Shown: positions 1 through 64,000 of the stretch, one piece after another | How the letters are laid out: every line of letters starts with the position of its first letter | How positions within the stretch are numbered: position 1 is the stretch's first letter | Assembly (NCBI RefSeq): GCF_010725485.1 | Contig: NZ_AP022598.1 | Span: 5,456,001 to 5,520,000, forward strand | DNA length: 64,000 nucleotides | Direction of reading: 5' to 3' | Source of the DNA: Mycolicibacterium parafortuitum | Lineage (GTDB): Bacteria > Actinomycetota > Actinomycetes > Mycobacteriales > Mycobacteriaceae | Translations under genes and position numbers: made by a program | Notes under the pieces: model-generated | What the model was told of the DNA's origin: nothing | What the model saw: only the letters and a program-made list of their open reading frames with translations | Databases searched by the model: none

Positions 1-1
1 C

Positions 2-793
2 CTGGTGCGCGACTTCACCTTCGAGTTCCCCACCCGAGTCATCTCCCGGCTGCTCGGGCTGCCGGAGGAGGATCTGCCGTGGTTCCGCCAGCGCGCGGTC
101 GAGCTGATCAGCTACACGGTCAAGTACGAGCGCGCGTTCGAGGCGTCGGCGACGTTGAAGGACTATTTCCTGACGCAGATCGACAAGCGCCGCTCCGCAC
201 CGACCGAGGACATCATCGGCGACCTGGTGTCGGCCGAGATCGACGGCGAGCGACTGTCCGACGAGGCCATCTACTCGTTCCTGCGGCTGCTGTTGCCCGC
301 AGGCCTGGAGACCACCTACCGGTCGTCGGGCAACCTGCTGTACCTGCTGCTGACCCACCGTGACCAGTTCGACGCCGTCTGCGCCGACCACGAATTGATC
401 GCGCCTGCAATCGAGGAGGGGCTGCGCTACGAGACGCCGCTGACCACCGTGCAGCGGTTCGCGACCGAGGACACCGAGATCGACGGCGTCGAGATCCCGG
501 CCGGTTCGGTGATCGACGTGTGCATCGGTTCCGCCAACCGGGACGGCACGCGTTGGGAGCGCTCGGAGGAGTTCGACATCTTCCGGAAGCGGCTGCCGCA
601 CATCTCGTTCGCCGCCGGGGAACACACCTGCATGGGGCTGCACCTGGCCCGGATGGAGACGCGGGTGGCAGTGGAGACGCTGCTGAACCGGCTCACCGAC
701 ATCGAGTTGCTCGCCGACGGCGATCCGCACATCCACGGTCAGCCCTTCCGGTCCCCGACGACGATCCCGGTGCGCTTCGCCCCCGCGAAATAG
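2..793 (+). CDS. Cytochrome P450, 5'-truncated by window edge
   Basis: C-terminal two thirds of a soluble bacterial P450 monooxygenase. Counting from the GTG at 5, visible landmarks are the I-helix (AGLETT, residues 99-104), the K-helix ExxR (E138-R141) and the haem loop FAAGEHTCMG, with the Cys thiolate ligand at residue 209. The frame is open to the window edge, and about 140 residues typical of the family (CYPs of about 400 aa) are missing, so the GTG at 5 is not the true start. It needs a ferredoxin/reductase pair, which is not seen here. Convergent with the aldehyde dehydrogenase; the last codons and stop lie inside a palindrome. Substrate unknown, but the catabolic neighbourhood suggests hydroxylation of a hydrophobic carbon source. 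Confidence 0.93.
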   Translation: MVRDFTFEFPTRVISRLLGLPEEDLPWFRQRAVELISYTVKYERAFEASATLKDYFLTQIDKRRSAPTEDIIGDLVSAEIDGERLSDEAIYSFLRLLLPAGLETTYRSSGNLLYLLLTHRDQFDAVCADHELIAPAIEEGLRYETPLTTVQRFATEDTEIDGVEIPAGSVIDVCIGSANRDGTRWERSEEFDIFRKRLPHISFAAGEHTCMGLHLARMETRVAVETLLNRLTDIELLADGDPHIHGQPFRSPTTIPVRFAPAK

Positions 794-848
794 CATTCCG
801 GGTTGTGCTCGGGCCCCCGATCGCAACCCGGAATGATATTTCGCGGGG
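781..848. terminator. Long palindrome between convergent P450 and ALDH genes
   Basis: Outer arms CCCCGCGAAAT (781-791) and ATTTCGCGGGG (838-848) enclose inner arms CATTCCGGGTTG and CAACCCGGAATG (about 794-835), with a short loop. It covers the P450 stop codon and ends 2 nt before the ALDH stop, as expected for a bidirectional intrinsic terminator. There is no U-tract, which is usual in mycobacteria. The outer frame (cgaaat-gcattcc) resembles the repeats at 3729 and 20245. Confidence 0.75.
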
Positions 849-850
849 TC

Positions 851-2392
851 TCAGCTCTGCCGTCGCTCGCGGCGCGCGATGGTCTTGGTCTCCAGGTACT
901 GCGCGAACCCCTCGATACCACACTGACGTCCGATACCGCTGCTCTTGTAGCCGCCGAACGGCGCGTCGGCGCCGTAGAACATGCCGCCGTTCACGCCGAA
1001 CGCGCCGGTGCGGATCCGCCGCGCAATCGCCATGCCACGCTCGGCCGAGCGCGACATCACCGCGCCGGCGAGACCGAACGCGCTGTCATTGGCCAGCCGC
1101 ACCGCGTCGTCGTCATCGTCGAACGGCAGCAGTACCAGCACGGGGCCGAACACCTCCTGCTGTGCGATCGCGGCGCTGTTGTCGACACCGGTGATCACGG
1201 TGGGGGCGACGTAGTGCCCGCCGGCCAGATGCTCCGGCAGCCCGGCCACCTCTCCCCCGCCCGCGACGATCTCGGCACCGTCGCTGCGGGCACCGTCGAT
1301 CGCGGTGAGCACCCGCTCCTTCTGCGCGGCACTGATGAGCGGCCCGACCAGCGTGCCCGGCGTCACCGGATCCCCCACCGGCACAAACTGATACGCGGTG
1401 GCGATCTCGGCGACGGCTTGGTCGTAGAGCGACCGGTGGACCAACATCCTGCTGGTCGCCGCGCACGCCTGGCCGGCGTGCACGCACACCCCGACCGCGG
1501 TGGGCACGATGACGGCGGGGTTCGCGTCGTCGAGCACGATCGCAGCCGACTTCCCGCCGAGCTCGAGGAACATCCGCTTCATCGACTCCGCGCCGTGGCG
1601 CATCAACAACTTCCCGACGGCCGTCGACCCGGTGAACGACACCAAGTCCACCCGCGGGTCGGTTCCGAGCAGGCCGGCGACGTCGTTGGACGGCGTCGTC
1701 ACCACGTTCACCACACCGGCGGGGATGTCGGTCTTCTCGGCGATCAGGCGGCCCAACCGGGTCGCGTTCCACGGTGTGTGCGGGTCGGGCTTGAGGACGA
1801 CGGTGTTGCCGGCCGCCAGCGCAGGCCCGAGCTTGTTGAGGATGACCTCGATCGGGAAGTTGGACGGCGTCACCGCCGCGACCACCCCGACGGCCTCCTT
1901 GACCACTGTGCGGACGTTCCGGTCCCCGAACAACCCGCCGCCGTCGAGGACGCGCTCCCACTCGAAGTCGTCGATCAGCCCCGCCGGATAGCGCAGCGAT
2001 TCCGCCAGCGGCCAATCCAGCTGGGCCGACTCGGTGGTCATCACCGGGCAGCCGACCTCGGCGACGAGTTCGGTTCGCAGGTCGTCCTTTTCGCTTTCGA
2101 TGGCGGCCTGCAGCTGCCGCAGGCAGCGCTTACGCAACTCCCTGTTCGTCGACCAGTCGGTGCTGTCGAAGGCACGGCGGGCCGCGGCGATCGCCCGGTC
2201 CATGTCGTGGCCGTCCGCGGCGGCCGTAACCCCCAGCAGCGCACCGGTCGCCGGGCTGTGGTTGTCGAACGTGGCTCCGGACGCGGCGCCGACGAGTTCG
2301 CCGTCGATCAGCATGCGGCGCTCGGCGCGGCGCGCCGCGCGCTCGCCCCACTGCACGCTCGTGTCGGCACGTTCCGCGGCGATGGAGCTCAC
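851..2392 (-). CDS. Aldehyde dehydrogenase (NAD(P)+-dependent)
   Basis: ALDH superfamily enzyme of 513 aa that oxidises an aldehyde to a carboxylic acid in the cytoplasm. Visible features are TPSNFP (oxyanion Asn, about residue 178), the cofactor-loop SFTGSTAVG, the general-base Glu in LELGGKS (about 277) and the nucleophile Cys in GQACAATS (about 310). The GTG start at 2392 is chosen because GGAGG lies 6 nt upstream; an in-frame upstream ATG at 2437 has no such site and would enter the promoter. It diverges from the CoA-transferase gene. A role oxidising aldehydes made by the P450 or alcohol oxidation steps is inferred. Substrate class (aliphatic or aromatic) is not decidable from sequence. 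Confidence 0.92.
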   Translation of the reverse strand: MSSIAAERADTSVQWGERAARRAERRMLIDGELVGAASGATFDNHSPATGALLGVTAAADGHDMDRAIAAARRAFDSTDWSTNRELRKRCLRQLQAAIESEKDDLRTELVAEVGCPVMTTESAQLDWPLAESLRYPAGLIDDFEWERVLDGGGLFGDRNVRTVVKEAVGVVAAVTPSNFPIEVILNKLGPALAAGNTVVLKPDPHTPWNATRLGRLIAEKTDIPAGVVNVVTTPSNDVAGLLGTDPRVDLVSFTGSTAVGKLLMRHGAESMKRMFLELGGKSAAIVLDDANPAVIVPTAVGVCVHAGQACAATSRMLVHRSLYDQAVAEIATAYQFVPVGDPVTPGTLVGPLISAAQKERVLTAIDGARSDGAEIVAGGGEVAGLPEHLAGGHYVAPTVITGVDNSAAIAQQEVFGPVLVLLPFDDDDDAVRLANDSAFGLAGAVMSRSAERGMAIARRIRTGAFGVNGGMFYGADAPFGGYKSSGIGRQCGIEGFAQYLETKTIARRERRQS

Positions 2393-2429
2393 CTGACACC
2401 TCCGGTGGCAGTTACTCGGATGATCAACG

Positions 2430-2446
2430 GTAAACATTACAGTATT
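2430..2446. promoter_or_regulatory. Candidate operator between ALDH and CoA-transferase
   Basis: GTAAACATTAC (2430-2440) is a perfect GTAA-3-TTAC palindrome, extended on the minus strand to TACTGTAATGTTTAC. The half-site TACTGTAA also occurs in the inverted repeat beside the TetR gene (19297-19317). The element sits in the 103-bp divergent promoter region. Role as a repressor site is inferred. Confidence 0.4.
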
Positions 2447-2495
2447 GACGCTCCGCTACACTCCCCCGAAAGAGCCTCCAGAAGGGATAACCGAC

Positions 2496-3719
2496 TTGAT
2501 CAAGGTGATGGAGGGCGTGCGAGTCCTCGAGGTCGCGCAGTTCACCTTCGTGCCCGCGGCGGGCGCGATCCTGGCCGACTGGGGCGCCGACGTCATCAAG
2601 GTCGAGCATCCGGTGCGGGGCGACACCCAGCGCGGGTTCATCAACATGGGCGGATTCCAGCTCGACCCGAACCGTCATCCGCTGATCGAACACCCCAACC
2701 GAGGCAAGCGCAGCGTCGGCATCGACGTGTCAACCCCTGAGGGTCAGGAGGTGCTCTACGAGATCGCCAAGACCGCCGACGTGTTCCTGACCAACTACAT
2801 GCCGCAGGCGCGGCAGAAGAACAAGTTCGACATCGAGCACATCCGCGCGGTGAACCCGAACATCATCTACGCCCGCGGCAGCGCGTACGGCGACAAGGGA
2901 CCCGAGCGCCTCGTCGGCGGGTTCGACGGCACCGCGTTCTGGACCCGCAGCGGCGTCGGCCACGCACTGACCCCGGAAGAGCTCGGTGGCGCTCTCCCCC
3001 AAGGTATTCCGGCGTTCGGCGACTCGATCGGCGGCATGAACATCGCGGGCGGTATCTCCGCGGCGCTGTTCCACCGCGAGCGTACCGGCGAGGCGGTCGA
3101 GCTCGACGTGTCGCTGCTGAGCACCGCGTGGTGGGCGGCGGGCGCCAGCGTCACGCAGGGCATGGAGACCGGCGAGACGATGCGCTCGCTGATGCCCGGC
3201 ACCACCACGTCGGTCAACCCGTTCATGGCGAACTACCTGACCTCCGACGGCGGCACCATCAACCTGTGCATCGTCAGTCCGACCGGCTACATCCGCGACA
3301 CCTGGGAGCACCTCGGCCTGCCCGAGCTCGCCGACGATCCGCGCTTCTCCGAGGTGATGCCGCTGATCCAGAACGCCGAAGAAGGTGTGCGGCTGATCGC
3401 CGAGGCCATCGCCGCCAAACCTTTCGAGTACTGGCGCCAGCACCTCAAGACCATGAGGGGCCAATGGGCGCCGTTCCAGAGCCTGGTCGAGCTGGCCACC
3501 GACGAGCAGGCGCTGGCCAACGACATGGTCGTCGAGGTCGAGGCCGCCGACGGCGGCAAGCCGTTCAAGGTGGTGCGCGGGCCGGTGCAGTTCAACCACG
3601 AGCCGCTGGAGACCACCCGCGCGCCGCAGGCCTCCGAACACACTGAGATCGTGCTGATGGAGCTCGGCCTGGAGTGGGACCGGATCGAGGAGCTCAAGGA
3701 CAAGGGCGCCATCGCCTGA
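2496..3719 (+). CDS. Family III (CaiB/BaiF) acyl-CoA transferase
   Basis: Predicted 407-aa formyl-CoA transferase-family enzyme moving CoA between acyl carboxylates, a cheap way to activate an acid for beta-oxidation. The N-terminal VRVLEVAQFTFVPAAG...ILADWGADVIKVEHP block is typical, and the probable catalytic Asp lies in GGFDGTAFW. The frame opens at an ATG at 2445, but no Shine-Dalgarno precedes it and it sits in the operator region. The TTG at 2496 follows GAAGGG by about 9 nt and begins just before the conserved MEGVRVLEV, so it is preferred (ATG 2508 is an alternative). Convergent with the molybdoenzyme gene; divergent from ALDH. A second family member lies at 31392. Confidence 0.88.
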   Translation: MIKVMEGVRVLEVAQFTFVPAAGAILADWGADVIKVEHPVRGDTQRGFINMGGFQLDPNRHPLIEHPNRGKRSVGIDVSTPEGQEVLYEIAKTADVFLTNYMPQARQKNKFDIEHIRAVNPNIIYARGSAYGDKGPERLVGGFDGTAFWTRSGVGHALTPEELGGALPQGIPAFGDSIGGMNIAGGISAALFHRERTGEAVELDVSLLSTAWWAAGASVTQGMETGETMRSLMPGTTTSVNPFMANYLTSDGGTINLCIVSPTGYIRDTWEHLGLPELADDPRFSEVMPLIQNAEEGVRLIAEAIAAKPFEYWRQHLKTMRGQWAPFQSLVELATDEQALANDMVVEVEAADGGKPFKVVRGPVQFNHEPLETTRAPQASEHTEIVLMELGLEWDRIEELKDKGAIA

Positions 3720-3728
3720 CCCCCTTTT

Positions 3729-3793
3729 CCGCCGAAATGGCATTCCGGCAGCAGAAGTTCGAGTGGACCTCTGCTGGAATGCAATTTCGGCGG
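3729..3793. repeat. 65-bp palindromic repeat, copy A
   Basis: Near-perfect hairpin with outer arms CCGCCGAAAT / ATTTCGGCGG and inner arms GCATTCC-GCAGCAGA / TCTGCTGGAATGC. It lies between the convergent CoA-transferase and molybdoenzyme genes and probably acts as a bidirectional terminator. It is about 88% identical (roughly 8 mismatches in 65) to the element at 20245-20309, including the loop, so it is a dispersed repeat and not only a chance terminator. Confidence 0.8.
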
Positions 3794-3799
3794 CCGTCC

Positions 3800-6013
3800 C
3801 TAGACGGGTTCGACGCGCACCGGCACCCCCGTCAGCCAGGCCATACCTGCCAGCGATTCGACGTCGTCGGGGTCGCTTGAGGTCAGCCGGTTGACGTTGG
3901 CGCCGCCGGCCTGGTTGGCCAGCCGCCATCCGCCGGTTCCCTTGTGCCCCCAGCCGTGCGGTACCGCGATCACCCCCGGCATGATGTCCTTGGTCAGCGT
4001 CACCGGCACCGTGATGCTGCCGTGGGGCGAGCTGACGCACACCTCGCTGCCGTCGGCGATCTGCAACTCGGCCGCATCGTCGGCGTTCATCAACCCGTGG
4101 TGTCCGCGGTGTCCGCGCATCAGCAGCGCAGAATTGTGCATCCAGGAGTTCTCCGAACGAGGTTCGCGCATCCCGATCATCCGCAGCGGATACGAGTCCG
4201 GCGCCTCAGCGCGCAGCAGCGAAGTGATCTCGTCCGCGATATCGCTGTGCTGCAACCGGATCCGGCCCCCCAGATAGGCGATCGCGGACTTCAGCGTGCC
4301 GACCGCCAGATGCGGCGACAGCACCTTCCCGTGCGGGAGGTCGCGGGCGAGTCGGCGGTGACTCAGGCCGCCGCGACGCAGCCCGAACCAGTCCCCGCCA
4401 GCACCGGTGCGGATGACCATGTCGGCGAACATCCGCGGTGTGAACGCAACCCCGAAGCGGCGCATCGCTTTTCCGGCCGCCGTCAAACCGGAGAACACCC
4501 GCGACTGCCCCGCCATCCGGGTGATCAGCTCGCCGATGATCTCCCATTCCTGACGTGCCTGTCCGACGGGCGCGATCACCGCGTCGGTGACCTGGCGGAA
4601 CGGGGTGGCCTGGAACTGCTGGAAGACCAACGCGAAATCGTCGCGCTCGTACATCGTCGTCACCGGCAGCACGTAGTCGCAATGCGCGGTCGTCTCGGTC
4701 AGGTAGAAGTCGAGCCCCACCGCCAGGTCGGTGGAATCGAGCGCCTCCTCCAGTTCGTCACCGTTGGGCACCGACAGGACCGGGTTGCCCGCGCTGACGA
4801 ACATCGCCCGGATCTGACGCTGCCCCGGTGTGGTCATCTCCTTGGCCATCAGCGCGGCCGGTTCGGAGCCGATGATCGCGCGGAAGCCGCCGATGCGTGA
4901 CCGGGTGCGCTCATAGGTGCGCCGCAGCGCCGCGCCCATCCCGATGTTCACCAGCCGTTGCGCGGGCATCCCCATCCCGACGATGACCGAACCGCCCGGT
5001 GTGTCCAGGTTTCCGGCGACCAGGTTAACGACGTCGATCAGATACGACGTCAGGGTCCCGTAGCGCCCGACGCAGGTGCCGAGGCGGCCGTAGACCGCCG
5101 CGCGCGGCGTCGTGGCCAGATCGCGGGCCAGCGCCCGCGCCGTGTCCGGGTCCACGCCGGTGTAGGACTGGGTCACCTCCGGGGGGAACGGCGCGACCTG
5201 GGTACGCAGCCAGCCCGCTCCGTCGGCGACTGCGTCGATCTCGCGGGTGTGCGCAAGGCCTTCGTCGAACATCACCTGCAACAGCGACAGCAGCAACAGC
5301 GCATCGGTGTCGGGGACGATGCCGCACCACTCGAACTGCGCGGCGGTCTCGGTCTTGCGCGGATCGATCACGACCACCCGGCCGCCGCGCTTGACGATGT
5401 CGTGCATACGGTCCTTGATGCGCGGCGCGGTCAGGAAACTGCCGTGTGACACCACGGGATTGGCGCCCATCATCACCAGCAGGTCGGTGCGGGTCAGGTC
5501 CGGGATCGGCACCGACGTCGGCGTGCCGTAGAGCAGCTGGCTGGCCATCAACCGGCAGTTGGTGTCCTGCGAGGACGCGGTGAAGAAATGCGTGCCGGGC
5601 CCGATGCCCTTGATGAACGCCATGATCGCCATCACGTGGGCGTAGCTGAACGCTCCCGGGTTGCCCATGTACCAGCCGACCGCGCCGGGGCCGTGTGTGC
5701 GCACCACCCGCGCGAGCCGGTCGGCGATGTCGCTCATCGCGTCGTCCCAGCTGACGGGTTCGAACCCGTCGGCGGTGCGCCGCAGCGGTGTGGTGACGCG
5801 GTCGGGGTCGTTGACCACCTCGCTGAACGCGATGCCCTTCTGGCATGCGAACCCGGCGGACAGCGGATGGTCCTTGTCCGGACGCAGCGCGACCAGCCTG
5901 CCGTCCTCGACGGTGGCGATCATGCCGCAGAGCGGTTCGCAGATACGGCAGAACGTCACCTTGTGTTCGACCCGAGCGTGTTCGATCCCAGTGTGTTCGA
6001 TACGAGTCACCAT
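3800..6013 (-). CDS. Molybdopterin oxidoreductase (FdhF/DMSO reductase family)
   Basis: Predicted 737-aa Mo-bisMGD enzyme. The N-terminal CRICEPLCGM followed by FACQKG gives the CxxCxxxC...C set for one [4Fe-4S] cluster. The long central region has family motifs such as DLLVMMGANPVVSHG and VIDPRKTETA; the C-terminal molydopterin dinucleotide-binding domain includes GVIAVPHGWGHKG. No Tat signal is visible, so it is likely cytoplasmic. No selenocysteine (in-frame TGA) is seen, and I could not confidently assign the metal ligand. No electron-transfer subunit gene adjoins it. Formate dehydrogenase-like naming is common for such proteins, but the substrate is unproven. The start has ATG then GTG (6013, 6010), and the first codons are repetitive (see 5964-6008). 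Confidence 0.88.
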   Translation of the reverse strand: MVTRIEHTGIEHARVEHKVTFCRICEPLCGMIATVEDGRLVALRPDKDHPLSAGFACQKGIAFSEVVNDPDRVTTPLRRTADGFEPVSWDDAMSDIADRLARVVRTHGPGAVGWYMGNPGAFSYAHVMAIMAFIKGIGPGTHFFTASSQDTNCRLMASQLLYGTPTSVPIPDLTRTDLLVMMGANPVVSHGSFLTAPRIKDRMHDIVKRGGRVVVIDPRKTETAAQFEWCGIVPDTDALLLLSLLQVMFDEGLAHTREIDAVADGAGWLRTQVAPFPPEVTQSYTGVDPDTARALARDLATTPRAAVYGRLGTCVGRYGTLTSYLIDVVNLVAGNLDTPGGSVIVGMGMPAQRLVNIGMGAALRRTYERTRSRIGGFRAIIGSEPAALMAKEMTTPGQRQIRAMFVSAGNPVLSVPNGDELEEALDSTDLAVGLDFYLTETTAHCDYVLPVTTMYERDDFALVFQQFQATPFRQVTDAVIAPVGQARQEWEIIGELITRMAGQSRVFSGLTAAGKAMRRFGVAFTPRMFADMVIRTGAGGDWFGLRRGGLSHRRLARDLPHGKVLSPHLAVGTLKSAIAYLGGRIRLQHSDIADEITSLLRAEAPDSYPLRMIGMREPRSENSWMHNSALLMRGHRGHHGLMNADDAAELQIADGSEVCVSSPHGSITVPVTLTKDIMPGVIAVPHGWGHKGTGGWRLANQAGGANVNRLTSSDPDDVESLAGMAWLTGVPVRVEPV
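5964..6008. repeat. Three 15-bp tandem repeats at the start of the molybdoenzyme gene
   Basis: Units TGTTCGACCCGAGCG, TGTTCGATCCCAGTG and TGTTCGATACGAGTC (5964, 5979, 5994) encode an N-terminal xxIEH / xxIEH / xxVEH pentapeptide series just before the FeS-binding domain. The period preserves frame, so copy number could vary without loss of function. Confidence 0.8.
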
Positions 6014-6059
6014 GGCGGGGCCGCCTTTCTCATGGCACTAGTTCGCTAGTCTGCGGCGC

Positions 6060-6434
6060 GTGCGCTGGATTGTCGATGGGATGAACGTGATCGGCTGCCG
6101 GCCCGACGGCTGGTGGCGGGACCGGCATGCCGCGATGACGATGCTGGTGCGCGGCCTGGAGCGCTGGGCGATGGCCGAGGAAGCCGACGTCACCGTCGTT
6201 TTCGAACGCCCGCCGGCCCCGCCGATCACCTCGGCGGTGATCACCGTCGCCCACGCTGCCGCGCCGGCGCCGAATTCCGCGGACGACGAGATCGTCAGGC
6301 TGATCGCCTCCGACCCGCATCCCGAGCAGATCGTGGTCGCGACCTCGGATCGCGCGCTCGCCGAGCGTGCCCGCTCGGCACACGCGACGGTGTGCGCAGC
6401 CGAGCGGCTGCGGGAGCTGATCGACCCACGCTGA
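6060..6434 (+). CDS. NYN/PIN-like domain protein, putative RNase
   Basis: A small protein of 124 aa matching the YacP/NYN branch of PIN-like nucleases. The first acidic motif is WIVDGMNVIG (residues 3-12), a mid-domain acidic pair appears in SADDEIVRLI, and VVATSDRALAERAR is the typical third motif. These acidic residues would bind metal in an RNase active site. GTG start; the upstream region shared with the molybdoenzyme is only 46 bp and contains ACTAG-TTCG-CTAGT. Its stop codon abuts the stop of the convergent P450 with no spacer. Function in RNA turnover is inferred from fold family; no partner toxin/antitoxin gene is visible. Confidence 0.8.
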   Translation: MRWIVDGMNVIGCRPDGWWRDRHAAMTMLVRGLERWAMAEEADVTVVFERPPAPPITSAVITVAHAAAPAPNSADDEIVRLIASDPHPEQIVVATSDRALAERARSAHATVCAAERLRELIDPR

Positions 6435-7661
6435 TCACGTCAGGATCCGCACCGGGACATGGGACCAGCCGGCGACGTTCTGCATGCTGACCTTCTGGCA
6501 GCCGTCCCAGTGGACCTCGTAGCGCGGCATCACGTCCAGTAACCGCTCCAGCGCGATCTTGGCCTCCATCCGCGCCAACGCGGCGCCGAGGCAACTGTGG
6601 ATGCCGTACCCGAACGCCAGGTTCTGCGCCTCGGTCCGGTCCCTGGTGATGTCGAAGACGTCCGGGGCGGTCCACGCGTCGGGGTCCCGGTTGGCCGAGG
6701 CGCCCAGCAGGAACACCGGCGCCCCCGCCGGAATCGTGACGCCGTGCAACGTCACGTCGGTGTTGGAGCGGCGGACGTTGTACTGCACCGGGGCGTCGTA
6801 GCGAAGCAACTCCTCGATCGCGACGGGAACCATGCCGCGATCGTCGAGCAGCTGTTGCCACTGTTCGGGATGGCGGGCGAACGTGACCGCGGCGCTGCCG
6901 ATCAGCTTGGTCACCGTCTCGGCGCCGGCCCCGCCGAGCAACGTGGCGAACCCGGCGATCTCGGCGTCGTCCAGCGTGCTCGTCGACCCGTCGTCGCGGT
7001 CCACCTCGGCGGCGATCAGCGCGCTGATCATGTCGTCGCGGGGATCGGCGCGACGCTGTTTGATCAGCTCGTAGTACATCAGCCAGATCTCGGTCATCGC
7101 CTGCATACCGGATTCCGACATCTCGATCTGCCCGGGTTCACGGTGCAGCGACTCGTCGATCCAGAGCCGCACCTGCTGGCGGAATTCGGCCGGCACGCCG
7201 AGCATCTTGGTGATCACGTCGACCGGGAAGTACACCGAAAAGTCCTGAACCACATCAAACTCGGTGCCGCCGCCGAGTGCGTCGGCCAGGAAGCCATCGA
7301 TGGTCTCGGTGATCATCGCCTGCAACGCGCCGATCGCGCGCGGGGTGAACACCTTGTTGACCAGGCTGCGCATCACCCGGTGCTCGGGCGGGTCGATCGA
7401 GATGATCATCTTGGCCGGCACCGGTTTACCGCGCCGCACCATCGCAAGGTCGACACCGTAGGCCGATGAATAGGTCGCGAAATCCTTGAGCCCGGCGGCG
7501 ACATCGGCATGCCTGCTCAGCGCATAGAACTCATAGTCGGAGTTGTAGTACACCGGCGCCTCGGCGCGCAGCCGGGGATAGAACGCGTGCGGGTCGGCGT
7601 AGAAGTCCGCCGAGAACGGATCGAAGTGCACCTCGGCGACCGACTGCCCCGCGACATCCAT
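6435..7661 (-). CDS. Cytochrome P450
   Basis: Complete 408-aa cytoplasmic P450. Motifs are the I-helix LLGGAGAETVTK, ExxR in EELLRYDAP, and the haem loop FGYGIHSCLG with the Cys ligand. It resembles the mycobacterial CYPs that hydroxylate terpenoid or steroid-like molecules, but the substrate cannot be assigned. The ATG at 7661 is preferred because AGGAG precedes it by 6 nt; the longer frame to 7709 adds 16 unconserved residues. It diverges from the thioesterase-like gene across 89 bp and ends directly against the NYN gene. Confidence 0.94.
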   Translation of the reverse strand: MDVAGQSVAEVHFDPFSADFYADPHAFYPRLRAEAPVYYNSDYEFYALSRHADVAAGLKDFATYSSAYGVDLAMVRRGKPVPAKMIISIDPPEHRVMRSLVNKVFTPRAIGALQAMITETIDGFLADALGGGTEFDVVQDFSVYFPVDVITKMLGVPAEFRQQVRLWIDESLHREPGQIEMSESGMQAMTEIWLMYYELIKQRRADPRDDMISALIAAEVDRDDGSTSTLDDAEIAGFATLLGGAGAETVTKLIGSAAVTFARHPEQWQQLLDDRGMVPVAIEELLRYDAPVQYNVRRSNTDVTLHGVTIPAGAPVFLLGASANRDPDAWTAPDVFDITRDRTEAQNLAFGYGIHSCLGAALARMEAKIALERLLDVMPRYEVHWDGCQKVSMQNVAGWSHVPVRILT

Positions 7662-7750
7662 TCTCACTCCTGTAAGGCATCCGGTTGTGCTTTCGATAAG
7701 AGTCACCATATCCTGCTGATGGCCACCCGCGGCACAAGACAGGACGGGAC

Positions 7751-8560
7751 GTGACGGACTCCTACTACGAACTCGTCGACGCCGGCGATCCCCGTGGGGA
7801 GAGGTTCGCGCCGTCGGACCACGTCATCAGCACCTGGGGCGCGTCGATGCAGAACGCCGCACCCGTCTCGGCGCTGCTGGTCCGCGCGATCGAGCGCTGC
7901 GCCCCGCGCGAGGACACCCGCATCAGCCGGGTCGTGGTCGACCTTCTCGGACCGGTACCGATGACCGACCAGCTGTGGGTGCGCGCCCGCGTGGACCGGC
8001 CCGGGCGGCAGATCGAGCTGCTCGGCGCCGAGATGACCGCACCAGGACCGGACGGGACGCCCCGGATCGTCGCGACCGCGTCGGCGTGGCGGTTCCAGCG
8101 AGTCCACACCGCGGCCCTGCCCGACACCCCGGTGGAGCCGCTGCGGCCCGTCACCGAGGGCACCCGCCGGATGCCCGACGACGGCGCCGAGCGCACCTAC
8201 ATCCAGAGCCTGGACTGGCTGTGGCTCAACGACATCCTGCACAGCGTGCAGGCCGAGTGCTGGGCCACCCCGCTGGTCGACCTGGTCGTCGGCGAGCAGA
8301 TGACGCCCGCACAGCGGTTGTTCGCGGTCGCCGATATCGCCAACGGGATGGGCAGCCGGCTCGATCCGGCCGACTTCACATTCCTCAACACCGATCTGGC
8401 CGTGCACATCCAGCGGCTGCCCGAGGGCGACTGGATCGGGGTCCGCTCGGAAAGCCACTACGGCGCCGACGGTGTCGGGGTGTCGCGTGGGACGTTGTTC
8501 GACGAGGACGGACCGGTGGCCGCGATCCAGCAGGCTCAGCTGGTCCGTCCGCGCCGGTGA
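7751..8560 (+). CDS. Acyl-CoA thioesterase-like (double hotdog) protein
   Basis: The 269-aa protein looks like a TesB/4HBT_3-type double-hotdog thioesterase. An N-terminal half has HVISTWGASMQNAAPVSALL and RISRVVVDLLGPVPMTDQLW, and a C-terminal half has FTFLNTDLAVHIQRLPEGDW and GVSRGTLFDEDGPVAAIQQ, both typical of that fold. It would hydrolyse an acyl-CoA to acid and CoA in the cytoplasm. GTG start at 7751. It is 19 nt upstream of, and co-directional with, the thiolase-fold gene, suggesting one transcript. Catalytic residues vary in this family, so the activity is inferred. Confidence 0.75.
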   Translation: MTDSYYELVDAGDPRGERFAPSDHVISTWGASMQNAAPVSALLVRAIERCAPREDTRISRVVVDLLGPVPMTDQLWVRARVDRPGRQIELLGAEMTAPGPDGTPRIVATASAWRFQRVHTAALPDTPVEPLRPVTEGTRRMPDDGAERTYIQSLDWLWLNDILHSVQAECWATPLVDLVVGEQMTPAQRLFAVADIANGMGSRLDPADFTFLNTDLAVHIQRLPEGDWIGVRSESHYGADGVGVSRGTLFDEDGPVAAIQQAQLVRPRR

Positions 8561-8579
8561 CCGTGGAAAGGGACTGAAC

Positions 8580-9725
8580 ATGCACGATGTGGCGATCATC
8601 GGGGTGGGGATCCACCCGTTCGGGCGCTTCGAGGGCAAGACCGCGATGCAGATGGGCGTCGACGCGATCATTGCCGCGGTCGCCGATGCCGGGGTGTCGT
8701 GGAACGACATCCAGTTCGGCGTCGGCGGCAGCTGGACGGTCGCCAACCCGGACGCGATCGTCGGCATGGTCGGGCTGTCCGGGATCCCGTTCACCAACGT
8801 GTTCAACGCGTGCGCGACGGCGGCCAGCGCCACCAAGGCGTGTGCGGACGGAATCCGGTTGGGCGACTACGACATCGGTATCGCCGTCGGCCTGGACAAG
8901 CATCCGCGCGGTGCGTTCACCGAGGACCCCGGCCTGGTCGGGATGCCGAGCTGGTACGCCGAGAACGGGCAGTACCTGACCACCCAGTTCTTCGGCATGA
9001 AGGCCAACCGCTATCTGTACAACCACGGTATCGACCACCGCACGCTGGCCAAGGTCGTCAACAAGAACCTGCGCAACGGGGCGCTGAACCCGAACGCGTT
9101 CCGTCGCAAGCCGATGGACGAGGACGCGATCATGAACTCGCCGATGCTCAACTACCCGTTGACGCAGTACATGTTCTGCTCCCCCGACGAGGGCGCGGCC
9201 GCGGTGGTGATGTGCCGGGCCGACATCGCGCACCGGTACACGAACAAGCCGGTGTACGTCCGCGCCGTCGAGGTCCGCACCCGCCGCTACGGTGCCTACG
9301 AGGTGAACACGACGTTCGCCCCGGTCGACGAGGACGTCGCGCCGACGGTGTACGCGTCACGGGCGGCGTTCGAGAAGGCCGGTATCGACCCCTCGGACGT
9401 CGACGTGATCCAGTTGCAGGACACCGACGCCGGCGCCGAGATCATCCACATGGCCGAGGCCGGATTCTGCGCCGACGGCGAGCAGGAGAAGCTGATCGCC
9501 GACGGCGCGACCGAGATCGGCGGGTCGATGCCGGTCAACACCGACGGTGGCCTGTTGGCCAACGGGGAACCGATCGGCGCGTCCGGGCTGCGCCAGCTGC
9601 ACGAGATCGTGCTGCAGCTGCGCGGTCAGGCCGGCGACCGGCAGATCCCCGGCGAGCCGAAGGTGGGCTTCGCCCAGCTCTACGGCGCCCCCGGCACCGC
9701 GGGCGCGACGATCGTCACCACCTGA
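8580..9725 (+). CDS. Thiolase-fold lipid-transfer protein (Ltp/SCP-X thiolase domain)
   Basis: This 381-aa protein belongs to the thiolase superfamily branch that includes mycobacterial Ltp proteins. The nucleophile-type Cys is at residue 78 (FNACATAAS). The usual second motif HDCF/NEAF is replaced by LQDTDAGAEI, and the usual GHPxGATG is GEPIGASG, with Glu in place of the catalytic His. It therefore is unlikely to be a standard biosynthetic or degradative thiolase. Family precedent (Ltp2) allows a retro-aldol C-C cleavage role, usually with a DUF35 partner, but no DUF35 gene is seen here. GAAAGGGA precedes the ATG. Convergent with the FadE operon through the palindrome at 9733. Confidence 0.85.
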   Translation: MHDVAIIGVGIHPFGRFEGKTAMQMGVDAIIAAVADAGVSWNDIQFGVGGSWTVANPDAIVGMVGLSGIPFTNVFNACATAASATKACADGIRLGDYDIGIAVGLDKHPRGAFTEDPGLVGMPSWYAENGQYLTTQFFGMKANRYLYNHGIDHRTLAKVVNKNLRNGALNPNAFRRKPMDEDAIMNSPMLNYPLTQYMFCSPDEGAAAVVMCRADIAHRYTNKPVYVRAVEVRTRRYGAYEVNTTFAPVDEDVAPTVYASRAAFEKAGIDPSDVDVIQLQDTDAGAEIIHMAEAGFCADGEQEKLIADGATEIGGSMPVNTDGGLLANGEPIGASGLRQLHEIVLQLRGQAGDRQIPGEPKVGFAQLYGAPGTAGATIVTT

Positions 9726-9732
9726 TCACTCC

Positions 9733-9783
9733 CGAATTCGGCGCGCTTTGCGACGTCTGACGTCGCAAAGCGCGCCCGATTCG
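9733..9783. terminator. Bidirectional terminator palindrome
   Basis: Arms CGAATTCGGCGCGCTTTGCG (9733 on) and the near-complement ending CGCGCCCGATTCG (9783) form a stem of about 23 bp with a 5-nt loop between convergent genes. No U-tract. Confidence 0.75.
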
Positions 9784-10953
9784 CTAGTATTTCGGCTTGC
9801 CGAGGCCCAGCACGTACTGGGCGATCATGTTGCGGAACACCTCGAGGGTGCCGCCGTAGATGCCGACCAGCGGCGCGAACCGGTAGACGTATTCCGCTGC
9901 CCCGTCGTCGGCGGCTCCGTCGGTGCCGACCGGCAGCGCCGAGGCCGTCCCCAGGATGTCCATCAGGTCGGGCGAGATGTCGCGCATGGTCTGGGCGAGC
10001 GCGACGCGGCCGAAGATGCTCGGCGCCGACAGCGAGGCCTCCAGCCGGGCGACGCTGCGGCCCAACCGGTACGCGACGGCACCGTCGTCGATCAGCCTGC
10101 GGCCGTTGGGATCCGGGACGGTCGATTTGTCGGCGGCCGTGTCGACGGCCTTGGCCATGAACATCGCCTGGTGCATCATGATCGATACGTCGGCCAGTCC
10201 GTCGTCGGCGGCTTCGACGTCGCCGTGCTCGGCGTTGAGCGGTTCGCGCACCACCGTCCAGCCGCCGTTGACCTCGCCGAGCCGGTAGCGGTCGTCGATG
10301 CGGACGTCGCTGTAGTAGACGATGTTGGTGCGGTCGCCGTCGACGGTGCGGATGCCCTGGATCTCGATGCCCGGGGTGTCGAGCGGAACCAGGAACATGG
10401 TCAGGCTCTTGTGTTTCGGCGCGCTCGGATCGGTGTTGGTGATCAAGAAGACGTACTGGCAGTTGTGCGCGCCGGTGGTGAACATCTTGGAGCCATTGAT
10501 CACCCATTGGTCGCCGTCTCGTACCGCGCGGGTCTTGCAGGTCGCGACGTCGGAGCCGCCCTCGGGTTCGGTGTAGCCGAGGCACAACCGGACATGCCCG
10601 CTGTAGACCCGCGGCAACACTTCGGCCTTCAGCTCCGGTGAGCCGAACTTCTCCACCGACTTGGTGATCATCGCGGTGGTGCCCGAGGTCACCCACGGCA
10701 CGTGGGAGCGACGCTTCTCCAGCTCCCAGATCCTCCGCTCCACCCGCGAGAACGGGCGTTCGGTCTGTGGATTCCAGTCCCGGTCCAGATAGCCCGCCGC
10801 GCCGAGCGCAAGGTGCACGCCCTCGTCGAAGTTGTCGCCGGTCTCGCGGTCGCGCCGGATCACGTCCTCGGTGACGATCTCGCTCAGGAACGTCCGGACC
10901 TCGTCCTGGAACTTCTGCTCCTCGTCGGACAGTTCGACCCGTGAGAAATCCAT
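9784..10953 (-). CDS. Acyl-CoA dehydrogenase, large-type subunit (FadE)
   Basis: FAD-dependent acyl-CoA dehydrogenase of 389 aa introducing the 2,3-double bond in beta-oxidation. The FAD/substrate segments are CLGYTEPEGGSDVATCKT and DGDQWVINGSKMFTTGA. Near the C-terminus the usual YEGT is YGGT (IYGGTLEVFRN), so the classical catalytic Glu of homotetrameric enzymes is absent at that place. This is common in actinobacterial alpha2beta2 FadE pairs. It lies 3 nt downstream of a second, shorter FadE, consistent with a heteromeric enzyme. It is the last gene of the minus-strand operon. Confidence 0.92.
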   Translation of the reverse strand: MDFSRVELSDEEQKFQDEVRTFLSEIVTEDVIRRDRETGDNFDEGVHLALGAAGYLDRDWNPQTERPFSRVERRIWELEKRRSHVPWVTSGTTAMITKSVEKFGSPELKAEVLPRVYSGHVRLCLGYTEPEGGSDVATCKTRAVRDGDQWVINGSKMFTTGAHNCQYVFLITNTDPSAPKHKSLTMFLVPLDTPGIEIQGIRTVDGDRTNIVYYSDVRIDDRYRLGEVNGGWTVVREPLNAEHGDVEAADDGLADVSIMMHQAMFMAKAVDTAADKSTVPDPNGRRLIDDGAVAYRLGRSVARLEASLSAPSIFGRVALAQTMRDISPDLMDILGTASALPVGTDGAADDGAAEYVYRFAPLVGIYGGTLEVFRNMIAQYVLGLGKPKY

Positions 10954-10956
10954 TGT

Positions 10957-11994
10957 CTAGCTCCGCCCTTCGCGGTCGGCAACGATCCCGGCGATGTAGG
11001 TGGCCGTCACTCCGGGATCTCCGCCGGCGATCGCCCACCCGCGGGCGCGGACCAGGTACGCGGTGGCGGCGGCCTCCGCAGACACCCCGAGGCCGCCCTG
11101 GATGTGGACGGCCATGGTCGCGGCCTTGGCCGCCTCCTCGGCCATGAACACGAACGCCGAGGGCGCGAGCTCGCGGCGCTCGTCGGGTTCGTTGTCGGCG
11201 AACCATGCCGCGCGCCGGGCCAGGTTGCGGCCGCCCTGCACGACGATCGCGATGTTGGCCAGCGGATGCGAGATAGCCTGCAGCGTCGAGATCGGCACGC
11301 CGAGGGTGTAGCGGGTTTTCGAGAACTCGGCCGCGATCGTCATGGTCTCCTCGACCAGCCCGACCAGCGCCGCAGCGGTCAACAGCCGCCATTCATCGAG
11401 CGCCCGTTGATATTCCACGATCGCCGTGGGGCCCTCGGCCAGCACGGTGCGGTTGTCTGCGGCACCCGGATCCACCCACGCCATCGGCAGCTTGCCGATG
11501 TTGTCGACGCGGGCCGGTCGTGACGCGAAGCTCAGCGCCACGATCTGGTCGCCGTCGCGTACCAGCAACTGGTCGGCGATCGACCCTGCCGGAATCAGCC
11601 GCACGCCGGTGCTGTCGAGTGCCGGGTCCAGCGCGACCAGCTGCTTGCCGTTCACGATGTCGGGGTCGACGGAGCCGAGGCGGGCCAACAGCCGCGCGGC
11701 CACCACGTGGTCGATCCACGGGACCGGCGCCAGCGAGCGCCCGATCTCCTCGGCGACCAGGGTCAGGTCGACCAGCGTGGCCCCGTCGCCACCGACCGAT
11801 TCGGGCAGTGCCATCGTCGTCGCGCCCATGGCGCACAGACGTTCCCACAGATGCTTGTCGAACCCGGACTCCTCGGCAGCGCGCACCGTCTCGATGGTGC
11901 AGCGGGTCGAGAAGAAATCCTTGTACGCGGCTTGGAGCGCCTGGTGATCCTCGGACAGGCTGTAGTCCAGCCTGCGCAGTTCGTACCGGTCCAC
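10957..11994 (-). CDS. Acyl-CoA dehydrogenase, small-type subunit (FadE)
   Basis: A 345-aa FadE-like protein with a recognisable N-terminal helical domain (DYSLSEDHQALQAAYKDFF) and C-terminal domain (RYTLGVPISTLQAISHPLAN, HIQGGLGVSAEAAATAYLVRARGW), but a reduced middle domain and no clear FAD-binding TEP motif. This pattern fits the partner subunit of an alpha2beta2 acyl-CoA dehydrogenase. The open frame runs to 12324, but the GTG at 11994 has AGGAG 8 nt upstream, lies 2 nt after the amidohydrolase stop and begins the conserved part, so it is taken as the start. The pair is separated by 3 nt and presumably co-translated. Confidence 0.88.
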   Translation of the reverse strand: MDRYELRRLDYSLSEDHQALQAAYKDFFSTRCTIETVRAAEESGFDKHLWERLCAMGATTMALPESVGGDGATLVDLTLVAEEIGRSLAPVPWIDHVVAARLLARLGSVDPDIVNGKQLVALDPALDSTGVRLIPAGSIADQLLVRDGDQIVALSFASRPARVDNIGKLPMAWVDPGAADNRTVLAEGPTAIVEYQRALDEWRLLTAAALVGLVEETMTIAAEFSKTRYTLGVPISTLQAISHPLANIAIVVQGGRNLARRAAWFADNEPDERRELAPSAFVFMAEEAAKAATMAVHIQGGLGVSAEAAATAYLVRARGWAIAGGDPGVTATYIAGIVADREGRS

Positions 11995-11996
11995 GG

Positions 11997-12845
11997 TCAG
12001 ATCTCCTGTTCGTCCGTGCCGAAGAAGAAGTCGTTGGCGTTGTAGTAGAGGTAGTTGTCGAGGACGTCGGGCGGCAGGTCGAGCGCGAGCGCCTCGGGGA
12101 CGACGCGGCTCTGCCGCAGCACGGGCCAGTCGGAGGCGAAGATCACCTTGTTCTTGCCGCGGGTACGCATGAAGTGGAGCAGGCTGTCCGGCAGGCGCTT
12201 CGGCGACCACGCCGAGGTCATGATGCGCAGGTTCGCGTACTTGATCAGCAACCGGATCGCTACGTCCCACCAGGGGTCTGCGCCGTGGATCATGCACAGC
12301 TTCAACTCGGGGAAGCGCACGCACACCCGGTCGAGGTGGATCGGGTTCTGTACCTCACCGGGGATCGGCGGGCCTGGCAGGCCGGTGTTGACGCACAGCG
12401 GCAGGCCGAGTTCGGCGCATTTGGTGTAGAGCGGGTAGTACACCGCGTCGCTCGGCGGGTACATCCCGTCGCCCCAGAAGCTCGGTCCGACAGCGGCATA
12501 CACGACCGGCAGGTCAGCGACGACCGCACTCAGCTCACGCAGGGACGGCATCGGGCGCAGCAGGTTGACCCCGCCGATGGCCAGCGCGAATTTGTCCGGC
12601 CGCTCCTCGACGAATTTGCGGGCGGTCACCGACGGTTTGACGAGATTGTCCATCAGGATGGCCTTCTCGACGCCGTGCTCGGCCATCTCGTCGAGCAGCT
12701 CCGGCAGCTCGACCTGGTCGTACAGCGACTTCGGGCCCTTGAAGTAGTCGTCGCGGACCTTGAGCATGAACTCGGGCTGCTTGGCCGTCTCACCGAAGTG
12801 CACGTTTACCAGCGCATCAATGACACGGTTCGCTCTCTGGGTCAC
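11997..12845 (-). CDS. Amidohydrolase-2 family protein
   Basis: TIM-barrel metal-dependent hydrolase/decarboxylase family protein of 282 aa, like the ACMSD/gamma-resorcylate decarboxylase group. The usual N-terminal HxH appears as DALVNVHFG, which is incomplete, while CMIHGADPWW and the C-terminal FASDWPV (Asp metal ligand) are intact. It may therefore bind metal differently or be a lyase/hydratase. GTG at 12845 overlaps the synthetase stop by 4 nt (GTGA), so translation is coupled. A second amidohydrolase sits two genes upstream; both in one CoA-thioester operon suggest consecutive ring- or side-chain-processing steps. Exact reaction unknown. Confidence 0.82.
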   Translation of the reverse strand: MTQRANRVIDALVNVHFGETAKQPEFMLKVRDDYFKGPKSLYDQVELPELLDEMAEHGVEKAILMDNLVKPSVTARKFVEERPDKFALAIGGVNLLRPMPSLRELSAVVADLPVVYAAVGPSFWGDGMYPPSDAVYYPLYTKCAELGLPLCVNTGLPGPPIPGEVQNPIHLDRVCVRFPELKLCMIHGADPWWDVAIRLLIKYANLRIMTSAWSPKRLPDSLLHFMRTRGKNKVIFASDWPVLRQSRVVPEALALDLPPDVLDNYLYYNANDFFFGTDEQEI

Positions 12846-14467
12846 GGCTGGCCCGCCAGCGTGTCCTGCTGCGCCACCTGGCTTCTCGCCCATCGATAGT
12901 CGGCCTTTCCGTTACCCAACCGGCGCACCCGCTCGACGAAGAGGAACTCCTTGGGCGCCTTGTAGCGGGCCAGCGCCGCGTGGCAGGCCTGCCGCAGCGC
13001 CTCGGGGTCGACGTCGCTGTCCGGTTGCCTCTGGATCAGCGCGACGATCTCCTGGCCCCAGCGTTCGCTGTCGCGGCCGATCACCAGCGCGTCGGCCACA
13101 CCGGGGTGGGCGCGCAGCACTTCCTCGACCTCTTCGACGAACACCTTCTCCCCGCCGGTGTTGATCACCAGCGAGTCGCGGCCGTACAGCCGGATGGTGC
13201 CGTCGGCCTCCAGCGACGCCCGGTCCCCGGAGATCACCACCCGCCGGCCGTCGACCACCGGGAACGTACGCGCGGTCGCGTCGGCATCGTCGAAGTAACC
13301 CAACGGAATCCGGCCCTCGCGCGCGACCCAGCCGATCTCGTCCTCGCCGGGTTCAAGGAACCGGGTGCGGTCTTCGGACAGCAGCACCACCCCGTCGCGC
13401 CGTTCGAAGGTGTCCTTGCGGTCGTCACGCAGGCTGCGGCCGAACGCCATGTTCCCGGTCTCCGAGGAGCCGTAGCCGTTGATCAGCGTGATGTGCGGGA
13501 GCAGCTCCAACAGCGCGTCCTGGTGGCGCTGGTTGGTCGCCGCACCACCGGTGCCGATCGCGAACAGCGACGACAGATCGTAGGGGCGGCTGCGCAGTTC
13601 GGCGATCAACGGCCGGGCGTAGGCATCACCGACCATCGTCATCAGGCCGACCTTCTCGCGTTCGGCGGTCTTCAGCACCGTGGCGGCATCGAGTGTCGGC
13701 TTGTCGTACAGGATCACGGTCTGGCCGTTGAGCAGCGCAGCGAACGCGGTCCACATTCCTGCGGCGTGCATCAGCGGCGACACCGCGAACCACGGCGGCC
13801 CGGCGTGCGCCACCTTGGCGTGGATCTCGTCGGCGGAGTCGTGGTCTGCGCCGTTCATCGACACCACATAGGTATCGGACTGACGCCACATCACACCTTT
13901 GGGCCGGCCGGTGGTGCCGCCGGTGCAGATCATCATCACGTCGTCGGGCGACGGTGCGATGGGCTGATCGACGTCGCCGGTGGCCAGTGCGTCGTCGAGG
14001 CTGATCGCCCCGGTCAGCTCCGGTGCATCGCTGCCGTCGTCGATCGAGATCACCACGTCAACCCCGGCGCGGGGCAGTACGTCGGCGAACTTCGCGCCGA
14101 GCGAGCGGTGCACGATCACCGCGCGCGGGCGCAGGTACGCGAGCAGTTCGTCGACCTCGCGCGGCGTGTAGTTGAAGTTCACGTTCACCGGCACCGCACG
14201 CGCCTTCAGCGCACCGATCACCATGTCCGGGTACAGGTCGTTGTGCATGATCAGCGCGACCCGGTCCTGCCCGCACTGCCACCCCTCGAGGCAGTCACGC
14301 TCCTGATGGGCCCCGATTCCGTTGGCGCTCAGGAAGTTTGCCAGCCGGCGGGTGCGGTCGGCGGTCTCGGCGTACGTGCTACGCCGCTGTCCGCAGACCG
14401 TCATCAGCCGGTCCGGTATCGCCTCGGCGATGGCGTCGACGACACCGCCGATGGTCCATTCCCCCAT
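12842..14467 (-). CDS. Acyl-CoA synthetase (FadD-like, AMP-binding)
   Basis: ANL superfamily enzyme (541 aa) activating a carboxylic acid to its CoA thioester through an acyl-adenylate. The P-loop-like motif is MICTGGTTGRPKGVMW, followed by the A5-type GYGSSETGN, GDRASLEADGTIRLYGR and the C-terminal catalytic Lys in RLGNGKADYRWA. The internal position in an operon with FadE, crotonase and amidohydrolase genes indicates substrate entry into the same pathway. It is 5 nt downstream of the second amidohydrolase. The ribosome site before the ATG at 14467 is weak. Confidence 0.92.
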   Translation of the reverse strand: MGEWTIGGVVDAIAEAIPDRLMTVCGQRRSTYAETADRTRRLANFLSANGIGAHQERDCLEGWQCGQDRVALIMHNDLYPDMVIGALKARAVPVNVNFNYTPREVDELLAYLRPRAVIVHRSLGAKFADVLPRAGVDVVISIDDGSDAPELTGAISLDDALATGDVDQPIAPSPDDVMMICTGGTTGRPKGVMWRQSDTYVVSMNGADHDSADEIHAKVAHAGPPWFAVSPLMHAAGMWTAFAALLNGQTVILYDKPTLDAATVLKTAEREKVGLMTMVGDAYARPLIAELRSRPYDLSSLFAIGTGGAATNQRHQDALLELLPHITLINGYGSSETGNMAFGRSLRDDRKDTFERRDGVVLLSEDRTRFLEPGEDEIGWVAREGRIPLGYFDDADATARTFPVVDGRRVVISGDRASLEADGTIRLYGRDSLVINTGGEKVFVEEVEEVLRAHPGVADALVIGRDSERWGQEIVALIQRQPDSDVDPEALRQACHAALARYKAPKEFLFVERVRRLGNGKADYRWARSQVAQQDTLAGQP

Positions 14468-14472
14468 TTCGG

Positions 14473-15708
14473 TCAGGCCGCCCCAGAGGCACCGACGAGG
14501 GTGAGGGCGTTGTCGCGCATGACCATCCGGGTGTCCTCGTAGCTGAACTCCGGGAACTGCGGGATGTCGGCGGTGAACGACGTCGGATCGGCCAGCCCCT
14601 CACCGTGCGGCCAGTCAGAGCCGAACAGGATCTTGTCCACACCGATGGTCTCGGCGAGCAGCTTCACGTCGTCCTCGTAGTACGGCGCGATCCACACGTT
14701 GGTGCGCAGCTGCTCGACCGGATCCACCTTGTAGTGGTAGGGCGCGTTGTTGGCGGACTTCTTCAGCCGCTTGATCAGCCGGTACACGAAATAGGACCCG
14801 TTCTCGATGCTGGCGACCTTGAGATTCGGGTGTCGGGTGAAGACCTGGTGCACGATCATCGACGCGATGGTGTCGTGGATGGCGCGGTCGTCCATGATCA
14901 CCATGTCGAGCGGATCGCGCTTGCCGAAACCCTTGAACACCGCGCTGCCGCCCCACAGCGCGGGAATCGCCATATAGCCCGAGTCGGACAGATGGAACAC
15001 CACCGGGACACCGGCCTCGGCCAACCGCGCCCACACCGGGTCGTGCACCGGGTCACCCAGGGATCGGGGCCGGACCTCGCCGGGCACCGGGGCGGGCCGC
15101 ACGCACACGATCTTGGCGCCCCTGCTCAGGACGAACTCGACCTCCTCGACGGCCTTCTCGACATCGGCCAGCGAGATGATCGGCGCGGCCAGGATCCGCC
15201 CGTCGGGACGGTTGAATCCCCAGTCCTCGTCGAGCCACAGGTTGAACGCGTGCACCGAGGCCATCGTCGCCGGGACGTCGTGTTTGAGGCCCTCCTCCAC
15301 GCCGCAGGCGAACGTCGGCAGCATGAACACCGTCTCCAGGTTCTGCTTGTCGAGGATCGTCACCCGGGCGTCGCGATTCTGGTATTCGGGATGGTCGGCC
15401 AGCCGGTCGACCTTCATCAGCGAGGCGGGGTCCACCCCCTCGGGGATCTCCCCGCGGAACAGCAGATCCAGGCAGCCGGGCTCGATGATCGGGTCGAACG
15501 TCGGGTTCGGGATGAAGTGGTTGATCACCCCGCCGAACACCGCGTAGGTGCGCTTGCCGTCGGTGAGCATCTGCACGCCGCGGCTGCGGAACTCCTTGGG
15601 CAGGTGCCGGGTGAACGCGTCGATCGGCTCGTAGTAGTGGTTGTCGACGTCGATCGCGCGGTAGTCCAGGCGCTGGGGCGCGATGCGCTCCTCGTGCTGG
15701 ATCGTCAT
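14473..15708 (-). CDS. Amidohydrolase-2 family protein (larger paralogue)
   Basis: A 411-aa TIM-barrel amidohydrolase. The N-terminal motif is DVDNHYYEP (DxDxHxxEP), typical of the group where only one His remains; the distal motif is LFGSDWPHGEG, with the metal-ligand Asp. Internal VVFHLSDSG supplies another His. The start at 15708 has GGAGGAG 5 nt upstream and overlaps the crotonase stop by 4 nt (ATGA); the frame extends further upstream but only as antisense-like sequence inside the crotonase gene. It belongs to the same operon as the smaller amidohydrolase at 11997. Members of this group can be hydrolases or decarboxylases; the substrate is unknown. Confidence 0.86.
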   Translation of the reverse strand: MTIQHEERIAPQRLDYRAIDVDNHYYEPIDAFTRHLPKEFRSRGVQMLTDGKRTYAVFGGVINHFIPNPTFDPIIEPGCLDLLFRGEIPEGVDPASLMKVDRLADHPEYQNRDARVTILDKQNLETVFMLPTFACGVEEGLKHDVPATMASVHAFNLWLDEDWGFNRPDGRILAAPIISLADVEKAVEEVEFVLSRGAKIVCVRPAPVPGEVRPRSLGDPVHDPVWARLAEAGVPVVFHLSDSGYMAIPALWGGSAVFKGFGKRDPLDMVIMDDRAIHDTIASMIVHQVFTRHPNLKVASIENGSYFVYRLIKRLKKSANNAPYHYKVDPVEQLRTNVWIAPYYEDDVKLLAETIGVDKILFGSDWPHGEGLADPTSFTADIPQFPEFSYEDTRMVMRDNALTLVGASGAA

Positions 15709-16550
15709 GGCGTCTCCTCCTGAGTGCTCAATGGCGGAAAGCTGGGCGGGCGCTTTTCGAAGAAGGCGGTGATGCCCTCGATGAAATCGGGCCGCAGCAT
15801 CGACTCGTGCATCAGTGTCTCCGCCTCGGCGCTGGCCTCGGGCACGTTTCGCAAAGCATCCCGGTAGATCTGTTGTTTGATCACCGCCAGCGAGCTCGGT
15901 GCGCAGTTGCGGGCCATGTCCTCGGCGTAGGCCAGGGTGTGCGCCATCAGCTCGTCGGGGGCGACGACGTCGTTGACCAGGCCGAGCGTCTTGGCCTCCT
16001 CGGCGTAGAACGTGCGCCCCGACAGCAGAAGATCGTGCGCGGCACCCCAACCGACGATGCGCGGCAGGATCCAGGAGATGCCGTACTCGGCGATCAGGCC
16101 GCGGCGGGCGAACGCGGTGGTGAACTTGGCACCGGCGGCGGCGAACCGGACGTCGCACATCAGCGCGTGCGTCAGCCCGATGCCGGCACAAGCCCCGTTG
16201 ACCGCGGCGATCAACGGCTTACGCAGCTGGGTCAGGAAGTGCGGATGACGTTCGCCGACGAGCTCGGTCACGTCGGTGTCACCGGAGTCCGAGGCTCCGC
16301 TGATCGAGTCGAGATCGCCCATATCCGCCCCGGCGCAGAACGCGCGGCCGTTGCCGGTCAACACGATCACGCGGACGTCCGGGTCGGCCTCGGCGCGGTC
16401 GATCGACCTGTAGAAGGCCTGAGCCAGACCGCCGCCCCACGCGTTCATCCGGTCGGGCCGGTTGAGCGTCACCACCGCGACGCCGCTGTCGCGCACGTCG
16501 AACAGGACCGGCTCGGCAGAGCGATCGACGGTGTGGTCGACAGCGCTCAC
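15705..16550 (-). CDS. Enoyl-CoA hydratase/isomerase family protein (EchA)
   Basis: Crotonase-fold protein of 281 aa. The oxyanion-hole segments are AFCAGADMGDL and NGACAGIGLTH, and the active-site loop is RRGLIAEYGISWILPRIVG. It would hydrate or isomerise an enoyl-CoA made by the FadE pair of the same operon. GTG start at 16550, preceded by GAGGAGG 7 nt away. It is probably the first gene of the sub-operon running to 9784, as a 76-bp gap with a possible operator separates it from the DHDPS-family gene. Confidence 0.9.
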   Translation of the reverse strand: MSAVDHTVDRSAEPVLFDVRDSGVAVVTLNRPDRMNAWGGGLAQAFYRSIDRAEADPDVRVIVLTGNGRAFCAGADMGDLDSISGASDSGDTDVTELVGERHPHFLTQLRKPLIAAVNGACAGIGLTHALMCDVRFAAAGAKFTTAFARRGLIAEYGISWILPRIVGWGAAHDLLLSGRTFYAEEAKTLGLVNDVVAPDELMAHTLAYAEDMARNCAPSSLAVIKQQIYRDALRNVPEASAEAETLMHESMLRPDFIEGITAFFEKRPPSFPPLSTQEETP

Positions 16551-16581
16551 CGGCGAACCTCCTCACCTTCATGGATGCCCA

Positions 16582-16600
16582 TACTGTACACCTATCGGTA
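16582..16600. promoter_or_regulatory. Possible operator upstream of EchA sub-operon
   Basis: TACTGTACACCTATCGGTA carries half-sites TACTGTA and, on the other strand, TACCGATAGG. These resemble TTACTGTAAG and TTACTATAGG of the repeat beside the TetR gene at 19297-19317. It lies in the 76-bp gap upstream of the GTG at 16550. The symmetry is imperfect. Confidence 0.4.
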
Positions 16601-16626
16601 GCGTCTTTCGCAATGCCGCGGAGCCG

Positions 16627-17634
16627 CTATCCGCCGATCAGCCCGAGGTTGGTGTAGGCGGCGCGAATCTGCTTCTGCGCCAACTCAGGAAGCTCCGCCT
16701 GCGGTGGTCGCGAGTGTGGATGGGAACCGATCGGCAGACCCAGTACCGACGCCGCGAACTTGAACGCGCCGCCCCAGTGCGTGAAGTAGTCCACACGGCC
16801 GGGATAGCAGGTGAACCAGGACCCCATGTCGAGGTCGAACTGATCCAGGCCGGACTCGCGCGCGTAGTCCATCGCCGCGATCAAATCCCCTGCCACGATC
16901 AGGTCCCAGTACTCGGAATAGATTGGCCGCTGCGGGGTTTCGAACAGGTAGCCCGCGGTGCCGAGCTGGGCCGCGCACACGATACCCTCGCGCAGCCAGC
17001 CCGCGCGGTAGACGGTCTTGTCGCATTCCCACAGCACCAGCTCCGGTGCGAGCTGGTGCAGCATGCGACTGGCGGCCGGCCGGAACGCACCCTCCTTGGT
17101 CGCGCACACCGCCGGGATCTCTTCGTAGATGCGGGCGCCCTCCGCCGGGCTCAGCACGTATCCCGAGGACGGCGAGTTGAACATGCCGAGGGCGATGTCG
17201 GTGCGTTCGGCGATGTAGCGGAAGAACCGCAGTACGCCTTCGCCCCCGTGCGTCTCCATCATCGGCGTCTGGATGTAGACGATGTCGGCGCCCGCCTGTT
17301 GCGCGTGCCGGGTGAGTTCGAGGCAGTCCTTCGCCGATGTCGCGCCCGTGCAGGCCTGGATCACGACGTCTGGGTTGACCGCGCGGCCTTCCTCGATCGC
17401 GATCTCCAGCAGTCGTTTTCGCTCGTCGAGGGTCAGCGCCCAGAACTCCGCGATGCCGCTGGTGCACCACAGCAGCGGGTGGCCCAGATCGCCGACGCAG
17501 TAGCGCACCAGCGTCCGGTAGGCGTCCCAGTCGATGTCGTCACCGTCGGCCCCGGTGAACGGTGTGTAGAGCGAATCGCCGATACCGCGCAGGGCGACAC
17601 GCGCCCAGTCCCGGGCTTCCGCAGCTGTCGCCAT
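16627..17634 (-). CDS. DHDPS/NAL-family aldolase or hydratase-aldolase
   Basis: Class I aldolase-fold protein of 335 aa. The N-terminal LYTPFTGADGDDIDWDAY is the family signature region, and the probable Schiff-base lysine is Lys180 in AVCATKEGA. The usual GTTGE loop is CTSGIAE (57-63), and the Tyr of the LYNVP motif is Phe152 (MFNSPSSGY). It is therefore not dihydrodipicolinate synthase in lysine biosynthesis. Catabolic relatives cleave or hydrate benzylidene-pyruvate-type compounds, so an aldol cleavage step in this pathway is a reasonable inference. AAGGGGAG precedes the ATG at 17634 by 4 nt. Confidence 0.82.
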   Translation of the reverse strand: MATAAEARDWARVALRGIGDSLYTPFTGADGDDIDWDAYRTLVRYCVGDLGHPLLWCTSGIAEFWALTLDERKRLLEIAIEEGRAVNPDVVIQACTGATSAKDCLELTRHAQQAGADIVYIQTPMMETHGGEGVLRFFRYIAERTDIALGMFNSPSSGYVLSPAEGARIYEEIPAVCATKEGAFRPAASRMLHQLAPELVLWECDKTVYRAGWLREGIVCAAQLGTAGYLFETPQRPIYSEYWDLIVAGDLIAAMDYARESGLDQFDLDMGSWFTCYPGRVDYFTHWGGAFKFAASVLGLPIGSHPHSRPPQAELPELAQKQIRAAYTNLGLIGG

Positions 17635-17666
17635 TCCGCTCCCCTTCTCGTGGGTCAGGTGAAGGC

Positions 17667-18464
17667 TTAAGTGAAATCCGAACCGCCGTCGACGTTGATG
17701 TTGGCGCCGGTCATATAGGAGTTGCGCCGCGACGCCAGGAACGCGACGACGGGGCCGATCTCGGTGGGCAACCCGGCACGCGGCAGGTGCGCGGGATGGC
17801 CGAAGTGCTCGTCGATCGCGGCCATCAGCGCATACGGGTCACTGCCGTCGACACCGACCGAATCCGCCCACCCGACAAGGGCTTCCGAGGCGATGCTGCC
17901 GGGTGACACGACGTTGACCATGATCTCGTCGTCGGCAAGCAGCAACGAGAGGTTCTTCGAGATGCTGGTGACCATCGCCTTGGCCGCGGTGTAGGCGGGC
18001 AGGATCACGCTCTGGCGTTGGGTGGAGTGCGCGGAGAAGTTCACGATGCGGGCCCATTCCGCGGCGCGCAGCAGCGGCAGTGCGGCGCGCACGCAGTGCA
18101 CCATCCCCATCGCACCGTCGTCGACGGCCCGGCGCCAGTCGGCGTCGCTGAGCTCGTCGAAGGTGCCGCGCACGGTCGGGCCGACCGCGTTGACGAGGAT
18201 GTTGAGCTGCCCGCCCCAGCGCTGTGCGATCTCGGCGAACGCCTGCTGCACGGCGGCGTCGTCGGCGCAGTCGGCGACCAGACCCACTGCGTCCGGGCTG
18301 CCGCGGCCGCGCAGCTGCGCGGCCGCGTCCTCGAGCACCTCCTGGGTCCGGCCGATGACCGCCACCCTCGCGCCGTCGTCGGCGAAGCAGTGCGCGGCCG
18401 CCAGCCCCATCCCGCGGCCACCGCCGACCACGACCGCGGTGGCGTCACGCAGACCCAGGTCCAT
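17667..18464 (-). CDS. Short-chain dehydrogenase/reductase
   Basis: Classical SDR of 265 aa. The nucleotide loop is GGGRGMGLA (in place of TGxxxGIG), NAVG replaces NNAG, and the catalytic Ser-Tyr-Lys set is SAHSTQR...YTAAK. It would oxidise a hydroxy-acyl-CoA or alcohol with NAD(P). The gene lies 18 nt downstream of the crotonase at 18483 and 32 nt upstream of the DHDPS-family gene, so the three are probably co-transcribed. The C-terminal INVDGGSDFT is typical of the family. Confidence 0.9.
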   Translation of the reverse strand: MDLGLRDATAVVVGGGRGMGLAAAHCFADDGARVAVIGRTQEVLEDAAAQLRGRGSPDAVGLVADCADDAAVQQAFAEIAQRWGGQLNILVNAVGPTVRGTFDELSDADWRRAVDDGAMGMVHCVRAALPLLRAAEWARIVNFSAHSTQRQSVILPAYTAAKAMVTSISKNLSLLLADDEIMVNVVSPGSIASEALVGWADSVGVDGSDPYALMAAIDEHFGHPAHLPRAGLPTEIGPVVAFLASRRNSYMTGANINVDGGSDFT

Positions 18465-18482
18465 CGCGTCCGATTCCCCGGG

Positions 18483-19244
18483 TCAGGACCCCGTCCAGTT
18501 CGGCTTGCGCTTCTCGGCGAACGCCGTCGCGCCCTCCATCGCGTCCTTCGACGAGAACACCGGAAACGCGATCTCGCCCTGCTTCTTCCACATCTCGGCC
18601 TCGGTCCAGTCCGCCGACTTCGCGATGATCTCCTTCGTGGCCGCGACCGCCAGCGGGCCGTTGGCGGTGATGCGCTCGGCCAGTGCCAGCGCACCGTCGA
18701 GCGCGCCGCCCGGTTCGGTCAGCACGTTGACGAAACCCCACGCCGAGGCTTCCTCGGCGGTGAAGCTGTCGCCGGTCAACGCGAGCTCAAGGGCCTTCTG
18801 GTACGGGATCTTCTTCTGCAGCCGCAGTAGGCCGCCGCCGGCGGCGACCAGGCCGCGCTTGACCTCGGGGATGCCGAACTTCGCGTCCTTGGCGGCCACG
18901 ATCAGGTCGGTGGCCAGCACGATCTCGGTGCCACCCGCCAGCGCGTACCCCTCGACCGCGGCGATCAGCGGCTTGCGGGGCGGGCGTTCGGTGAACCCGA
19001 TGCCGCGACCCTCGATGGCCGGGACCTCACCGGCCATGAACGCCTTGAGGTCCATCCCGGCACAGAAGTTGCCACCCGCGCCGGTGATGATTCCCACCGA
19101 CAAATCCGGGGTGTCGTCGAGTTGATCCATCGCGTCGGCCAGCCCCTGGGCCACCGCGAGGTTGAAGGCGTTGCGCGCCTCGGGACGGTTGATGGTGATG
19201 ATCAGCACCCGGTCTCGGCGCTCTACCAGAACCTCGTCAGACAC
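18483..19244 (-). CDS. Enoyl-CoA hydratase (EchA)
   Basis: A 253-aa crotonase. Motifs: RPEARNAFNLAV, the oxyanion segments GGNFCAGMDLKAF and EGYALAGGTEIVLA, and GIPEVKRGLVAAGGGLLRL carrying a Glu at the first catalytic position. The frame opens at 19400 inside the TetR promoter region; the GTG at 19244 is preferred because AAGGG lies 8 nt upstream and SDEVLVERRDRVLIITINR is where family homology begins. It is the first gene of the minus-strand operon and shares its promoter region with the divergent TetR gene, implying local repression. Confidence 0.9.
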   Translation of the reverse strand: MSDEVLVERRDRVLIITINRPEARNAFNLAVAQGLADAMDQLDDTPDLSVGIITGAGGNFCAGMDLKAFMAGEVPAIEGRGIGFTERPPRKPLIAAVEGYALAGGTEIVLATDLIVAAKDAKFGIPEVKRGLVAAGGGLLRLQKKIPYQKALELALTGDSFTAEEASAWGFVNVLTEPGGALDGALALAERITANGPLAVAATKEIIAKSADWTEAEMWKKQGEIAFPVFSSKDAMEGATAFAEKRKPNWTGS

Positions 19245-19296
19245 TTGTCGCCCTTGACCTTTCGTGTGGGATATCGCCGAGCAGTGCTGGAAAAGC

Positions 19297-19317
19297 TTAC
19301 TATAGGACTTACAGTAA
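19297..19317. promoter_or_regulatory. TetR-type operator between EchA and TetR genes
   Basis: TTACTATAGGACTTACAGTAA reads as an inverted repeat of TTACTrTArG. It lies 53 bp upstream of the EchA start and about 180 bp upstream of the TetR start, in the shared divergent region. A regulator next to its own operator is the common arrangement for TetR proteins; binding is inferred. Confidence 0.65.
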
Positions 19318-19497
19318 AACGATGAAACAACCGTGACGACGGCCCACCGCAACCCAGGCGGTAAGGTCGCGCTCACGGCGATACTCCGACACCGCTGCAA
19401 AGACGCAGTTCAGAGTATGCGCCGTCGATACATTCAGGACCACGAATCCGTCTCGGCGGGCAGCGTGGACACCGTCGAGATGATGGAGGTGCCTCCA

Positions 19498-20235
19498 GTG
19501 GCAAAGCAGGCGACCGCGGAGAAGCGTCAGCGCCGGGAACGCGGTTCCATCAACCCCGATGACATCATCAAGGGCGCGTTCGAACTCGCCGAACAGGTCG
19601 GCATCGACAACCTGAGCATGCCGCTGCTGGGCAAGCATCTCGGCGTCGGCGTCACGAGCATCTACTGGTACTTCCGCAAGAAGGACGATCTGCTCAACGC
19701 GATGACCGACCGGGCCTTGCGCCAGTACGCGTTCGCGACCCCGTACGTGGAGGCCGAGGACTGGCGCGAGACGCTGGCCAACCACGCGCGCACGATGCGG
19801 AATACGTTCAACGGCAATCCGATCCTGTGCGACCTGATCCTGATCCGATCCGCGCTGAGCCCTCGTGCGGCCAAGGTCGGCGTCAAGGAGGTCGAGAAGG
19901 CGATCAGCAGCCTCGTCGAGGCAGGGCTGTCCCCCGAGGACGCGTTCGACACCTACTCGGCGATGTCGGTGCACGTCCGCGGATCAGTGGTGCTGCAGCG
20001 ATTGCGCGAGAAGAACCTCGCCGGTGAGGACGGCCACGGCGATATCGACGACACGATGGCGTTCGACCCCGAGACCGCCCCGCTGCTGGCGGCGGTGACG
20101 CAGCAGGGCCATCACCTGAGCGCGTCCGACGACCGCAACTTCGAGTTCGGGCTGGACTGCATCCTGGAGAACGCCGCCCGGCTGATCGAACAGAACAAGA
20201 AGTCCGGCCGCAAGACCACCGCGCGCAAACGCTAG
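19498..20235 (+). CDS. TetR-family transcriptional regulator
   Basis: Repressor-type protein of 245 aa with an N-terminal HTH (SMPLLGKHLGVGVTSIYWYF, about residues 40-60) and a variable ligand-binding C-terminal domain ending in a Lys/Arg-rich tail (KKSGRKTTARKR). The open frame starts at 19333, but the GTG at 19498 has GGAGG 8 nt upstream and begins just before the conserved part, leaving a leader of more than 160 nt. It diverges from the crotonase-SDR-DHDPS operon and probably controls it through the inverted repeat at 19297. The ligand is likely an acyl-CoA intermediate, by analogy. Confidence 0.9.
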   Translation: MAKQATAEKRQRRERGSINPDDIIKGAFELAEQVGIDNLSMPLLGKHLGVGVTSIYWYFRKKDDLLNAMTDRALRQYAFATPYVEAEDWRETLANHARTMRNTFNGNPILCDLILIRSALSPRAAKVGVKEVEKAISSLVEAGLSPEDAFDTYSAMSVHVRGSVVLQRLREKNLAGEDGHGDIDDTMAFDPETAPLLAAVTQQGHHLSASDDRNFEFGLDCILENAARLIEQNKKSGRKTTARKR

Positions 20236-20244
20236 ACCCCCGCT

Positions 20245-20309
20245 CCGCCGAAATTGCATTCCAGCAGCAGAAGTTCGAGTAGGTCACTGCTGGAACGCAA
20301 TTTCGGCGA
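20245..20309. repeat. 65-bp palindromic repeat, copy B
   Basis: Same hairpin as 3729-3793: CCGCCGAAAT-TGCATTCCAGCAGCAGA...TGCTGGAACGCAATTTCGGCG, with the same loop core AGTTCGAGT. It sits between the convergent TetR and thiolase genes, 10 nt after the TetR stop and 7 nt before the thiolase stop, so it should terminate both transcripts. Confidence 0.8.
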
Positions 20310-20316
20310 GATGGTT

Positions 20317-21492
20317 CTAGACCTCGATGACGACGCCGCCGCCCTGACCGCCACCCGCGCACATCGCGGCGACACCGATGCCGCCGCCACGACGCTGCAG
20401 TTCGTAGATCAGGGTGGTGATCATCCGGGCGCCGGACGCCGCGATCGGATGACCGAGGCTGCAGCCACTGCCGGAGAAGTTGACCAGTTCCTCATCGATG
20501 CCGTACTCACGCACCGCGGCGATCGGCACCGACGCGAACGCCTCGTTGATCTCCCAGAGCGTCACATCGGACGGCTTGAGGCCGGCCTTGTCCAGCACCC
20601 GGCCGATGACCTTGACACCACCGAGACCGGTGTCGCGCGGGGCGACGCCGACCGCACCCCAGGCGCGGACCTTGGCCATCACCGTGAGGTTGTTCGCCGC
20701 GGCGTAGTCGGCCTCCACCAGGGCCACACCGGCTGCGGCGTCATTGGTGCCGCTGCTGTTGCCCGCGGTGATCGAGAAGCCCTCGATCTCCGGGTGCAAC
20801 ACCTTCAGGCCGGCGAGCTTCTCGACGGTGGTGTCGCGGCGCGGGTGCTCGTCGACGCTGAAGTCGATCACCGAACCGTCGAACTGCTCGACCTTCAGCG
20901 GCACGATCTCGTCGAGGAACTTGCCCGCATCCTGGGCGGCCACGGCGCGCTGGTGGGAGCGGGCGGCCCAGGCGTCCATGTCCTCGCGGGTGATGCCGGC
21001 GGCCTGCGCGGTATTCCAGCCGACGGTGATGGACATGTCCTTGGTCGGGGCGTCCGGCGTCTCGACGTGGGTGGGCGGCATCCAGCGTTCCTCGAACTTC
21101 AGCTCGGGACCGGGGATGCGCCAGTTGGTCAGCGGCGTCATCGACAGCGACTGCACGCCGCCCGCGATCAGCACGCGCTCCATGCCGGAGCCGATCTGCG
21201 CCGCGGCGTTGCCGATCGCGGTCAGGCTGCCCGCGCAGTGCCGGTTCACCGACTGTCCGGGAACATGCTGCAGGCCCGCGGCATCGGCGGCATAGCGCGC
21301 GAGATCGCCGCCGCCGTAATGGGATTCGGCGAAAATGATGTCGTCGATGTCGGCAGGGTCGACGCCGGAGCGGCGGACGACCTCGGGCAGCACCGTGGTG
21401 ATCAGCGTCTCGGGCGGGGTGTTGACCAGTGTGCCCTTGAACGAGCGGCCGATGGCCGTCCTGGCAGCACCGACGATGACGGGTGTAGGCAT
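20317..21492 (-). CDS. Acetyl-CoA acetyltransferase / thiolase (FadA)
   Basis: Thiolase of 391 aa catalysing CoA-dependent cleavage of 3-ketoacyl-CoA. The complete active site is visible: nucleophile Cys in VNRHCAGS, NEAF in INEAFASVP, His in GCSLGHPIAASG and the second Cys in MCAGGGQGG. It is 78 nt downstream of a crotonase gene on the same strand and ends at the dispersed palindrome. GAGGTCGAGA precedes the ATG. It could serve the pathway encoded on either side, as no other thiolase lies in the 9.8-19.2 kb operon. Confidence 0.94.
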   Translation of the reverse strand: MPTPVIVGAARTAIGRSFKGTLVNTPPETLITTVLPEVVRRSGVDPADIDDIIFAESHYGGGDLARYAADAAGLQHVPGQSVNRHCAGSLTAIGNAAAQIGSGMERVLIAGGVQSLSMTPLTNWRIPGPELKFEERWMPPTHVETPDAPTKDMSITVGWNTAQAAGITREDMDAWAARSHQRAVAAQDAGKFLDEIVPLKVEQFDGSVIDFSVDEHPRRDTTVEKLAGLKVLHPEIEGFSITAGNSSGTNDAAAGVALVEADYAAANNLTVMAKVRAWGAVGVAPRDTGLGGVKVIGRVLDKAGLKPSDVTLWEINEAFASVPIAAVREYGIDEELVNFSGSGCSLGHPIAASGARMITTLIYELQRRGGGIGVAAMCAGGGQGGGVVIEV

Positions 21493-21570
21493 GCTCTCGA
21501 CCTCGGTTTCTCGACAGACGAACGTTACAAAACTAACAGATAATGTAGCGCCGACCGCAAGTGACCCGAG

Positions 21571-22458
21571 TCACTCCGGCTCCGGCACGAAGAAATGCTC
21601 GTCACGCAGCCGGAACGCCTCCTTGGTGCCGTGCTGGGCGCGGGTCTTCACGAAGTTGAACTCGCCGTCGGCGAACTGCAGGTTCGTGCCGTACGCATGG
21701 AACAGATAGCTCGCCACCTCCTCGCCCTGGTACGCCTGGCTCTGCTCGACGAGCCGGAACGCCTCCTTGGCGATCACCACGCCGTCGGCGGGCATCTTGG
21801 CCGCCTTCTCGGCCCAATACCGGGCGCGCGCGGTGACCTTCCCCGGCTCGCAGGTCTCGGTGAACACGCCGAGGTGCTCGACCTCGCCGGCCCTGATGAT
21901 GTCCCCGGTGAGCAGCAGCCGGCGGGCCTGCACCGGACCGAGCCGGTGGAAGAACATGTGCAGGCTGCCCAGCGCGGGGCCCAGGAACCGGGTGGCGGGC
22001 ATCCCGATGCGGGTGTCGCGGGCGATCACCGAGATGTCGGTCATCAGCGCCATCTCGAAACCGCCGCCGAGCGCGTACCCGCTGATCTCGCCGACGGTGA
22101 CCTTCGGGAAGCCCATCAGGTTGTGATAGAAGCCGAACGACTTGCGGTCCACGGTGAGCCGGCGCCGCTGACTGGGACGGGATTTCGCGGGTCTCTTCTC
22201 GTCGCCCTTACCCTCACCGCCATACCAGCCGTAGGCGTTGTTCATGTCCGCCCCGGTGCTGAACACGCCGTCGGCGCCGCGCAGCAACACCACGGTGATG
22301 TCGTCATCCTCGGCGACCTCGTCGAGGTAGCGGCCCATCAGGTTGCGCATCGACGCGTCATAGGAGTTGCGCTGCTTGGGGTTGTTCAGCGTGATGGTGG
22401 CAATGCGCTTGTCGCGGTCGACCTCGAACAACACGCGGTCGTCGGCGGTGGTGGTCAT
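21571..22458 (-). CDS. Enoyl-CoA hydratase/isomerase family protein
   Basis: Crotonase-fold protein of 295 aa. Oxyanion segments are VFSTGADMNNAYG and ISGYALGGGFEMALM. It carries a basic insertion between them (GEGKGDEKRPAKSRPSQRRR) not usual in short EchA proteins, and the active-site loop is TRFLGPALGSLHMFFHRLG, which lacks the standard catalytic Glu pair. It may be a hydrolase or non-hydratase crotonase. It begins 12 nt downstream of the GntR regulator, so the GntR-crotonase(-thiolase) set is likely one transcript. Confidence 0.85.
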   Translation of the reverse strand: MTTTADDRVLFEVDRDKRIATITLNNPKQRNSYDASMRNLMGRYLDEVAEDDDITVVLLRGADGVFSTGADMNNAYGWYGGEGKGDEKRPAKSRPSQRRRLTVDRKSFGFYHNLMGFPKVTVGEISGYALGGGFEMALMTDISVIARDTRIGMPATRFLGPALGSLHMFFHRLGPVQARRLLLTGDIIRAGEVEHLGVFTETCEPGKVTARARYWAEKAAKMPADGVVIAKEAFRLVEQSQAYQGEEVASYLFHAYGTNLQFADGEFNFVKTRAQHGTKEAFRLRDEHFFVPEPE

Positions 22459-22469
22459 GGGTGAGCCTT

Positions 22470-23249
22470 TCAGGTCGAGATCAGTTTGGCGTCAATGGTT
22501 TTGTCCGACCCGGCGGCGAGTGTGTTGCGGCGAGCGGCGGCCAAGTGATCCTGGGCAAGTCGCACGGCCTTGGCCGAGTTCCCGTCGGCGATCGCCTCGA
22601 GCAGTCGGTGGTGGTCACGCAGGGCCGCGCGCATCGTCGTAGGCCTCATCGGGTCCTCGGGGTGGAATTCGTCGCTCCAGACCGCGGATTCGTGCGCCGA
22701 CCAGATCACCTCGAGCGAACCGATCAGCAGGATCATCGGCTCGTTGCCGCAGCGGGAGACGATGGCCTCGTGGAACCGGCGGGCGTTCGGGACGTACCGC
22801 GACGGGGTGTCGAACTGCTCGGCCTGCGCGTCGATCGCCTCCCGCAGGTACGGAAGTACCTCGGTTGCGCGGTCCTCGCGGGCCGCGCACATGCCCGCGC
22901 AGATCGGCTCCAGATGCAGCAGTGCCTCGCTGACGTCTCCCGGGGTCGCCGCGCGCGTCTGCAGCACCATGCCGATCATCTGCGCGGTGCGTTCGGCCGA
23001 CGGCAGATGCACCACCGCGCCTCCGACGTTGCCGCGCCGCACCGAGATCAGGCCGTCGGACTCCAGGATGTGGATCGCCTCGCGCACCGCGGGTGGGCTG
23101 ACGCCGAACTCGGCGAACAGCGCCTCCTGCGACGGTAGTACGTCGCCCTCTTTGAGTCGCCCGGTCAGGATGTCCTCGCGCAGCCGAGACGCCACGAGGT
23201 CGGCGACCCGGGGCTGGCGTATACGCGGTGGCGGCGATTGAGACGACAC
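22470..23249 (-). CDS. GntR-family regulator (FadR/FCD type)
   Basis: A 259-aa regulator: N-terminal winged HTH (RLREDILTGRLKEGDVLPSQ, FGVSPPAVREAIHILESDG) and an all-helical FCD effector domain with HHRLLEAIADG near the C-terminus and RRFHEAIVSRCGN, where Asp/His residues usually hold a metal. Such proteins sense acyl-CoAs or organic acids. GTG start at 23249 with only a weak ribosome site. It diverges from the crotonase/synthetase operon beginning at 23358, whose promoter region holds a palindrome, so it is the likely local regulator of both directions. Confidence 0.9.
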   Translation of the reverse strand: MSSQSPPPRIRQPRVADLVASRLREDILTGRLKEGDVLPSQEALFAEFGVSPPAVREAIHILESDGLISVRRGNVGGAVVHLPSAERTAQMIGMVLQTRAATPGDVSEALLHLEPICAGMCAAREDRATEVLPYLREAIDAQAEQFDTPSRYVPNARRFHEAIVSRCGNEPMILLIGSLEVIWSAHESAVWSDEFHPEDPMRPTTMRAALRDHHRLLEAIADGNSAKAVRLAQDHLAAARRNTLAAGSDKTIDAKLIST

Positions 23250-23313
23250 GTGTTCCGTCGACGGCCTTTCCTTGCTAACTTGTACAGGATAGTAATCGTA
23301 GTACCAACTGTAT

Positions 23314-23329
23314 GGCTATCTGTATAGCC
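23314..23329. promoter_or_regulatory. Palindrome in divergent GntR/EchA promoter region
   Basis: GGCTATCTGTATAGCC has perfect 6-bp arms and a 4-nt spacer, 29 bp upstream of the GTG at 23358. Nearby TTGTACAGGATAGTA and GTACCAACTGTAT add further GTAC-type half-sites between 23279 and 23313. A GntR binding site is likely, though which palindrome is used cannot be told. Confidence 0.5.
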
Positions 23330-23357
23330 CTCTGCCGGCCCGGGAGGACGGTGTCCT

Positions 23358-24179
23358 GTGCGCGATGACGCGGACGCAGGCGCGGTGCGGCTGACCACAG
23401 ACGACTCCGTGCTGCGCATCACGCTGGACCGTCCTGGTCGGCGTAATTCATTGAGCCACAGCATGATCGATGAGCTTGTCGCTACGCTGACCCGGGCCGC
23501 CTCCGACGACTCGCTGCGCGCGGTGCTGCTCACCGGCGCTGGTCGCGACTTCTGCTCGGGCGCCGACTGGGTCGCCACCAACAGTGCCGCCGGCAACAGC
23601 GGAGACCGCAAGCCACGTCCCGGCAATCTGATCCGCCGCGTGCCGCATCAGGCCAACCGGCTCGTCGAACTGATCACCACCATCCACGTTCCGGTGGTGT
23701 GCGCCGTGCAGGGCTGGGCGGTCGGGTTGGGCTGCAACCTCGCACTGGCCGCGGACTTCACCGTCGCGGCCTCGGACGCGAACCTGTGGGAACCGTTCAT
23801 CGACCGCGGCTTCAGCCCCGACTCGGGCGCGACCTGGCTGCTGCCGCGACTCGCCGGGGTGGCCCGGGCCAAACGGATGCTGCTGCTCGGGGAAAAGGTC
23901 AGCGGCACCGAGGCCGCCGACTGGGGGCTGATCCACCAGGCCGTCGCGGCCGACGAGATCACCGCCGCGGCCGACGATCTCGCGCGCAGGCTGGCCGCGG
24001 GACCGACCGTGGCGATCGGGCTGGCCAAGCAGGCCGTGAACTTCGGGCTGACCGCCACGCTGCCGCAGTCGATGGCCCACGAGCTCGCCGATCTGGAACT
24101 GGCCTGCCGCACCGCTGATTTCAAGGAAGGCCTGGCGGCGTTCCGCGCCCGCCGGGCACCGGACTTCCACGGCAGATAG
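23358..24179 (+). CDS. Enoyl-CoA hydratase/isomerase, PaaG-like
   Basis: A 273-aa crotonase and the first gene of the plus-strand operon. The oxyanion segments are RDFCSGADWV and VQGWAVGLGCNLALA. The active-site loop RGFSPDSGATWLLPRLAG has the PDSGxTWxLPR pattern seen in PaaG-type isomerases, with Asp where hydratases have Glu. It may thus isomerise a double bond or an epoxide/oxepin-type CoA intermediate instead of adding water. GTG start preceded by GGGAGGA. The following gene starts 14 nt downstream. Confidence 0.88.
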   Translation: MRDDADAGAVRLTTDDSVLRITLDRPGRRNSLSHSMIDELVATLTRAASDDSLRAVLLTGAGRDFCSGADWVATNSAAGNSGDRKPRPGNLIRRVPHQANRLVELITTIHVPVVCAVQGWAVGLGCNLALAADFTVAASDANLWEPFIDRGFSPDSGATWLLPRLAGVARAKRMLLLGEKVSGTEAADWGLIHQAVAADEITAAADDLARRLAAGPTVAIGLAKQAVNFGLTATLPQSMAHELADLELACRTADFKEGLAAFRARRAPDFHGR

Positions 24180-24193
24180 ACGAAAGAAGGCAC

Positions 24194-25006
24194 GTGAGTT
24201 CCCACCGTTACGACACCATCGGCTATGACGTCGACGGCCACACGGCGACGATCACGCTGAATCGGCCGGACGCGCTCAACGCGCTGTCCCCGCACATGAT
24301 CAACGAGCTGCGGGCCGCCTACGACGAGGCCGAGAACGACGACGACATCTGGCTGATGATCGTCACCGGCACCGGCCGGGCGTTCTGCACGGGGGCCGAC
24401 GTCAAGGAGATTCCCGACGACGGCAAGGTGATCTACGAACGCCCCTACCTGTCCACCTACGACCAGTGGGAGGCGCCCCAGGAGGGCACTCCCCCGTTCC
24501 GGCGGATGGCCAAACCCGTGCTCGCGGCGATCAACGGCATCTGCTGCGGCGCCGGGCTGGACTGGGTGACCACCGGGGACATCGTGATCGCCTCCGACAA
24601 GGCGACGTTCTTCGACCCCCACGTCAGCATCGGGCTGGTCGCCGCGCGCGAGATGGTGCGGCTGGCCCGGGTGCTGCCCCGCACGGTGGCGCTGCGGATG
24701 GCATTGACCGGCAAACACGAACGGATGAGCGCCGAGCGCGCCTACGAACTCGGCATGGTCACCGAAGTGGTTCCCCACGACACACTGCTGGAACGCGCCC
24801 ACCAGATCGCCGACATCGTGAACTCCAATGCGCCGCTGGCGGTCCGCGGCACCCGGCTGGCCATCCACAAGACACTCGATCTGCCACTGCTGGAAGGCGA
24901 GATCCTGGCCGAGACATTTCGCGAGCGCGTGGTGCGCACCGAGGACGCGCAGGAGGGCCCGCGGGCGTTCGTCGAGAAGCGCAAGCCGAACTGGCAGTGC
25001 CGCTGA
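24194..25006 (+). CDS. Enoyl-CoA hydratase family protein
   Basis: A 270-aa crotonase with RPDALNALSPHMI, AFCTGADVKEIPD, NGICCGAGLDWVTTGDI and FFDPHVSIGLVAAREMVRLARVLPR. The standard hydratase Glu pair is not clearly present; Glu in AAREM may serve. It is a paralogue of the next gene, sharing the ATFFDxHVSxGLV and LRMALxG blocks, so the two look like an old tandem duplication. GTG start at 24194 just after GAAAGAAGG. Confidence 0.88.
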   Translation: MSSHRYDTIGYDVDGHTATITLNRPDALNALSPHMINELRAAYDEAENDDDIWLMIVTGTGRAFCTGADVKEIPDDGKVIYERPYLSTYDQWEAPQEGTPPFRRMAKPVLAAINGICCGAGLDWVTTGDIVIASDKATFFDPHVSIGLVAAREMVRLARVLPRTVALRMALTGKHERMSAERAYELGMVTEVVPHDTLLERAHQIADIVNSNAPLAVRGTRLAIHKTLDLPLLEGEILAETFRERVVRTEDAQEGPRAFVEKRKPNWQCR

Positions 25007-25014
25007 GGATGTCG

Positions 25015-25797
25015 ATGACCGCAACCGAAACCATCCTGCTCGATCTCGACCACGACGTCCGGGTCGCGACCATCACGCTGAACCGCCCGGAGTCACTGAA
25101 CTCGTTCAATCGCACAATGTGCCATGAAATGCGCGACGCCTGGCACACCATCAAGGACGACGAGGGCATCAACGCCGTCGTGCTGCGGGCCGCCGGCGAA
25201 CGGGCCTTCTCGGCCGGACTGGACGTGAAATCCCGCTACGGCCAGCCCGACATCGTGTGGAACCACGAGGATCCCGGTGAGCTGCTGAGCCCGAAGTGGC
25301 AGAAGATGTGGAAGCCGGTGGTGTGCGCGGTCCAGGGCATGTGCACCGCGGGTGCGCTGTACTTCGTCAACGAGTCCGACGTCGTGATCTGCTCCGAAGG
25401 GGCGACGTTCTTCGACTCCCACGTCAGCGCCGGTCTGGTCAGCGCGCTCGAACCCATCGGCCTGATGCGCCGGGTCGGCCTCGGCGACACACTGCGGATG
25501 GCGTTGATGGGCAACGACGAACGCGTCGGTGCCCAGACCGCGCTGCGCATCGGCCTGGTCACCGAGGTCGTCCCCGAGAGCGCGCTGTGGGACCGCGCCC
25601 ACGAGATCGCCGTGACGATCGCGAAGAAGCCGCCGACCGCCACCCAGGGCACGGTCAAGGCGATCTGGGAATCCCTCGACAAGCCCTACCGCGCCGCGAT
25701 GGACCAGGGGCTGATCTACACCCGGCTGGGCAACCCCATCGCGACCGACGAACTCGCCGAACGCCCCGTGCCGAAGACGGCGCCGAGGATCCGATGA
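25015..25797 (+). CDS. Enoyl-CoA hydratase family protein (tandem paralogue)
   Basis: A 260-aa crotonase with RPESLNSFNRTMC, AFSAGLDVKSRYG, QGMCTAGALYFVNESDV and FFDSHVSAGLVSALEPIGLMRR. Two ATGs are in frame (25009, 25015); GAGG at 25005 gives 6-nt spacing to the second, so that is preferred, while the longer upstream frame is the shadow of the previous gene. It overlaps the next gene by 4 nt (ATGA). Three crotonases in succession imply a pathway with several hydration, isomerisation or C-C cleavage steps, not one round of linear beta-oxidation. Confidence 0.88.
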   Translation: MTATETILLDLDHDVRVATITLNRPESLNSFNRTMCHEMRDAWHTIKDDEGINAVVLRAAGERAFSAGLDVKSRYGQPDIVWNHEDPGELLSPKWQKMWKPVVCAVQGMCTAGALYFVNESDVVICSEGATFFDSHVSAGLVSALEPIGLMRRVGLGDTLRMALMGNDERVGAQTALRIGLVTEVVPESALWDRAHEIAVTIAKKPPTATQGTVKAIWESLDKPYRAAMDQGLIYTRLGNPIATDELAERPVPKTAPRIR

Positions 25798-27239
25798 TGC
25801 ACCCGCTGTCGCGGCGGATCACCGACGTGCTGGCACTGGAGACGTCGGCGCGGGCGATCCAGTTCGACGGACAGTGGAGCAGCTGGGGGCAGGTCGGCAC
25901 GCTGGCGCACCGGATCCGCGACCAGGTCGGCACCGCCTCCGCGGGAATGATGTTGCGCAACACACCGACCCACGTCGCCGCACTGCTCGGTGTGCTGGCC
26001 GGCGGCGGCACCGTGGTGGTGATCAACCCGTCCCGCGGCGACGACCGCACCCGCGCCGACATCGCGGCGCTCGGGGTACCGATCCTGATCGGAGCGACCG
26101 ACGATCTGGCGGCGCTGGCGCCGCAGACCTCGGCGACCACGGTGGCACTCGGCGGCCTCGACGACGCGCCGCACGTCAACGCCGGCACCGCCGCCGCGCG
26201 CGAGGACCGGTCCGGTGTCGCGGTGCGGATGCTCACCAGCGGCACCACCGGCCCACCCAAGCGGGTCGACCTGAGCTACGAGATGCTGGCCCGCAGCGTG
26301 ATGGGCCGCGACCCCGCCTCGTCGCCGCCACCCACCGAGCTCCGGCGCGGCGTGGCCATCGTGAACTCCCCGCTGGTGCACGTCGGTGGCGTGTTCCGAA
26401 TCCTGTTGTGCCTGGCCGAGGCCCGCCCGTTCGTGCTGCTGCCGAAGTTCGATCTCGGGCGGTGGTCCGACGCAGTGCGCGAGCACCGGCCGAGCGCGGT
26501 GTCCCTGGTGCCCGCGGCACTGCGCATGGTGCTGCACTCCGACCTGACCCGCGAAGACCTGACCGGCATCAAGGTGGTCACGTCCGGCACCGCGCCGCTG
26601 TCCGCCGATGACGCCGACGCGTTCACCGAGAAGTTCGGCATCCCGGTGCTCACCTCATACGCGGCCACCGAATTCGGCGGCGGTGTGGCGAGCTGGACGC
26701 TGGCCGACCACCAGCAGTTCTGGCACCAGAAGCGCGGCAGCGTCGGACGGGCCAACCCCGGAGCCCGGCTGCGGGTGGTCGACGACCACCGCGAACCCGT
26801 TCCACCCGGCCAGGCCGGCCTGCTGGAGGTGATCCCCGCCCAACTCGCCGAAACCGGCCAATGGATGCAGACCACCGACCTCGCACGCATCGACGAGGAC
26901 GGGTTTCTGTGGATCCTCGGACGCGCCGATCAGGCGATCATCCGCGGCGGGTTCAAGGTGATGCCCGACGACGTGAAGTCGGCGCTGGAATCTCATGCCG
27001 CCGTGGCCGGCGCGGCCGTGGTCGGGGTGCCGGATCCGCGCCTCGGCGAGACCCCGGCGGCGCTGGTCGAACTGCGCCCCGGCGATTCCGCGACGCCGCA
27101 GGAGCTGATGGACTACCTGCAGACCCGGCTGGCGCGGTATGAGGTCCCGACCGCACTGGTGCTCACCGACGCGATCCCCCGCACCCCGTCGGGCAAGCCT
27201 GACCTCACCGCCGTGCGGTCACACTTCGCGCAACGATGA
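25794..27239 (+). CDS. Acyl-CoA synthetase-like ANL protein 1
   Basis: AMP-binding protein of 481 aa. The phosphate loop is MLTSGTTGPPKRVDLS, where Arg replaces the usual Gly after Lys. Later motifs are YAATEFGG (A5), TTDLARIDEDGFLWILGR (A7-A8), and the catalytic Lys in TPSGKPDL. The N-terminal domain is short compared with typical FadD proteins. ATG at 25794 (or 25797) overlaps the crotonase stop, and its own stop overlaps the next start by 4 nt, so translation is coupled in both directions. It activates an unknown carboxylic acid to a CoA ester. Confidence 0.86.
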   Translation: MMHPLSRRITDVLALETSARAIQFDGQWSSWGQVGTLAHRIRDQVGTASAGMMLRNTPTHVAALLGVLAGGGTVVVINPSRGDDRTRADIAALGVPILIGATDDLAALAPQTSATTVALGGLDDAPHVNAGTAAAREDRSGVAVRMLTSGTTGPPKRVDLSYEMLARSVMGRDPASSPPPTELRRGVAIVNSPLVHVGGVFRILLCLAEARPFVLLPKFDLGRWSDAVREHRPSAVSLVPAALRMVLHSDLTREDLTGIKVVTSGTAPLSADDADAFTEKFGIPVLTSYAATEFGGGVASWTLADHQQFWHQKRGSVGRANPGARLRVVDDHREPVPPGQAGLLEVIPAQLAETGQWMQTTDLARIDEDGFLWILGRADQAIIRGGFKVMPDDVKSALESHAAVAGAAVVGVPDPRLGETPAALVELRPGDSATPQELMDYLQTRLARYEVPTALVLTDAIPRTPSGKPDLTAVRSHFAQR

Positions 27240-28789
27240 GCACCGCGCCGGTCACCGTCGCCGACGTGCTGCGCGCGCAACGCCGGTACGCCGACAAGCC
27301 GCTGCTGATCTGTGACGACGAGCGGCTCACCTACGCCGACGCGGATTCCCGGTCCGCGGCGCTGGCCGCACACCTGGTCACCCTCGGGGTCGGCAAGGGC
27401 AGCCACGTCGGGTTGCTGTATCCGAACGGGGCGCAGTTCGTCGTCGCAGCGCTCGCCGCGGCCCGCATCGGCGCGGTGGTCGTACCGTTCTCGACGTTCA
27501 GCACCGCCGCGGAGCTACGCAGACAGTTGGTCGACAGCGACGTCGGCGTGCTGCTCGCGGCCCGCACCTACCGCACCCACGACTATGTCGCGGCCCTCGG
27601 CGACGCGGTCGGTGCACCGGTGCCGGACGGACCGCTGTGGTCCACCGAGGTTCCGGTGTTGCGCCGCATCGTGTTCGACCTTGTGGTCGATCCCGCACCC
27701 GGAGCCGGAGACGTGAAAGCCCTGGAAGACGACGTCGACGGATCCGACGTCCTCGCGATCATCTACACCTCGGGCTCGACCAGCGACCCGAAGGGTGTCG
27801 TGCATACGCACGCGTCGTTGTTGGCACACCAGCGCAACCTCAACGAGATCCGTGGGCTCACCGAGGACGACAGGCTGTTCTGCAATTCGCCGTTCTTCTG
27901 GATCGGCGGGTTCGCGTTCGGGTTGCTGGCCACCCTCGTCGCCGGCGCGACGCTGATCTGCTCGAACGCGACCGACGCCGGACAGACCCTCGACCTGCTC
28001 GAAGCCGAGAAACCCACGGTCACCAACGGATTCGTCGCCGGCATCGCGCACCTGACCCGCCACCCGAGCTTCACCACCCGTGACCTGTCCTCGATGCGCC
28101 GCGGCAACCTGTACCCGATCATGGCCCCCGACGCGCGGCCCGACGACCCGGAGCTGCGGCACAACATGCTCGGCATGACGGAGGCGGGCAGCGTCGTGCT
28201 GCTGTCCGGCGACGAATCCGATCAGCCCGAATCCCGCCGCGGCTCCTACGGATTTCTGGCGCCCGGCTTCGACGCTCGGATCGTCGACCCGGATACCGGG
28301 CGCGACACCGTTGGCGCTGTCGGCGAACTGCTGCTGCGCGGACCACATCTGCTGCAGGGCTACTACGGCCGACCCCGCGAGGATTGCTTCGACGCCGACG
28401 GCTGGTTCCACACCGGCGACCTCGTGCGCCGCGACGACGACGAGGTCTTCTACTTCGTCGGCCGGGCCGGTTCGATGATCAAGACCGCGGGCGCCAACGT
28501 CGCACCCGCCGAGGTCGAGAAGGCGCTCACCGCGGCACTGGCGGTCGTCGACCCGAACGTGGCGGTGCACGTCGTCGGCCTGCCCGATCCCGAACGCGGG
28601 CAGATCGTCGCCGCCGTCATCGCGACCGACAGCGTGATCGACCAGACCGCCGTCACGGCGGCGCTGCGGGACACGCTGTCGTCCTACAAGATTCCCCGGC
28701 GCGTGCTGACGGTGCGCCCCACCGACGTGCCGACCATGTCCAGTGGCAAGCTCGACCTTCCCGCGCTGCGCAGGCTGTTCGATGACTGA
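27236..28789 (+). CDS. Acyl-CoA synthetase-like ANL protein 2
   Basis: AMP-binding protein of 517 aa with IIYTSGSTSDPKGVVHTH, NMLGMTEAGS, GWFHTGDLVRRDDDEVFYF and MSSGKLDLPAL carrying the C-terminal catalytic Lys. It shares the FWIGGFAFGLLATLVAGATLI block with the next synthetase, so these two are closer to each other than to the first. The 8-nt overlap with the following gene and the 4-nt overlap with the previous one keep it within a single translationally coupled array. Confidence 0.9.
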   Translation: MSTAPVTVADVLRAQRRYADKPLLICDDERLTYADADSRSAALAAHLVTLGVGKGSHVGLLYPNGAQFVVAALAAARIGAVVVPFSTFSTAAELRRQLVDSDVGVLLAARTYRTHDYVAALGDAVGAPVPDGPLWSTEVPVLRRIVFDLVVDPAPGAGDVKALEDDVDGSDVLAIIYTSGSTSDPKGVVHTHASLLAHQRNLNEIRGLTEDDRLFCNSPFFWIGGFAFGLLATLVAGATLICSNATDAGQTLDLLEAEKPTVTNGFVAGIAHLTRHPSFTTRDLSSMRRGNLYPIMAPDARPDDPELRHNMLGMTEAGSVVLLSGDESDQPESRRGSYGFLAPGFDARIVDPDTGRDTVGAVGELLLRGPHLLQGYYGRPREDCFDADGWFHTGDLVRRDDDEVFYFVGRAGSMIKTAGANVAPAEVEKALTAALAVVDPNVAVHVVGLPDPERGQIVAAVIATDSVIDQTAVTAALRDTLSSYKIPRRVLTVRPTDVPTMSSGKLDLPALRRLFDD

Positions 28790-30290
28790 CACGATCGACG
28801 CGCTGCTGCGCGCGCAGGCCGCGGCCCACCACGCCAAGGATGCGGTGATCGACCCCGGCGGCCGTATCAGTTACCGCGAACTCGACTCGGCCACAGCAGA
28901 ACTCGGTGCCGCCCTCATCGCGGTCGGCATCGGCAAGGGCACCAGGGTCGGACTGCTGATGCCCAACGGTGTGCGGTGGGCGCGCACCGCACTGGCGTTG
29001 ATGCGCATCGGCGCGGTGCTCGTCCCGCTGAGCACGCTGCTGACCCCGCGCGAGCTCGATGCGCAGCTGCGTACCGCGTCGGTGCAGTACCTGATCGCGG
29101 TCGAAGAGTTCCGCGGGCACCGCTACCTCGACCGCTTGTCCGCGGATCTTCCCGCGCTGCGTGCGGTGTGGACACCCGACCAGACAAACGCGCTCCCGCC
29201 CGGCCCGGCAGCGGTGGCGGACGCGATGGCCCGCGGCGTCAGACCTGCCGACCCGATGGCCATCCTGTTCACCTCGGGAAGCAGCGGCCCGCCCAAGGGT
29301 GTCCGGCATTCGCACGGCAACGCGATCGGTGCCGTCCGTGCCGGCCTGGCCGAGCGCTGCATCGACGCCCAGACCCGCCTGTACCTGCCGATGCCGTTGT
29401 TCTGGGTCGGCGGGTTCGGCGGCGGGCTGCTCTCGGCGCTGGTGGCCGGCGCGACCCTGATCACCGAGGCTGTCCCCCAACCCGCGTCGACGCTGCGGCT
29501 GCTGGCCGACGAGCGGGTGACGCTGTTCCGGGGCTGGCCCGACCAGGCGGTGGCGCTGGCCCGACACCTGCCCGGCTCCGGCGTACAGCTCGAGCTGCGC
29601 CCCGGCAGCCTGGAAGCCCTGCTCCCCCGCGATCTGCGGTCCACCCCCGGCGCCCGGGCGAACCTGTTCGGGATGACCGAGTCGTTCGGCCCGTACTGCG
29701 GCTACCGCGCCGACACCGATATGCCCGCCACCGCATGGGGAAGCTGCGGCCGACCGTTCGACGGGGTGCAGGTGCGCATCACCGACCCTGACACCGGCAC
29801 CGCGCTGCCTGCGGACTCGATCGGGATGATCGAGATCCGCGGCCGCACCGTCATGCAGGGCATCTGCGGGCGCGCTCGCGAGGACGTCTTCACCGCCGAC
29901 GGCTACTACCGCACAGGTGATCTCGGCCGTTTGGACGCCGACGGGTTCCTGTTCTCGCACGGCCGCGCCGACGACATGTTCAAGGTGCGCGGCGCGACCG
30001 TCTACCCGTCGGAGGTCGAGGAGGCGCTGCGAAGCCTCGACGGGGTGCGCGCGGCGTTTGTGACGAATCTGCCCGGCCCCGAAGGTGATCGCGTCGCGGC
30101 CGCGGTGGTGTGCGATGCGTCGATCACCGCCGACCGGCTGCACCGGGCCGCCCGCGAGGTGCTCAGCAGCTTCAAGGTGCCTTCGGGGTGGGTGCTCGTC
30201 GAGGACGAGGACAAGATCCCGCGCGGTCCGACGGGTAAGGTGGACGCGGTCCGGCTGCGGGAACTTCTCGAGTGCGGTTGCGGCGGCTAG
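28782..30290 (+). CDS. Acyl-CoA synthetase-like ANL protein 3
   Basis: AMP-binding protein of 502 aa: LFTSGSSGPPKGVRHSH, NLFGMTESFGPYCGY, YYRTGDLGRLDADGFLFSHGR and RGPTGKVDAVRL (catalytic Lys). The open frame begins at 28743, but ATG 28782 (MTDTIDALLRAQ) is preferred as it overlaps the previous stop by only 8 nt and matches where homology starts. Last gene of the 23.4-30.3 kb operon, followed by a terminator-like hairpin. Three synthetases may handle successive acids or different side-chain lengths. Confidence 0.9.
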   Translation: MTDTIDALLRAQAAAHHAKDAVIDPGGRISYRELDSATAELGAALIAVGIGKGTRVGLLMPNGVRWARTALALMRIGAVLVPLSTLLTPRELDAQLRTASVQYLIAVEEFRGHRYLDRLSADLPALRAVWTPDQTNALPPGPAAVADAMARGVRPADPMAILFTSGSSGPPKGVRHSHGNAIGAVRAGLAERCIDAQTRLYLPMPLFWVGGFGGGLLSALVAGATLITEAVPQPASTLRLLADERVTLFRGWPDQAVALARHLPGSGVQLELRPGSLEALLPRDLRSTPGARANLFGMTESFGPYCGYRADTDMPATAWGSCGRPFDGVQVRITDPDTGTALPADSIGMIEIRGRTVMQGICGRAREDVFTADGYYRTGDLGRLDADGFLFSHGRADDMFKVRGATVYPSEVEEALRSLDGVRAAFVTNLPGPEGDRVAAAVVCDASITADRLHRAAREVLSSFKVPSGWVLVEDEDKIPRGPTGKVDAVRLRELLECGCGG

Positions 30291-30293
30291 TAC

Positions 30294-30327
30294 TGATACG
30301 CGCCGCGAAAACCGCTGCGGCGCATCA
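30294..30327 (+). terminator. Hairpin downstream of the crotonase/synthetase operon
   Basis: TGAT-ac-GCGCCGC (30294-30306) pairs with GCGGCGC-ATCA (30317-30327) around a GAAAACC-containing loop, 3 nt after the synthetase stop codon. No U-tract. Confidence 0.6.
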
Positions 30328-30806
30328 GCTGAACCTCCTCGTGAGCTGTGTTGACAGACCTGCGGAACGGGCGTGTACTGGACTTCGAAGATCACGAGGT
30401 CACACAATGATTGTCCATGACGCCAGTGCCGATGTTGATGCCTCGGCTCGTGCGAGCGCGAGGCCGTGATGGGTCCCGCCGCCGCGATCCGGAACCTGCT
30501 CAGGGCAGGAGAACCTGCGGCCAGCCGTGCCGCCAGCGGCCGGTGGGCCATCGACAGGATTCGCCGCCGAAACCGATTCGCGGACTGCTCCCGCGACACC
30601 AGGCTCGCACACCAACAGCGGTGTGATCACCCGGACAGGGGCGGCCCGACGACCGATCCCTGAGGCCTACCTCGGATTCGCCGAACGCATGGGCACACAT
30701 CCGCGTACAGTGGTGACTATCAGCGGTTTTTCGTACACGCGACCATATTGCGCATGTCATTGCTGATTCCAGGATTGGGGCCTAGCGGCCGGGACGGGAG
30801 CGTCGC
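30328..30806. other. Non-coding gap upstream of DUF5994 gene
   Basis: About 480 bp without a convincing gene. The short open frames here (for example 76 aa on the minus strand at 30400-30630 and 65 aa on the plus strand at 30466-30663) are rich in Arg and Cys, have no recognisable domain and overlap one another. The final 20 bp contain GGGAG 7 nt before the DUF5994 ATG. It could hold a long leader or a decayed gene; I see no insertion-sequence ends. Confidence 0.5.
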
Positions 30807-31358
30807 ATGACGCCACAGATGACACGCAAGAACGATCAGAACACGACCGTCCCTGCACGCACACCGCGGCTACGGTTGAAGAGCAAGGCACCACGAACCG
30901 GATACGTCGACGGCGCCTGGTGGCCGCGCACCGAGGATCTCACCACGGAGCTGCCTGACCTCTTGGCGGTGCTGTCGGTACGCCTGGGCCGCATCGACCG
31001 AGTGTTGTACCACCTGGGCGCCTGGGCGAACGCCCCCCGGAAATTCACGACCGGCGGCCGGGCAGTACGCCTGGATGGATACCGGCTTCAGCCGCTCAAC
31101 TCGATCACAGTTCTCGGCCTCGACGGCAATCACGCCCGCCTCACCCTGCTGGTGATCCCGCCACGCACCGATCCCGACGACGCCCACACCACGATGATGG
31201 CGGCGGCCGAGGCGGAGAACGCCGCCACCCTCGACGGGCTGCTCATGATGAGCCCACGAGAACGCGACCGACGAACCCAGGCGACCGTGGCCGAAGACCG
31301 CTGGGAGTCCGAAGGCGGAACGACGACTTTCCCGAGACCGACGCCGATCTCCTGCTGA
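30807..31358 (+). CDS. DUF5994 family protein, possible 3' frameshift
   Basis: Conserved actinobacterial protein of unknown function, 183 aa as read. The core is recognisable from RLRLKSKAPRTGYVDGAWWP through LLAVLSVRLGRIDRVLYHLG, and from GYRLQPLNSITVLGLDG to LTLLVIPPRTDP. After DRWESEGG (about 31312) the frame gives an unlikely tail TTTFPRPTPISC. Another frame there reads RNDDFPETDADLLLKQAEALRAQ, which looks like the natural continuation. A one-base indel or sequence error near 31315-31325 is therefore suspected. No membrane segment or signal is seen. Convergent with the CoA-transferase at 31392. Confidence 0.75.
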   Translation: MTPQMTRKNDQNTTVPARTPRLRLKSKAPRTGYVDGAWWPRTEDLTTELPDLLAVLSVRLGRIDRVLYHLGAWANAPRKFTTGGRAVRLDGYRLQPLNSITVLGLDGNHARLTLLVIPPRTDPDDAHTTMMAAAEAENAATLDGLLMMSPRERDRRTQATVAEDRWESEGGTTTFPRPTPISC

Positions 31359-31391
31359 AACAAGCCGAGGCGCTGCGGGCGCAGGCGCCAC

Positions 31392-32576
31392 TCACACCAC
31401 CGCGCGCTCACGCAGACCGTCGATCTGTTCTGCGGTGTATCCGACCTCACCGAGGATCTCGTCGGTGTGCTCTCCGAGCAGCGGGGCGCGCCGGCGGATC
31501 TCCCCCGGAGTCGCCGACAGCCGGAACGGGGTCTCGATCAGCGGCACCTCCTTCGGGGTGCCGGGAAACGGTACCCGCTTGAGATAGCCCATAGCCCGCA
31601 CATGCGGGTCGTCGAGCGCTTCCTGTGTCGAATGCATGGGCGCGGCAGGCAGTTTCGCCGCCTCCAACAGCCCGAGTACCTCTGCCTTGGTCTTGTCGGC
31701 GCACCACCGCGCCATGATGGCGTTCAGCTCGTCGCCGTGCTGCCAGCGCAGATCGTCGTCGGCGAACCGCGGATCGTCGAACAACTCCGGCCGTCCGACT
31801 AACCTGCACCACCGCTTGAACATCGACGGCCCGGCGATCTGCAGCAGCACCCAGCCGTCGTCGGCGGTCCGGTACAGGTCACACGGCGCCACCGAGGTGC
31901 CCTGATTGGCCATCCGTGGCTTGTCGGTGCCCAGCAGGTCACGCTCGATCAGGAATGCGTTGGACAGCATCATCGCGGTCGGCAGCAGCGCACCCTCGAC
32001 GTGCTGGCCCTCCCCGGTCCGGTCGCGGTGGTAGAGCGCCATCATCACCCCGATCGTCAACGTCAGCGCGGTGCCGAAGTCCGCGTACGGGACCACGGTG
32101 CGGATCGGCTGCTCCGGCAGACCCTGCCGGTACACCGCACCGGACATCACCTGCCCGGCACCGTCGAACCCGATCCGGTCACTGTACGGTCCGCCCTCGC
32201 CGTACGCGGTCGCGCTGGCCAGGATGATGTCGGGTCTGATCGCCCGCAGCGTGTCGTAATCCAGTCCGCTGGCCCGCATTCCGGCAGCGGGCATGTTCGC
32301 GACGACGATGTCGGCACCGGCCACCAGCTTGCGGGTGACCTCCTGCCCCTCGGCGGTGGTGGTGTCCAGCGTCAGCGAGCGCTTGTTGCGGTTGCACTGC
32401 AGGAACGTGCCGCCCTCACCGGTATCGGCGATCGACTGCACCCAGCGGTCCTCGCCGCCTTCGCGTTTCTCGACCCGGATCACGTCGGCACCCATGTCCG
32501 CCAGCAGCGCCGAGCACCACGGGGCGGCGATGAACCGGCCGTAGTCGAGTACGCGGATCCCGTCGAGAACCCCCAT
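31392..32576 (-). CDS. Family III (CaiB/BaiF) CoA-transferase
   Basis: A 394-aa CoA-transferase with GIRVLDYGRFIAAPWCSALL, ADMGADVIRVEK and the probable catalytic Asp in IGFDGAGQVMSG. It would exchange CoA between a donor thioester and an acid. The start at ATG 32576 has GGGGAGG 5 nt upstream; a longer frame to 32606 reaches into the upstream palindrome and is less likely. Though co-directional with the upstream GntR/FadE/FadA/SDR operon, it is separated by a perfect 22-bp-arm palindrome, so it probably has its own promoter or low read-through. Confidence 0.92.
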   Translation of the reverse strand: MGVLDGIRVLDYGRFIAAPWCSALLADMGADVIRVEKREGGEDRWVQSIADTGEGGTFLQCNRNKRSLTLDTTTAEGQEVTRKLVAGADIVVANMPAAGMRASGLDYDTLRAIRPDIILASATAYGEGGPYSDRIGFDGAGQVMSGAVYRQGLPEQPIRTVVPYADFGTALTLTIGVMMALYHRDRTGEGQHVEGALLPTAMMLSNAFLIERDLLGTDKPRMANQGTSVAPCDLYRTADDGWVLLQIAGPSMFKRWCRLVGRPELFDDPRFADDDLRWQHGDELNAIMARWCADKTKAEVLGLLEAAKLPAAPMHSTQEALDDPHVRAMGYLKRVPFPGTPKEVPLIETPFRLSATPGEIRRRAPLLGEHTDEILGEVGYTAEQIDGLRERAVV

Positions 32577-32592
32577 GCCTACCTCCCCTTGG

Positions 32593-32652
32593 GCGAGCAG
32601 ACACAAACTCGCACGATTCAGCGCGAAAAGGTGCGAGTTTGTGTCTGCTCGC
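32593..32652. terminator. Perfect 22-bp-arm palindrome between GntR and CoA-transferase genes
   Basis: Arms from GCGAGCAGACACAAACTCGC (32593-32614) and its exact complement (32631-32652), with a 16-nt loop. It starts 3 nt after the GntR stop region on the minus strand. The GAGCAGAC...AAA core resembles hairpins often seen at mycobacterial gene ends (from memory), so an intrinsic terminator is the likely role. Here it lies between co-directional genes. Confidence 0.75.
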
Positions 32653-32655
32653 GAG

Positions 32656-33324
32656 TCATCCGATCACGCCTCGGCGGGTCAGGTGGTCGATCAGCGGACC
32701 GGCGGCGGCGCACAGGTGTTCCGACATCGCGTCCCTGGCCGCCGCACCGTCGCGCTTGCGCAGCGCGTCCAGGAGCTGCCGGTGGTCGCGCATCGAGTGT
32801 GCGGGCCACCCCTCGACGGTCGGGTACACGGATTCCAGCGCGAACCGGGTGATCTGGCCCATCAGCTGGGCCAGCTTCGGCGAGCCGGCCGCGAGGTTGA
32901 CCCCGCGGTGGAACGCGTGGTTGAGCCGCACCGCGGCCTCGTGATCGACGGCGTGATACGCCGATTCGAGTTCGTCCTGGATCCGTTCGAGTTCGGCGAG
33001 CTGTTCGTCGGTGATCAGCTCGGCCGCCCGGCTGGCCAGCACCCCGCCGATGTGGGCCTGCACGTCGGAGACGTCGGCGATGTCACGCTCGGTGATCGGC
33101 AGCACCACGAACCCCCGCCGCGGCTGCTGGGCCAGCAGTCCCTCGGCACGCAGCCCGAACAGCGCCTCGCGCACCGGGGTCACGCTGATGCCGAGTTCGG
33201 CGGCCAGTTGCTCGAGCCGGATGTAGCGGCCCGGCGGGTAGGTGCCCTCGAAGATCCGCCGCCGCACGAACCGGGCGACGTCCTCGGCGAGCTGCGGCCT
33301 GGCCGCGAAGTCGGGAATGCTCAA
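32656..33324 (-). CDS. GntR-family regulator (FCD domain)
   Basis: A 222-aa GntR regulator with HTH LEQLAAELGISVTPVREALFGL and an FCD helical domain containing LNHAFHRGVNLAAGS and MRDHRQLLDALRKRDG, where Asp and His residues usually coordinate metal. The likely start is a TTG (33324), 4 nt after the FadE stop, so translation is probably coupled; no in-frame ATG precedes the HTH. Being downstream of the beta-oxidation genes, it may feed back on the palindromic site at 36516. Confidence 0.88.
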   Translation of the reverse strand: MSIPDFAARPQLAEDVARFVRRRIFEGTYPPGRYIRLEQLAAELGISVTPVREALFGLRAEGLLAQQPRRGFVVLPITERDIADVSDVQAHIGGVLASRAAELITDEQLAELERIQDELESAYHAVDHEAAVRLNHAFHRGVNLAAGSPKLAQLMGQITRFALESVYPTVEGWPAHSMRDHRQLLDALRKRDGAAARDAMSEHLCAAAGPLIDHLTRRGVIG

Positions 33325-33328
33325 CGCC

Positions 33329-34522
33329 CTAGACCCGGTAGTCCGCCAGCAATCGCTTGCTGATGATGTTCTTCTGGATCTCGCTGGTGCCCTCGCCGAT
33401 CAGCAGGAAGGGCGCGTCACGCATCAGCCGTTCCACCTCGTACTCCTTCGAGTACCCGTACCCGCCGTGGATGCGGAAGCTCTGCTGGGTCACCTCCGCG
33501 CACACCTCGCTGGCGAAGTACTTCGCCATCCCCGCGGCGACGTCGTTGCGCTCACCGGAGTCCTTGAGCCGGGCCGCGTTGACCATCATCAGGTGGGCGG
33601 CCTCGACCTTGGTCGCCATCTCCGCGAGCTGGAACGCGATGGCCTGATGGTCGGCGATCGGCTTGCCGAAGGTGCTGCGCTGCTGGGCATATCGCACCGC
33701 GAGCTCGAACGCCCGGATCCCGACGCCGCAGGCCCGTGCCGACACGTTGACGCGGCCGACCTCGACGCCGTCCATCATCTGGAAGAAGCCCTGCCCGGGC
33801 GCCTCACCGAGGATGTCGGTGGCCTTGGCCCGGTATCCGTCGAAGATCAGCTCGGTGGTGTCGATGCCCTTGTAGCCGAGCTTGTCGAGCTTGCCCGGGA
33901 TGGTCAGACCCGGAACGACTTCGCCGAAGCCCGTGGGCTTTTCGACCAGGAATGCGGTCAGGTTGCGGTGCGGTTTGTCGGCCCCCTCGTCGGTGCGCAC
34001 CAGCGTCGCCACCAGCGTCGAGCTGCCACCGTTGGTCAGCCACATCTTCTGGCCGTCGATGGTGTAGGTGCCGTCGCCGTTGTCGCGGGCGCGGGTGCGG
34101 ATCGCCGCGACGTCGGAACCGAGTTCGGGCTCCGACATCGAGAACGCTCCGCGGGTCTCCCCGGTTGCCATCCGCGGGAGATAGTGACTCTTCTGCGCGT
34201 CGGTGCCGTGCTGGCGGATCATGTACGCGACGATGAAGTGGGTGTTGATCACCCCCGACACGCTCATCCAGCCGCGGGCCAGTTCCTCGACACACAGCGC
34301 GTAGGTGAGCAGCGACTCCCCCAGCCCGCCGTACTCCTCCGGGATCATCAGCCCGAACAGGCCCATCTCCCGCATCGCGTCGACGATCGCCTGCGGATAG
34401 GTGTCGGAGTGCTCCAGCTCCTGGGCGGTCGGGATGACCTCCTTGTCGACGAATTGCCGTACCGTGGCCACGATCTCGGTCTGGAACTCGGTCAGGCCCA
34501 GGGTCTGCGCAAGTTTGGTCAT
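33329..34522 (-). CDS. Acyl-CoA dehydrogenase (FadE)
   Basis: A complete 397-aa acyl-CoA dehydrogenase: FSMSEPELGSDVAAIRTRA (FAD/substrate loop), YTIDGQKMWLTNG, RIHGGYGYSKEYEVERLMRDA and the catalytic-type IGEGTSEIQ. The Glu of the xEGT motif is kept, so it is a self-sufficient homotetrameric type, unlike the paired FadE proteins elsewhere in the window. ATG 34522 overlaps the thiolase stop by 4 nt; the frame continuing to 34948 is antisense-like. Likely acts on a short or branched acyl-CoA in the same operon as a thiolase and SDR. Confidence 0.94.
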   Translation of the reverse strand: MTKLAQTLGLTEFQTEIVATVRQFVDKEVIPTAQELEHSDTYPQAIVDAMREMGLFGLMIPEEYGGLGESLLTYALCVEELARGWMSVSGVINTHFIVAYMIRQHGTDAQKSHYLPRMATGETRGAFSMSEPELGSDVAAIRTRARDNGDGTYTIDGQKMWLTNGGSSTLVATLVRTDEGADKPHRNLTAFLVEKPTGFGEVVPGLTIPGKLDKLGYKGIDTTELIFDGYRAKATDILGEAPGQGFFQMMDGVEVGRVNVSARACGVGIRAFELAVRYAQQRSTFGKPIADHQAIAFQLAEMATKVEAAHLMMVNAARLKDSGERNDVAAGMAKYFASEVCAEVTQQSFRIHGGYGYSKEYEVERLMRDAPFLLIGEGTSEIQKNIISKRLLADYRV

Positions 34523-35736
34523 GACGCCACCTTCTCGAATACCGCGGCCAGGCCCTGGCCGCCGCCGATGCACATCGTCTCCAGTCCGTACCGGCCGTCG
34601 CGGCGCACCAACTCGCGCGCCAGCGTGGCGAGCATCCGTCCGCCGGTCGCCCCGACCGGGTGCCCGAGCGAGATGCCCGAGCCGTGCACGTTGGTCCGCT
34701 CCAGGTCGGCCTCGGTGAACTTCCACTCCCGCAGACATGCGAGCGCCTGCGCGGCGAACGCCTCGTTGAGCTCGATCAGGTCGATGTCGGTCAAGGCCAG
34801 TCCGGCTTTGGCCAGCGCGGCCTCGGTGGCCGGGACCGGGCCGATGCCCATGATCTTCGGCGCCACACCGGCCACTGCCCACGACACGATCCGCACCAGC
34901 GGGCGCAGGCCGAGTTCGGCGGCTTTCTCCGGGATGGTGACCAGACACATCGACGCGGCGTCGTTCTGGCCGCTGGAGTTTCCCGCCGTCACCGTCGCAT
35001 CCGGATCAGACTTGCCGAGAACAGGTTTGAGCTTCGCCAGGGTCTCCAGCGAGGTGTCGGCGCGGGGGTGCTCGTCGGTGTCGATCACCTGCTCACCGGA
35101 GCGACTGCTCACCGTCACCGGGATGATCGTCTCGGCCAGTGAGCCGTCCTGCTGCGCCTTCACCGCGCGGGTGTGTGAGCGCACCGCGAGTTCGTCCTGC
35201 TCCTGCCGGGAGATCCCGTAGTCGCGGCGCAGGTTCTCGGCGGTCTCCAGCATGCCGCCGGGCACTGGGTAGTTCTTGCCGCCTGCGGTGGTGCGGCCGC
35301 GGGCCAGCGCGTCGTGCACGGTGATGCCGGTCCTGGCGCCACCCCAACGCATGTCCGTGGAGTGGAACACCACGTTGCTCATCGACTCGGCACCGCCGGC
35401 GACGACGAGATCGTTGTTGCCGCTTGCCACTTGCATCGCGGCCTGGATCACCGCCTGCAGCCCGGACCCGCAGCGCCGGTCGATCTGCATGCCCGGCACG
35501 GTGACCGGCAGGCCGGCGTCGAGCGCGATCACGCGACCGATCGCGGGCGCCTCCATGCTCGGGTAGCAGTGCCCGACGACCACATCCTCGACCGCGTCGG
35601 GGGCTACGCCGGTGCGCGCGAGCAGCCCCTGCAGGGCGACGACGCCGAGTTCGACAGCGGTCAGGGACGTGAACATGCCGTTGTAGCGGCCGATCGGTGT
35701 CCGGACCGGCTCGCAGATGACGGCCTCCCGCGTCAC
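34519..35736 (-). CDS. Acetyl-CoA acetyltransferase / thiolase (FadA)
   Basis: A 405-aa thiolase with the full catalytic set: Cys in [16 protein letters not shown] in ELNEAFAAQ, His in [12 protein letters not shown] and Cys in [11 protein letters not shown] start overlaps the upstream SDR stop by 4 nt (GTGA) and its stop overlaps the FadE start by 4 nt. With the FabG-like SDR and FadE it supplies the dehydrogenation, oxidation and thiolysis reactions of a beta-oxidation cycle; a hydratase would come from elsewhere. Confidence 0.95.
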
Positions 35737-36482
35737 AGGTGCCGACCTCCGGTGACCTCGAGGACCGTCCCGGTCATGTACGACGACAGATCCGAGGCCA
35801 GAAACAGCGCCACATTGGCGACCTCTTCGGGCTCACCGGCGCGCCCCAGCGGGACCTCGGCGACCTTGGAATCCCAGATGCGTTGCGGCATCGCCTCGGT
35901 CATCGCCGAGCGGATGAGGCCGGGCTGGATCGCGTTGACCCGCACGCCGAGGTAGGCCAGTTCCTTCGATGCCGCCTTGGTCATGCCGACGATGCCCGCT
36001 TTGGCCGCCGAGTAGTTGGTCTGCCCGACCATGCCGACCTTGCCCGAGATCGAGGACATGTTCACGATCGCGCCGTGCTTCTGCTCACGCATCACCGCCG
36101 CGGCGGCGCGCAGACCGTTCCAGGTGCCCTTCAGGTGTACGGAGATGACCTGGTCGAAATCGTCCTCGGTCATCTTGCGCATCGTCGCGTCCCGGGTGAT
36201 ACCCGCGTTGTTGACCATGATGTCCAGCCCGCCGAAGACATCGGTGGCCGCGGCGACGAGCGCGTCGACCTCACCGGAGTCCGTGACATTGCAGCGCACC
36301 GCGTGGGCGACGTCCGGACCGCCGAGCGTCTCGACGGCCGCCTGAGTCGCCTCGAGGTTCAAGTCGCCGAGTACCACCCGCGCGCCCTCGGCGATGAAGC
36401 GCTCCGCGATCGCGAAACCCAGACCCTGGGCTCCACCAGTGATTACCGCGGTCCGACCAGTCAGCAATGACACCTGATTCAC
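35733..36482 (-). CDS. SDR, 3-hydroxyacyl-CoA dehydrogenase / FabG-like
   Basis: A 250-aa [18 protein letters not shown] (nucleotide loop), [39 protein letters not shown] (Ser-Tyr-Lys) and a C-terminal [11 protein letters not shown]. The sequence is FabG-like, and within this operon it more likely oxidises 3-hydroxyacyl-CoA. Start is uncertain: TTG 36485, GTG 36482 and GTG 36470 are all near TGAGGA; GTG 36482 is listed. It is the first gene of the minus-strand operon running to 32656. Confidence 0.92.
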
Positions 36483-36515
36483 CAATCCTCACGTCGACGG
36501 GAACTCTCGGCACGC

Positions 36516-36536
36516 TATCGTATTTCATATACGATA
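36516..36536. promoter_or_regulatory. Operator in the divergent SDR/FadE promoter region
   Basis: TATCGTA-TTTCATA-TACGATA: perfect 7-bp arms with a 7-bp spacer, 34 bp upstream of the SDR start and 70 bp upstream of the FadE start. It is AT-rich against a GC-rich background. It is placed to control both operons; the GntR protein at 32656 is the nearest candidate regulator. Confidence 0.65.
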
Positions 36537-36606
36537 TTGGCTCGCGGCCAGTCCGTCATAATTCCCGACCATCCCCGCCGATGTCCTTCCCGAGGAGCAC
36601 CACCCG

Positions 36607-37821
36607 ATGGCACCAGCCGAAGCCAGCGCCACCGAAGCCAGCGCCACAGAAGTCAGCGCCGAGGATTTCCAGGCGATCCTGGCCGCGACGCGCCAGTTCG
36701 TCCGTACCGCGGTCGTCCCCCGCGAACAGGAGATCCTGGCCACCGATCAGGTTCCCGACGACCTGCGTGAACAGGTCAAATCCATGGGTCTGTTCGGCTA
36801 CGCGATCCCGCAGGAATGGGGCGGCCTGGGCCTGAACCTGGCGCAGGACGTCGAGCTTGCGATGGAACTCGGTTACACCTCGCTGGCCCTGCGTTCGATG
36901 TTCGGCACCAACAACGGCATCGCCGGTCAGGTCCTGGTCGGCTACGGCACCGACGAGCAGAAGAAGACGTGGCTGGAGGGAATCGCGTCCGGTGACGTGG
37001 TCGCATCGTTCGCGCTGACCGAACCCGGCGCCGGATCGAACCCATCGGGCCTGCGCAGCAAGGCCGTCCGCGACGGCGAGGGGCCTGATCCCGACTGGAT
37101 CATCAACGGCCAGAAGCGATTCATCACCAACGCACCGAACGCCGATCTGTTCGTGACCTTCGCGCGCACCCGCCCGGCCGACGCCTCGGGTGCCGGGATC
37201 GCAGTGTTCCTGGTGCCCGCAGACACCGCCGGTGTCGAGGTCGGCGCCAAGGACAAGAAAATGGGTCAGGAGGGCGCCTGGACGGCCGATGTCAGCTTCA
37301 CCGACGTCCGGGTACCGAACAGCGCGCTGGTCGGCGGGTCCGAGGACATCGGCTACCGGGCGGCGATGACCTCGCTGGCCCGCGGTCGGGTGCACATCGC
37401 CGCGCTCGCCGTCGGCGCCGCGCAACGCGCGCTCGACGAGTCGGTGGCCTATGCCGCGACCGCGACCCAGGGCGGCACGCCGATCGGCGAGTTCCAGCTC
37501 GTGCAGGCGATGCTCGCCGATCAGCAGACCGGTGTGATGGCGGGCCGGGCACTGGTCCGTGACACCGCGCAGCAGTGGATCACCGGGCAGGACCGCCGCC
37601 TGGCACCGTCGGCGGCCAAGCTGTTCTGCACCGAGATGGCAGGCAAGGTGGCCGATCTCGCGGTGCAGATCCACGGCGGTAGCGGCTACATGCGCGAAGT
37701 ACCGGTGGAGCGGATCTACCGCGATGTCAGACTGTTACGACTCTACGAGGGCACCAGCGAGATCCAGCGGCTGATCATCGGCGGCGGCCTGGTCAAGGCG
37801 GCCCAGAAAGCGCAGAAATGA
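36607..37821 (+). CDS. Acyl-CoA dehydrogenase (FadE)
   Basis: A 404-aa acyl-CoA dehydrogenase with FALTEPGAGSNPSGLRSKAV, WIINGQKRFITNAP, QIHGGSGYMREVPVERIYRD and RLYEGTSEIQ (catalytic-type Glu retained). An N-terminal Ala/Ser/Glu-rich stretch comes from three 15-bp repeats. It overlaps the mycofactocin-type SDR gene by 4 nt (ATGA), so they form a two-gene operon divergent from the SDR-FadA-FadE-GntR operon. Confidence 0.94.
   Translation: MAPAEASATEASATEVSAEDFQAILAATRQFVRTAVVPREQEILATDQVPDDLREQVKSMGLFGYAIPQEWGGLGLNLAQDVELAMELGYTSLALRSMFGTNNGIAGQVLVGYGTDEQKKTWLEGIASGDVVASFALTEPGAGSNPSGLRSKAVRDGEGPDPDWIINGQKRFITNAPNADLFVTFARTRPADASGAGIAVFLVPADTAGVEVGAKDKKMGQEGAWTADVSFTDVRVPNSALVGGSEDIGYRAAMTSLARGRVHIAALAVGAAQRALDESVAYAATATQGGTPIGEFQLVQAMLADQQTGVMAGRALVRDTAQQWITGQDRRLAPSAAKLFCTEMAGKVADLAVQIHGGSGYMREVPVERIYRDVRLLRLYEGTSEIQRLIIGGGLVKAAQKAQK
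36619..36663. repeat. Three 15-bp tandem repeats at the start of FadE
   Basis: GAAGCCAGCGCCACC, GAAGCCAGCGCCACA and GAAGTCAGCGCCGAG encode EASAT-EASAT-EVSAE at residues 5-19, ahead of the enzyme domain. A third period-15 repeat case after 5964 and before 47565. Confidence 0.85.
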
Positions 37822-38639
37822 GCAACAGACTGCAGGGACGCGTCGCGTTCATCACCGGGGCCGCCCGCGGGCAGGGCCGGGCGCACGCGGTGCGGCTGGC
37901 CAATGAGGGCGCCGACATCATCGCCGTCGATATCGCCGGGCCGTTACCGCCCTGCGTCCCTTACGATCACGCCACCCCGGACGACCTCGCCGAGACCGTG
38001 AAACTCGTCGAGCAGACGGGGCGGCGCATCGTCGCCGCCGAAGCCGACACCCGTGACGGCGAGAAGCTCAAGGAGGTCGTCGCGGCCGGCGTCGCCGAGT
38101 TCGGCAGGTTGGACGTGATCGTCGCGAACGCGGGCGTCACCGCCCCGCAGGCGTGGGATGACATCAGCGCCGACGATTTCCGTGACGTGATGGACATCAA
38201 TGTCACCGGAACCTGGAACACCGTGATGGCGGGCGCGCAGAAGATCATCGACGGCGGCCGCGGCGGATCGATCATCCTGATCAGCTCGGCGGCAGGAATC
38301 AAGTTGCAGCCGTTCATGGTTCACTACACCGCGAGCAAGCACGCGGTGACCGGTATGGCGCGCGCGTTCGCCGCGGAGCTGGGCAAGCACTCGATCAGGG
38401 TCAACAGCGTGCACCCGGGTCCGGTCCTGACCGACATGGGCACCGGCGACATGGTCGCCGCGCTGGGCAAGGCGATGGAGACCAACCCGCAGCTGCAGAA
38501 CATGATGACGCCGTTCCTGCCGACCTGGGCTGTCGAACCCGAGGACATCGCCGACGCGGTGTGCTGGCTGGCCGGCGACGAATCGAAATTCGTCACCGCG
38601 AGCGCGATATCGATCGACCAGGGCTCGACGCACTACTGA
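37818..38639 (+). CDS. Mycofactocin-coupled SDR family oxidoreductase
   Basis: A 273-aa SDR of the mycofactocin-associated subfamily. The loop is TGAARGQGRAHAVRLA, followed by the family-typical insert ADIIAVDIAGPLPPCVPYDHATPDD...LAETVKLVEQTGRRIVAAEAD (split here), NAGV, and the catalytic set SSAAG...HYTASKHAV. Members hold tightly bound NAD(H) and pass electrons to the peptide redox cofactor mycofactocin instead of free NAD. No mftA-F genes occur in the window, so the cofactor must be made elsewhere. It likely oxidises an alcohol or hydroxyacyl intermediate with the co-encoded FadE. Confidence 0.85.
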   Translation: MSNRLQGRVAFITGAARGQGRAHAVRLANEGADIIAVDIAGPLPPCVPYDHATPDDLAETVKLVEQTGRRIVAAEADTRDGEKLKEVVAAGVAEFGRLDVIVANAGVTAPQAWDDISADDFRDVMDINVTGTWNTVMAGAQKIIDGGRGGSIILISSAAGIKLQPFMVHYTASKHAVTGMARAFAAELGKHSIRVNSVHPGPVLTDMGTGDMVAALGKAMETNPQLQNMMTPFLPTWAVEPEDIADAVCWLAGDESKFVTASAISIDQGSTHY

Positions 38640-39523
38640 TCGGCCAGCGTCTGGCGCAGGAATGCGACCTGGTCGGTCAGCGTCTTGTCGAACCAGTCGT
38701 TGCCCGGCCACACGTCGAAGTGGTCGCACGGGTAGTGATGCACCTGGGCCCTGCCGTGGGCCGCGGTCCTGGCGACCGCGTCGGCGGGCACGTACCGGTC
38801 GAAATCGGCGATCTGCACCAGCAGCGGACAGCGCAGCTTCTTGGCGGCCGCGGTGGTCCGCACACCGAGGACCTCCAGGCCGATCGAGCTGTCGATCTCG
38901 TTGCGCCAGGTCGGCCCCGCCAGCGCGGTGTAGCTCTCGTAGGCGCCCTCCAGCGCGAGCGCACCGCCCCCGCCGACCGCCGACACCAGCGGCATCAGGG
39001 TCGGAGATGCGTTGCGCGCCGCCGAGACCCGGCTCTTGAGCCCGGTCAGCGTCCAACGCAGTGACGACACCGGATCGCGCGAGGCCATCGCGGCACGGCT
39101 GACCGCCAGCCCGCTGGTCAGCGGTGTCAACGCGATCACCGCCGAGATGTCAGGACGGTCGGCGGCCACCCGGAGCACGTGCCCACCCGAGAACGAGGCT
39201 CCCCACAGCGCGATCCGGTCCGCATCGACCCCGTCGAGTTGTTTGGCCGCGTGGACGGCGGCATGGTAGTCGTCGATCTGCCGGCGCACCGACAGCGACT
39301 GCCGGGGCGCTCCGCCCGAGGCGCCGAACCCGCGGTAGTCGAACGCGAACACGTCGAAACCCTCCGCGGCGAACCGTTGCGCGAACGGTTCCAGACCGGA
39401 GTCCTTGGTGCCGCCGAACCCGTGCGCCATCACCACGACCGGCCGCCGGGACCCCTCGGCAGCGAAATGCCATGCGCTGCAGGTGTCTTCACCACTGACG
39501 AACCCGACCTCGGTCCGCGTCAT
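38633..39523 (-). CDS. Alpha/beta hydrolase
   Basis: A 296-aa serine hydrolase: oxyanion region VMAHGFGGTKDSG, nucleophile elbow WGASFSGG (Ser in GxSxG), a late Asp in QIADFDRYVP and His in YPCDHFDVW complete a likely triad. It belongs to the dienelactone hydrolase-like/acyl-CoA thioester hydrolase group. The ATG overlaps the FMO stop by 4 nt, and its stop overlaps the convergent SDR stop by 7 nt. Co-expression with a Baeyer-Villiger-type monooxygenase suggests it could hydrolyse the ester or lactone product; this is inferred. Confidence 0.88.
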   Translation of the reverse strand: MTRTEVGFVSGEDTCSAWHFAAEGSRRPVVVMAHGFGGTKDSGLEPFAQRFAAEGFDVFAFDYRGFGASGGAPRQSLSVRRQIDDYHAAVHAAKQLDGVDADRIALWGASFSGGHVLRVAADRPDISAVIALTPLTSGLAVSRAAMASRDPVSSLRWTLTGLKSRVSAARNASPTLMPLVSAVGGGGALALEGAYESYTALAGPTWRNEIDSSIGLEVLGVRTTAAAKKLRCPLLVQIADFDRYVPADAVARTAAHGRAQVHHYPCDHFDVWPGNDWFDKTLTDQVAFLRQTLADQ

Positions 39524-40860
39524 CGTGCCACCACCGCCGCCCGCTGCGCCCGCGCCATGCCTGCGGGGATCTCCTTCTTACGGATGTCGTGTTCGTAGAC
39601 GAAGTAGTCCACCTGCTGGGTGTGGCGTGGACGGTCGGTGCAGTGCCCGGCGTGCAGCTGCTGGTCGGCGTCGATGACGCGTTCCATCTCGTCGACCGGG
39701 GGAAGCGCGTAGCGCCCGATCGCGTAGGCGGCCAGCAGCCGGGCCTGGCATTCCACGAACGGGAACAGCGTCGGCACGGCCTGGGCGAACCCCATGAAGA
39801 CCAGGTTCTCGATGCCCGGCAGGAACATCCGCTTGTATAGCCGGATCGCGTTGTCCGGGGCGCTGATGAACTCTGGATCGAAGAACGGGAAGGTGATGTT
39901 GTATCCGGTGGCGTAGACGATCACGTCGAACTCGTCGTGGGTCCCGTCGACGAAATGCACCGTATGACCGTCCAGCCGAGCGACATTCGGCTTGGGGGCC
40001 ACGTCCCCGGATCCCAGCCGCAGGGGCAGTTCCACCGACTGCGTGGGATGGGCCTCGAACAGTTTGTGGTCAGCAGGCGGGAGCCCGTACATCGTCGGGT
40101 CGGTGCCGAGCATCGGGGCGATCAGCTGCACCGCTTTACGCTGCCACTTCAGCGGCAGGTACGGCGAGGTCTGCCAGAACGTGTCCCCCGGCCGGCCCGC
40201 GATGTACTTCGGCACGATCCACGCCGACGACCGGGTCGACAGCGTGACCTGGTTGTCCAGCGCCTTCGACGACAGCTCGACCGTGATGTCGGCGGCGCTG
40301 TTACCGATGCCGACCACCAGGATGCGCTTGCCGGTCAGGTTCAGCGGCGTGCTCGGATCGATGTAGGCATGCGAGTGGATGGATTCGCCGTCGAAGGACC
40401 CTGGGAAGTCAGGCAGGCGGGGATCCCAGTGATGCCCGTTGGCGACGACCAGCATGTCGAAATGCCGGTCTGCGCCCGACTGGTCCCGAATGATCCAGCG
40501 GCCGTCGCCGTTCCGCTCGGCGCGCACCACCCCGTTCTCGAACTCGATGTGGTCGAGCAGCCCGAACGTGCTGGCGTAGTCGTCCAGGTAGGCCTTGACC
40601 TGTGAGTGGTGCGGGAACGACGGATAGTGCTCCGGCATCGGGAAGTCCTTGAAGGACAACCGGTCCTTGGACGTGTCGATGTGCAGTGACCGGTAGGCGC
40701 TGCTGTGCCCGTTGGGATTGCCGAACGCCCAGTTCCCGCCGATCCGGTCCGAGGTCTCGAACGTGGTGTAGTCGACCCCGTAGTCCTTGAGCATCTTGCC
40801 CGCCGTAAGCCCGCTGATACCGGCGCCGATCACCGCCACATACGGCTGCGCATGCCTCAC
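39520..40860 (-). CDS. Flavin-containing monooxygenase (FMO/BVMO type)
   Basis: A 446-aa FAD/NADPH monooxygenase: FAD loop AVIGAGISGLTAG near the N-terminus, NADPH loop VVGIGNSAADI, a FxGxxxHxxxY-like FPGSFDGESIHSHAY between them and VIVYATGYN near the C-terminus. It inserts oxygen into a ketone or heteroatom. The preferred GTG start at 40860 has GAGGA 6 nt upstream; the in-frame GTG at 40866 touches that site. Promoter region contains TGAC-GTAT-GTCA. Paired with the downstream hydrolase by a 4-nt overlap. Confidence 0.9.
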   Translation of the reverse strand: MRHAQPYVAVIGAGISGLTAGKMLKDYGVDYTTFETSDRIGGNWAFGNPNGHSSAYRSLHIDTSKDRLSFKDFPMPEHYPSFPHHSQVKAYLDDYASTFGLLDHIEFENGVVRAERNGDGRWIIRDQSGADRHFDMLVVANGHHWDPRLPDFPGSFDGESIHSHAYIDPSTPLNLTGKRILVVGIGNSAADITVELSSKALDNQVTLSTRSSAWIVPKYIAGRPGDTFWQTSPYLPLKWQRKAVQLIAPMLGTDPTMYGLPPADHKLFEAHPTQSVELPLRLGSGDVAPKPNVARLDGHTVHFVDGTHDEFDVIVYATGYNITFPFFDPEFISAPDNAIRLYKRMFLPGIENLVFMGFAQAVPTLFPFVECQARLLAAYAIGRYALPPVDEMERVIDADQQLHAGHCTDRPRHTQQVDYFVYEHDIRKKEIPAGMARAQRAAVVAR

Positions 40861-40894
40861 CGTCACTCCTCACGCCGTGGGACGTTCACGCTTT

Positions 40895-40906
40895 TGACGT
40901 ATGTCA
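40895..40906. promoter_or_regulatory. Small palindrome upstream of the FMO gene
   Basis: TGACGTATGTCA (4-4-4) about 35 bp upstream of the FMO start on the minus strand. Could be an operator or simply overlap the promoter. Confidence 0.35.
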
Positions 40907-40956
40907 GAAATCGCTGACGCCTGTTCTACCACGGCACGCCCGTGCGCCGCGGCGAC

Positions 40957-41409
40957 TCAGCCGATGAAACGGACGATCGACTCGGCGACGGCCGCGGGCT
41001 TCTCGGAGCCCTCGACCTCGACGGTGGTGGTCACCGTCGCCTGGACCGCGTTGTCGAGCTCCTTGACCTCGGAGATCTCGGCGCGCGCCCGCAGCTTGGC
41101 CCCGACACGCACCGGGGTGATGAACCGAACCTTGTTGTAGCCGTAGTTGATCGCCATGGCGATGTTGCCGACCGTGTACAGCTGATGGGTGAAGTGCGGC
41201 AGCAGCGATAGGGTCAGCAGGCCGTGGGCGATGGTCCCGCCGAACGGTCCGTCGGCGGCCCGGGCCGGATCCACGTGGATCCACTGGTGATCGTCGGTCG
41301 CGTCGGCGAACAGGTTGACCCGGTCCTGGGTGATCTCCATCCACTCCGTGGGGCCCAGCTGGGTGCCCTGAGCCGCAACGAGTTCAGCCAGATTTTCGAA
41401 CTTCTTCAC
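40957..41409 (-). CDS. MaoC-like (R)-enoyl-CoA hydratase
   Basis: Single hotdog-fold hydratase of 150 aa. The hydratase-2 motif is FADATDDHQWIHVDPARA, with Asp40 and His45 as catalytic pair, followed by GPFGGTIAHGLLTLSL. It hydrates trans-2-enoyl-CoA to the (R)-3-hydroxy form. The GTG start has AGGAGG 9 nt upstream. It lies about 96 nt upstream of the FMO gene on the same strand and may be co-transcribed. Confidence 0.93.
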   Translation of the reverse strand: MKKFENLAELVAAQGTQLGPTEWMEITQDRVNLFADATDDHQWIHVDPARAADGPFGGTIAHGLLTLSLLPHFTHQLYTVGNIAMAINYGYNKVRFITPVRVGAKLRARAEISEVKELDNAVQATVTTTVEVEGSEKPAAVAESIVRFIG

Positions 41410-42236
41410 GCCAGAATCCTCCTCGGGTGATCACTGCTTGGCGCCGGACGGCCCTGCGGGATCGACACCGTCGTCACCGACACTGCAGTCGACGAGAGTC
41501 CGGCGCCACCACACTGTGCCATACCGCGATCGCCGCCATACCACCATCGCTGCGCCGGCGCGAACCTCGGGGCAGCCCCGGCCCGAATCACGGGACCCCG
41601 GCGGCGGCGTGCCGCAGCAGCAATTGCATGTGCAATTCACCGAGCCAATTCGAATCAGGCGATAGGGCCGACGGGGGTGCCGCCCGGATGAATAGCGACG
41701 CGTATCCGGCGCCGACGCACCGCGCCGCGCGCCGCTCAGTGGGCGCGCCGTCCCCGCGCCAGGCCCCCCGAACTCATCACGACACTGCGATTTCAGCAAA
41801 TTCGGAACCCGATTTCCGGGATACGCCCGCCCGCCCCCACGGGGGCCGCGAACGGTGCGGCAATTTGGGGTTACCAGCCGGTAACCGCCTCCAAAGCTTC
41901 GTTTGTGGTCCTTTCCCGCCGTAGTCATTGCCGAAAGTCGGTTCGCGTCCGGCAAATACGCTGACGGGCCTAGCGATCTCCGATGTTCGCTGATGATCCA
42001 GCAAAAGTAATTTGACCTGCAAAAACATCTCAGCGGCTGATAGCCCGTTATTGTCCTCATTCGCCAGCCGTTCTCGCGAATGGATTGTTGTTCTCGAGTT
42101 AACGATCGCGAGTTCAAAATCGCCGATCCCGATCTCAACGCGGCGAGATACTCATTCTGCGTGCAGATAACGAACACGCATCCCCCAACGAAGTACAGCT
42201 AAATACCCACGCTGTCACCTGATGAATGGATGAAAT
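41410..42236. other. 827-bp lower-GC intergenic region
   Basis: No convincing gene. The 248-aa minus-strand open frame at 41431-42177 is Arg/Gly/Cys-rich with no family features and is judged spurious. From about 41620 to 42236 the base composition is visibly more AT-rich than flanking genes. It contains AATTGCA-TG-TGCAATT (41622-41637) and several CGATC repeats near 42104-42134. It likely includes the promoter of the 42237-46979 genes and may be a long leader or old insertion. Confidence 0.6.
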
Positions 42237-42989
42237 ATGACCACGCCTGAGTTCCGCCCCTCCGCACTCGAGTACGCCCCGCTGACCGCGAGCCCGAGCT
42301 ACTGGGACCCGGCAACGGAGTGCACGGTCGTCTATGCGACACCGTCCGGCGAGCGCGAACTGTGGCGCGACTACGTGCGCGGCGCGATCAAGAACTACGA
42401 GAAGCACGGTGTCGCCGCCGCCCTGGATTTCGACGCCCTGCGCACGGGCGAGGACACGGTGCTGTTCGCCGCGTGTGTCAACGATGCCGGGGATGTCGTC
42501 GGTGGGCTGCGTGCGCGCGGACCGTACCTGTCCGCCGACGACTGCCACGCAGTCCGGGAGTGGGACGGTCAGCCGGGCCAGGCCGCGGTGCACAAGATGG
42601 TCGCCGACCGCATACCCTTCGGTGTGGCCGAAATGAAGACGGCGTGGGTGACCGACGATCCCGACGAGAGCCGACGTCTGACGACGGCGATCGCGCGTAC
42701 CCCGTTGCACGCGATGACGCTCCTCGACATCCAGTTCATCGTCGCGACCGCGGCGTCGTATGTGCTCAAGCGCTGGCTGTCGTCGGGCGGCGTGCTGGCC
42801 ACGAAGATCCCGGCCACGCCCTACCCCGACGAGCGTTACGACACCCGGCTCGCGTGGTGGGATCGTCTCACCTTCGCCAACCACGCTGATCCCAGCCAGG
42901 TTTCGTCGTACTTCGCCGAGCAGCGCCAGATCGCCGAGATGCTCCCCGAGCTGACCGCTCCCGTCGCAGGAGACGCACCCGCTCGATGA
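42237..42989 (+). CDS. GNAT-like protein, Rv1356c-type (possible N-acyl amino acid synthase fold)
   Basis: Conserved protein of 250 aa with no firm function. The layout resembles GNAT/autoinducer-synthase proteins of the FeeM type: strand-loop VLFAACVNDAGDVVGGLRARGPY, then GVAEMKTAWVTD (strand with conserved Glu), a helix LLDIQFIVATAASYVLKRW and a late PYPDERYDTRLAWWDR. Such proteins join an acyl group to an amino acid or amine. That assignment is an inference from pattern only. It overlaps the ThiF-nitroreductase gene by 4 nt (ATGA), so the two act together. Order and orientation match Rv1356c-Rv1355c-Rv1354c from memory. Confidence 0.65.
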   Translation: MTTPEFRPSALEYAPLTASPSYWDPATECTVVYATPSGERELWRDYVRGAIKNYEKHGVAAALDFDALRTGEDTVLFAACVNDAGDVVGGLRARGPYLSADDCHAVREWDGQPGQAAVHKMVADRIPFGVAEMKTAWVTDDPDESRRLTTAIARTPLHAMTLLDIQFIVATAASYVLKRWLSSGGVLATKIPATPYPDERYDTRLAWWDRLTFANHADPSQVSSYFAEQRQIAEMLPELTAPVAGDAPAR

Positions 42990-45124
42990 CCGACAGCGAC
43001 GACCGGCCCGCCGACCATCGGGCCGAGGTCTTGGACCCTGCCGTCCCCGCCCACCAGCACAGGCTGGCGCAGCTTCGGGAAGACCCCTCGATCGAGTGCG
43101 CGCCGGAACCGCCCGACGGGGCCGGCGCGCACCGGTGGGTGCACTATCCGTGGCGGCGCGCCGTGGTCGATGTGCCTGCGCCGGAGGAGTTCCGGCGGGT
43201 CAGGTTGGACCGCAACAGGAATCTGATGACCGGGGACGAACTTCGCCGGCTCGCCGGTCTACGGGTCGGTGTCGTCGGGTTGAGCGTCGGTCACGCCATC
43301 GCCCACACGCTCGCGGCCGAAGGAGTCTGCGGTGTGCTGCGATTGGCCGACTACGACGTCCTGGAGTTGTCCAATCTCAACCGCGTGCCGGCCTCGGTAC
43401 TCGACCTCGGGCTGAACAAAGCGGTGGCATGTGCGCGGCGGATCGCCGAACTGGATCCGTATCTTCCGGTCGAGGTCGTCACCGCCGGTGTCACCGCCGA
43501 CAACGTGGAGGCGTTCCTCGACGGGCTCGACGTCGTCGTCGAAGAATGCGACTCGCTGGACGTCAAGATGTTGGTACGCCAGGCGGCGCGCGCGCGTGGG
43601 CTTCCGGTACTGATGGCCACCAGCAGTGGCGGACTGCTCGACGTCGAACGGTTCGACCAGCAGCCGGACCGTCCGGTGTTCCACGGCCTGCTCGGCGATG
43701 TCGATGCCGACGAACTCGGCAGGCTCAGCTCCAAAGAAAAAGTGCCGCACGTCATGCGCATCATCGACGCCGCGCTGCTGCGGCCCCGGATGCAGGCATC
43801 GCTGATCGAGGTCGGCGCAACGCTGACGACGTGGCCTCAGTTGTCCTCCGAGGTCGCCATCGGTGCCGCGACCGTCGCCGAGGCCGTGCGCCGGATCGGC
43901 CTCGGTGAGGAGCTCGGATCCGGCCGGGTGCGGGTCGACGTTCCGGCGCTGCTCGACGACGTCGACGATCCGTGGGAAGCGCGCCGCCGACACCCGGATG
44001 ACGAACGGTCCGCGCCGGCCGCCGCCGACGCCGTCACCGTCGATTCCGGGCGCGGTGACCTCGCCACCATCGCCGCGGCTGCGGCGCGGGCACCGTCGGG
44101 CGGCAACACCCAACCGTGGAGCATCGACGTCGGCGACTCCGCGCTGACGATCCGGGTCGATCCGAGCCTGTCCTCCGCGATGGACGTCGGGTACCGCGGC
44201 AGCGCGGTCGCCGTCGGTGCGGCCACGTTCAACGCCAGGGTCGCCGCCGCGGCCCGCGGTCTGAGCGCGCAGGTCGAGTTCAGCGAGGCGCCCCCGTCAT
44301 CGTCACCGTCGTCGTCACTGTCATCGTCGCCACTGACTGCCGTCGTGACCACCGCCCCCGGTGGCGACCCGAACCTCGCCGCCCGGTACGAGGCCATGCT
44401 GGCCCGCGAGACCAACCGGCACCGGGGCACCGCGGAGCAGATTCCCACCGAGGCCGTCGCCGAGTGGGAGCGCATCGCCGCCGCCGAGGGCGCCCGGCTG
44501 CGGCTGGTGACCGACGCTGGCCGCCTCGACAAGGCCGCGGCGCTGTTCGCCGAGGCCGACCGCATCCGCTACCTGACCCCGATGCTGCACTCGCAGATGA
44601 TGGGCGAGTTGCGCCGGCCCGGCGACCCCGATCCGGACACCGGGATCGATGTGCGCAGCCTCGAACTCGACGCGGCCGATCTCGCGTCGCTCGATCTGCT
44701 CCGCAGTGGCGCGGTGATGGCCCACCTCGCGGAGTGGGATGCCGGATCAGCGCTCGGCGAACCCACCCGCGCCGCGGTCAGCGAGTCCTCCGCGCTGGCC
44801 GTGGTGTCGGTGCGCGGGGACACGCTCGTCGACTACGCCCGCGGCGGCGCCGCGGTCGAGGCGATCTGGATCAGTGCGCAAGAACACGGTCAGGCCGTCC
44901 AACCCATCTCACCTGCGTTCCTGTACGCGCGGACCGCCGGTGAACTGCACGCCCTGTCCGCGGCGTTCTCGAAGCGGCTCGCCGACCTGCAATACTCTTT
45001 CCACACGTTGATCGACCTCGAGTCGGACGAGTCGCTGATCCTGATCCTCAGGATCTGTCGCGCGCCCCGGCCCTCGGTGTCGAGCCGACGACGGCAGATA
45101 CCCGGTCGTTCGACACCGACCTAG
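42986..45124 (+). CDS. moeY: ThiF/E1-like adenylyltransferase fused to nitroreductase (Rv1355c/MoeY-like)
   Basis: Two-domain protein of 712 aa. Residues about 85-330 are an E1/ThiF/MoeB fold: GVVGLSVGHAIAHTLA nucleotide loop (95 on), LADYDVLELSNLNRV with the Asp and Arg that bind ATP/Mg, and K145. No obvious transfer Cys motif follows. Residues about 360-690 are a nitroreductase-like flavin domain starting with ARAPSGGNTQPW (FMN phosphate contact). Between strands of that domain is a Ser/Pro run (44289-44337). The M. tuberculosis name MoeY implies molybdopterin synthesis, but nothing else here supports that. Adenylation of a carboxylate followed by flavin redox is plausible. It overlaps the previous gene by 4 nt. 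Confidence 0.85.
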   Translation: MTDSDDRPADHRAEVLDPAVPAHQHRLAQLREDPSIECAPEPPDGAGAHRWVHYPWRRAVVDVPAPEEFRRVRLDRNRNLMTGDELRRLAGLRVGVVGLSVGHAIAHTLAAEGVCGVLRLADYDVLELSNLNRVPASVLDLGLNKAVACARRIAELDPYLPVEVVTAGVTADNVEAFLDGLDVVVEECDSLDVKMLVRQAARARGLPVLMATSSGGLLDVERFDQQPDRPVFHGLLGDVDADELGRLSSKEKVPHVMRIIDAALLRPRMQASLIEVGATLTTWPQLSSEVAIGAATVAEAVRRIGLGEELGSGRVRVDVPALLDDVDDPWEARRRHPDDERSAPAAADAVTVDSGRGDLATIAAAAARAPSGGNTQPWSIDVGDSALTIRVDPSLSSAMDVGYRGSAVAVGAATFNARVAAAARGLSAQVEFSEAPPSSSPSSSLSSSPLTAVVTTAPGGDPNLAARYEAMLARETNRHRGTAEQIPTEAVAEWERIAAAEGARLRLVTDAGRLDKAAALFAEADRIRYLTPMLHSQMMGELRRPGDPDPDTGIDVRSLELDAADLASLDLLRSGAVMAHLAEWDAGSALGEPTRAAVSESSALAVVSVRGDTLVDYARGGAAVEAIWISAQEHGQAVQPISPAFLYARTAGELHALSAAFSKRLADLQYSFHTLIDLESDESLILILRICRAPRPSVSSRRRQIPGRSTPT

Positions 45125-45140
45125 GTTGGATCGGAGGTCA

Positions 45141-46979
45141 GTGTCCGAGAGTCTGGACATGCTCGTCACGTCAGTGGCGGCACAACTCATGGGCGCCGGT
45201 GCCGCTTCCTGGGTGGAGGCCAGCCGAGGTGTCCTCGCCGAATTGGTGGCCCACTTCGACGTCGATGTCAGCTTCCTGCGGCGTAACGATCATTCGATCC
45301 GGGCATCGATCCTGGTCGCCGAATGGCCGGTTCGGCCCGAGACCCCCGATCCAGACCCGCTCGCGGTGGTCTACTTCGCCGACGCCGATCCGGTGTTCGC
45401 CCTGGCCGAACACCAGAAGGAACCGCTGGTGTTCCGGCCGGAACCGGCCACCGACGAGTATCAGAAGACCATCGAGGAGAGCCGCCAGGTTCCCCAGGTC
45501 TCGATGGCATGCGTTCCGCTGTTGTCCGAGGACGACACCACCGGGGTGCTCGGCTTCATCAAGTTCGGCGACCGCGACTGGACCGAAGAGGAACTCAACG
45601 CGCTCCAGGCGATCGCCTCGCTGTTCGCCCAGGTGCAGGCGCGGGTGCAGGCCGAGGAGCAACTCCGGTACCTCGCCGAGCACGACGACCTGACCGGCCT
45701 GTGCAACCGGCGTGCGCTGCTCGCCCACCTCGACGAGCGTCTCGCCGAGGACCAGCCCGGTCCGGTGGCCGCGCTGTTCTTCGACCTGGACCGCCTCAAG
45801 GCCATCAACGACTATCTCGGGCACACCGCGGGCGACCGGTTCATCCGGGTGCTGGCCGAGCGGCTCCGCGAGAGCACCGAGACCCCGAACATGATCGCCC
45901 GCCTCGGCGGCGACGAGTTCGTCGTCGTGCCCAGCCAACCGATGGACGTGGCCGCCGCCGAAGCGCTCGCCCACCAGCTGCAGTCGAAGTTGCGCGAACG
46001 CGTGTCGATCGATGGCGAGACCCTGTCCAGAACCGTCAGCATCGGTGTGGCACAAGGCATTCCGGGGCGAGACACCACGTCGGATCTACTCCGGCGCGCC
46101 GACCAGGCCGTGCTGGCCGCGAAGGGTTCCGGCGGAAACCAGATCACCGTGTTCACCGAGGACATGTCTCTGCAGAACGAGTTCGACAACGACATCGAAC
46201 TGCACCTGCAGGGCGTGATCGAGAACGGTGCGCTGCTTCTTCACTACCTGCCCGAGATCGACATGCGCACCGGCGACATCCTCGCCGCCGAGGCACTCGT
46301 GCGCTGGCAGCACCCGACCCGCGGTCTGCTGTCCCCCGATGCGTTCATCGGGGTGGCCGAGTCGATCAACTTCGCCGGCGAGCTGGGCCGCTGGGTGATG
46401 CGGACGGCGTGCGCGGAGTTCGCCGCATGGCGGGCCCGTGGCATCGGCAGGGACGCCATCATGCGGATCAACGTCTCCCCGGTGCAACTGGTCACCGACG
46501 GCTTCGTCGAGACGGTGGCCGGCATCATCGACGAGTTCGGTCTCGACCACGGTTCGGTCTGTCTTGAGATCACCGAGAGCATGGTGGTGCAGGACATCGA
46601 GACGACCCGGGTGACCCTGGACGGGCTGAAGAAGACCGGTGTGCTGGTTGCCATCGACGATTTCGGAACCGGTTACAGCGCGTTGTCGCACCTGAAGTCG
46701 CTACCGGTGGACACGCTGAAGATCGACAAGAGTTTCGTGCGTGAACTCGGTTCGGACCCCGGGGATCTCGCGATCGTGCGGGCGATCATCGCCCTCGCCG
46801 AGGCGTTCGGCCTCGAGCTGGTCGCCGAGGGTGTCGAGACCGACGCCGCGGCGCTGACCCTGCTTCGGCACGGCTGCCATCGGGCACAGGGCTTCCTGCT
46901 CTCCCGCCCGATCCCCGGCGAGGCGATGGAAACCCTGTTCTCTCAAGGGCGCATCCCCGTCAGCTTCTCGAAGTCCTGA
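45141..46979 (+). CDS. dcpA: GAF-GGDEF-EAL cyclic di-GMP enzyme (DcpA/Rv1354c-like)
   Basis: A 612-aa signalling protein with an N-terminal GAF-like sensor (about 1-165), GGDEF domain (RLGGDEFVVV intact; LTGLCNRRAL) and EAL domain (AAEALVRWQHP intact; INVSPVQL, LEITESMV, IDDFGTGYSAL, DTLKIDKSFV, AEGVET). Both active sites look complete, so it can make and break c-di-GMP, as reported for the M. smegmatis homologue DcpA. No membrane segment. TTG 45126 is an alternative start; GTG 45141 follows GGAGG but with short spacing. It begins 16 nt after the ThiF-nitroreductase stop, implying co-transcription. Confidence 0.92.
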   Translation: MSESLDMLVTSVAAQLMGAGAASWVEASRGVLAELVAHFDVDVSFLRRNDHSIRASILVAEWPVRPETPDPDPLAVVYFADADPVFALAEHQKEPLVFRPEPATDEYQKTIEESRQVPQVSMACVPLLSEDDTTGVLGFIKFGDRDWTEEELNALQAIASLFAQVQARVQAEEQLRYLAEHDDLTGLCNRRALLAHLDERLAEDQPGPVAALFFDLDRLKAINDYLGHTAGDRFIRVLAERLRESTETPNMIARLGGDEFVVVPSQPMDVAAAEALAHQLQSKLRERVSIDGETLSRTVSIGVAQGIPGRDTTSDLLRRADQAVLAAKGSGGNQITVFTEDMSLQNEFDNDIELHLQGVIENGALLLHYLPEIDMRTGDILAAEALVRWQHPTRGLLSPDAFIGVAESINFAGELGRWVMRTACAEFAAWRARGIGRDAIMRINVSPVQLVTDGFVETVAGIIDEFGLDHGSVCLEITESMVVQDIETTRVTLDGLKKTGVLVAIDDFGTGYSALSHLKSLPVDTLKIDKSFVRELGSDPGDLAIVRAIIALAEAFGLELVAEGVETDAAALTLLRHGCHRAQGFLLSRPIPGEAMETLFSQGRIPVSFSKS

Positions 46980-46982
46980 CGG

Positions 46983-47768
46983 CTAGCCGGTCAGCAGCTC
47001 GACGCGACCGAACCTGCTGGCCTCTTTGCCGACCAGCGCGACCCGAAGCGGATCCTGTCCGGTCAGCCCGTCGCCGGCCGGTCCGCGGGCGACGTCCTCG
47101 TGGCGGCAGATCAGCACTCCGTGCCGCGCACGGATCGACAGAGGGCCGTCCGCGGTGGCGAAGACCGCGCCGGTGACCACATGGTCCTCGAAGACCAACC
47201 GCTCGAACCGCGTCACCGGCTGCGGCCACAGGTCCCGGTCCTCGGCCTGCGCGGTGAGCCATCGCCGGACCGAACCGATCGGGTCGGCGACGTCGGGGAT
47301 CATCTCCCCGATCTCGGTCACCTTGACCAGTTCACCGTCGCCGCGGTCCATGGTCGCCGACGTCCAGTCGGTGACCTGCGTGTAGAGGTAGCCCGTGGGT
47401 GACGGGATGCAGCGCGCCGCCCAGTCACGCAGTCGCGCACCGTCGAATGTCGGAATCGGCCTGCGGCGCACCGGAACAGGTTCGCCGGCGGCGCGCACCG
47501 GCAGGTCGGCGTCGTGCTGACCGAGCGCCGAGAGATCGATGTCGGAGGTCAACGAACGGAGGTAGTCACCGGTCGCCTCGTCACCGGTCGCCTCGTCGCC
47601 GTCGGACATGACGTCGATCGTGAACCAGCCGTGCCGCGCCGGCGTCGGGGCACTGGCGAGGAAGACCTCGCCGTCCTGGTCGGCCGCCGAGATCGCCGTC
47701 GCCAGCCCCGCCAGCCCGGTGTCGGTGCACACGACGTCGACCTCGTCGTCCCATTCGGGATCGTTCAC
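46983..47768 (-). CDS. Degenerate FAD-binding-like protein of unknown function
   Basis: A 261-aa protein. The N-terminus DDEVDVVCTDTGLAGLATAIS resembles a Rossmann FAD-binding segment of ketosteroid dehydrogenase-type flavoproteins, but the GxGxxG is broken (CTDTGLAG) and no substrate domain is recognised. RHGVLICRHEDV near the C-terminus fits the late FAD strand. It may be a non-catalytic relic or partner. A perfect 15-bp tandem duplication encodes GDEAT-GDEAT. Convergent with the c-di-GMP gene (3 nt apart) and divergent from a FadE operon. Confidence 0.65.
   Translation of the reverse strand: MNDPEWDDEVDVVCTDTGLAGLATAISAADQDGEVFLASAPTPARHGWFTIDVMSDGDEATGDEATGDYLRSLTSDIDLSALGQHDADLPVRAAGEPVPVRRRPIPTFDGARLRDWAARCIPSPTGYLYTQVTDWTSATMDRGDGELVKVTEIGEMIPDVADPIGSVRRWLTAQAEDRDLWPQPVTRFERLVFEDHVVTGAVFATADGPLSIRARHGVLICRHEDVARGPAGDGLTGQDPLRVALVGKEASRFGRVELLTG
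47565..47594. repeat. Perfect 15-bp tandem duplication
   Basis: GTCACCGGTCGCCTC occurs twice in tandem (47565, 47580) within the gene at 46983, coding for a doubled GDEAT pentapeptide on the minus strand. Confidence 0.9.
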
Positions 47769-47921
47769 GCTCTATTGCCTCGCTGTAGATGCCGCAAAGA
47801 GGAGCCCGACCTGGACTTTCCCGGCCGGTCAAGGCTATGGCATCGCCGATACCTGGCCAAAATCGCCGGCGGTAGTTCACAGGTGCGACCGTTTCCGGCA
47901 GGAACGTGCGGTAGCTTCCAC

Positions 47922-47941
47922 TTAACTAACTAGGTTTACTG
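47922..47941. promoter_or_regulatory. AT-rich semi-palindrome upstream of FadE pair
   Basis: TTAACTAACTAGGTTTACTG lies about 35 bp upstream of the FadE ATG at 47973. AAC-taactag-GTT is a partial inverted repeat, and TTTACTGT resembles the TTACTGTA half-sites seen at 2430 and 19297. Likely the core promoter plus a TetR-type operator. Confidence 0.45.
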
Positions 47942-47972
47942 TGTCTGTAACGCGGGCGGAAAGGAGAGATCG

Positions 47973-49205
47973 ATGGATTTGGGCTGGTCTGCGACCGACC
48001 TCGCGTTCCGCGACGAAGTGCGGGGATTCCTCGACGAGAAACTGACCCCGGAACTCCGGCAGGCCGGGCGGTTGATGACGAGCGTCTACGCCGACCACGA
48101 CGCCAGCATGGAGTGGCAGCGCATCCTCCACGAGCGCGGCTGGGCGGCTCCCGCGTGGCCGGTGGCCTACGGTGGCTGCGATTGGGGCCTGACCCAGCAC
48201 TACATCTTCAGCCGGGAATCGACGTTGGCCGGAGCGCCGTCGCTGTCGCCGATGGGGATCAGAATGGTCGCCCACGCGATCATCAAGTTCGGCACCGACG
48301 AGCAGAAGGACTTCTTCCTGCCCCGGATCCTGACCGGCGAGGTGTTCTTCTGCCAGGGTTACTCGGAGCCGGAAGCGGGCTCGGATCTGGCGGCGCTGTC
48401 GATGGCCGCCCGGGACGACGGCGATCACCTGGTCTGCACCGGCAGCAAGATCTGGACCACCCATGCGCGGGAGGCCAACTGGATGTTCGCGCTGGTGCGC
48501 ACCACCCGTGACGAGAAGAAGCAGCGGGGCATCACGTTCCTCCTCATCGACATGTCCACCCCGGGCATCGAGATCCGCCCGCTGGTCATGACGTCCGGCG
48601 AAGAGGTGCAGAACCAGGTCTTCTTCGACGAGGTGCGGGTGCCCAAGAAGAACGTCATCGGTCGGATCGACGACGGCTGGACCGTGGCGAAGTATCTCCT
48701 CGAGTTCGAGCGCGGTGGCGGAGCCGTCGCCGCGGGCCTGCAGGTGATGGCCGAGAACATCGCCGAGGTGGCCGCCGGACAGCCGGGCCCCGACGGCGGC
48801 CGGTTGCTCGACGATCCCGCGTTCGCGCGCAAGCTGGCCGACGCCCGCATCCGCACCGAGGTGTTGGAGATCCTGGAGTACCAGGTGCTCGCCGTGGTCG
48901 CCGAGGGCGGCAACCCCGGGGCGAAATCCTCCATGCTCAAGGTGCTCGGCACCGAATTGAGCCAGACCATAACCGAACTCGCGATGGAAGCGGCGGGACC
49001 GCGTGGGCGCGTGTACCAACCCCACGCGACGTTCCCCGGCGGTCCGATCGCCGAGTTCGAGCCGCCGCACGACGGCTACGTCAGCGGTGAGCCCTGGCAG
49101 GCGGTCGCACCGCTGCGGTACTTCAACGATCGGGCCGGCTCGATCTACGCCGGCAGCAACGAAATTCAGCGCAACATCCTCGCCAAGGCAGCATTGGGGC
49201 TCTAG
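47973..49205 (+). CDS. Acyl-CoA dehydrogenase, large-type subunit (FadE)
   Basis: A 410-aa FadE with CQGYSEPEAGSDLAALSMAA, HLVCTGSKIWTTHA and a C-terminal RAGSIYAGSNEIQRNIL. The position of the classical Glu (YEGT) is Ala (YAGS), as in heteromeric FadE enzymes. Its stop codon abuts the ATG of a second FadE, giving another alpha2beta2 pair. AGGAGA sits 6 nt before the ATG. Promoter region at 47769-47972 is shared with the gene at 46983. Confidence 0.93.
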   Translation: MDLGWSATDLAFRDEVRGFLDEKLTPELRQAGRLMTSVYADHDASMEWQRILHERGWAAPAWPVAYGGCDWGLTQHYIFSRESTLAGAPSLSPMGIRMVAHAIIKFGTDEQKDFFLPRILTGEVFFCQGYSEPEAGSDLAALSMAARDDGDHLVCTGSKIWTTHAREANWMFALVRTTRDEKKQRGITFLLIDMSTPGIEIRPLVMTSGEEVQNQVFFDEVRVPKKNVIGRIDDGWTVAKYLLEFERGGGAVAAGLQVMAENIAEVAAGQPGPDGGRLLDDPAFARKLADARIRTEVLEILEYQVLAVVAEGGNPGAKSSMLKVLGTELSQTITELAMEAAGPRGRVYQPHATFPGGPIAEFEPPHDGYVSGEPWQAVAPLRYFNDRAGSIYAGSNEIQRNILAKAALGL

Positions 49206-50348
49206 ATGGACTTCAAACTCACCGACGAACAGGAACTGCTGCGCGGCGGCCTGACCCGGTTCCTCGCGACCCGCTACGACCTCGAGAAGAGCCGTGCCGC
49301 AGCGAAAACCGGCGCGGGCTGGCAGCCCGAGGTGTGGCGCGCGTTCGCCGAGGAACTCGGCATCCTCGGCGCCACACTCCCCGAGGACAACGGCGGGATC
49401 GGCGGCGGTCCGGTCGAGATGATGCTCATCGCCGAAGCACTGGGACACGCGCTGGTCGTCGAACCGTACGTGGACACCGCCGTCGTCGCGGCCGGGCTGC
49501 TGCTGCGCGCCGGCGGCGCGGTCGCCGACGCGCTGCTCGAGCAGATCGTGGCCGGCTCCGCGATCGTCTCGCTGGCAGCCACGGAGCAGACGTCCGGTGA
49601 CTTCTGGCAGGACGTCAGCACCCGAGCCGTGCGCGACGGCGACGACTGGGTGCTCACCGGTGAGAAGATCGTGTCGTCGGCCACGCCGCTGGCCGGGCAC
49701 GTCCTGGTCACCGCGCGCACCGACGGCGAACGCACCGACACCGCCGGGATCTCGCTGTTCGTGGTGGATCTCGCCGCGGCCGGGGCCGGCATCACGGCGC
49801 ACCACTACCGCACCATCGATGATCGCCGGGCGTCCGACATCGTGCTCGACGGCCTGCGGCTGCCGGCGGCAGCGCTGCTGGGTCCCGAGGGCGGCGCGTG
49901 GCCGTCGCTGGCCCGCGCCCGCGACGAGGGCGCCGCGGCGGTCGCCGCCGAAGCCGTCGGATGCATGCGCAAGGTGCTCGCCGACACGGTCGAGTACTGC
50001 AAGCAGCGGCAGCAGTTCGGTCAGCCGATCGGCAGCTTCCAGGTGCTCCAGCACCGCATGGTGGACATGTACATGGAGGTCGAACAGGCCGCCGCCGCAG
50101 CACTTCTGGCGGTGCTCAAGCTCGACGAGGACGAGGCCACCCGCGCGCGGGCGGTGTCGGCGGCCAAGGCCACCATCGGTCGGGCCGCCCAGTTCGTCGG
50201 CCAGCAGGCGGTGCAGCTGCACGGCGGCATGGGGATGACCGAGGAACTCGCCATCGGCCACTACTTCAAACGGCTGACCGCGCTGCAGTTCGAGTTCGGG
50301 TCAACCGACCACCACGTCACGCGCTACGGTCGGCTGACCACCCGGTAG
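49206..50348 (+). CDS. Acyl-CoA dehydrogenase, small-type subunit (FadE)
   Basis: A 380-aa FadE partner: DFKLTDEQELLRGGLTRFL at the N-terminus, WVLTGEKIVSSATPLAGH in the middle domain and QQAVQLHGGMGMTEELAIGH at the C-terminus. The TEP FAD motif is AATEQTSGDFWQ. It follows the large subunit with no spacer (TAG then ATG). Its 3' end overlaps the convergent SRPBCC gene by 32 nt. Confidence 0.92.
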   Translation: MDFKLTDEQELLRGGLTRFLATRYDLEKSRAAAKTGAGWQPEVWRAFAEELGILGATLPEDNGGIGGGPVEMMLIAEALGHALVVEPYVDTAVVAAGLLLRAGGAVADALLEQIVAGSAIVSLAATEQTSGDFWQDVSTRAVRDGDDWVLTGEKIVSSATPLAGHVLVTARTDGERTDTAGISLFVVDLAAAGAGITAHHYRTIDDRRASDIVLDGLRLPAAALLGPEGGAWPSLARARDEGAAAVAAEAVGCMRKVLADTVEYCKQRQQFGQPIGSFQVLQHRMVDMYMEVEQAAAAALLAVLKLDEDEATRARAVSAAKATIGRAAQFVGQQAVQLHGGMGMTEELAIGHYFKRLTALQFEFGSTDHHVTRYGRLTTR

Positions 50349-50967
50349 CCCGCTCGGCGCGCTCCCGGACACCGAGCAGCATCCGGCGCTCCATCACGAA
50401 GTGCACGATGTCGTAGAGCATGTTGCCGCCGTAACCGCCGTTGCCCCGGGCCAGCAACCGGGTGCCGGTCCCGGTCGGCTTGAGGTGGAATGACCAACTG
50501 CCCGAAGCCTTCTCGCCACGCTGGACGCGCGCGTAGTCGTCCGGTGACATCAGCACAAGGTGGGACTCCGGTTCCAGCGCCGCGACGATCTGCCTGCCGC
50601 GGTCGCCGCCGCGACGGGCCAGCCACACGGTGTCGCCGACGGTCAGGTCCTGCCATTCGGGATGGACGGACGTCGCGTTGTGGATGTCGGCGCCCACCGC
50701 CCGTTCGAGTCCGCTGTAGCTGTAGAACCCGCCGCGGTCCTCTCCGATCTGCGCCAGCCACGGCCAGACCTCCTCCGGCGCGGCGTCGATGGTGACCGCC
50801 CGGGTGGTGCGCGCTCCCCCGGCGACGAGTTCGTCGCCCGGTAGCCCGGCCACCGATTCCTCGTGGGTCGCGCCCCAGCGGTACATCCAGGGCCGCAGAC
50901 GGGTCCGGTACGCGAGCGCCAGCGCCGCCGCCGCGGTTCCGGCGGCGACGGCGCGGACTCGGTTCAC
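50317..50967 (-). CDS. SRPBCC/polyketide-cyclase-like protein with N-terminal hydrophobic segment
   Basis: A 216-aa protein. The first 20 residues (VRAVAAGTAAAALALAYRTR) form a short hydrophobic helix, suggesting a membrane anchor or signal. The rest looks like a START/SRPBCC ligand-binding fold: TIDAAPEEVWPWLAQIGEDRGG, SWSFHLKPTGTGTRLLAR. GTG start at 50967 overlaps the universal-stress-protein stop by 4 nt (GTGA), so it belongs to the stress operon. The longer open frame to 51696 is antisense to the stress protein gene. Ligand unknown. Confidence 0.82.
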   Translation of the reverse strand: MNRVRAVAAGTAAAALALAYRTRLRPWMYRWGATHEESVAGLPGDELVAGGARTTRAVTIDAAPEEVWPWLAQIGEDRGGFYSYSGLERAVGADIHNATSVHPEWQDLTVGDTVWLARRGGDRGRQIVAALEPESHLVLMSPDDYARVQRGEKASGSWSFHLKPTGTGTRLLARGNGGYGGNMLYDIVHFVMERRMLLGVRERAERATGWSADRSA

Positions 50968-51848
50968 GACGACCTGGCCACGATCACCGGGGTCCGCGAG
51001 GACTGCACGACCTGAGAGCCCACGGACCCGAGCAGCATTCCGGCGAAACCGCCGCGGCCGTGGCTGCCGACCACGAGCAACTGCGCCTTCGCGCCCTCTT
51101 CGAGCAGCCGCCGCGCGGGTTGGTCGCGCCGGACCACCCGGTGCACGGTCACGTCGGGATAGCGTTCCTGCCACCCGGCCAGCCGTTCGGCGAGCAGCAT
51201 GTCCTCTTCGGGCTGGACCTCGCTCCAGGTGGTGCCGGGCAGTTCGTATCCGGCATCGCTCCAGGTGTGCACCGCGACCAGATCGACACCTCGTCTGCAG
51301 GCTTCGTCGAACGCGATCGCGGTGGCGTGCTCGGAGGCCGGCGAGCCGTCGATCCCGACCACGACGGGAGCCTGCGCCGGGTGCGGGATCAGCGGGTCCT
51401 CGTCGTAGACGACGGCGACCGGGCAGTGTGCGTGGTGGACCAGGCCCGAGCTGACGGAGCCGAGCAACCGGCGTTCCCACTTGCCCAGACCACGGCTGCC
51501 GACGACGACCATCGCGGCGTTCTTCGACAGGTCGGCGATCGTCGGCACGGGCTGACCGGACAGGATCTTCTCGGTGATGGCCGGAACGGCTTCCGGGACG
51601 GCCGATTCGACGACGGTGCGCGCCTCGGCCAGAAGCCGTGTCGCCTCCTTGCGCTCGTCCTCGTAGAACGCGGCGGGCAACGGCACCTGGACCCACGATT
51701 GCATCGACGCGCTGGGCAGCACATGCACGAGGGTCAGGGGCACCTCCCGCATCGCGGCGTCACGGGCAGCCCAATCGATCGCCACTCGCGATGCGGCCGA
51801 GCCGTCGACGCCGACGACGATGCCGAGGGGTGCAGATGTGGTGGACAT
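50964..51848 (-). CDS. Tandem-domain universal stress protein
   Basis: A 294-aa protein with two UspA domains. Each ends with the ATP-binding pattern: GSRGLGKWERRLLGSVSSGL and GSHGRGGFAGMLLGSVGSQV; VVGVDGS and VVGIDGS open each domain. It resembles the two-domain Usp proteins of the mycobacterial dormancy (DosR) regulon. The upstream region contains a DosR-like box (51947-51966). First gene of a two-gene operon with the SRPBCC gene. Confidence 0.94.
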   Translation of the reverse strand: MSTTSAPLGIVVGVDGSAASRVAIDWAARDAAMREVPLTLVHVLPSASMQSWVQVPLPAAFYEDERKEATRLLAEARTVVESAVPEAVPAITEKILSGQPVPTIADLSKNAAMVVVGSRGLGKWERRLLGSVSSGLVHHAHCPVAVVYDEDPLIPHPAQAPVVVGIDGSPASEHATAIAFDEACRRGVDLVAVHTWSDAGYELPGTTWSEVQPEEDMLLAERLAGWQERYPDVTVHRVVRRDQPARRLLEEGAKAQLLVVGSHGRGGFAGMLLGSVGSQVVQSSRTPVIVARSS

Positions 51849-51946
51849 GTCGCAGCCTCCTACCGGCGGGTGGCACCGGCGCCACCCGATACCTCCACGC
51901 TAACCCGCCGGGTGCTCCGACCATCAGTGGTCGACGGTCACGCGGC

Positions 51947-51966
51947 CCGAGGACCAAAGTCCTTTT
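51947..51966. promoter_or_regulatory. DosR-like box upstream of universal stress protein gene
   Basis: CCGAGGACCAAAGTCCTTTT keeps the GGAC-x-WWAGTCC core of the DosR consensus (TTSGGGACTWWAGTCCCSAA) but departs in the outer positions. It is 99 bp upstream of the universal stress protein ATG and 76 bp upstream of the divergent hydrolase. Hypoxia/NO control is inferred. Confidence 0.55.
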
Positions 51967-52041
51967 CGGTGGAACGCCCGTGCCCACGCGTGCGGGCCTG
52001 GATACTTGCCGTATCGATCCTTGCGCCGGAGGCGGTGACAC

Positions 52042-52767
52042 ATGGACGGCGGGGTGCTGCTCGTGCACGGCGGTATGTGCACGTCGTCGTGTTGGAGCCC
52101 GGTCGCCGAACGTCTCGCGCTGCCGGTGATCGCGGTCGACCTGCCCGGCCGCGGAAGCCGGCGTTGCGACCTTCTCGAAGTGAGCCTCGACGACTGCGTC
52201 CGCACCGTCCTCGAGTGCGCCGACGACGCCGGGTGGCGGCGCTTCGCCCTGGTCGGGCACTCGCTCGGCGGGGTGACCGTCACCGAGACCGCCCACCGCT
52301 GTCCCGACCGCATCACACACCTCGTGTATGTCGGCGCATTGATCCCGGGACCGGGCCAGGGCGGATGCGGACTCGCGTACGGGGCGGACTGGCCCGCCGG
52401 AGAGATCGCCACGATCGACGAGGGTGTTGCCAGGGCCATGTTCGGCAATGACCTCACCGACGACCAGTGGGCGACGTGGTGGCCCAGCTTCGTCCCCGAG
52501 GCGCCGCGGCTGATGAACGCTCGGCTCAGTGGTTACCCGAACGGCGTACCGACGACCTACGTCGGCCTGACCGACGATGTGGCCGTACCCCCGACGCTGT
52601 GGGATGAGATGACGAGCCACCTGCCGGGACCGGTGGACCGCAGACAGATCGACGCCGGCCACATGGTGATGTGGTCGAAGCCAACGGAATTGGCCGCGTT
52701 ACTCTCGGAGCTGCTGACCGAATCGCTGCTGACACAAACTACGTCAGCTCCGTCGGCGCCTCGGTGA
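52042..52767 (+). CDS. Alpha/beta hydrolase
   Basis: A 241-aa hydrolase with LLVHGGMCTSSCW (oxyanion), VGHSLGG (nucleophile Ser) and DAGHMVMWSKP (catalytic His); a late Asp in GLTDDVAVP completes the triad. The size and motif spacing fit esterase/epoxide-hydrolase-like proteins, including salicylate-esterase-type enzymes. It diverges from the stress operon, so the DosR-like box could act on it too. It overlaps the convergent DUF1214 gene by 29 nt. Confidence 0.88.
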   Translation: MDGGVLLVHGGMCTSSCWSPVAERLALPVIAVDLPGRGSRRCDLLEVSLDDCVRTVLECADDAGWRRFALVGHSLGGVTVTETAHRCPDRITHLVYVGALIPGPGQGGCGLAYGADWPAGEIATIDEGVARAMFGNDLTDDQWATWWPSFVPEAPRLMNARLSGYPNGVPTTYVGLTDDVAVPPTLWDEMTSHLPGPVDRRQIDAGHMVMWSKPTELAALLSELLTESLLTQTTSAPSAPR

Positions 52768-53848
52768 CTTTCACCAGCGACACCTCGGGCCGGGCAGGCA
52801 CCTGGTCGGCCAGGAACCAGCGGAACGCCAGGTTTCCCCGCGGGTAATCGAGCGTGGTCAGTGAATTGGGGTGCGCCGTCATACCGCGGGAGAGCACCAC
52901 CGTCACGGAACCGTCGGAGTTCGGTACCGCGGTGAATCCGTTGACCGAGCTACGCGCGTCGGAGACACCGGGCACCGCCATGAACTGGTTCCACACCACC
53001 AGGTTCCAGAACCGGCACGCCGGCGGGCGGTGGGTGATCACCAGGGCTTCGTCTTCGGCAAGGTCGAAACTGCCGTACGCGTAGCACGCGTCGCGGGCAG
53101 ACCACCCGAAGTTGGCGTCCGGCACCTGATACGGTTCGGCGAAATCATTGGCCGCCATCGCGGTCTCGTGGCCGAACTCGTGCGCATCGGAGTTCTTCAC
53201 GCCGACCGCCAGCGGCAGGATCGCGAACATGGTCCGCAGCCACGCCGCGCCGGCCCGCAGCGCCGCGGCGGTCTCGGCCTCGCTGTGCCGGAACGGATCC
53301 GGCGGTTCCAACGCCTCGATCGTCCAGCTCACCGGCCGACCGGTCAGCGGGTCGGCCTGGTAGTCGCGCGTCATCAGCACCGCGGCATCGGGCTGCGGCC
53401 CGAACTCGAAGCTGAAGTTGCCGTCCTCGTCGATGTCGAGGTCGTCGTCGCGGACGAGCGCGACGATGCGGTCCGACCACGCCCCGGGCGACGGCTCGTT
53501 GTACGCGGTGATCGAGAAGTACACGCTGTCACCACGATTGCCGCTGATGCGGTACCGCCGGGCCGGATCGACAGGGCACATGAAGTAGAGCGCGTCGGTG
53601 TTGTCGCCACCCCAGCGCCGGTCGGGCCGGAACGGCGAGTTCACCTCGACCCAGCGCGGGCGGCTCGGATCGGCGAACAGATAGGTGTCGAACGCGACGC
53701 CGAGCGTGGTGGCGAGCATGCGGTAGCCGTCGGCGACATGCCGATCGTCGGTGACCGCCTTCGGCCCGGTCATGAAGGACGCATCGAGCTCCCGCAGCGT
53801 GTCGAGCAACTCCCGCCACGCCGCTGTCGCTTCATGGGTTTCGGTCAT
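52739..53848 (-). CDS. DUF1214 domain protein
   Basis: A 369-aa protein with C-terminal DUF1214-like features (FWNLVVWNQFMAVPGV, NSDGSVTVVLSRG, GNLAFRWFLA) and a central ISGNRGDSVYFSITAYNEPS block. Biochemical role of DUF1214 proteins is unknown. No signal peptide is apparent. Its ATG overlaps the TetR stop by 4 nt, so TetR and DUF1214 form an operon divergent from the sulfotransferase gene. Confidence 0.82.
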   Translation of the reverse strand: MTETHEATAAWRELLDTLRELDASFMTGPKAVTDDRHVADGYRMLATTLGVAFDTYLFADPSRPRWVEVNSPFRPDRRWGGDNTDALYFMCPVDPARRYRISGNRGDSVYFSITAYNEPSPGAWSDRIVALVRDDDLDIDEDGNFSFEFGPQPDAAVLMTRDYQADPLTGRPVSWTIEALEPPDPFRHSEAETAAALRAGAAWLRTMFAILPLAVGVKNSDAHEFGHETAMAANDFAEPYQVPDANFGWSARDACYAYGSFDLAEDEALVITHRPPACRFWNLVVWNQFMAVPGVSDARSSVNGFTAVPNSDGSVTVVLSRGMTAHPNSLTTLDYPRGNLAFRWFLADQVPARPEVSLVKVTEAPTELT

Positions 53849-54420
53849 GCACTGATTCCTTTCGTGATGAGCCGTGCGGTCCGGTCGATCCAGTCCTCGT
53901 CTGCGGTTGCGCCGCGGGTGATCAACGCCAACAGCGTGATTCCGGCGATCACCTCGGCCAGTTCGGAGGCGAGAACCTCGCGCCGAACCTCACCGCGCCC
54001 GGCCGCCGACTCGAGGTATCCGGCCAGATCCCGCACCAGGATGTCGGAGAAGCGTTCCAGCAGAGCGGTGTGCAGGGTCGGGTCCGAGGCCATCTCCCCG
54101 ACGAGGCCGGGCAGCGCCGCGCGGGCGGCGGGCGTGCCGAGGATCGCGTGTGTGCGCCGCACCATCTCTCGCACATCGCCTTCGAGAGAACCGGTTTGGG
54201 GTATTTCGGTGGTCGCGTCGATCGGGAACACGGCCTCGTGCACCAGGTGGGCCTTGCTGCGCCAACGCCGGTAGATGGCCGGCTTGCTGGTACCCGCCCG
54301 TGCGGCGACGGCATCCAGCGACAGTTCGGCGTAGGACGACTCGCCGAGCAGCTCCGTCGTCGCGCGCAGCACCGCGTCGGCGATCGCCTGATTCCGGGGC
54401 CGTCCCACCTCTGTCATCAT
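53845..54420 (-). CDS. TetR-family transcriptional regulator
   Basis: A 191-aa repressor with a canonical HTH (LSLDAVAARAGTSKPAIYRRW, split by LDAVAARAG) and a TetR_C-type ligand domain. The start at ATG 54420 (or 54417) directly follows the palindrome TACTC-A-GAGTA; the longer frame to 54462 would run through it. It is divergent from the sulfotransferase, with 28 bp between the two start codons, so one operator probably controls both genes and autoregulates the TetR-DUF1214 operon. Confidence 0.9.
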   Translation of the reverse strand: MMTEVGRPRNQAIADAVLRATTELLGESSYAELSLDAVAARAGTSKPAIYRRWRSKAHLVHEAVFPIDATTEIPQTGSLEGDVREMVRRTHAILGTPAARAALPGLVGEMASDPTLHTALLERFSDILVRDLAGYLESAAGRGEVRREVLASELAEVIAGITLLALITRGATADEDWIDRTARLITKGISA

Positions 54421-54425
54421 TACGA

Positions 54426-54436
54426 TACTCAGAGTA
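54426..54436. promoter_or_regulatory. Operator between TetR and sulfotransferase genes
   Basis: TACTCAGAGTA: 5-bp arms around a single base, 6 bp upstream of the TetR ATG and 13 bp upstream of the sulfotransferase GTG. Placed to block initiation in both directions. Confidence 0.6.
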
Positions 54437-54448
54437 ACATAACTCGAT

Positions 54449-55693
54449 GTGACGGACACCACAGCCGGACTGGTTCACCTCGACGACCTCGCAGAGCCGC
54501 GGTATTCAGCTGAGGCGCAACAGCTTCGGGAGATGATGGCGGCGCTGGCCGCAGACTGCCCGCTCGATGCCGACGTGCTGCACGCGCGGGCCCGCGAGGC
54601 GACCGGGCTGGACGACTTCGGTCCCGACGACTACCGCGAGCGCCTGAACCTGTACGTTGCCGAGTTGCGCGAGATCGACATGCACGCCCCCGGGATCGTG
54701 AACTTCCACGCCCAGCTTCAACAGTGGCTGAAGAACCGGCTGCTGCTGACCGATCTGCTGACCCGCCACCCGGAGATCGAGGACATCGAGCTGGTCGCGC
54801 CGGTCGTCATCGCCGGGCTTCCGCGCTCAGGCACCACGCACCTGCACAACCTGCTCGCCGCCGCGCCCACCTTCCGCAGCCTCCCGTATTGGGAGAGCGT
54901 CGAGCCGTTCCCGCTGCCGTCGGAGGCCGGTGTCGAACCTGATCCGAGGATCGGCCGAATGGATCTCGCAGTGCAGACGATGGACCTGCTGATGCCGCAT
55001 TTCGCGCTGATGCACGAGATGACCACCGACCACGCGCACGAAGAGATCCAGCTGCTCGCCAACGACTTCTCCACGATGCTGATGGAGACCCTCGCACATG
55101 TGCCGCGCTGGACCGAGTACTACTGGAACCACGACCAGACCTCGACCTACCGGTATCTGGTCACCCAGCTCAAGGCCCTGCAGTTCCTGCGCGGCGGCGG
55201 TCGCTGGGTACTGAAATCACCCCAGCACCTGGCCCAGCTGCCGGTGATCGACAATGTGTTGCCCGGGGTCAAAGTCGTCTTCACACACCGTGATCCGGTG
55301 CCGGTCGCGCTGTCGATGATCGCGATGATCACGTATTCCGAACGGATGCACCGCGACAAGGTCGACGTTGCGACCGTCTCCGCGGCGTGGGTGGACCGGC
55401 TGGAGAAGATGCTCGCCGCGTGTGTCCGCGACCGCGACGTCATCGCCGCCGACCGCTCACTCGACATCCGTTTCGACGATTTCATGTCCGACGAGATGGG
55501 TGTCGCCGAGTCCATCTACAGCCTGACCGGCGAAACCCTCGACGACGCATCACGCGCGGCGGTGTCTGACTATCTGGAAAGCCACCGGCGCGGCAGGCAC
55601 GGCCGGGTACACACCTCCGCCGAGATGTTCGGCCTGGATACCGACGACCTACGGCGGCGCTTCGCGCCCTACACCACCCGATTCCTGAGCTGA
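54449..55693 (+). CDS. PAPS-dependent sulfotransferase family protein
   Basis: A 414-aa sulfotransferase-fold protein. The 5'-phosphosulfate loop is VVIAGLPRSGTTHLHNLL, the 3'-phosphate segment is VVFTHRDPVPVALSMI, and LKSPQHLAQLPVI lies between them. It would sulfate a small-molecule or glycolipid hydroxyl. GTG start at 54449, with very little 5' leader because the TetR gene starts 28 bp away. Relatives are numerous in mycobacteria and mostly uncharacterised. Confidence 0.88.
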   Translation: MTDTTAGLVHLDDLAEPRYSAEAQQLREMMAALAADCPLDADVLHARAREATGLDDFGPDDYRERLNLYVAELREIDMHAPGIVNFHAQLQQWLKNRLLLTDLLTRHPEIEDIELVAPVVIAGLPRSGTTHLHNLLAAAPTFRSLPYWESVEPFPLPSEAGVEPDPRIGRMDLAVQTMDLLMPHFALMHEMTTDHAHEEIQLLANDFSTMLMETLAHVPRWTEYYWNHDQTSTYRYLVTQLKALQFLRGGGRWVLKSPQHLAQLPVIDNVLPGVKVVFTHRDPVPVALSMIAMITYSERMHRDKVDVATVSAAWVDRLEKMLAACVRDRDVIAADRSLDIRFDDFMSDEMGVAESIYSLTGETLDDASRAAVSDYLESHRRGRHGRVHTSAEMFGLDTDDLRRRFAPYTTRFLS

Positions 55694-55724
55694 ATTCGTT
55701 CGCCCACAACCGATCACACTCCCC

Positions 55725-56492
55725 TCAGCTGAGACGCTCCAGGTGCACGGCCAGCGGCCGATGATCGGAGATCGCCAGCTCCGGGGTCTCGAAGGCCCGC
55801 ACGGTGAGGGCGGGATCGTCGGTGAGCACATGGTCGAGCTGGCGGGTCGGGCGGTCGGCCGGGAACGTCGGCGCGACCGCGAGCTGCCGTAACCGCGACC
55901 ACCGCCGCGCGGGCTTTGCCGGCATGTTCAGGTCTCCGGTGACGATCCGCGGCCAGGGCAGCGCGCGCACGTCGCGCATCAAGCGGTGCAGCTGGAATCG
56001 ATTCCACCCCGGGACGAAGGACAGGTGGGTGTTGACCACGGTGAGCTCGCCCATCGGTGTGTCGAACACTCCGATCACGGCCGCGCGCGGCTCCTCGTCG
56101 ACGACCACCACCTTTCCGGGTTCGCGCAGGTACAGCGGGAACCGGAACGGAATCCGCGGCAGCCGCAGCACCTGCCAGCTCACCGCGGGGTAGCGCGACA
56201 GAAGTGCGACCCCGTACGCGGCCGTCCCCGGTTGCTCCTCACCTGTGGCGGCCATCCAGGTCGCCCCAGGGGTGCCGGCGATCGCGGCGACGAAGCGGTG
56301 GCTCCTGGCGCCCATCGCTTCGGCGGCCAGTGCGGTGAGGTCGGCGAGCCCGGATCGCTGCTGGATGGAATCGACCTCCTGCAGCGCGAGGATGTCGGCG
56401 TCGAGCGAGGCCACGCAGTCGGCGAAGCGGTCCAGATCCACCCCGTGCCCGGGTGTGCGCCCGTGCAGAATGTTGAACGTCACCAACTTCAT
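55725..56492 (-). CDS. Endonuclease/exonuclease/phosphatase family protein
   Basis: A 255-aa EEP-fold metal hydrolase: VTFNILHG, LALQEVDSI (metal Glu), VVNTHLSF, VTGDLNMPA, RQLDHVLTD and AISDHRPLAVH (catalytic Asp-His). No signal peptide. Substrate could be nucleic acid, an inositol phosphate or a lipid phosphodiester. Divergent from the nucleotidyltransferase gene across a short region with an 17/18-bp direct repeat. Confidence 0.9.
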   Translation of the reverse strand: MKLVTFNILHGRTPGHGVDLDRFADCVASLDADILALQEVDSIQQRSGLADLTALAAEAMGARSHRFVAAIAGTPGATWMAATGEEQPGTAAYGVALLSRYPAVSWQVLRLPRIPFRFPLYLREPGKVVVVDEEPRAAVIGVFDTPMGELTVVNTHLSFVPGWNRFQLHRLMRDVRALPWPRIVTGDLNMPAKPARRWSRLRQLAVAPTFPADRPTRQLDHVLTDDPALTVRAFETPELAISDHRPLAVHLERLS

Positions 56493-56503
56493 GGGTACGC
56501 ACT

Positions 56504-56538
56504 ACCCATCCTGGACCGAAACCCATCCTGTGACCGAA
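56504..56538. repeat. Direct repeat in divergent promoter region
   Basis: ACCCATCCTGGACCGAA (56504-56520) and ACCCATCCTGTGACCGAA (56521-56538) are adjacent and differ by one inserted T. The second copy includes the likely GTG start of the nucleotidyltransferase gene. Confidence 0.75.
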
Positions 56539-57120
56539 TCGACGGCGGTGAGCATGTCCCACCCGAGCCTGCCTCATGACGTCCTGCGTGAGGCGCTCAA
56601 ACGTGCGGCCTCGGCGCTCAAGGCCGACGGCCCCCCGTTCGCGCTGGCCGGCAGTTACGCGCTGTGGGTGCACGGCGCCCCGGAGCCCGTGCACGACGTG
56701 GACTTCGTGGTGGCTGAACACGACGCGGAGGCCGCGGTGGCGACGTTGTCGAAGGCGGGTTTCGACATCCGGCGGCCCCCCGAGGAGTGGTTGTTCAAGG
56801 CGGCGCTGTCCGTGGACGGTCCCGTCGTGATCGACGTGCTGCACCAGATCAACCGGGTACCTGTGGACGCGGCGCTGCTGGAGCGGGCCGAGACCCAGGA
56901 TGTGCTGGCCCTGGCGATCCCGGTGCTGCCCCCGACCGAGGTGCTCACCCAGAAACTCCGCGCGCTGCACGAACACCACTGCGACTTCGCCACGCTGTTC
57001 CCGCCGGTACGGGCCGTACGGGAGCAGCTGGATTGGCCGCGGCTACGGCAGATGACGGCCGAGAACCCGTTCGCGGTGGCGTTCCTGTCGCTGTGCGACA
57101 GCCTGGGCATCACCGCCTGA
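56530..57120 (+). CDS. Nucleotidyltransferase-fold protein (MNT/AbiEii-like)
   Basis: A protein of up to 196 aa. The polymerase-beta-type motif FALAGSYALWVHGAPEPVHDVDFVVAE gives GS...DxD, with the aspartates that bind metal; KLRALHEHHCDF follows. Relatives act as stand-alone nucleotidyltransferases or in toxin-antitoxin pairs; no paired AbiEi-like gene is seen here. Start is uncertain: GTG 56530 (within the repeat), GTG 56548 or ATG 56554, none with a strong ribosome site. The long frame to 56245 is antisense to the EEP gene. Confidence 0.75.
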   Translation: MTESTAVSMSHPSLPHDVLREALKRAASALKADGPPFALAGSYALWVHGAPEPVHDVDFVVAEHDAEAAVATLSKAGFDIRRPPEEWLFKAALSVDGPVVIDVLHQINRVPVDAALLERAETQDVLALAIPVLPPTEVLTQKLRALHEHHCDFATLFPPVRAVREQLDWPRLRQMTAENPFAVAFLSLCDSLGITA

Positions 57121-57240
57121 GCGCGCACAGCAGAATCGCAGCTGATAATTTACGCATGCTGAACAACGCGTACACCGTGGCCGGCCACGACGGCTGAGAC
57201 CGGCTACGCGACGCCTGTGAAGGCGCCCAGAAAGGACTAT

Positions 57241-57918
57241 GTGGACGAGGTATTGGCGCGCGCCGCGATCTTCCAAGGCGTGGATCCAGGCGCCGTGGCA
57301 GCGCTGTGCAGCCAGCTTCAACAGGTGTCGTTCCCTCGCGGACACCGCGTGTTCAACGAGGGCGATCTAGGTGATGCTCTCTATATCATCACCGCAGGCC
57401 GGGCGAAGGTCGGCTGTACGGCGCCCGATGGCCGGGAGAGCCTGTTGACACTGATGGGCCCGGCCGACATGTTCGGCGAACTCGCGATCTTCGATCCGGG
57501 CCCCCGGACCTCGTCGGTCACCGCGCTGACGGCGCTGAACGCGGTGATGATGGACCGCGACGCGCTGCGGTTCTGGATCGCCGAGCGGCCCGAGATCGCC
57601 GAGCAGTTGCTGCGCGTCCTGGCGCGCCGACTGCGCCGCACCAATGACACACTTTCGGACCTGATCTTCACCGACGTCCCGGGGCGGGTGGCCAAGCAGC
57701 TGCTGGATCTGGCGCGCCGATTCGGCACCCAGCAGGACGGGTCGCTGCGTGTCGACCACGGACTGACCCAGGAGGAGATCGCTCAACTCGCCGGGTCGTC
57801 GCGGGAGACGATCAACAAGGCACTGGCCGACTTCGCGCAACGTGGGTGGATCGAGCAGCGCGGCAAGACGACGATCATCCACGACCCCGCCCGCTTGGCA
57901 CGCCGCGCGCAGAGGTAG
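57241..57918 (+). CDS. CRP/FNR-family cAMP-dependent regulator (CRP paralogue)
   Basis: A 225-aa CRP. The cAMP cassette is [17 protein letters not shown] and the C-terminal HTH is [20 protein letters not shown]. It aligns along its length with M. tuberculosis CRP (from memory), including MDEILARAGIF at the N-terminus, but with clear differences, so it may be the second CRP that M. smegmatis-type genomes carry. That alignment, plus AAAGGA 5 nt upstream, supports GTG 57241 over GTG 57217. The 3' end overlaps the LuxR-type gene by 44 nt. Confidence 0.92.
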
Positions 57919-60682
57919 CGCCCGACGCTGAGTGCTGCGAGCCGGAGTGCTCCCGGAACGCGTTGGTCAACTGCACGCGCGAGCGCACGCCGAGCTTCCG
58001 GAACACCGACCGCAGGTGCGTGTTCACGGTGTTCGGCGATACGCTCAACGCGGTTGCGGCAGAACGATTCGTATGCCCGGCACTGATCAGTCCGACCACC
58101 CGCAGTTCGGTCGGCGTCAGGGACTCCCACCCACTGTCCGGTCGGTGCGACGGCGCGTCGACCCGCACTCCGTGCACCCCGTGGCGGCGTAGCACCGCCG
58201 ACACCGTGCGGGTGCCCGCCACCGCGCCGATCTGGTGATAGATCTCGGCCGCCTCGGTCAGCGCGGCGACCCCGGCGCCGGCCGAACCCTGGTCGAGGTT
58301 CAGCGATCCCAGATCTCGTAGCGCATCGGCGACCAGCATGGGACGCGGCGACTCCCGCAATACCGCCACGGCTTCGGCCATCACCGCGGCGTCGCCGCCG
58401 AGCAACGCCCGGATGTGCAGTGCGGCGCCCTGCAAGCTGGCCACACCCGGATTACGTTGTGCGGCAAGGTCGGCGAGATGACCTGCACGTGCGGCGAACG
58501 CCGTGTCGCCGGCGAGCAGGCCGATGCTCGCCAGTATCCGCATCCAGGGCGGCGACCACGGCCAGGCATCGCGGTACTCCCCCGCCGTGTCCAGTAGCGG
58601 CGCGAGCAAGGCCAGGCTGGTGTCGTAGTCACCGGTCGCCGCGCTGAGCCATCCGCGCACCAGACGCAGACGGGCGGAACGACGTTCGTTCGGCGGCTGG
58701 TCTTGGGCCCCAGGACGCAGCAGGGTGACGGCGGAGACGATCTCGTCCCGGTAGGCAGCCACGACCGCCAGCACCATCCGCGCGTTCAGCCGGTAGGCAT
58801 GGTTGCCGGTCTCCTCGGTCAGGCGTATCAACGTCCGCGCGCCGGCCTCCACCGCGTCGAACTGGCCGAGGGCGAGGTCCTGCCACATCTGCGCGTACAG
58901 CATCGACGGGAGTTGGCGGTCGACGTCGTGGACCGCCTCCCGGATCTTGGTCAGCATGGCGTCGGCCTCGTCGAAACGGTCGAGATGCTGCAGGGTGCGG
59001 ATCTCCTCGGCGAGATGACCGTCGTCGGAGAGCCGGCGCAGATCGGCGAAGAGCTCCAACGCGACCGTGTGCCGACCTTCGTTACGGGCCGCCTCGATCG
59101 ATGCGACCACCGCCAGCCGCTGAGCCGGCAGGTCACCGAGTCGTTCCGCCTCGGCCAGCGCATACCGGGCCACATCGTGGATGGCGGCCGCGGGCAGCGT
59201 CCGCGAGGCCGCGAGCGCCTGCGCCGAGCGGAGCCGGGCGTGCATGACGGCGGAAACGCCGTCCAGTGTCATCGCAACCGTGGCGCGCCTGTCCATTTCG
59301 GCGATGTCCTCGGTGACCCACAGCGCGCGGCAGGCCAGCAGTTCGAGCCTGGCGACGGTCTCCGGGTCGGTTGCGGCGGCACGTAGCCTGTCCGCGAGAA
59401 CGAGCGCCTCGGCCTCGCGCTGCGCGTCGAGCAGAGCTTCGACGGTGACCTCGCCGGCCAGGAACCACAGCCGGTGGCCCGGCGTCGTCAACGCGAACGC
59501 GGCGTGGGCGGTGTCGACGGCCTGCAGCGGAAGTGACGCACCGTCGCGCACCGCCTGCACGAGAGCTGAGATGGCCTCGTCGTCGTCGATTCCCGCGCCG
59601 CACCGGTAATGACCCACCGCCGTCTGCACGGCGCCACCGGCGGCGACGATACGGCGCGCGCACGCGCGGTGCAGCAACCGGCGGCGCTCCGGGGCGATGT
59701 CGGCGTACACGGCCTCCCGCAGCACATCGTGCGGAAATCGCACCTCGCCGTGATCCCCGGAAAGCAAACCGTGAGCGACAGCTTCCCTTGCAAGAGCGGA
59801 TAATTCACTCTCCGAAGAGTCCGCGAGAATGGCGGCGGCGTCGGACATGCCCAGCGGCCTGCCCCACACCGCGACAAGCCGGACCAGCTCCGCACCACCT
59901 GCCGACAGCGCACCCAGCCTGCGCCGGATGCCCAGTCCCAGTTCGGCGTAGAAGTTCCTGAAGTCCGTCTCGGCGTCCGGCCTGCCTGCCAGGCCGTCGA
60001 CGATCTGCACCGCCCAGAACGGGTTCCCGCCGGTGTCGTCGAGAAGTCCCCGCATCGCCGGGGAGAGCTCCGCGCCGTTGCGATCGGTGGCGATGGCAGC
60101 GATGTCGGCGGACGTCAGCGGACCGAGCGGGATATGCGTCACCGCCGTGACATCGTCGGCGCCGGAGAGGATCTCGGTGAGAGCTTCTCCCGGAGCGCGC
60201 CGACTGGCGATCAGCCACACCACCGGCGAGCCGGACAGTCGCGCGGGTAACACCCGCAACGCGAAGCGGGTCAACCGATCCGCCCACTGCACATCGTCGA
60301 CGGTGACCAGTACCGGACCGGCGGCGGCCAGTTCTTCGAGCAGAGCGCCGATGCGGTCGACCAGCCACAGCGGTTTGTCGTACAGCGGGGCGAGGCTGGC
60401 GAACGCGTCACCGCTCAGCAGCGGATCGGGACCGGACCGCAACGCGACGAGTAGCGGCGCCCCCGGCGCGATCTGGTCACCGTCCTCGGCCTTGCCACCG
60501 CCCACCCGGAAGCCCGTCCTGGTGGCCTGTTCGATGATCTCGCGCAGCAATGCCGTTTTGCCGATACCCGGCTCGCCGCTGACGACGACCACGAAGCCCC
60601 GGCCGGTGCGCCTGGCGTCCCGCAGCGCGCCCAGCGCGCGCGACATCGCCTCCGCACGCCCCCTCAGCACGATCCGCGTCAT
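57875..60682 (-). CDS. Large ATP-binding LuxR-family regulator (LAL/MalT-like)
   Basis: A 935-aa regulator: Walker [13 protein letters not shown] (about 35-46), Walker [11 protein letters not shown], a long TPR-like helical middle region rich in Ala and Leu, and a C-terminal LuxR HTH ([20 protein letters not shown]). STAND-type ATPase that likely couples a signal to transcription activation. The last residues ([18 protein letters not shown]) are unstructured. AGGAC precedes the ATG. It diverges from the GjpA-like gene, its possible target, and is convergent with CRP. Confidence 0.92.
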
Positions 60683-60986
60683 GTCCGGTCCTGTCGCCTC
60701 ACGATCACCGGCGCCCAGAGCAGGCGGGTCGGCGCTGGAGAGAACGCCGATGCCCGGTGAAAGTATTCGTCACTGTGACCCGCACCACAGCAACGTGTCC
60801 CCCGAACGCGTGATGGCCGCCGCGCCATCGGCGGGCCACGAAGGCCGTCGGCCTGCTGACGCGCGGGAAAGTTTCACCTGTTCATGCGATGGTCAGCGGG
60901 AACGTGCGGTGGTTGAGTCATCCCGGCGCGACATTACTCCTCAGTAAGTTCCGCCGCGTCACTGCTCACACCAGCCAGGAGTCTCC
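60683..60986. other. Divergent promoter region (LuxR-type / GjpA)
   Basis: 304 bp with no gene. TTACT-CCTC-AGTAA (60934-60947) lies 40 bp upstream of the GjpA-like ATG and could be an operator for it. The rest is GC-rich with no other clear repeats. Confidence 0.55.
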
Positions 60987-62321
60987 ATGTCCACTGCCGT
61001 CCGCCGCCCCTTCGCCGCGGGTGTCGCACTTCTCGGGGCGAGCGCGATCGCCATCTCGCCGGTCACGCCCACACCCGACCTGTCGCTTTCCGCCGTCAAC
61101 CCACCGGCCCTGTACTCCGCGGGAGTCGACCTGCTCGCGTCCAGTGACGTGCTGGCCATCTACCAGAAGGTTTTCGCCGACGCCGGCGCCGGGCTCAACG
61201 CCCTGATCGCCAACGCCGAACCCGGTCAATTGCTCAAGCAGTTCATCGACAACCAGATCGCGAGCGCGACCGCGCTGGCCACCGGGCTCGGCGGCACCGC
61301 AGCCGGGATCGCCGACGCGTTGAAGACGGAGGTGCCCCAGCTGCTGCAGGCCGCCGTCACCGCGCTGGCGGCCGGACAGTTGTCGGAGGCGTTCGACAAC
61401 CTGGTCCAGATTCCGCTGGCGGTGGCCCTGCCGATCACCGATCTGGTGCCCGCGATCCAGGAGGTGCTCACCAAACCGCTGAAAAACATCGTGAACATCG
61501 TCAACGCGTTCACCACCGATACGCTCGGGACGACATTGCTGCTCAGCGGCTTCATCGCACCGCTGATCAGCACGCCGGCCGCGATCGTCGCGGCGGTCCA
61601 GAACGTCGTCGGCGCGTTCGGCACCTCGCCCTCGGCGGTGGTCGATGCGTTGTTGACCGCACCCGCGACGATCATCGACGGCTTCCTCAACGGTGGGTAC
61701 GGCCCCGACCTCGGCACGCTGGTGTCACCGGGACTGCCCGTCAAGGCGGGCGGTCTGCTGAGCTCGGCCGGTCTGGTGTTCCTGCCCGACGGCAGCTTCT
61801 TCGTCAACACCGGCGGCCCCCTTGCCGCGTTCCAGCAGCTCATCACGAAGATCACCGATGCGATCACCCCGACCGCGCCGGCCGCGCCGGCCACCGCCGT
61901 CGTGCCGACCACGGCCGTCGCCAGCCTTCCCGCGCCGGCATCGGCAACCGTCACCTTGGCCACGGCCGAAGCGCTGGCCGCCCCCGCCCCCTCGGAGTCG
62001 GCCGGCGGGGCGACCGAGGATTCCCCAGCGGCAGTCGAGGACTCGACCGAAGCGGAGTCCGACGCGGAGTCCGACGCCGCCGGCAGCGACACCGAGGTCG
62101 ACAGCATCGGGAAAGACAGTGCAGGCAAAGACGGTGCCGGAGACGACGGCGCCGGACACGGCAGCGCCGCGAACGACGCGGCCGGGGCGGACGGATCGGG
62201 GAAGTCGGATTCCGGCAAGGCCGACTCCGGCGGCGATTCCCGGGCGCCGCACAAGCCGAGAACAGCGCGACACGACGAATCCGACTCGCACCACGAGTCG
62301 AAGGCGGGCACCGACGACTAG
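60987..62321 (+). CDS. gjpA: GjpA-like mycobacterial outer-membrane/exported protein
   Basis: A 444-aa exported protein. The N-terminus has a signal-like segment (AAGVALLGASAIAIS, residues 10-24), then a 280-residue Ala/Leu/Ile-rich body with repeated amphipathic stretches typical of proteins annotated as outer-membrane porin GjpA in mycobacteria. The last 110 residues are a low-complexity acidic/Ser/Lys tail (for example SAGKDGAGDDGAGHGSA). Channel activity is unproven for most members. ATG at 60987; a strong hairpin with a short T-run follows the stop. Confidence 0.72.
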   Translation: MSTAVRRPFAAGVALLGASAIAISPVTPTPDLSLSAVNPPALYSAGVDLLASSDVLAIYQKVFADAGAGLNALIANAEPGQLLKQFIDNQIASATALATGLGGTAAGIADALKTEVPQLLQAAVTALAAGQLSEAFDNLVQIPLAVALPITDLVPAIQEVLTKPLKNIVNIVNAFTTDTLGTTLLLSGFIAPLISTPAAIVAAVQNVVGAFGTSPSAVVDALLTAPATIIDGFLNGGYGPDLGTLVSPGLPVKAGGLLSSAGLVFLPDGSFFVNTGGPLAAFQQLITKITDAITPTAPAAPATAVVPTTAVASLPAPASATVTLATAEALAAPAPSESAGGATEDSPAAVEDSTEAESDAESDAAGSDTEVDSIGKDSAGKDGAGDDGAGHGSAANDAAGADGSGKSDSGKADSGGDSRAPHKPRTARHDESDSHHESKAGTDD

Positions 62322-62335
62322 TCAAGCGTCGGCGG

Positions 62336-62371
62336 CGGGGCTCCTTCCTTTGCTGGGAGGGGCCCCGTTTT
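62336..62371 (+). terminator. Intrinsic terminator after the GjpA-like gene
   Basis: CGGGGCtCCTtCC pairs with GGgAGGgGCCCCG around TTTGCT, followed by TTTT. It is the most classical terminator in the window and also faces the end of the small secreted-protein gene. Confidence 0.85.
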
Positions 62372-62383
62372 CGTCGGCGAGCG

Positions 62384-62656
62384 TCAGATGCACCCGTTGA
62401 AGCAATAGTCCGCGGGCTTGCGTTCGTCGGGACGCACCGCGGCAGCGTCGGTGGGCGCGTGCTGAGTCAGGTCGATGTCGCCTTCCCACTCCGGCGCGAT
62501 CGGCATGAAGTGGCACAGGAACGTGACGCCCAACTGACACGGGTCGTGCACCGGTTGGGCGGGCGCGACGGGAACCGGGCTCACCGCGCCGCACAGGATC
62601 ACCCCCAGCACGGCCGCCGCACGGCAGATCCGGCGTCGCCGCAGTGATGGCGTCAC
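62384..62656 (-). CDS. Small secreted protein, unknown function
   Basis: A 90-aa preprotein. RRRICRAAAVLGVILCGAV...APAQP is a Sec-type signal with cleavage likely after AxA near residue 33, giving a mature peptide of about 57 aa. Four cysteines in the mature part (DPCQLGVTFLCHFM and YCFNGC) suggest two disulfides. GTG start at 62656 has GGGAGGGGG 4 nt upstream. Similar short DPCQLG-type secreted proteins are common in mycobacteria, function unknown. Confidence 0.82.
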   Translation of the reverse strand: MTPSLRRRRICRAAAVLGVILCGAVSPVPVAPAQPVHDPCQLGVTFLCHFMPIAPEWEGDIDLTQHAPTDAAAVRPDERKPADYCFNGCI

Positions 62657-62708
62657 GTGGCCCCCTCCCGACCGTCGGCGGTATCGCCGTCAAACTGACA
62701 AAAAACCT

Positions 62709-62725
62709 ATAAACGCACGGTTTAT
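62709..62725. promoter_or_regulatory. ATAAAC-GCACG-GTTTAT inverted repeat
   Basis: Perfect 6-bp arms with a 5-nt spacer, 53 bp upstream of the small secreted-protein GTG (minus strand). Probable operator or part of its promoter. Confidence 0.5.
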
Positions 62726-63097
62726 CTCGCCGCAGAAAGTACTCTGCTTCGCCGACGGTGCCAACCCCGGTCGCGAGGGGCACAGCAACCACCGGAGAGA
62801 GAACCCGGCCATACCGCACGACCCCCGCCGGGTGGGACGGCCGAGGAGGCGATCTCGCAGGAGGCGCAGGCGGCGACCCGCCACCGCATCACGATGATCG
62901 GTGCAGTCCAGCAGATCTGCCCGATATCGCCCGTGTCAGCCGATGTGCACGACTTGCCTCGAACCTCCGGCCCCTCCGCGCGGCACCCCGAACACGTTCG
63001 GCCCGGATCCGATAGCCACAGCGACGGACACCGATCCGCTCGATCACCACGGGTCAGCCACACGTGCCATGGCACACGGATGCGGGTGTCGCGGTGA

Positions 63098-63127
63098 TTG
63101 ACCCATCTATATCTATAGGGGTAAGGT
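63098..63127 (+). promoter_or_regulatory. Putative promoter for the mce operon
   Basis: TTGACC (63098-63103), an 18-bp spacer and TAAGGT (63122-63127) form a sigma-70-like promoter; the spacer contains CTATATCTATAG. It lies about 220 bp upstream of the YrbE start. Confidence 0.45.
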
Positions 63128-63343
63128 TTGCGCACCCCGGTGGCCTGGATCACAGTAGCTCGGTATCCATACCCGGGACACGACAGCTCCGCTGCTCCCC
63201 GCGGCCCACCGACGGCCGAGGGTACGACCGCATGCTCGACAGATGGAGGCGCATCCCATGCTCGGAGTGGGACGATGCGACGCGTCACCGCAGCCTGGTG
63301 CCCACCCGCACGGTCCGCGCCGACACCGCCCGAGGAGACGGAT

Positions 63344-64000
63344 GTGGTGATGCCCGACAGCGCGGCACCCCCCAGCAGGCTCGACGACGGGCTCAGCCGG
63401 TTTTCGGCCACCCCCGCCGCGAAGCCGTTGCGCGCCTTCGGCGGATTCTTCGCCATGGCACTCGATGTGCTGATGCTGATCCCCCGTCGGCCGTTCGCTT
63501 GGCGCGAATTCCTGTTGCAGGCCTGGTTCGTCGCTCGCGTGTCGATGATGCCGACATTGATGCTGGCCATCCCGTTCACGGTGCTGATGGTCTTCACCTT
63601 CAACATCCTGTTGGTCGAATTCGGCGCCGCCGACTACTCCGGCACCGGGGCGGCCTACGGAACGGTCACCCAGATCGGTCCGGTGGTCACGGTGCTGGTG
63701 GTCTCCGGCGCCGGCGCCACCGCGATGTGCGCCGACCTCGGCGCGCGCACCATCCGGGAAGAGCTCGACGCGCTGAAAGTCATGGGCGTCAACCCGATTC
63801 AAGCCCTGGTGGTTCCGCGGGTGTTGGCCGCGACGGTGGTGGCCACCCTGTTGTCGTCGGTCGTGATCCTGGTCGGGCTGATCGGGAGTTTCATCTTCGC
63901 GGTCTTCATCCAACACGTCACGCCCGGATCATTCGTCGGTGGGCTCACCGTCATCACCAAGGCACCCGATGTGGTGATCTCCTTGGTCAAGTCGAGCTTG
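63344..64000 (+). CDS. YrbE/MlaE-family permease, first gene of an mce operon, 3'-truncated
   Basis: 219 codons of an open frame running off the window. It encodes the permease of an Mce lipid importer. Visible features are FGGFFAMALDVL, RRPFAWREFLLQAWFVARVS, membrane segments such as PTLMLAIPFTVLMVFTFNILL, the cytoplasmic signature ADLGARTIREELDALKVMG and VPRVLAATVVATLLSS. It pairs with a second YrbE and Mce proteins, expected just downstream. GTG 63344, GTG 63347 and ATG 63350 are all in frame; GAGGAG is best spaced for 63344. Which mce locus (lipid or sterol) cannot be told from this part. Confidence 0.93.
   Translation, partial: MVMPDSAAPPSRLDDGLSRFSATPAAKPLRAFGGFFAMALDVLMLIPRRPFAWREFLLQAWFVARVSMMPTLMLAIPFTVLMVFTFNILLVEFGAADYSGTGAAYGTVTQIGPVVTVLVVSGAGATAMCADLGARTIREELDALKVMGVNPIQALVVPRVLAATVVATLLSSVVILVGLIGSFIFAVFIQHVTPGSFVGGLTVITKAPDVVISLVKSSL

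Follow-up and report, generated by a model that had tools for sequence, protein, structure and literature searches.

The locus examined here raises two questions: what a pair of adjoining biosynthetic genes makes, and why a gene for a c-di-GMP enzyme follows them so closely. In the window, the 64,000-nucleotide stretch of DNA that was analysed, the three genes lie on the forward strand: a trzA homologue (gene 1, 42237-42989, 250 aa, 97% to M. parafortuitum), a trzS homologue (gene 2, 42986-45124, 712 aa) and a third open reading frame that ends at 46979. Genes 1 and 2 overlap by 4 nt at an ATGA junction. The longest frame of gene 3 opens at TTG 45126, leaving a 1-nt gap after gene 2, but GTG 45141 is the likelier start, because it is directly preceded by GGAGG and agrees with the N-terminus seen in two homologues from M. 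colombiense; the likelier gap is hence 16 nt. An earlier note on this DNA had described three co-directional genes at 42237-46979 with just these junctions, and the reading frame coordinates confirm it; with junctions of 4 and 16 nt, the three genes may plausibly be co-transcribed. Its suggestion that the gene order extends to M. tuberculosis Rv1356c-Rv1354c also holds, as the operon layout is as published and Rv1354c adjoins trzAS.

A divergent intergenic region of 827 bp (41410-42236, GC 0.617) separates gene 1 from an opposite-strand, MaoC-like neighbour (PF01575, 40957-41409) and is where the trz promoter probably lies. It is AT-rich over the final ~0.5 kb, in keeping with the lower-GC region previously remarked ahead of gene 1: the 487 nt before the gene (41750-42236) have a GC content of 55.6%, as against 68.1% in the window as a whole, which places them among the lowest 0.16% of segments of that kind. 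Compared with M. parafortuitum the intergenic region is 84% identical, with indels, and the last ~60 bp are unchanged; a 248-aa minus-strand open reading frame at 41431-42177 was rejected as a gene because these indels break its frame. A scan specific to sigma-70-like promoters found no such site in the upstream region, and a search of Rfam for riboswitches or structured RNAs over 40800-48100 returned one sub-threshold match only, inside trzS on the other strand.

The nature of the first two genes is clarified by Kleetz et al. (December 2025), who described Rv1356c/Rv1355c and homologues from M. smegmatis and Rhodococcus as TrzA/TrzS, enzymes that convert acyl-CoA and L-tryptophan to N-acyl tryptazolones, with the pathway steps demonstrated for the M. 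tuberculosis, M. smegmatis and R. jostii RHA1 proteins (PMC12856293). The window shares with that system its gene order, the fusion of ThiF and flavin-dependent oxidase (FDO) domains, the active-site residues and an acyltransferase of FeeM/AHL type, and its trzA and trzS are most likely further members of it, the enzymes themselves being known. It differs in a longer TrzS linker (D189 and R528 are 339 residues apart, versus about 323) and in its surroundings, where the operon has no Rv1357c-like EAL gene as its immediate neighbour and the MaoC-like gene stands upstream. Taken as a trzAS operon plus a linked c-di-GMP gene, the locus would very probably yield an N-acyl tryptazolone. The idea of a small biosynthetic machine that acylates and modifies an amino acid is thus supported by family membership and the published chemistry, and the companion statement that the product is unknown has been superseded.

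Gene 1 has no match in Pfam or NCBIfam at E<=1, and its likeness to LuxI-type synthases is one of fold only. The predicted structure is a GNAT fold of the FeeM/AHL-synthase type, and the proposed comparison with FeeM and LuxI folds returned LasI, FeeM and BjaI, bearing out its description as a GNAT/FeeM-like protein. We infer that TrzA of the window is an N-acyl tryptophan synthase that uses acyl-CoA; its acyl chain preference cannot be read from sequence, and the window product is assigned by homology.

Gene 2, proposed to be a ThiF-nitroreductase fusion, is exactly that in Pfam terms (PF00899, E 5.5e-24; PF00881, E 2.3e-5), and over residues 9-708 it matches the equivalog-level NCBIfam model NF005901, 'Rv1355c family', with 955.8 bits (cut-off 476). 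The ThiF adenylation/cyclase domain spans residues 75-244 (43208-43717) and the FDO domain about residues 356-700 (44051-45085). The latter scores 117.5 bits against the Acg family model NF047509 over 362-651, under the cut-off of 199, and among solved structures it matches 2ymv, Acg (E 1e-7). The adenylation aspartate and the FMN-site arginine and glutamine, D217, R540 and Q651 in M. smegmatis TrzS, correspond to D189 (43550-43552), R528 (44567-44569) and Q639 (44900-44902), an equivalence assigned by the family spacing of 323 and 111 residues. D189 is conserved in 66/66 TrzS sequences and R528 in 65/66, while the third position is Q in 33 and H in 22 of the 66; the D-R spacing is 319-328 in at least 49 of these sequences (323 published), and the R-Q spacing is 111 in 39 of them (111 published). 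On the strength of family membership and conserved residues, the ThiF half would use ATP to activate the carboxylate and then close the oxazolone ring, and the FMN half would desaturate the ring in an O2-dependent step to give the N-acyl tryptazolone.

Gene 3 (45141-46979 from the GTG; TTG 45126 is the longer alternative) encodes GAF (45216-45632; PF01590, E 1.6e-9), GGDEF (45675-46142; PF00990, E 5.4e-36) and EAL (46206-46910; PF00563, E 1.8e-67) domains. The GGDEF, EAL, DDFGTG and KID motifs are present, with catalytic residues at GGDEF 261-265, E389, N449, E484, D511-D512 and K532 (numbered from TTG 45126), and no RxxD inhibitory site was found at the usual place in the GGDEF domain. Domain order and catalytic motifs are those of Rv1354c (MtbDGC) and of MSDGC-1, which we take to be the same protein as DcpA. 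MSDGC-1 is given as a homologue of Rv1354c, and Rv1354c is credited with both cyclase and phosphodiesterase activity shown by others. By this likeness gene 3 would be a bifunctional enzyme that makes and breaks c-di-GMP, which fits its original reading as a c-di-GMP enzyme at the level of predicted activity. The GAF domain, a candidate ligand-binding sensor, has a GAF fold in a low-confidence model. We do not claim that it is an autoinducer-binding domain of LuxR type: it falls below the cut-off for Pfam Autoind_bind (E 0.026), and in a Foldseek search a chain of the quorum-sensing anti-activation complex 2q0o came 17th and a LasR chain 27th, both behind ordinary GAF domains.

Is gene 3 a chance neighbour? 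Among 90 loci with a TrzS-type ThiF, a GGDEF domain lies within 10 kb of the ThiF gene at 82 and within 5 kb at 80, against a background of 5.4% and 2.8%, respectively, for the share of the host genome that is this close to one of its 16 GGDEF domains; the other 8 loci have none within 10 kb. Where trzA is also present the figure is 74/75, two of these only in part (L074 is interrupted; L154 has another GGDEF protein). The idea that the GGDEF gene follows TrzA alone was considered and dropped, since five loci carry ThiF and GGDEF without trzA. GGDEF genes also accompany 13 of 18 FDO-less loci, and two GGDEF architectures occur at trz loci, including those where the flavin domain is absent; the GAF-GGDEF-EAL cluster is present at 47 loci. 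A search of six FDO-less genomes for an FDO displaced from ThiF found no match in three and, in the other three, weak matches at 29-35% identity on contigs other than that of ThiF (E 4.6e-7 to 8.7e-6), and the notion of a relocated oxidase was rejected. In M. hippocampi trzA adjoins a GAF-GGDEF-EAL match (one internal TAG) and trzS lies elsewhere. Thirteen of 69 DGC copies have no intact ThiF or TrzA gene nearby; of these, the one in L135 is on a 3.7-kb contig, and L136 has two that adjoin a trzA remnant. By genome, 45 have both TrzS and DGC, 19 TrzS only, 6 DGC only and 81 neither, counts from related genomes for which a Fisher value overstates the evidence. The synteny search proposed in the earlier note found TrzS matches in 15 of the 31 genera sampled from the family, and the neighbour genes recur with them, which is more than chance. 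Its tie to c-di-GMP signalling stands as conserved linkage; functional coupling of gene 3 to the pathway is what we infer from that linkage. The pairing is unusually persistent and points to a signalling role. As a separate observation, of the 66 loci in which a TrzS was called, 19 have a Cass2-like and 13 a GyrI-like small-molecule-binding gene upstream of trzS.

Divergence of the GAF sensor domain tracks that of TrzA more closely than divergence of the catalytic domains does. Over 43 loci, GAF and TrzA distances corrected for the catalytic domains gave a partial r of 0.485 (ranks 0.389), and 0.334 (ranks 0.295) when corrected for ThiF and FDO as well; the catalytic domains corrected for GAF gave 0.069 and -0.003 (ranks 0.144 and 0.101). 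The GAF value fell to 0.245 with one locus per clade (12), and to 0.335 with one clade dropped, when the catalytic value rose to 0.266. A rate-matched control, CATfast, adds nothing, as it shares 410 of 416 columns with the full catalytic set, and a permutation value of 0/2000 was disregarded as it ignores kinship.

How might the two activities be connected? One account, to which we give somewhat less than an even chance, holds that the genes share an operon for the same stress: the GAF domain would respond to GDP or to some other cue of a general kind, and tryptazolone output would be tuned by c-di-GMP or by that cue, not the reverse. Plausible co-transcription fits this account, as does a review that names GDP as an inhibitory ligand for the GAF domain in DcpA of M. 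smegmatis. A shared promoter alone is insufficient, however, because the linkage outlasts both divergent or separated trzA genes (trzA lies opposite to ThiF at 26 of 75 loci) and a change of GGDEF architecture. Co-divergence of GAF and TrzA also speaks against it, as does the finding that in M. tuberculosis neither antibiotics nor oxidative stress led to induction (PMC12856293).

It is possible, though we hold it doubtful, that the pathway product itself, acyl-tryptophan or tryptazolone, is the GAF ligand, with synthase and receptor co-encoded in an acyl-signal circuit that acts via c-di-GMP. The persistent linkage, its survival without FDO and with either GGDEF architecture, the co-divergence, the fold that TrzA shares with AHL synthases and the Cass2/GyrI-like genes are consistent with such a circuit. 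So is the published work, which gives the c-di-GMP neighbours one sentence, remarks on the likeness to AHLs and finds acyl-tryptophan mainly in the culture supernatant (PMC12856293). On the other side stand the reported GDP ligand, the sub-cut-off Autoind_bind score, the low-confidence GAF model, the unlinked DGC copies and the one scanned representative of the second GGDEF type, which has no GAF domain. The partial correlations weaken as described, and since within the catalytic half EAL also follows TrzA (0.294 after correction for GGDEF), ligand sensing is not required for values of this kind.

That the pathway instead builds its oxazolone on a different aromatic amino acid, tyrosine or phenylalanine, is improbable. 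In TyzACB of M. tuberculosis and OxzAB of Pseudoalteromonas rubra an acyltransferase, a ThiF cyclase and a flavin oxidase likewise make acyl oxazolones (PMC10404671), and M. tuberculosis TrzA acylated phenylalanine with C4-CoA in vitro (PMC12856293). Those pathways, however, yield tyrosine or phenylalanine products, Tyz is made up of separate proteins, and TrzS belongs to another ThiF subcluster (PMC12856293). In vivo, three TrzAS homologues gave no oxazolones of other amino acids; tryptazolones were detected in M. smegmatis, R. jostii and expression strains, though not in M. tuberculosis itself (PMC12856293). Gene 2 moreover falls in the TrzS (Rv1355c) family, and the host genome has no second TrzA at E<=1e-5 or TrzS-type ThiF at E<=1e-60. 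A molybdopterin role for gene 2 can be dismissed: despite ThiF/MoeB superfamily membership, MoeB-named models score 32-61.7 bits where their cut-offs are 266-633, the fused FDO domain, trzA partner and Rv1355c-family match contradict it, as does PMC12856293 for the homologues, and the name 'MoeY' does, as suspected, hide the gene's role.

Were the acyl product the ligand of the GAF domain, gene 3 would resemble RpfR of Burkholderia. RpfF is the BDSF synthase, its gene neighbours rpfR, and RpfR has the domain order PAS-GGDEF-EAL. There, an acyl signal works on a c-di-GMP enzyme by way of its sensor domain; RpfF/RpfR differ in synthase chemistry and in having PAS instead of GAF, and the ligand in the window is putative. 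Our survey extends a one-sentence literature remark (PMC12856293) into a specific hypothesis with a named receptor candidate. More tentatively still, acyl-tryptophan or tryptazolone may be an AHL-like signal of mycolic-acid bacteria, with the GAF-GGDEF-EAL protein as the receptor that passes it to c-di-GMP. Because an apparently GAF-less GGDEF type replaces the first in other lineages, and because ThiF and GGDEF persist at some loci that lack the oxidase, c-di-GMP control, rather than finished tryptazolone, may be the conserved core. Natural variants that lack the oxidase, carry the other GGDEF type or are P450-linked could separate which molecule matters. If the hypothesis is true, mycolic-acid bacteria would possess an acyl-amino-acid signal wired directly to c-di-GMP.

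The second gene of the three-gene set places it within a known biosynthetic pathway. Its product contains a ThiF domain (Pfam, E 5.5e-24) and a nitroreductase domain (Pfam, E 2.3e-5) and scores 955.8 bits, over a cut-off of 476, against NCBIfam NF005901, 'Rv1355c family protein'. By sequence, the solved structures nearest to the ThiF half are those of TcdA and further ThiF/E1-type enzymes; for the other half it is the Acg nitroreductase 2ymv. According to Kleetz et al. (PMC12856293), Rv1356c is TrzA, an L-tryptophan N-acyltransferase, and Rv1355c is TrzS, which carries out ATP-dependent cyclisation and then O2-dependent desaturation; the TrzS purified was the M. smegmatis enzyme. They also report that TrzAS from M. 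tuberculosis, M. smegmatis and R. jostii yielded tryptophan-derived products of differing chain length in R. jostii, and that native cells of M. smegmatis and R. jostii contained tryptazolones, with none found in M. tuberculosis. The family match and the published chemistry of the homologues fit the acylating, amino acid-modifying set envisaged in the earlier note, which had left the product open; this is no longer the case, as homologues make N-acyl-tryptophan-derived tryptazolones (PMC12856293). Its first two genes are most likely another member of the tryptazolone pathway.

Three residues of TrzS (D217, R540 and Q651, spaced 323 and 111 residues) figure as test residues in the published work (PMC12856293), and we matched them to window D189, R528 and Q639 by spacing. 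Among 66 aligned TrzS sequences, including that of the window, the first position is D in all 66, the second is R in 65, and the third is Q in 33 and H in 22. D and R stand 319-328 residues apart in at least 49 of the 66 (339 in the window); R and Q are 111 residues apart in 39 of them, and likewise in the window. On this assignment, the window TrzS retains the three published residues.

The host genome is a single contig of 6.04 Mb. Its TrzS-type protein shares 91% identity with that of Mycolicibacterium parafortuitum, which points to Mycolicibacterium or a near relative. trzA (42237-42989), trzS (42986-45124) and the GAF-GGDEF-EAL gene (45141-46979) share one strand, and trzA and trzS overlap by 4 nt. 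The 16-nt gap after trzS follows from the GTG start at 45141, which has GGAGG just 5′ of it and matches the N-termini of two M. colombiense homologues; an alternative start is TTG 45126. ORF positions and this start thus bear out the compact arrangement first proposed, as base composition does the lower-GC region ahead of it: the last 487 nt before trzA are 55.6% GC, compared with 68.1% window-wide, and rank within the lowest 0.16% of same-size windows. The whole intergenic region (827 bp) is 84% identical to its M. parafortuitum counterpart, with the last ~60 bp identical, and we take it as non-coding because indels relative to that counterpart break the frame of its single long ORF. As an idea only, the AT-rich stretch at 41750-42236, which stands out from this part of the genome, might serve as the target of an Lsr2-type silencer or form a long leader. 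Beyond gene 3 lies a convergent gene for a 261-aa protein (46983-47768, minus strand), which has a weak FAD-binding match under the Pfam cut-off (PF00890, E 0.0019) and resembles a truncated or degenerate flavoprotein.

The third gene encodes GAF, GGDEF and EAL domains, each over the Pfam cut-off, with intact catalytic motifs; no RxxD inhibitory site precedes GGDEF at the usual position. The host genome encodes 16 GGDEF domains, a large number for a mycobacterium. Rv1354c, which both synthesises and breaks down c-di-GMP (PMC2994820), adjoins trzAS in M. tuberculosis (PMC12856293), in keeping with the Rv1356c-Rv1354c order named in the earlier note.

TrzS-type matches occur in 64 of 151 family genomes (E<=1e-60) and 13 of 81 order genomes (E<=1e-30). 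We surveyed 90 loci (the window, six named loci, 75 other family matches and eight order matches from outside the family) with one query panel, seeking GAF-GGDEF-EAL within 10 kb of ThiF and the other queries within 5 kb. trzA and ThiF-FDO are accompanied by GAF-GGDEF-EAL in 46 loci and by a second GGDEF type in 18, the latter a different GGDEF protein whose N-terminal half looks hydrophobic by eye. With trzA and a ThiF lacking FDO, each type occurs in four loci. Two further loci with trzA and ThiF-FDO have partial GGDEF matches, one a GAF-GGDEF-EAL match with an interrupted reading frame (L074) and one a different GGDEF protein ~2 kb from ThiF (L154), and a third, the second copy in its genome (L132), has no GGDEF. 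Where trzA is missing, ThiF accompanies the second GGDEF type in five loci, ThiF-FDO accompanies GAF-GGDEF-EAL in three, and seven have no GGDEF. Counting the partial cases, a GGDEF domain is present in 82 of 90 loci and in 74 of the 75 with trzA. It lies within 5 kb of the ThiF gene in 80 and within 10 kb in 82 (the difference being L064 and L065), as against 2.8% and 5.4% of the host genome lying that close to any of its 16 GGDEF domains, a contrast given without a p-value since the loci are related by descent. The linkage recurs in this synteny survey, and two different GGDEF architectures occupy the place beside the ThiF gene. In 46 of the 75 loci trzA precedes ThiF on the same strand, in 19 it lies upstream but in the opposite orientation, and in 10 it is downstream. 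M. hippocampi has trzA adjoining a GAF-GGDEF-EAL match (80% identity, one internal TAG) at 2.62 Mb of contig C2 and trzS away from it, near 0.64 Mb of NZ_BLLB01000002.1, probably the same contig.

Several loci depart from the usual composition. L120-L127 combine trzA, a stand-alone ThiF and a GGDEF gene with no flavin oxidase nearby; an oxidase query of six whole genomes of this type returned nothing in three and weak matches elsewhere in three. In L148-L152, which lack trzA and the oxidase, a ThiF gene is paired with a GGDEF gene of the second type. At L136:6202-10320 a 48-residue trzA remnant precedes a tandem pair of GAF-GGDEF-EAL genes; the sequence examined there contains no trzS, and the arrangement looks like decay of the module. 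Of the 66 loci where TrzS was called, 8 carry a gene of one cytochrome P450 family (PF00067, E 3.1e-63, one member scanned) at a distance of 1-4 genes from trzS (L007, L008, L009, L011 and L062-L065; for example L008:15903-17273, minus strand). All 8 are titled Mycobacterium/Mycolicibacterium or of the window's genus, and the P450 is a possible tryptazolone tailoring enzyme. Genes of two small Cass2/GyrI-like families (PF14526 in the one member scanned from each) occur in 19 and 13 of the 66, on the trzS strand and 1-3 genes upstream (for example L070:5497-6012, plus strand, and L073:10445-10900, minus strand); these small-molecule-binding proteins are possible oxazolone binders, carriers or hydrolases.

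Across the 151 family genomes, with GAF-GGDEF-EAL matched at E<=1e-120, 45 have both types, 19 TrzS alone, six GAF-GGDEF-EAL alone and 81 neither (Fisher 1.4e-16, a value inflated by relatedness among the genomes). Three of the six lone matches (L137-L139) lack most of the GAF part and one (L135) is on a 3.7-kb contig; L133 and L134 look like real orphans. Of 69 GAF-GGDEF-EAL sequences placed in a tree, arbitrarily rooted and with a program warning of long branches meeting, 13 come from outside any locus where a ThiF or trzA match is intact; these include the two tandem copies beside the trzA remnant at L136 and are spread over eight label changes. The pattern fits repeated loss of the linked state or copying out of it.

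Does the GAF domain sense the pathway's product? Pairwise distances over the 43 of 79 loci with all domains give a GAF-TrzA partial r of 0.485 (ranks 0.389) once the catalytic domains are removed, and 0.334 (ranks 0.295) once ThiF and FDO are also removed, against 0.069 and -0.003 (ranks 0.144 and 0.101) in the mirror comparison of catalytic domains with TrzA; the initial comparison, over 47 loci, had given 0.561 as against 0.104. The correlation holds on leaving out any one clade (0.335 to 0.519), but the catalytic value rises to 0.266 in the weakest case, and one locus per clade (12) gives 0.245. The control inside the catalytic half is unclean: EAL retains 0.294 with TrzA after removal of GGDEF, and GGDEF hardly any (0.042) after removal of EAL. 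GAF distances likewise track FDO (0.465) and ThiF (0.427), so TrzA's product is not singled out, and we take the co-divergence as no more than suggestive of a sensor matching its synthase. Against product sensing, a review table lists GDP as the inhibitory ligand of the M. smegmatis DcpA GAF domain (PMC8846402; original Chen et al. 2018). No GAF domain is present in the one scanned representative of the second GGDEF type, which would therefore have to respond by other means, and the GAF model of gene 3, a weak one (pLDDT 62.4, six sequences), resembles an ordinary GAF domain.

The biosynthetic function of trzAS is already in print, and so, in one sentence, is its position beside c-di-GMP genes in M. 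tuberculosis (PMC12856293); among open-licence papers in PubMed Central we found none taking the link further. What the present analysis adds is how widely the linkage extends, a second type of GGDEF protein, variants without the oxidase, the co-divergence of GAF with TrzA, and the neighbouring P450 and Cass2/GyrI-like genes. The linkage of trzAS to c-di-GMP genes makes the role of the tryptazolone pathway directly testable.
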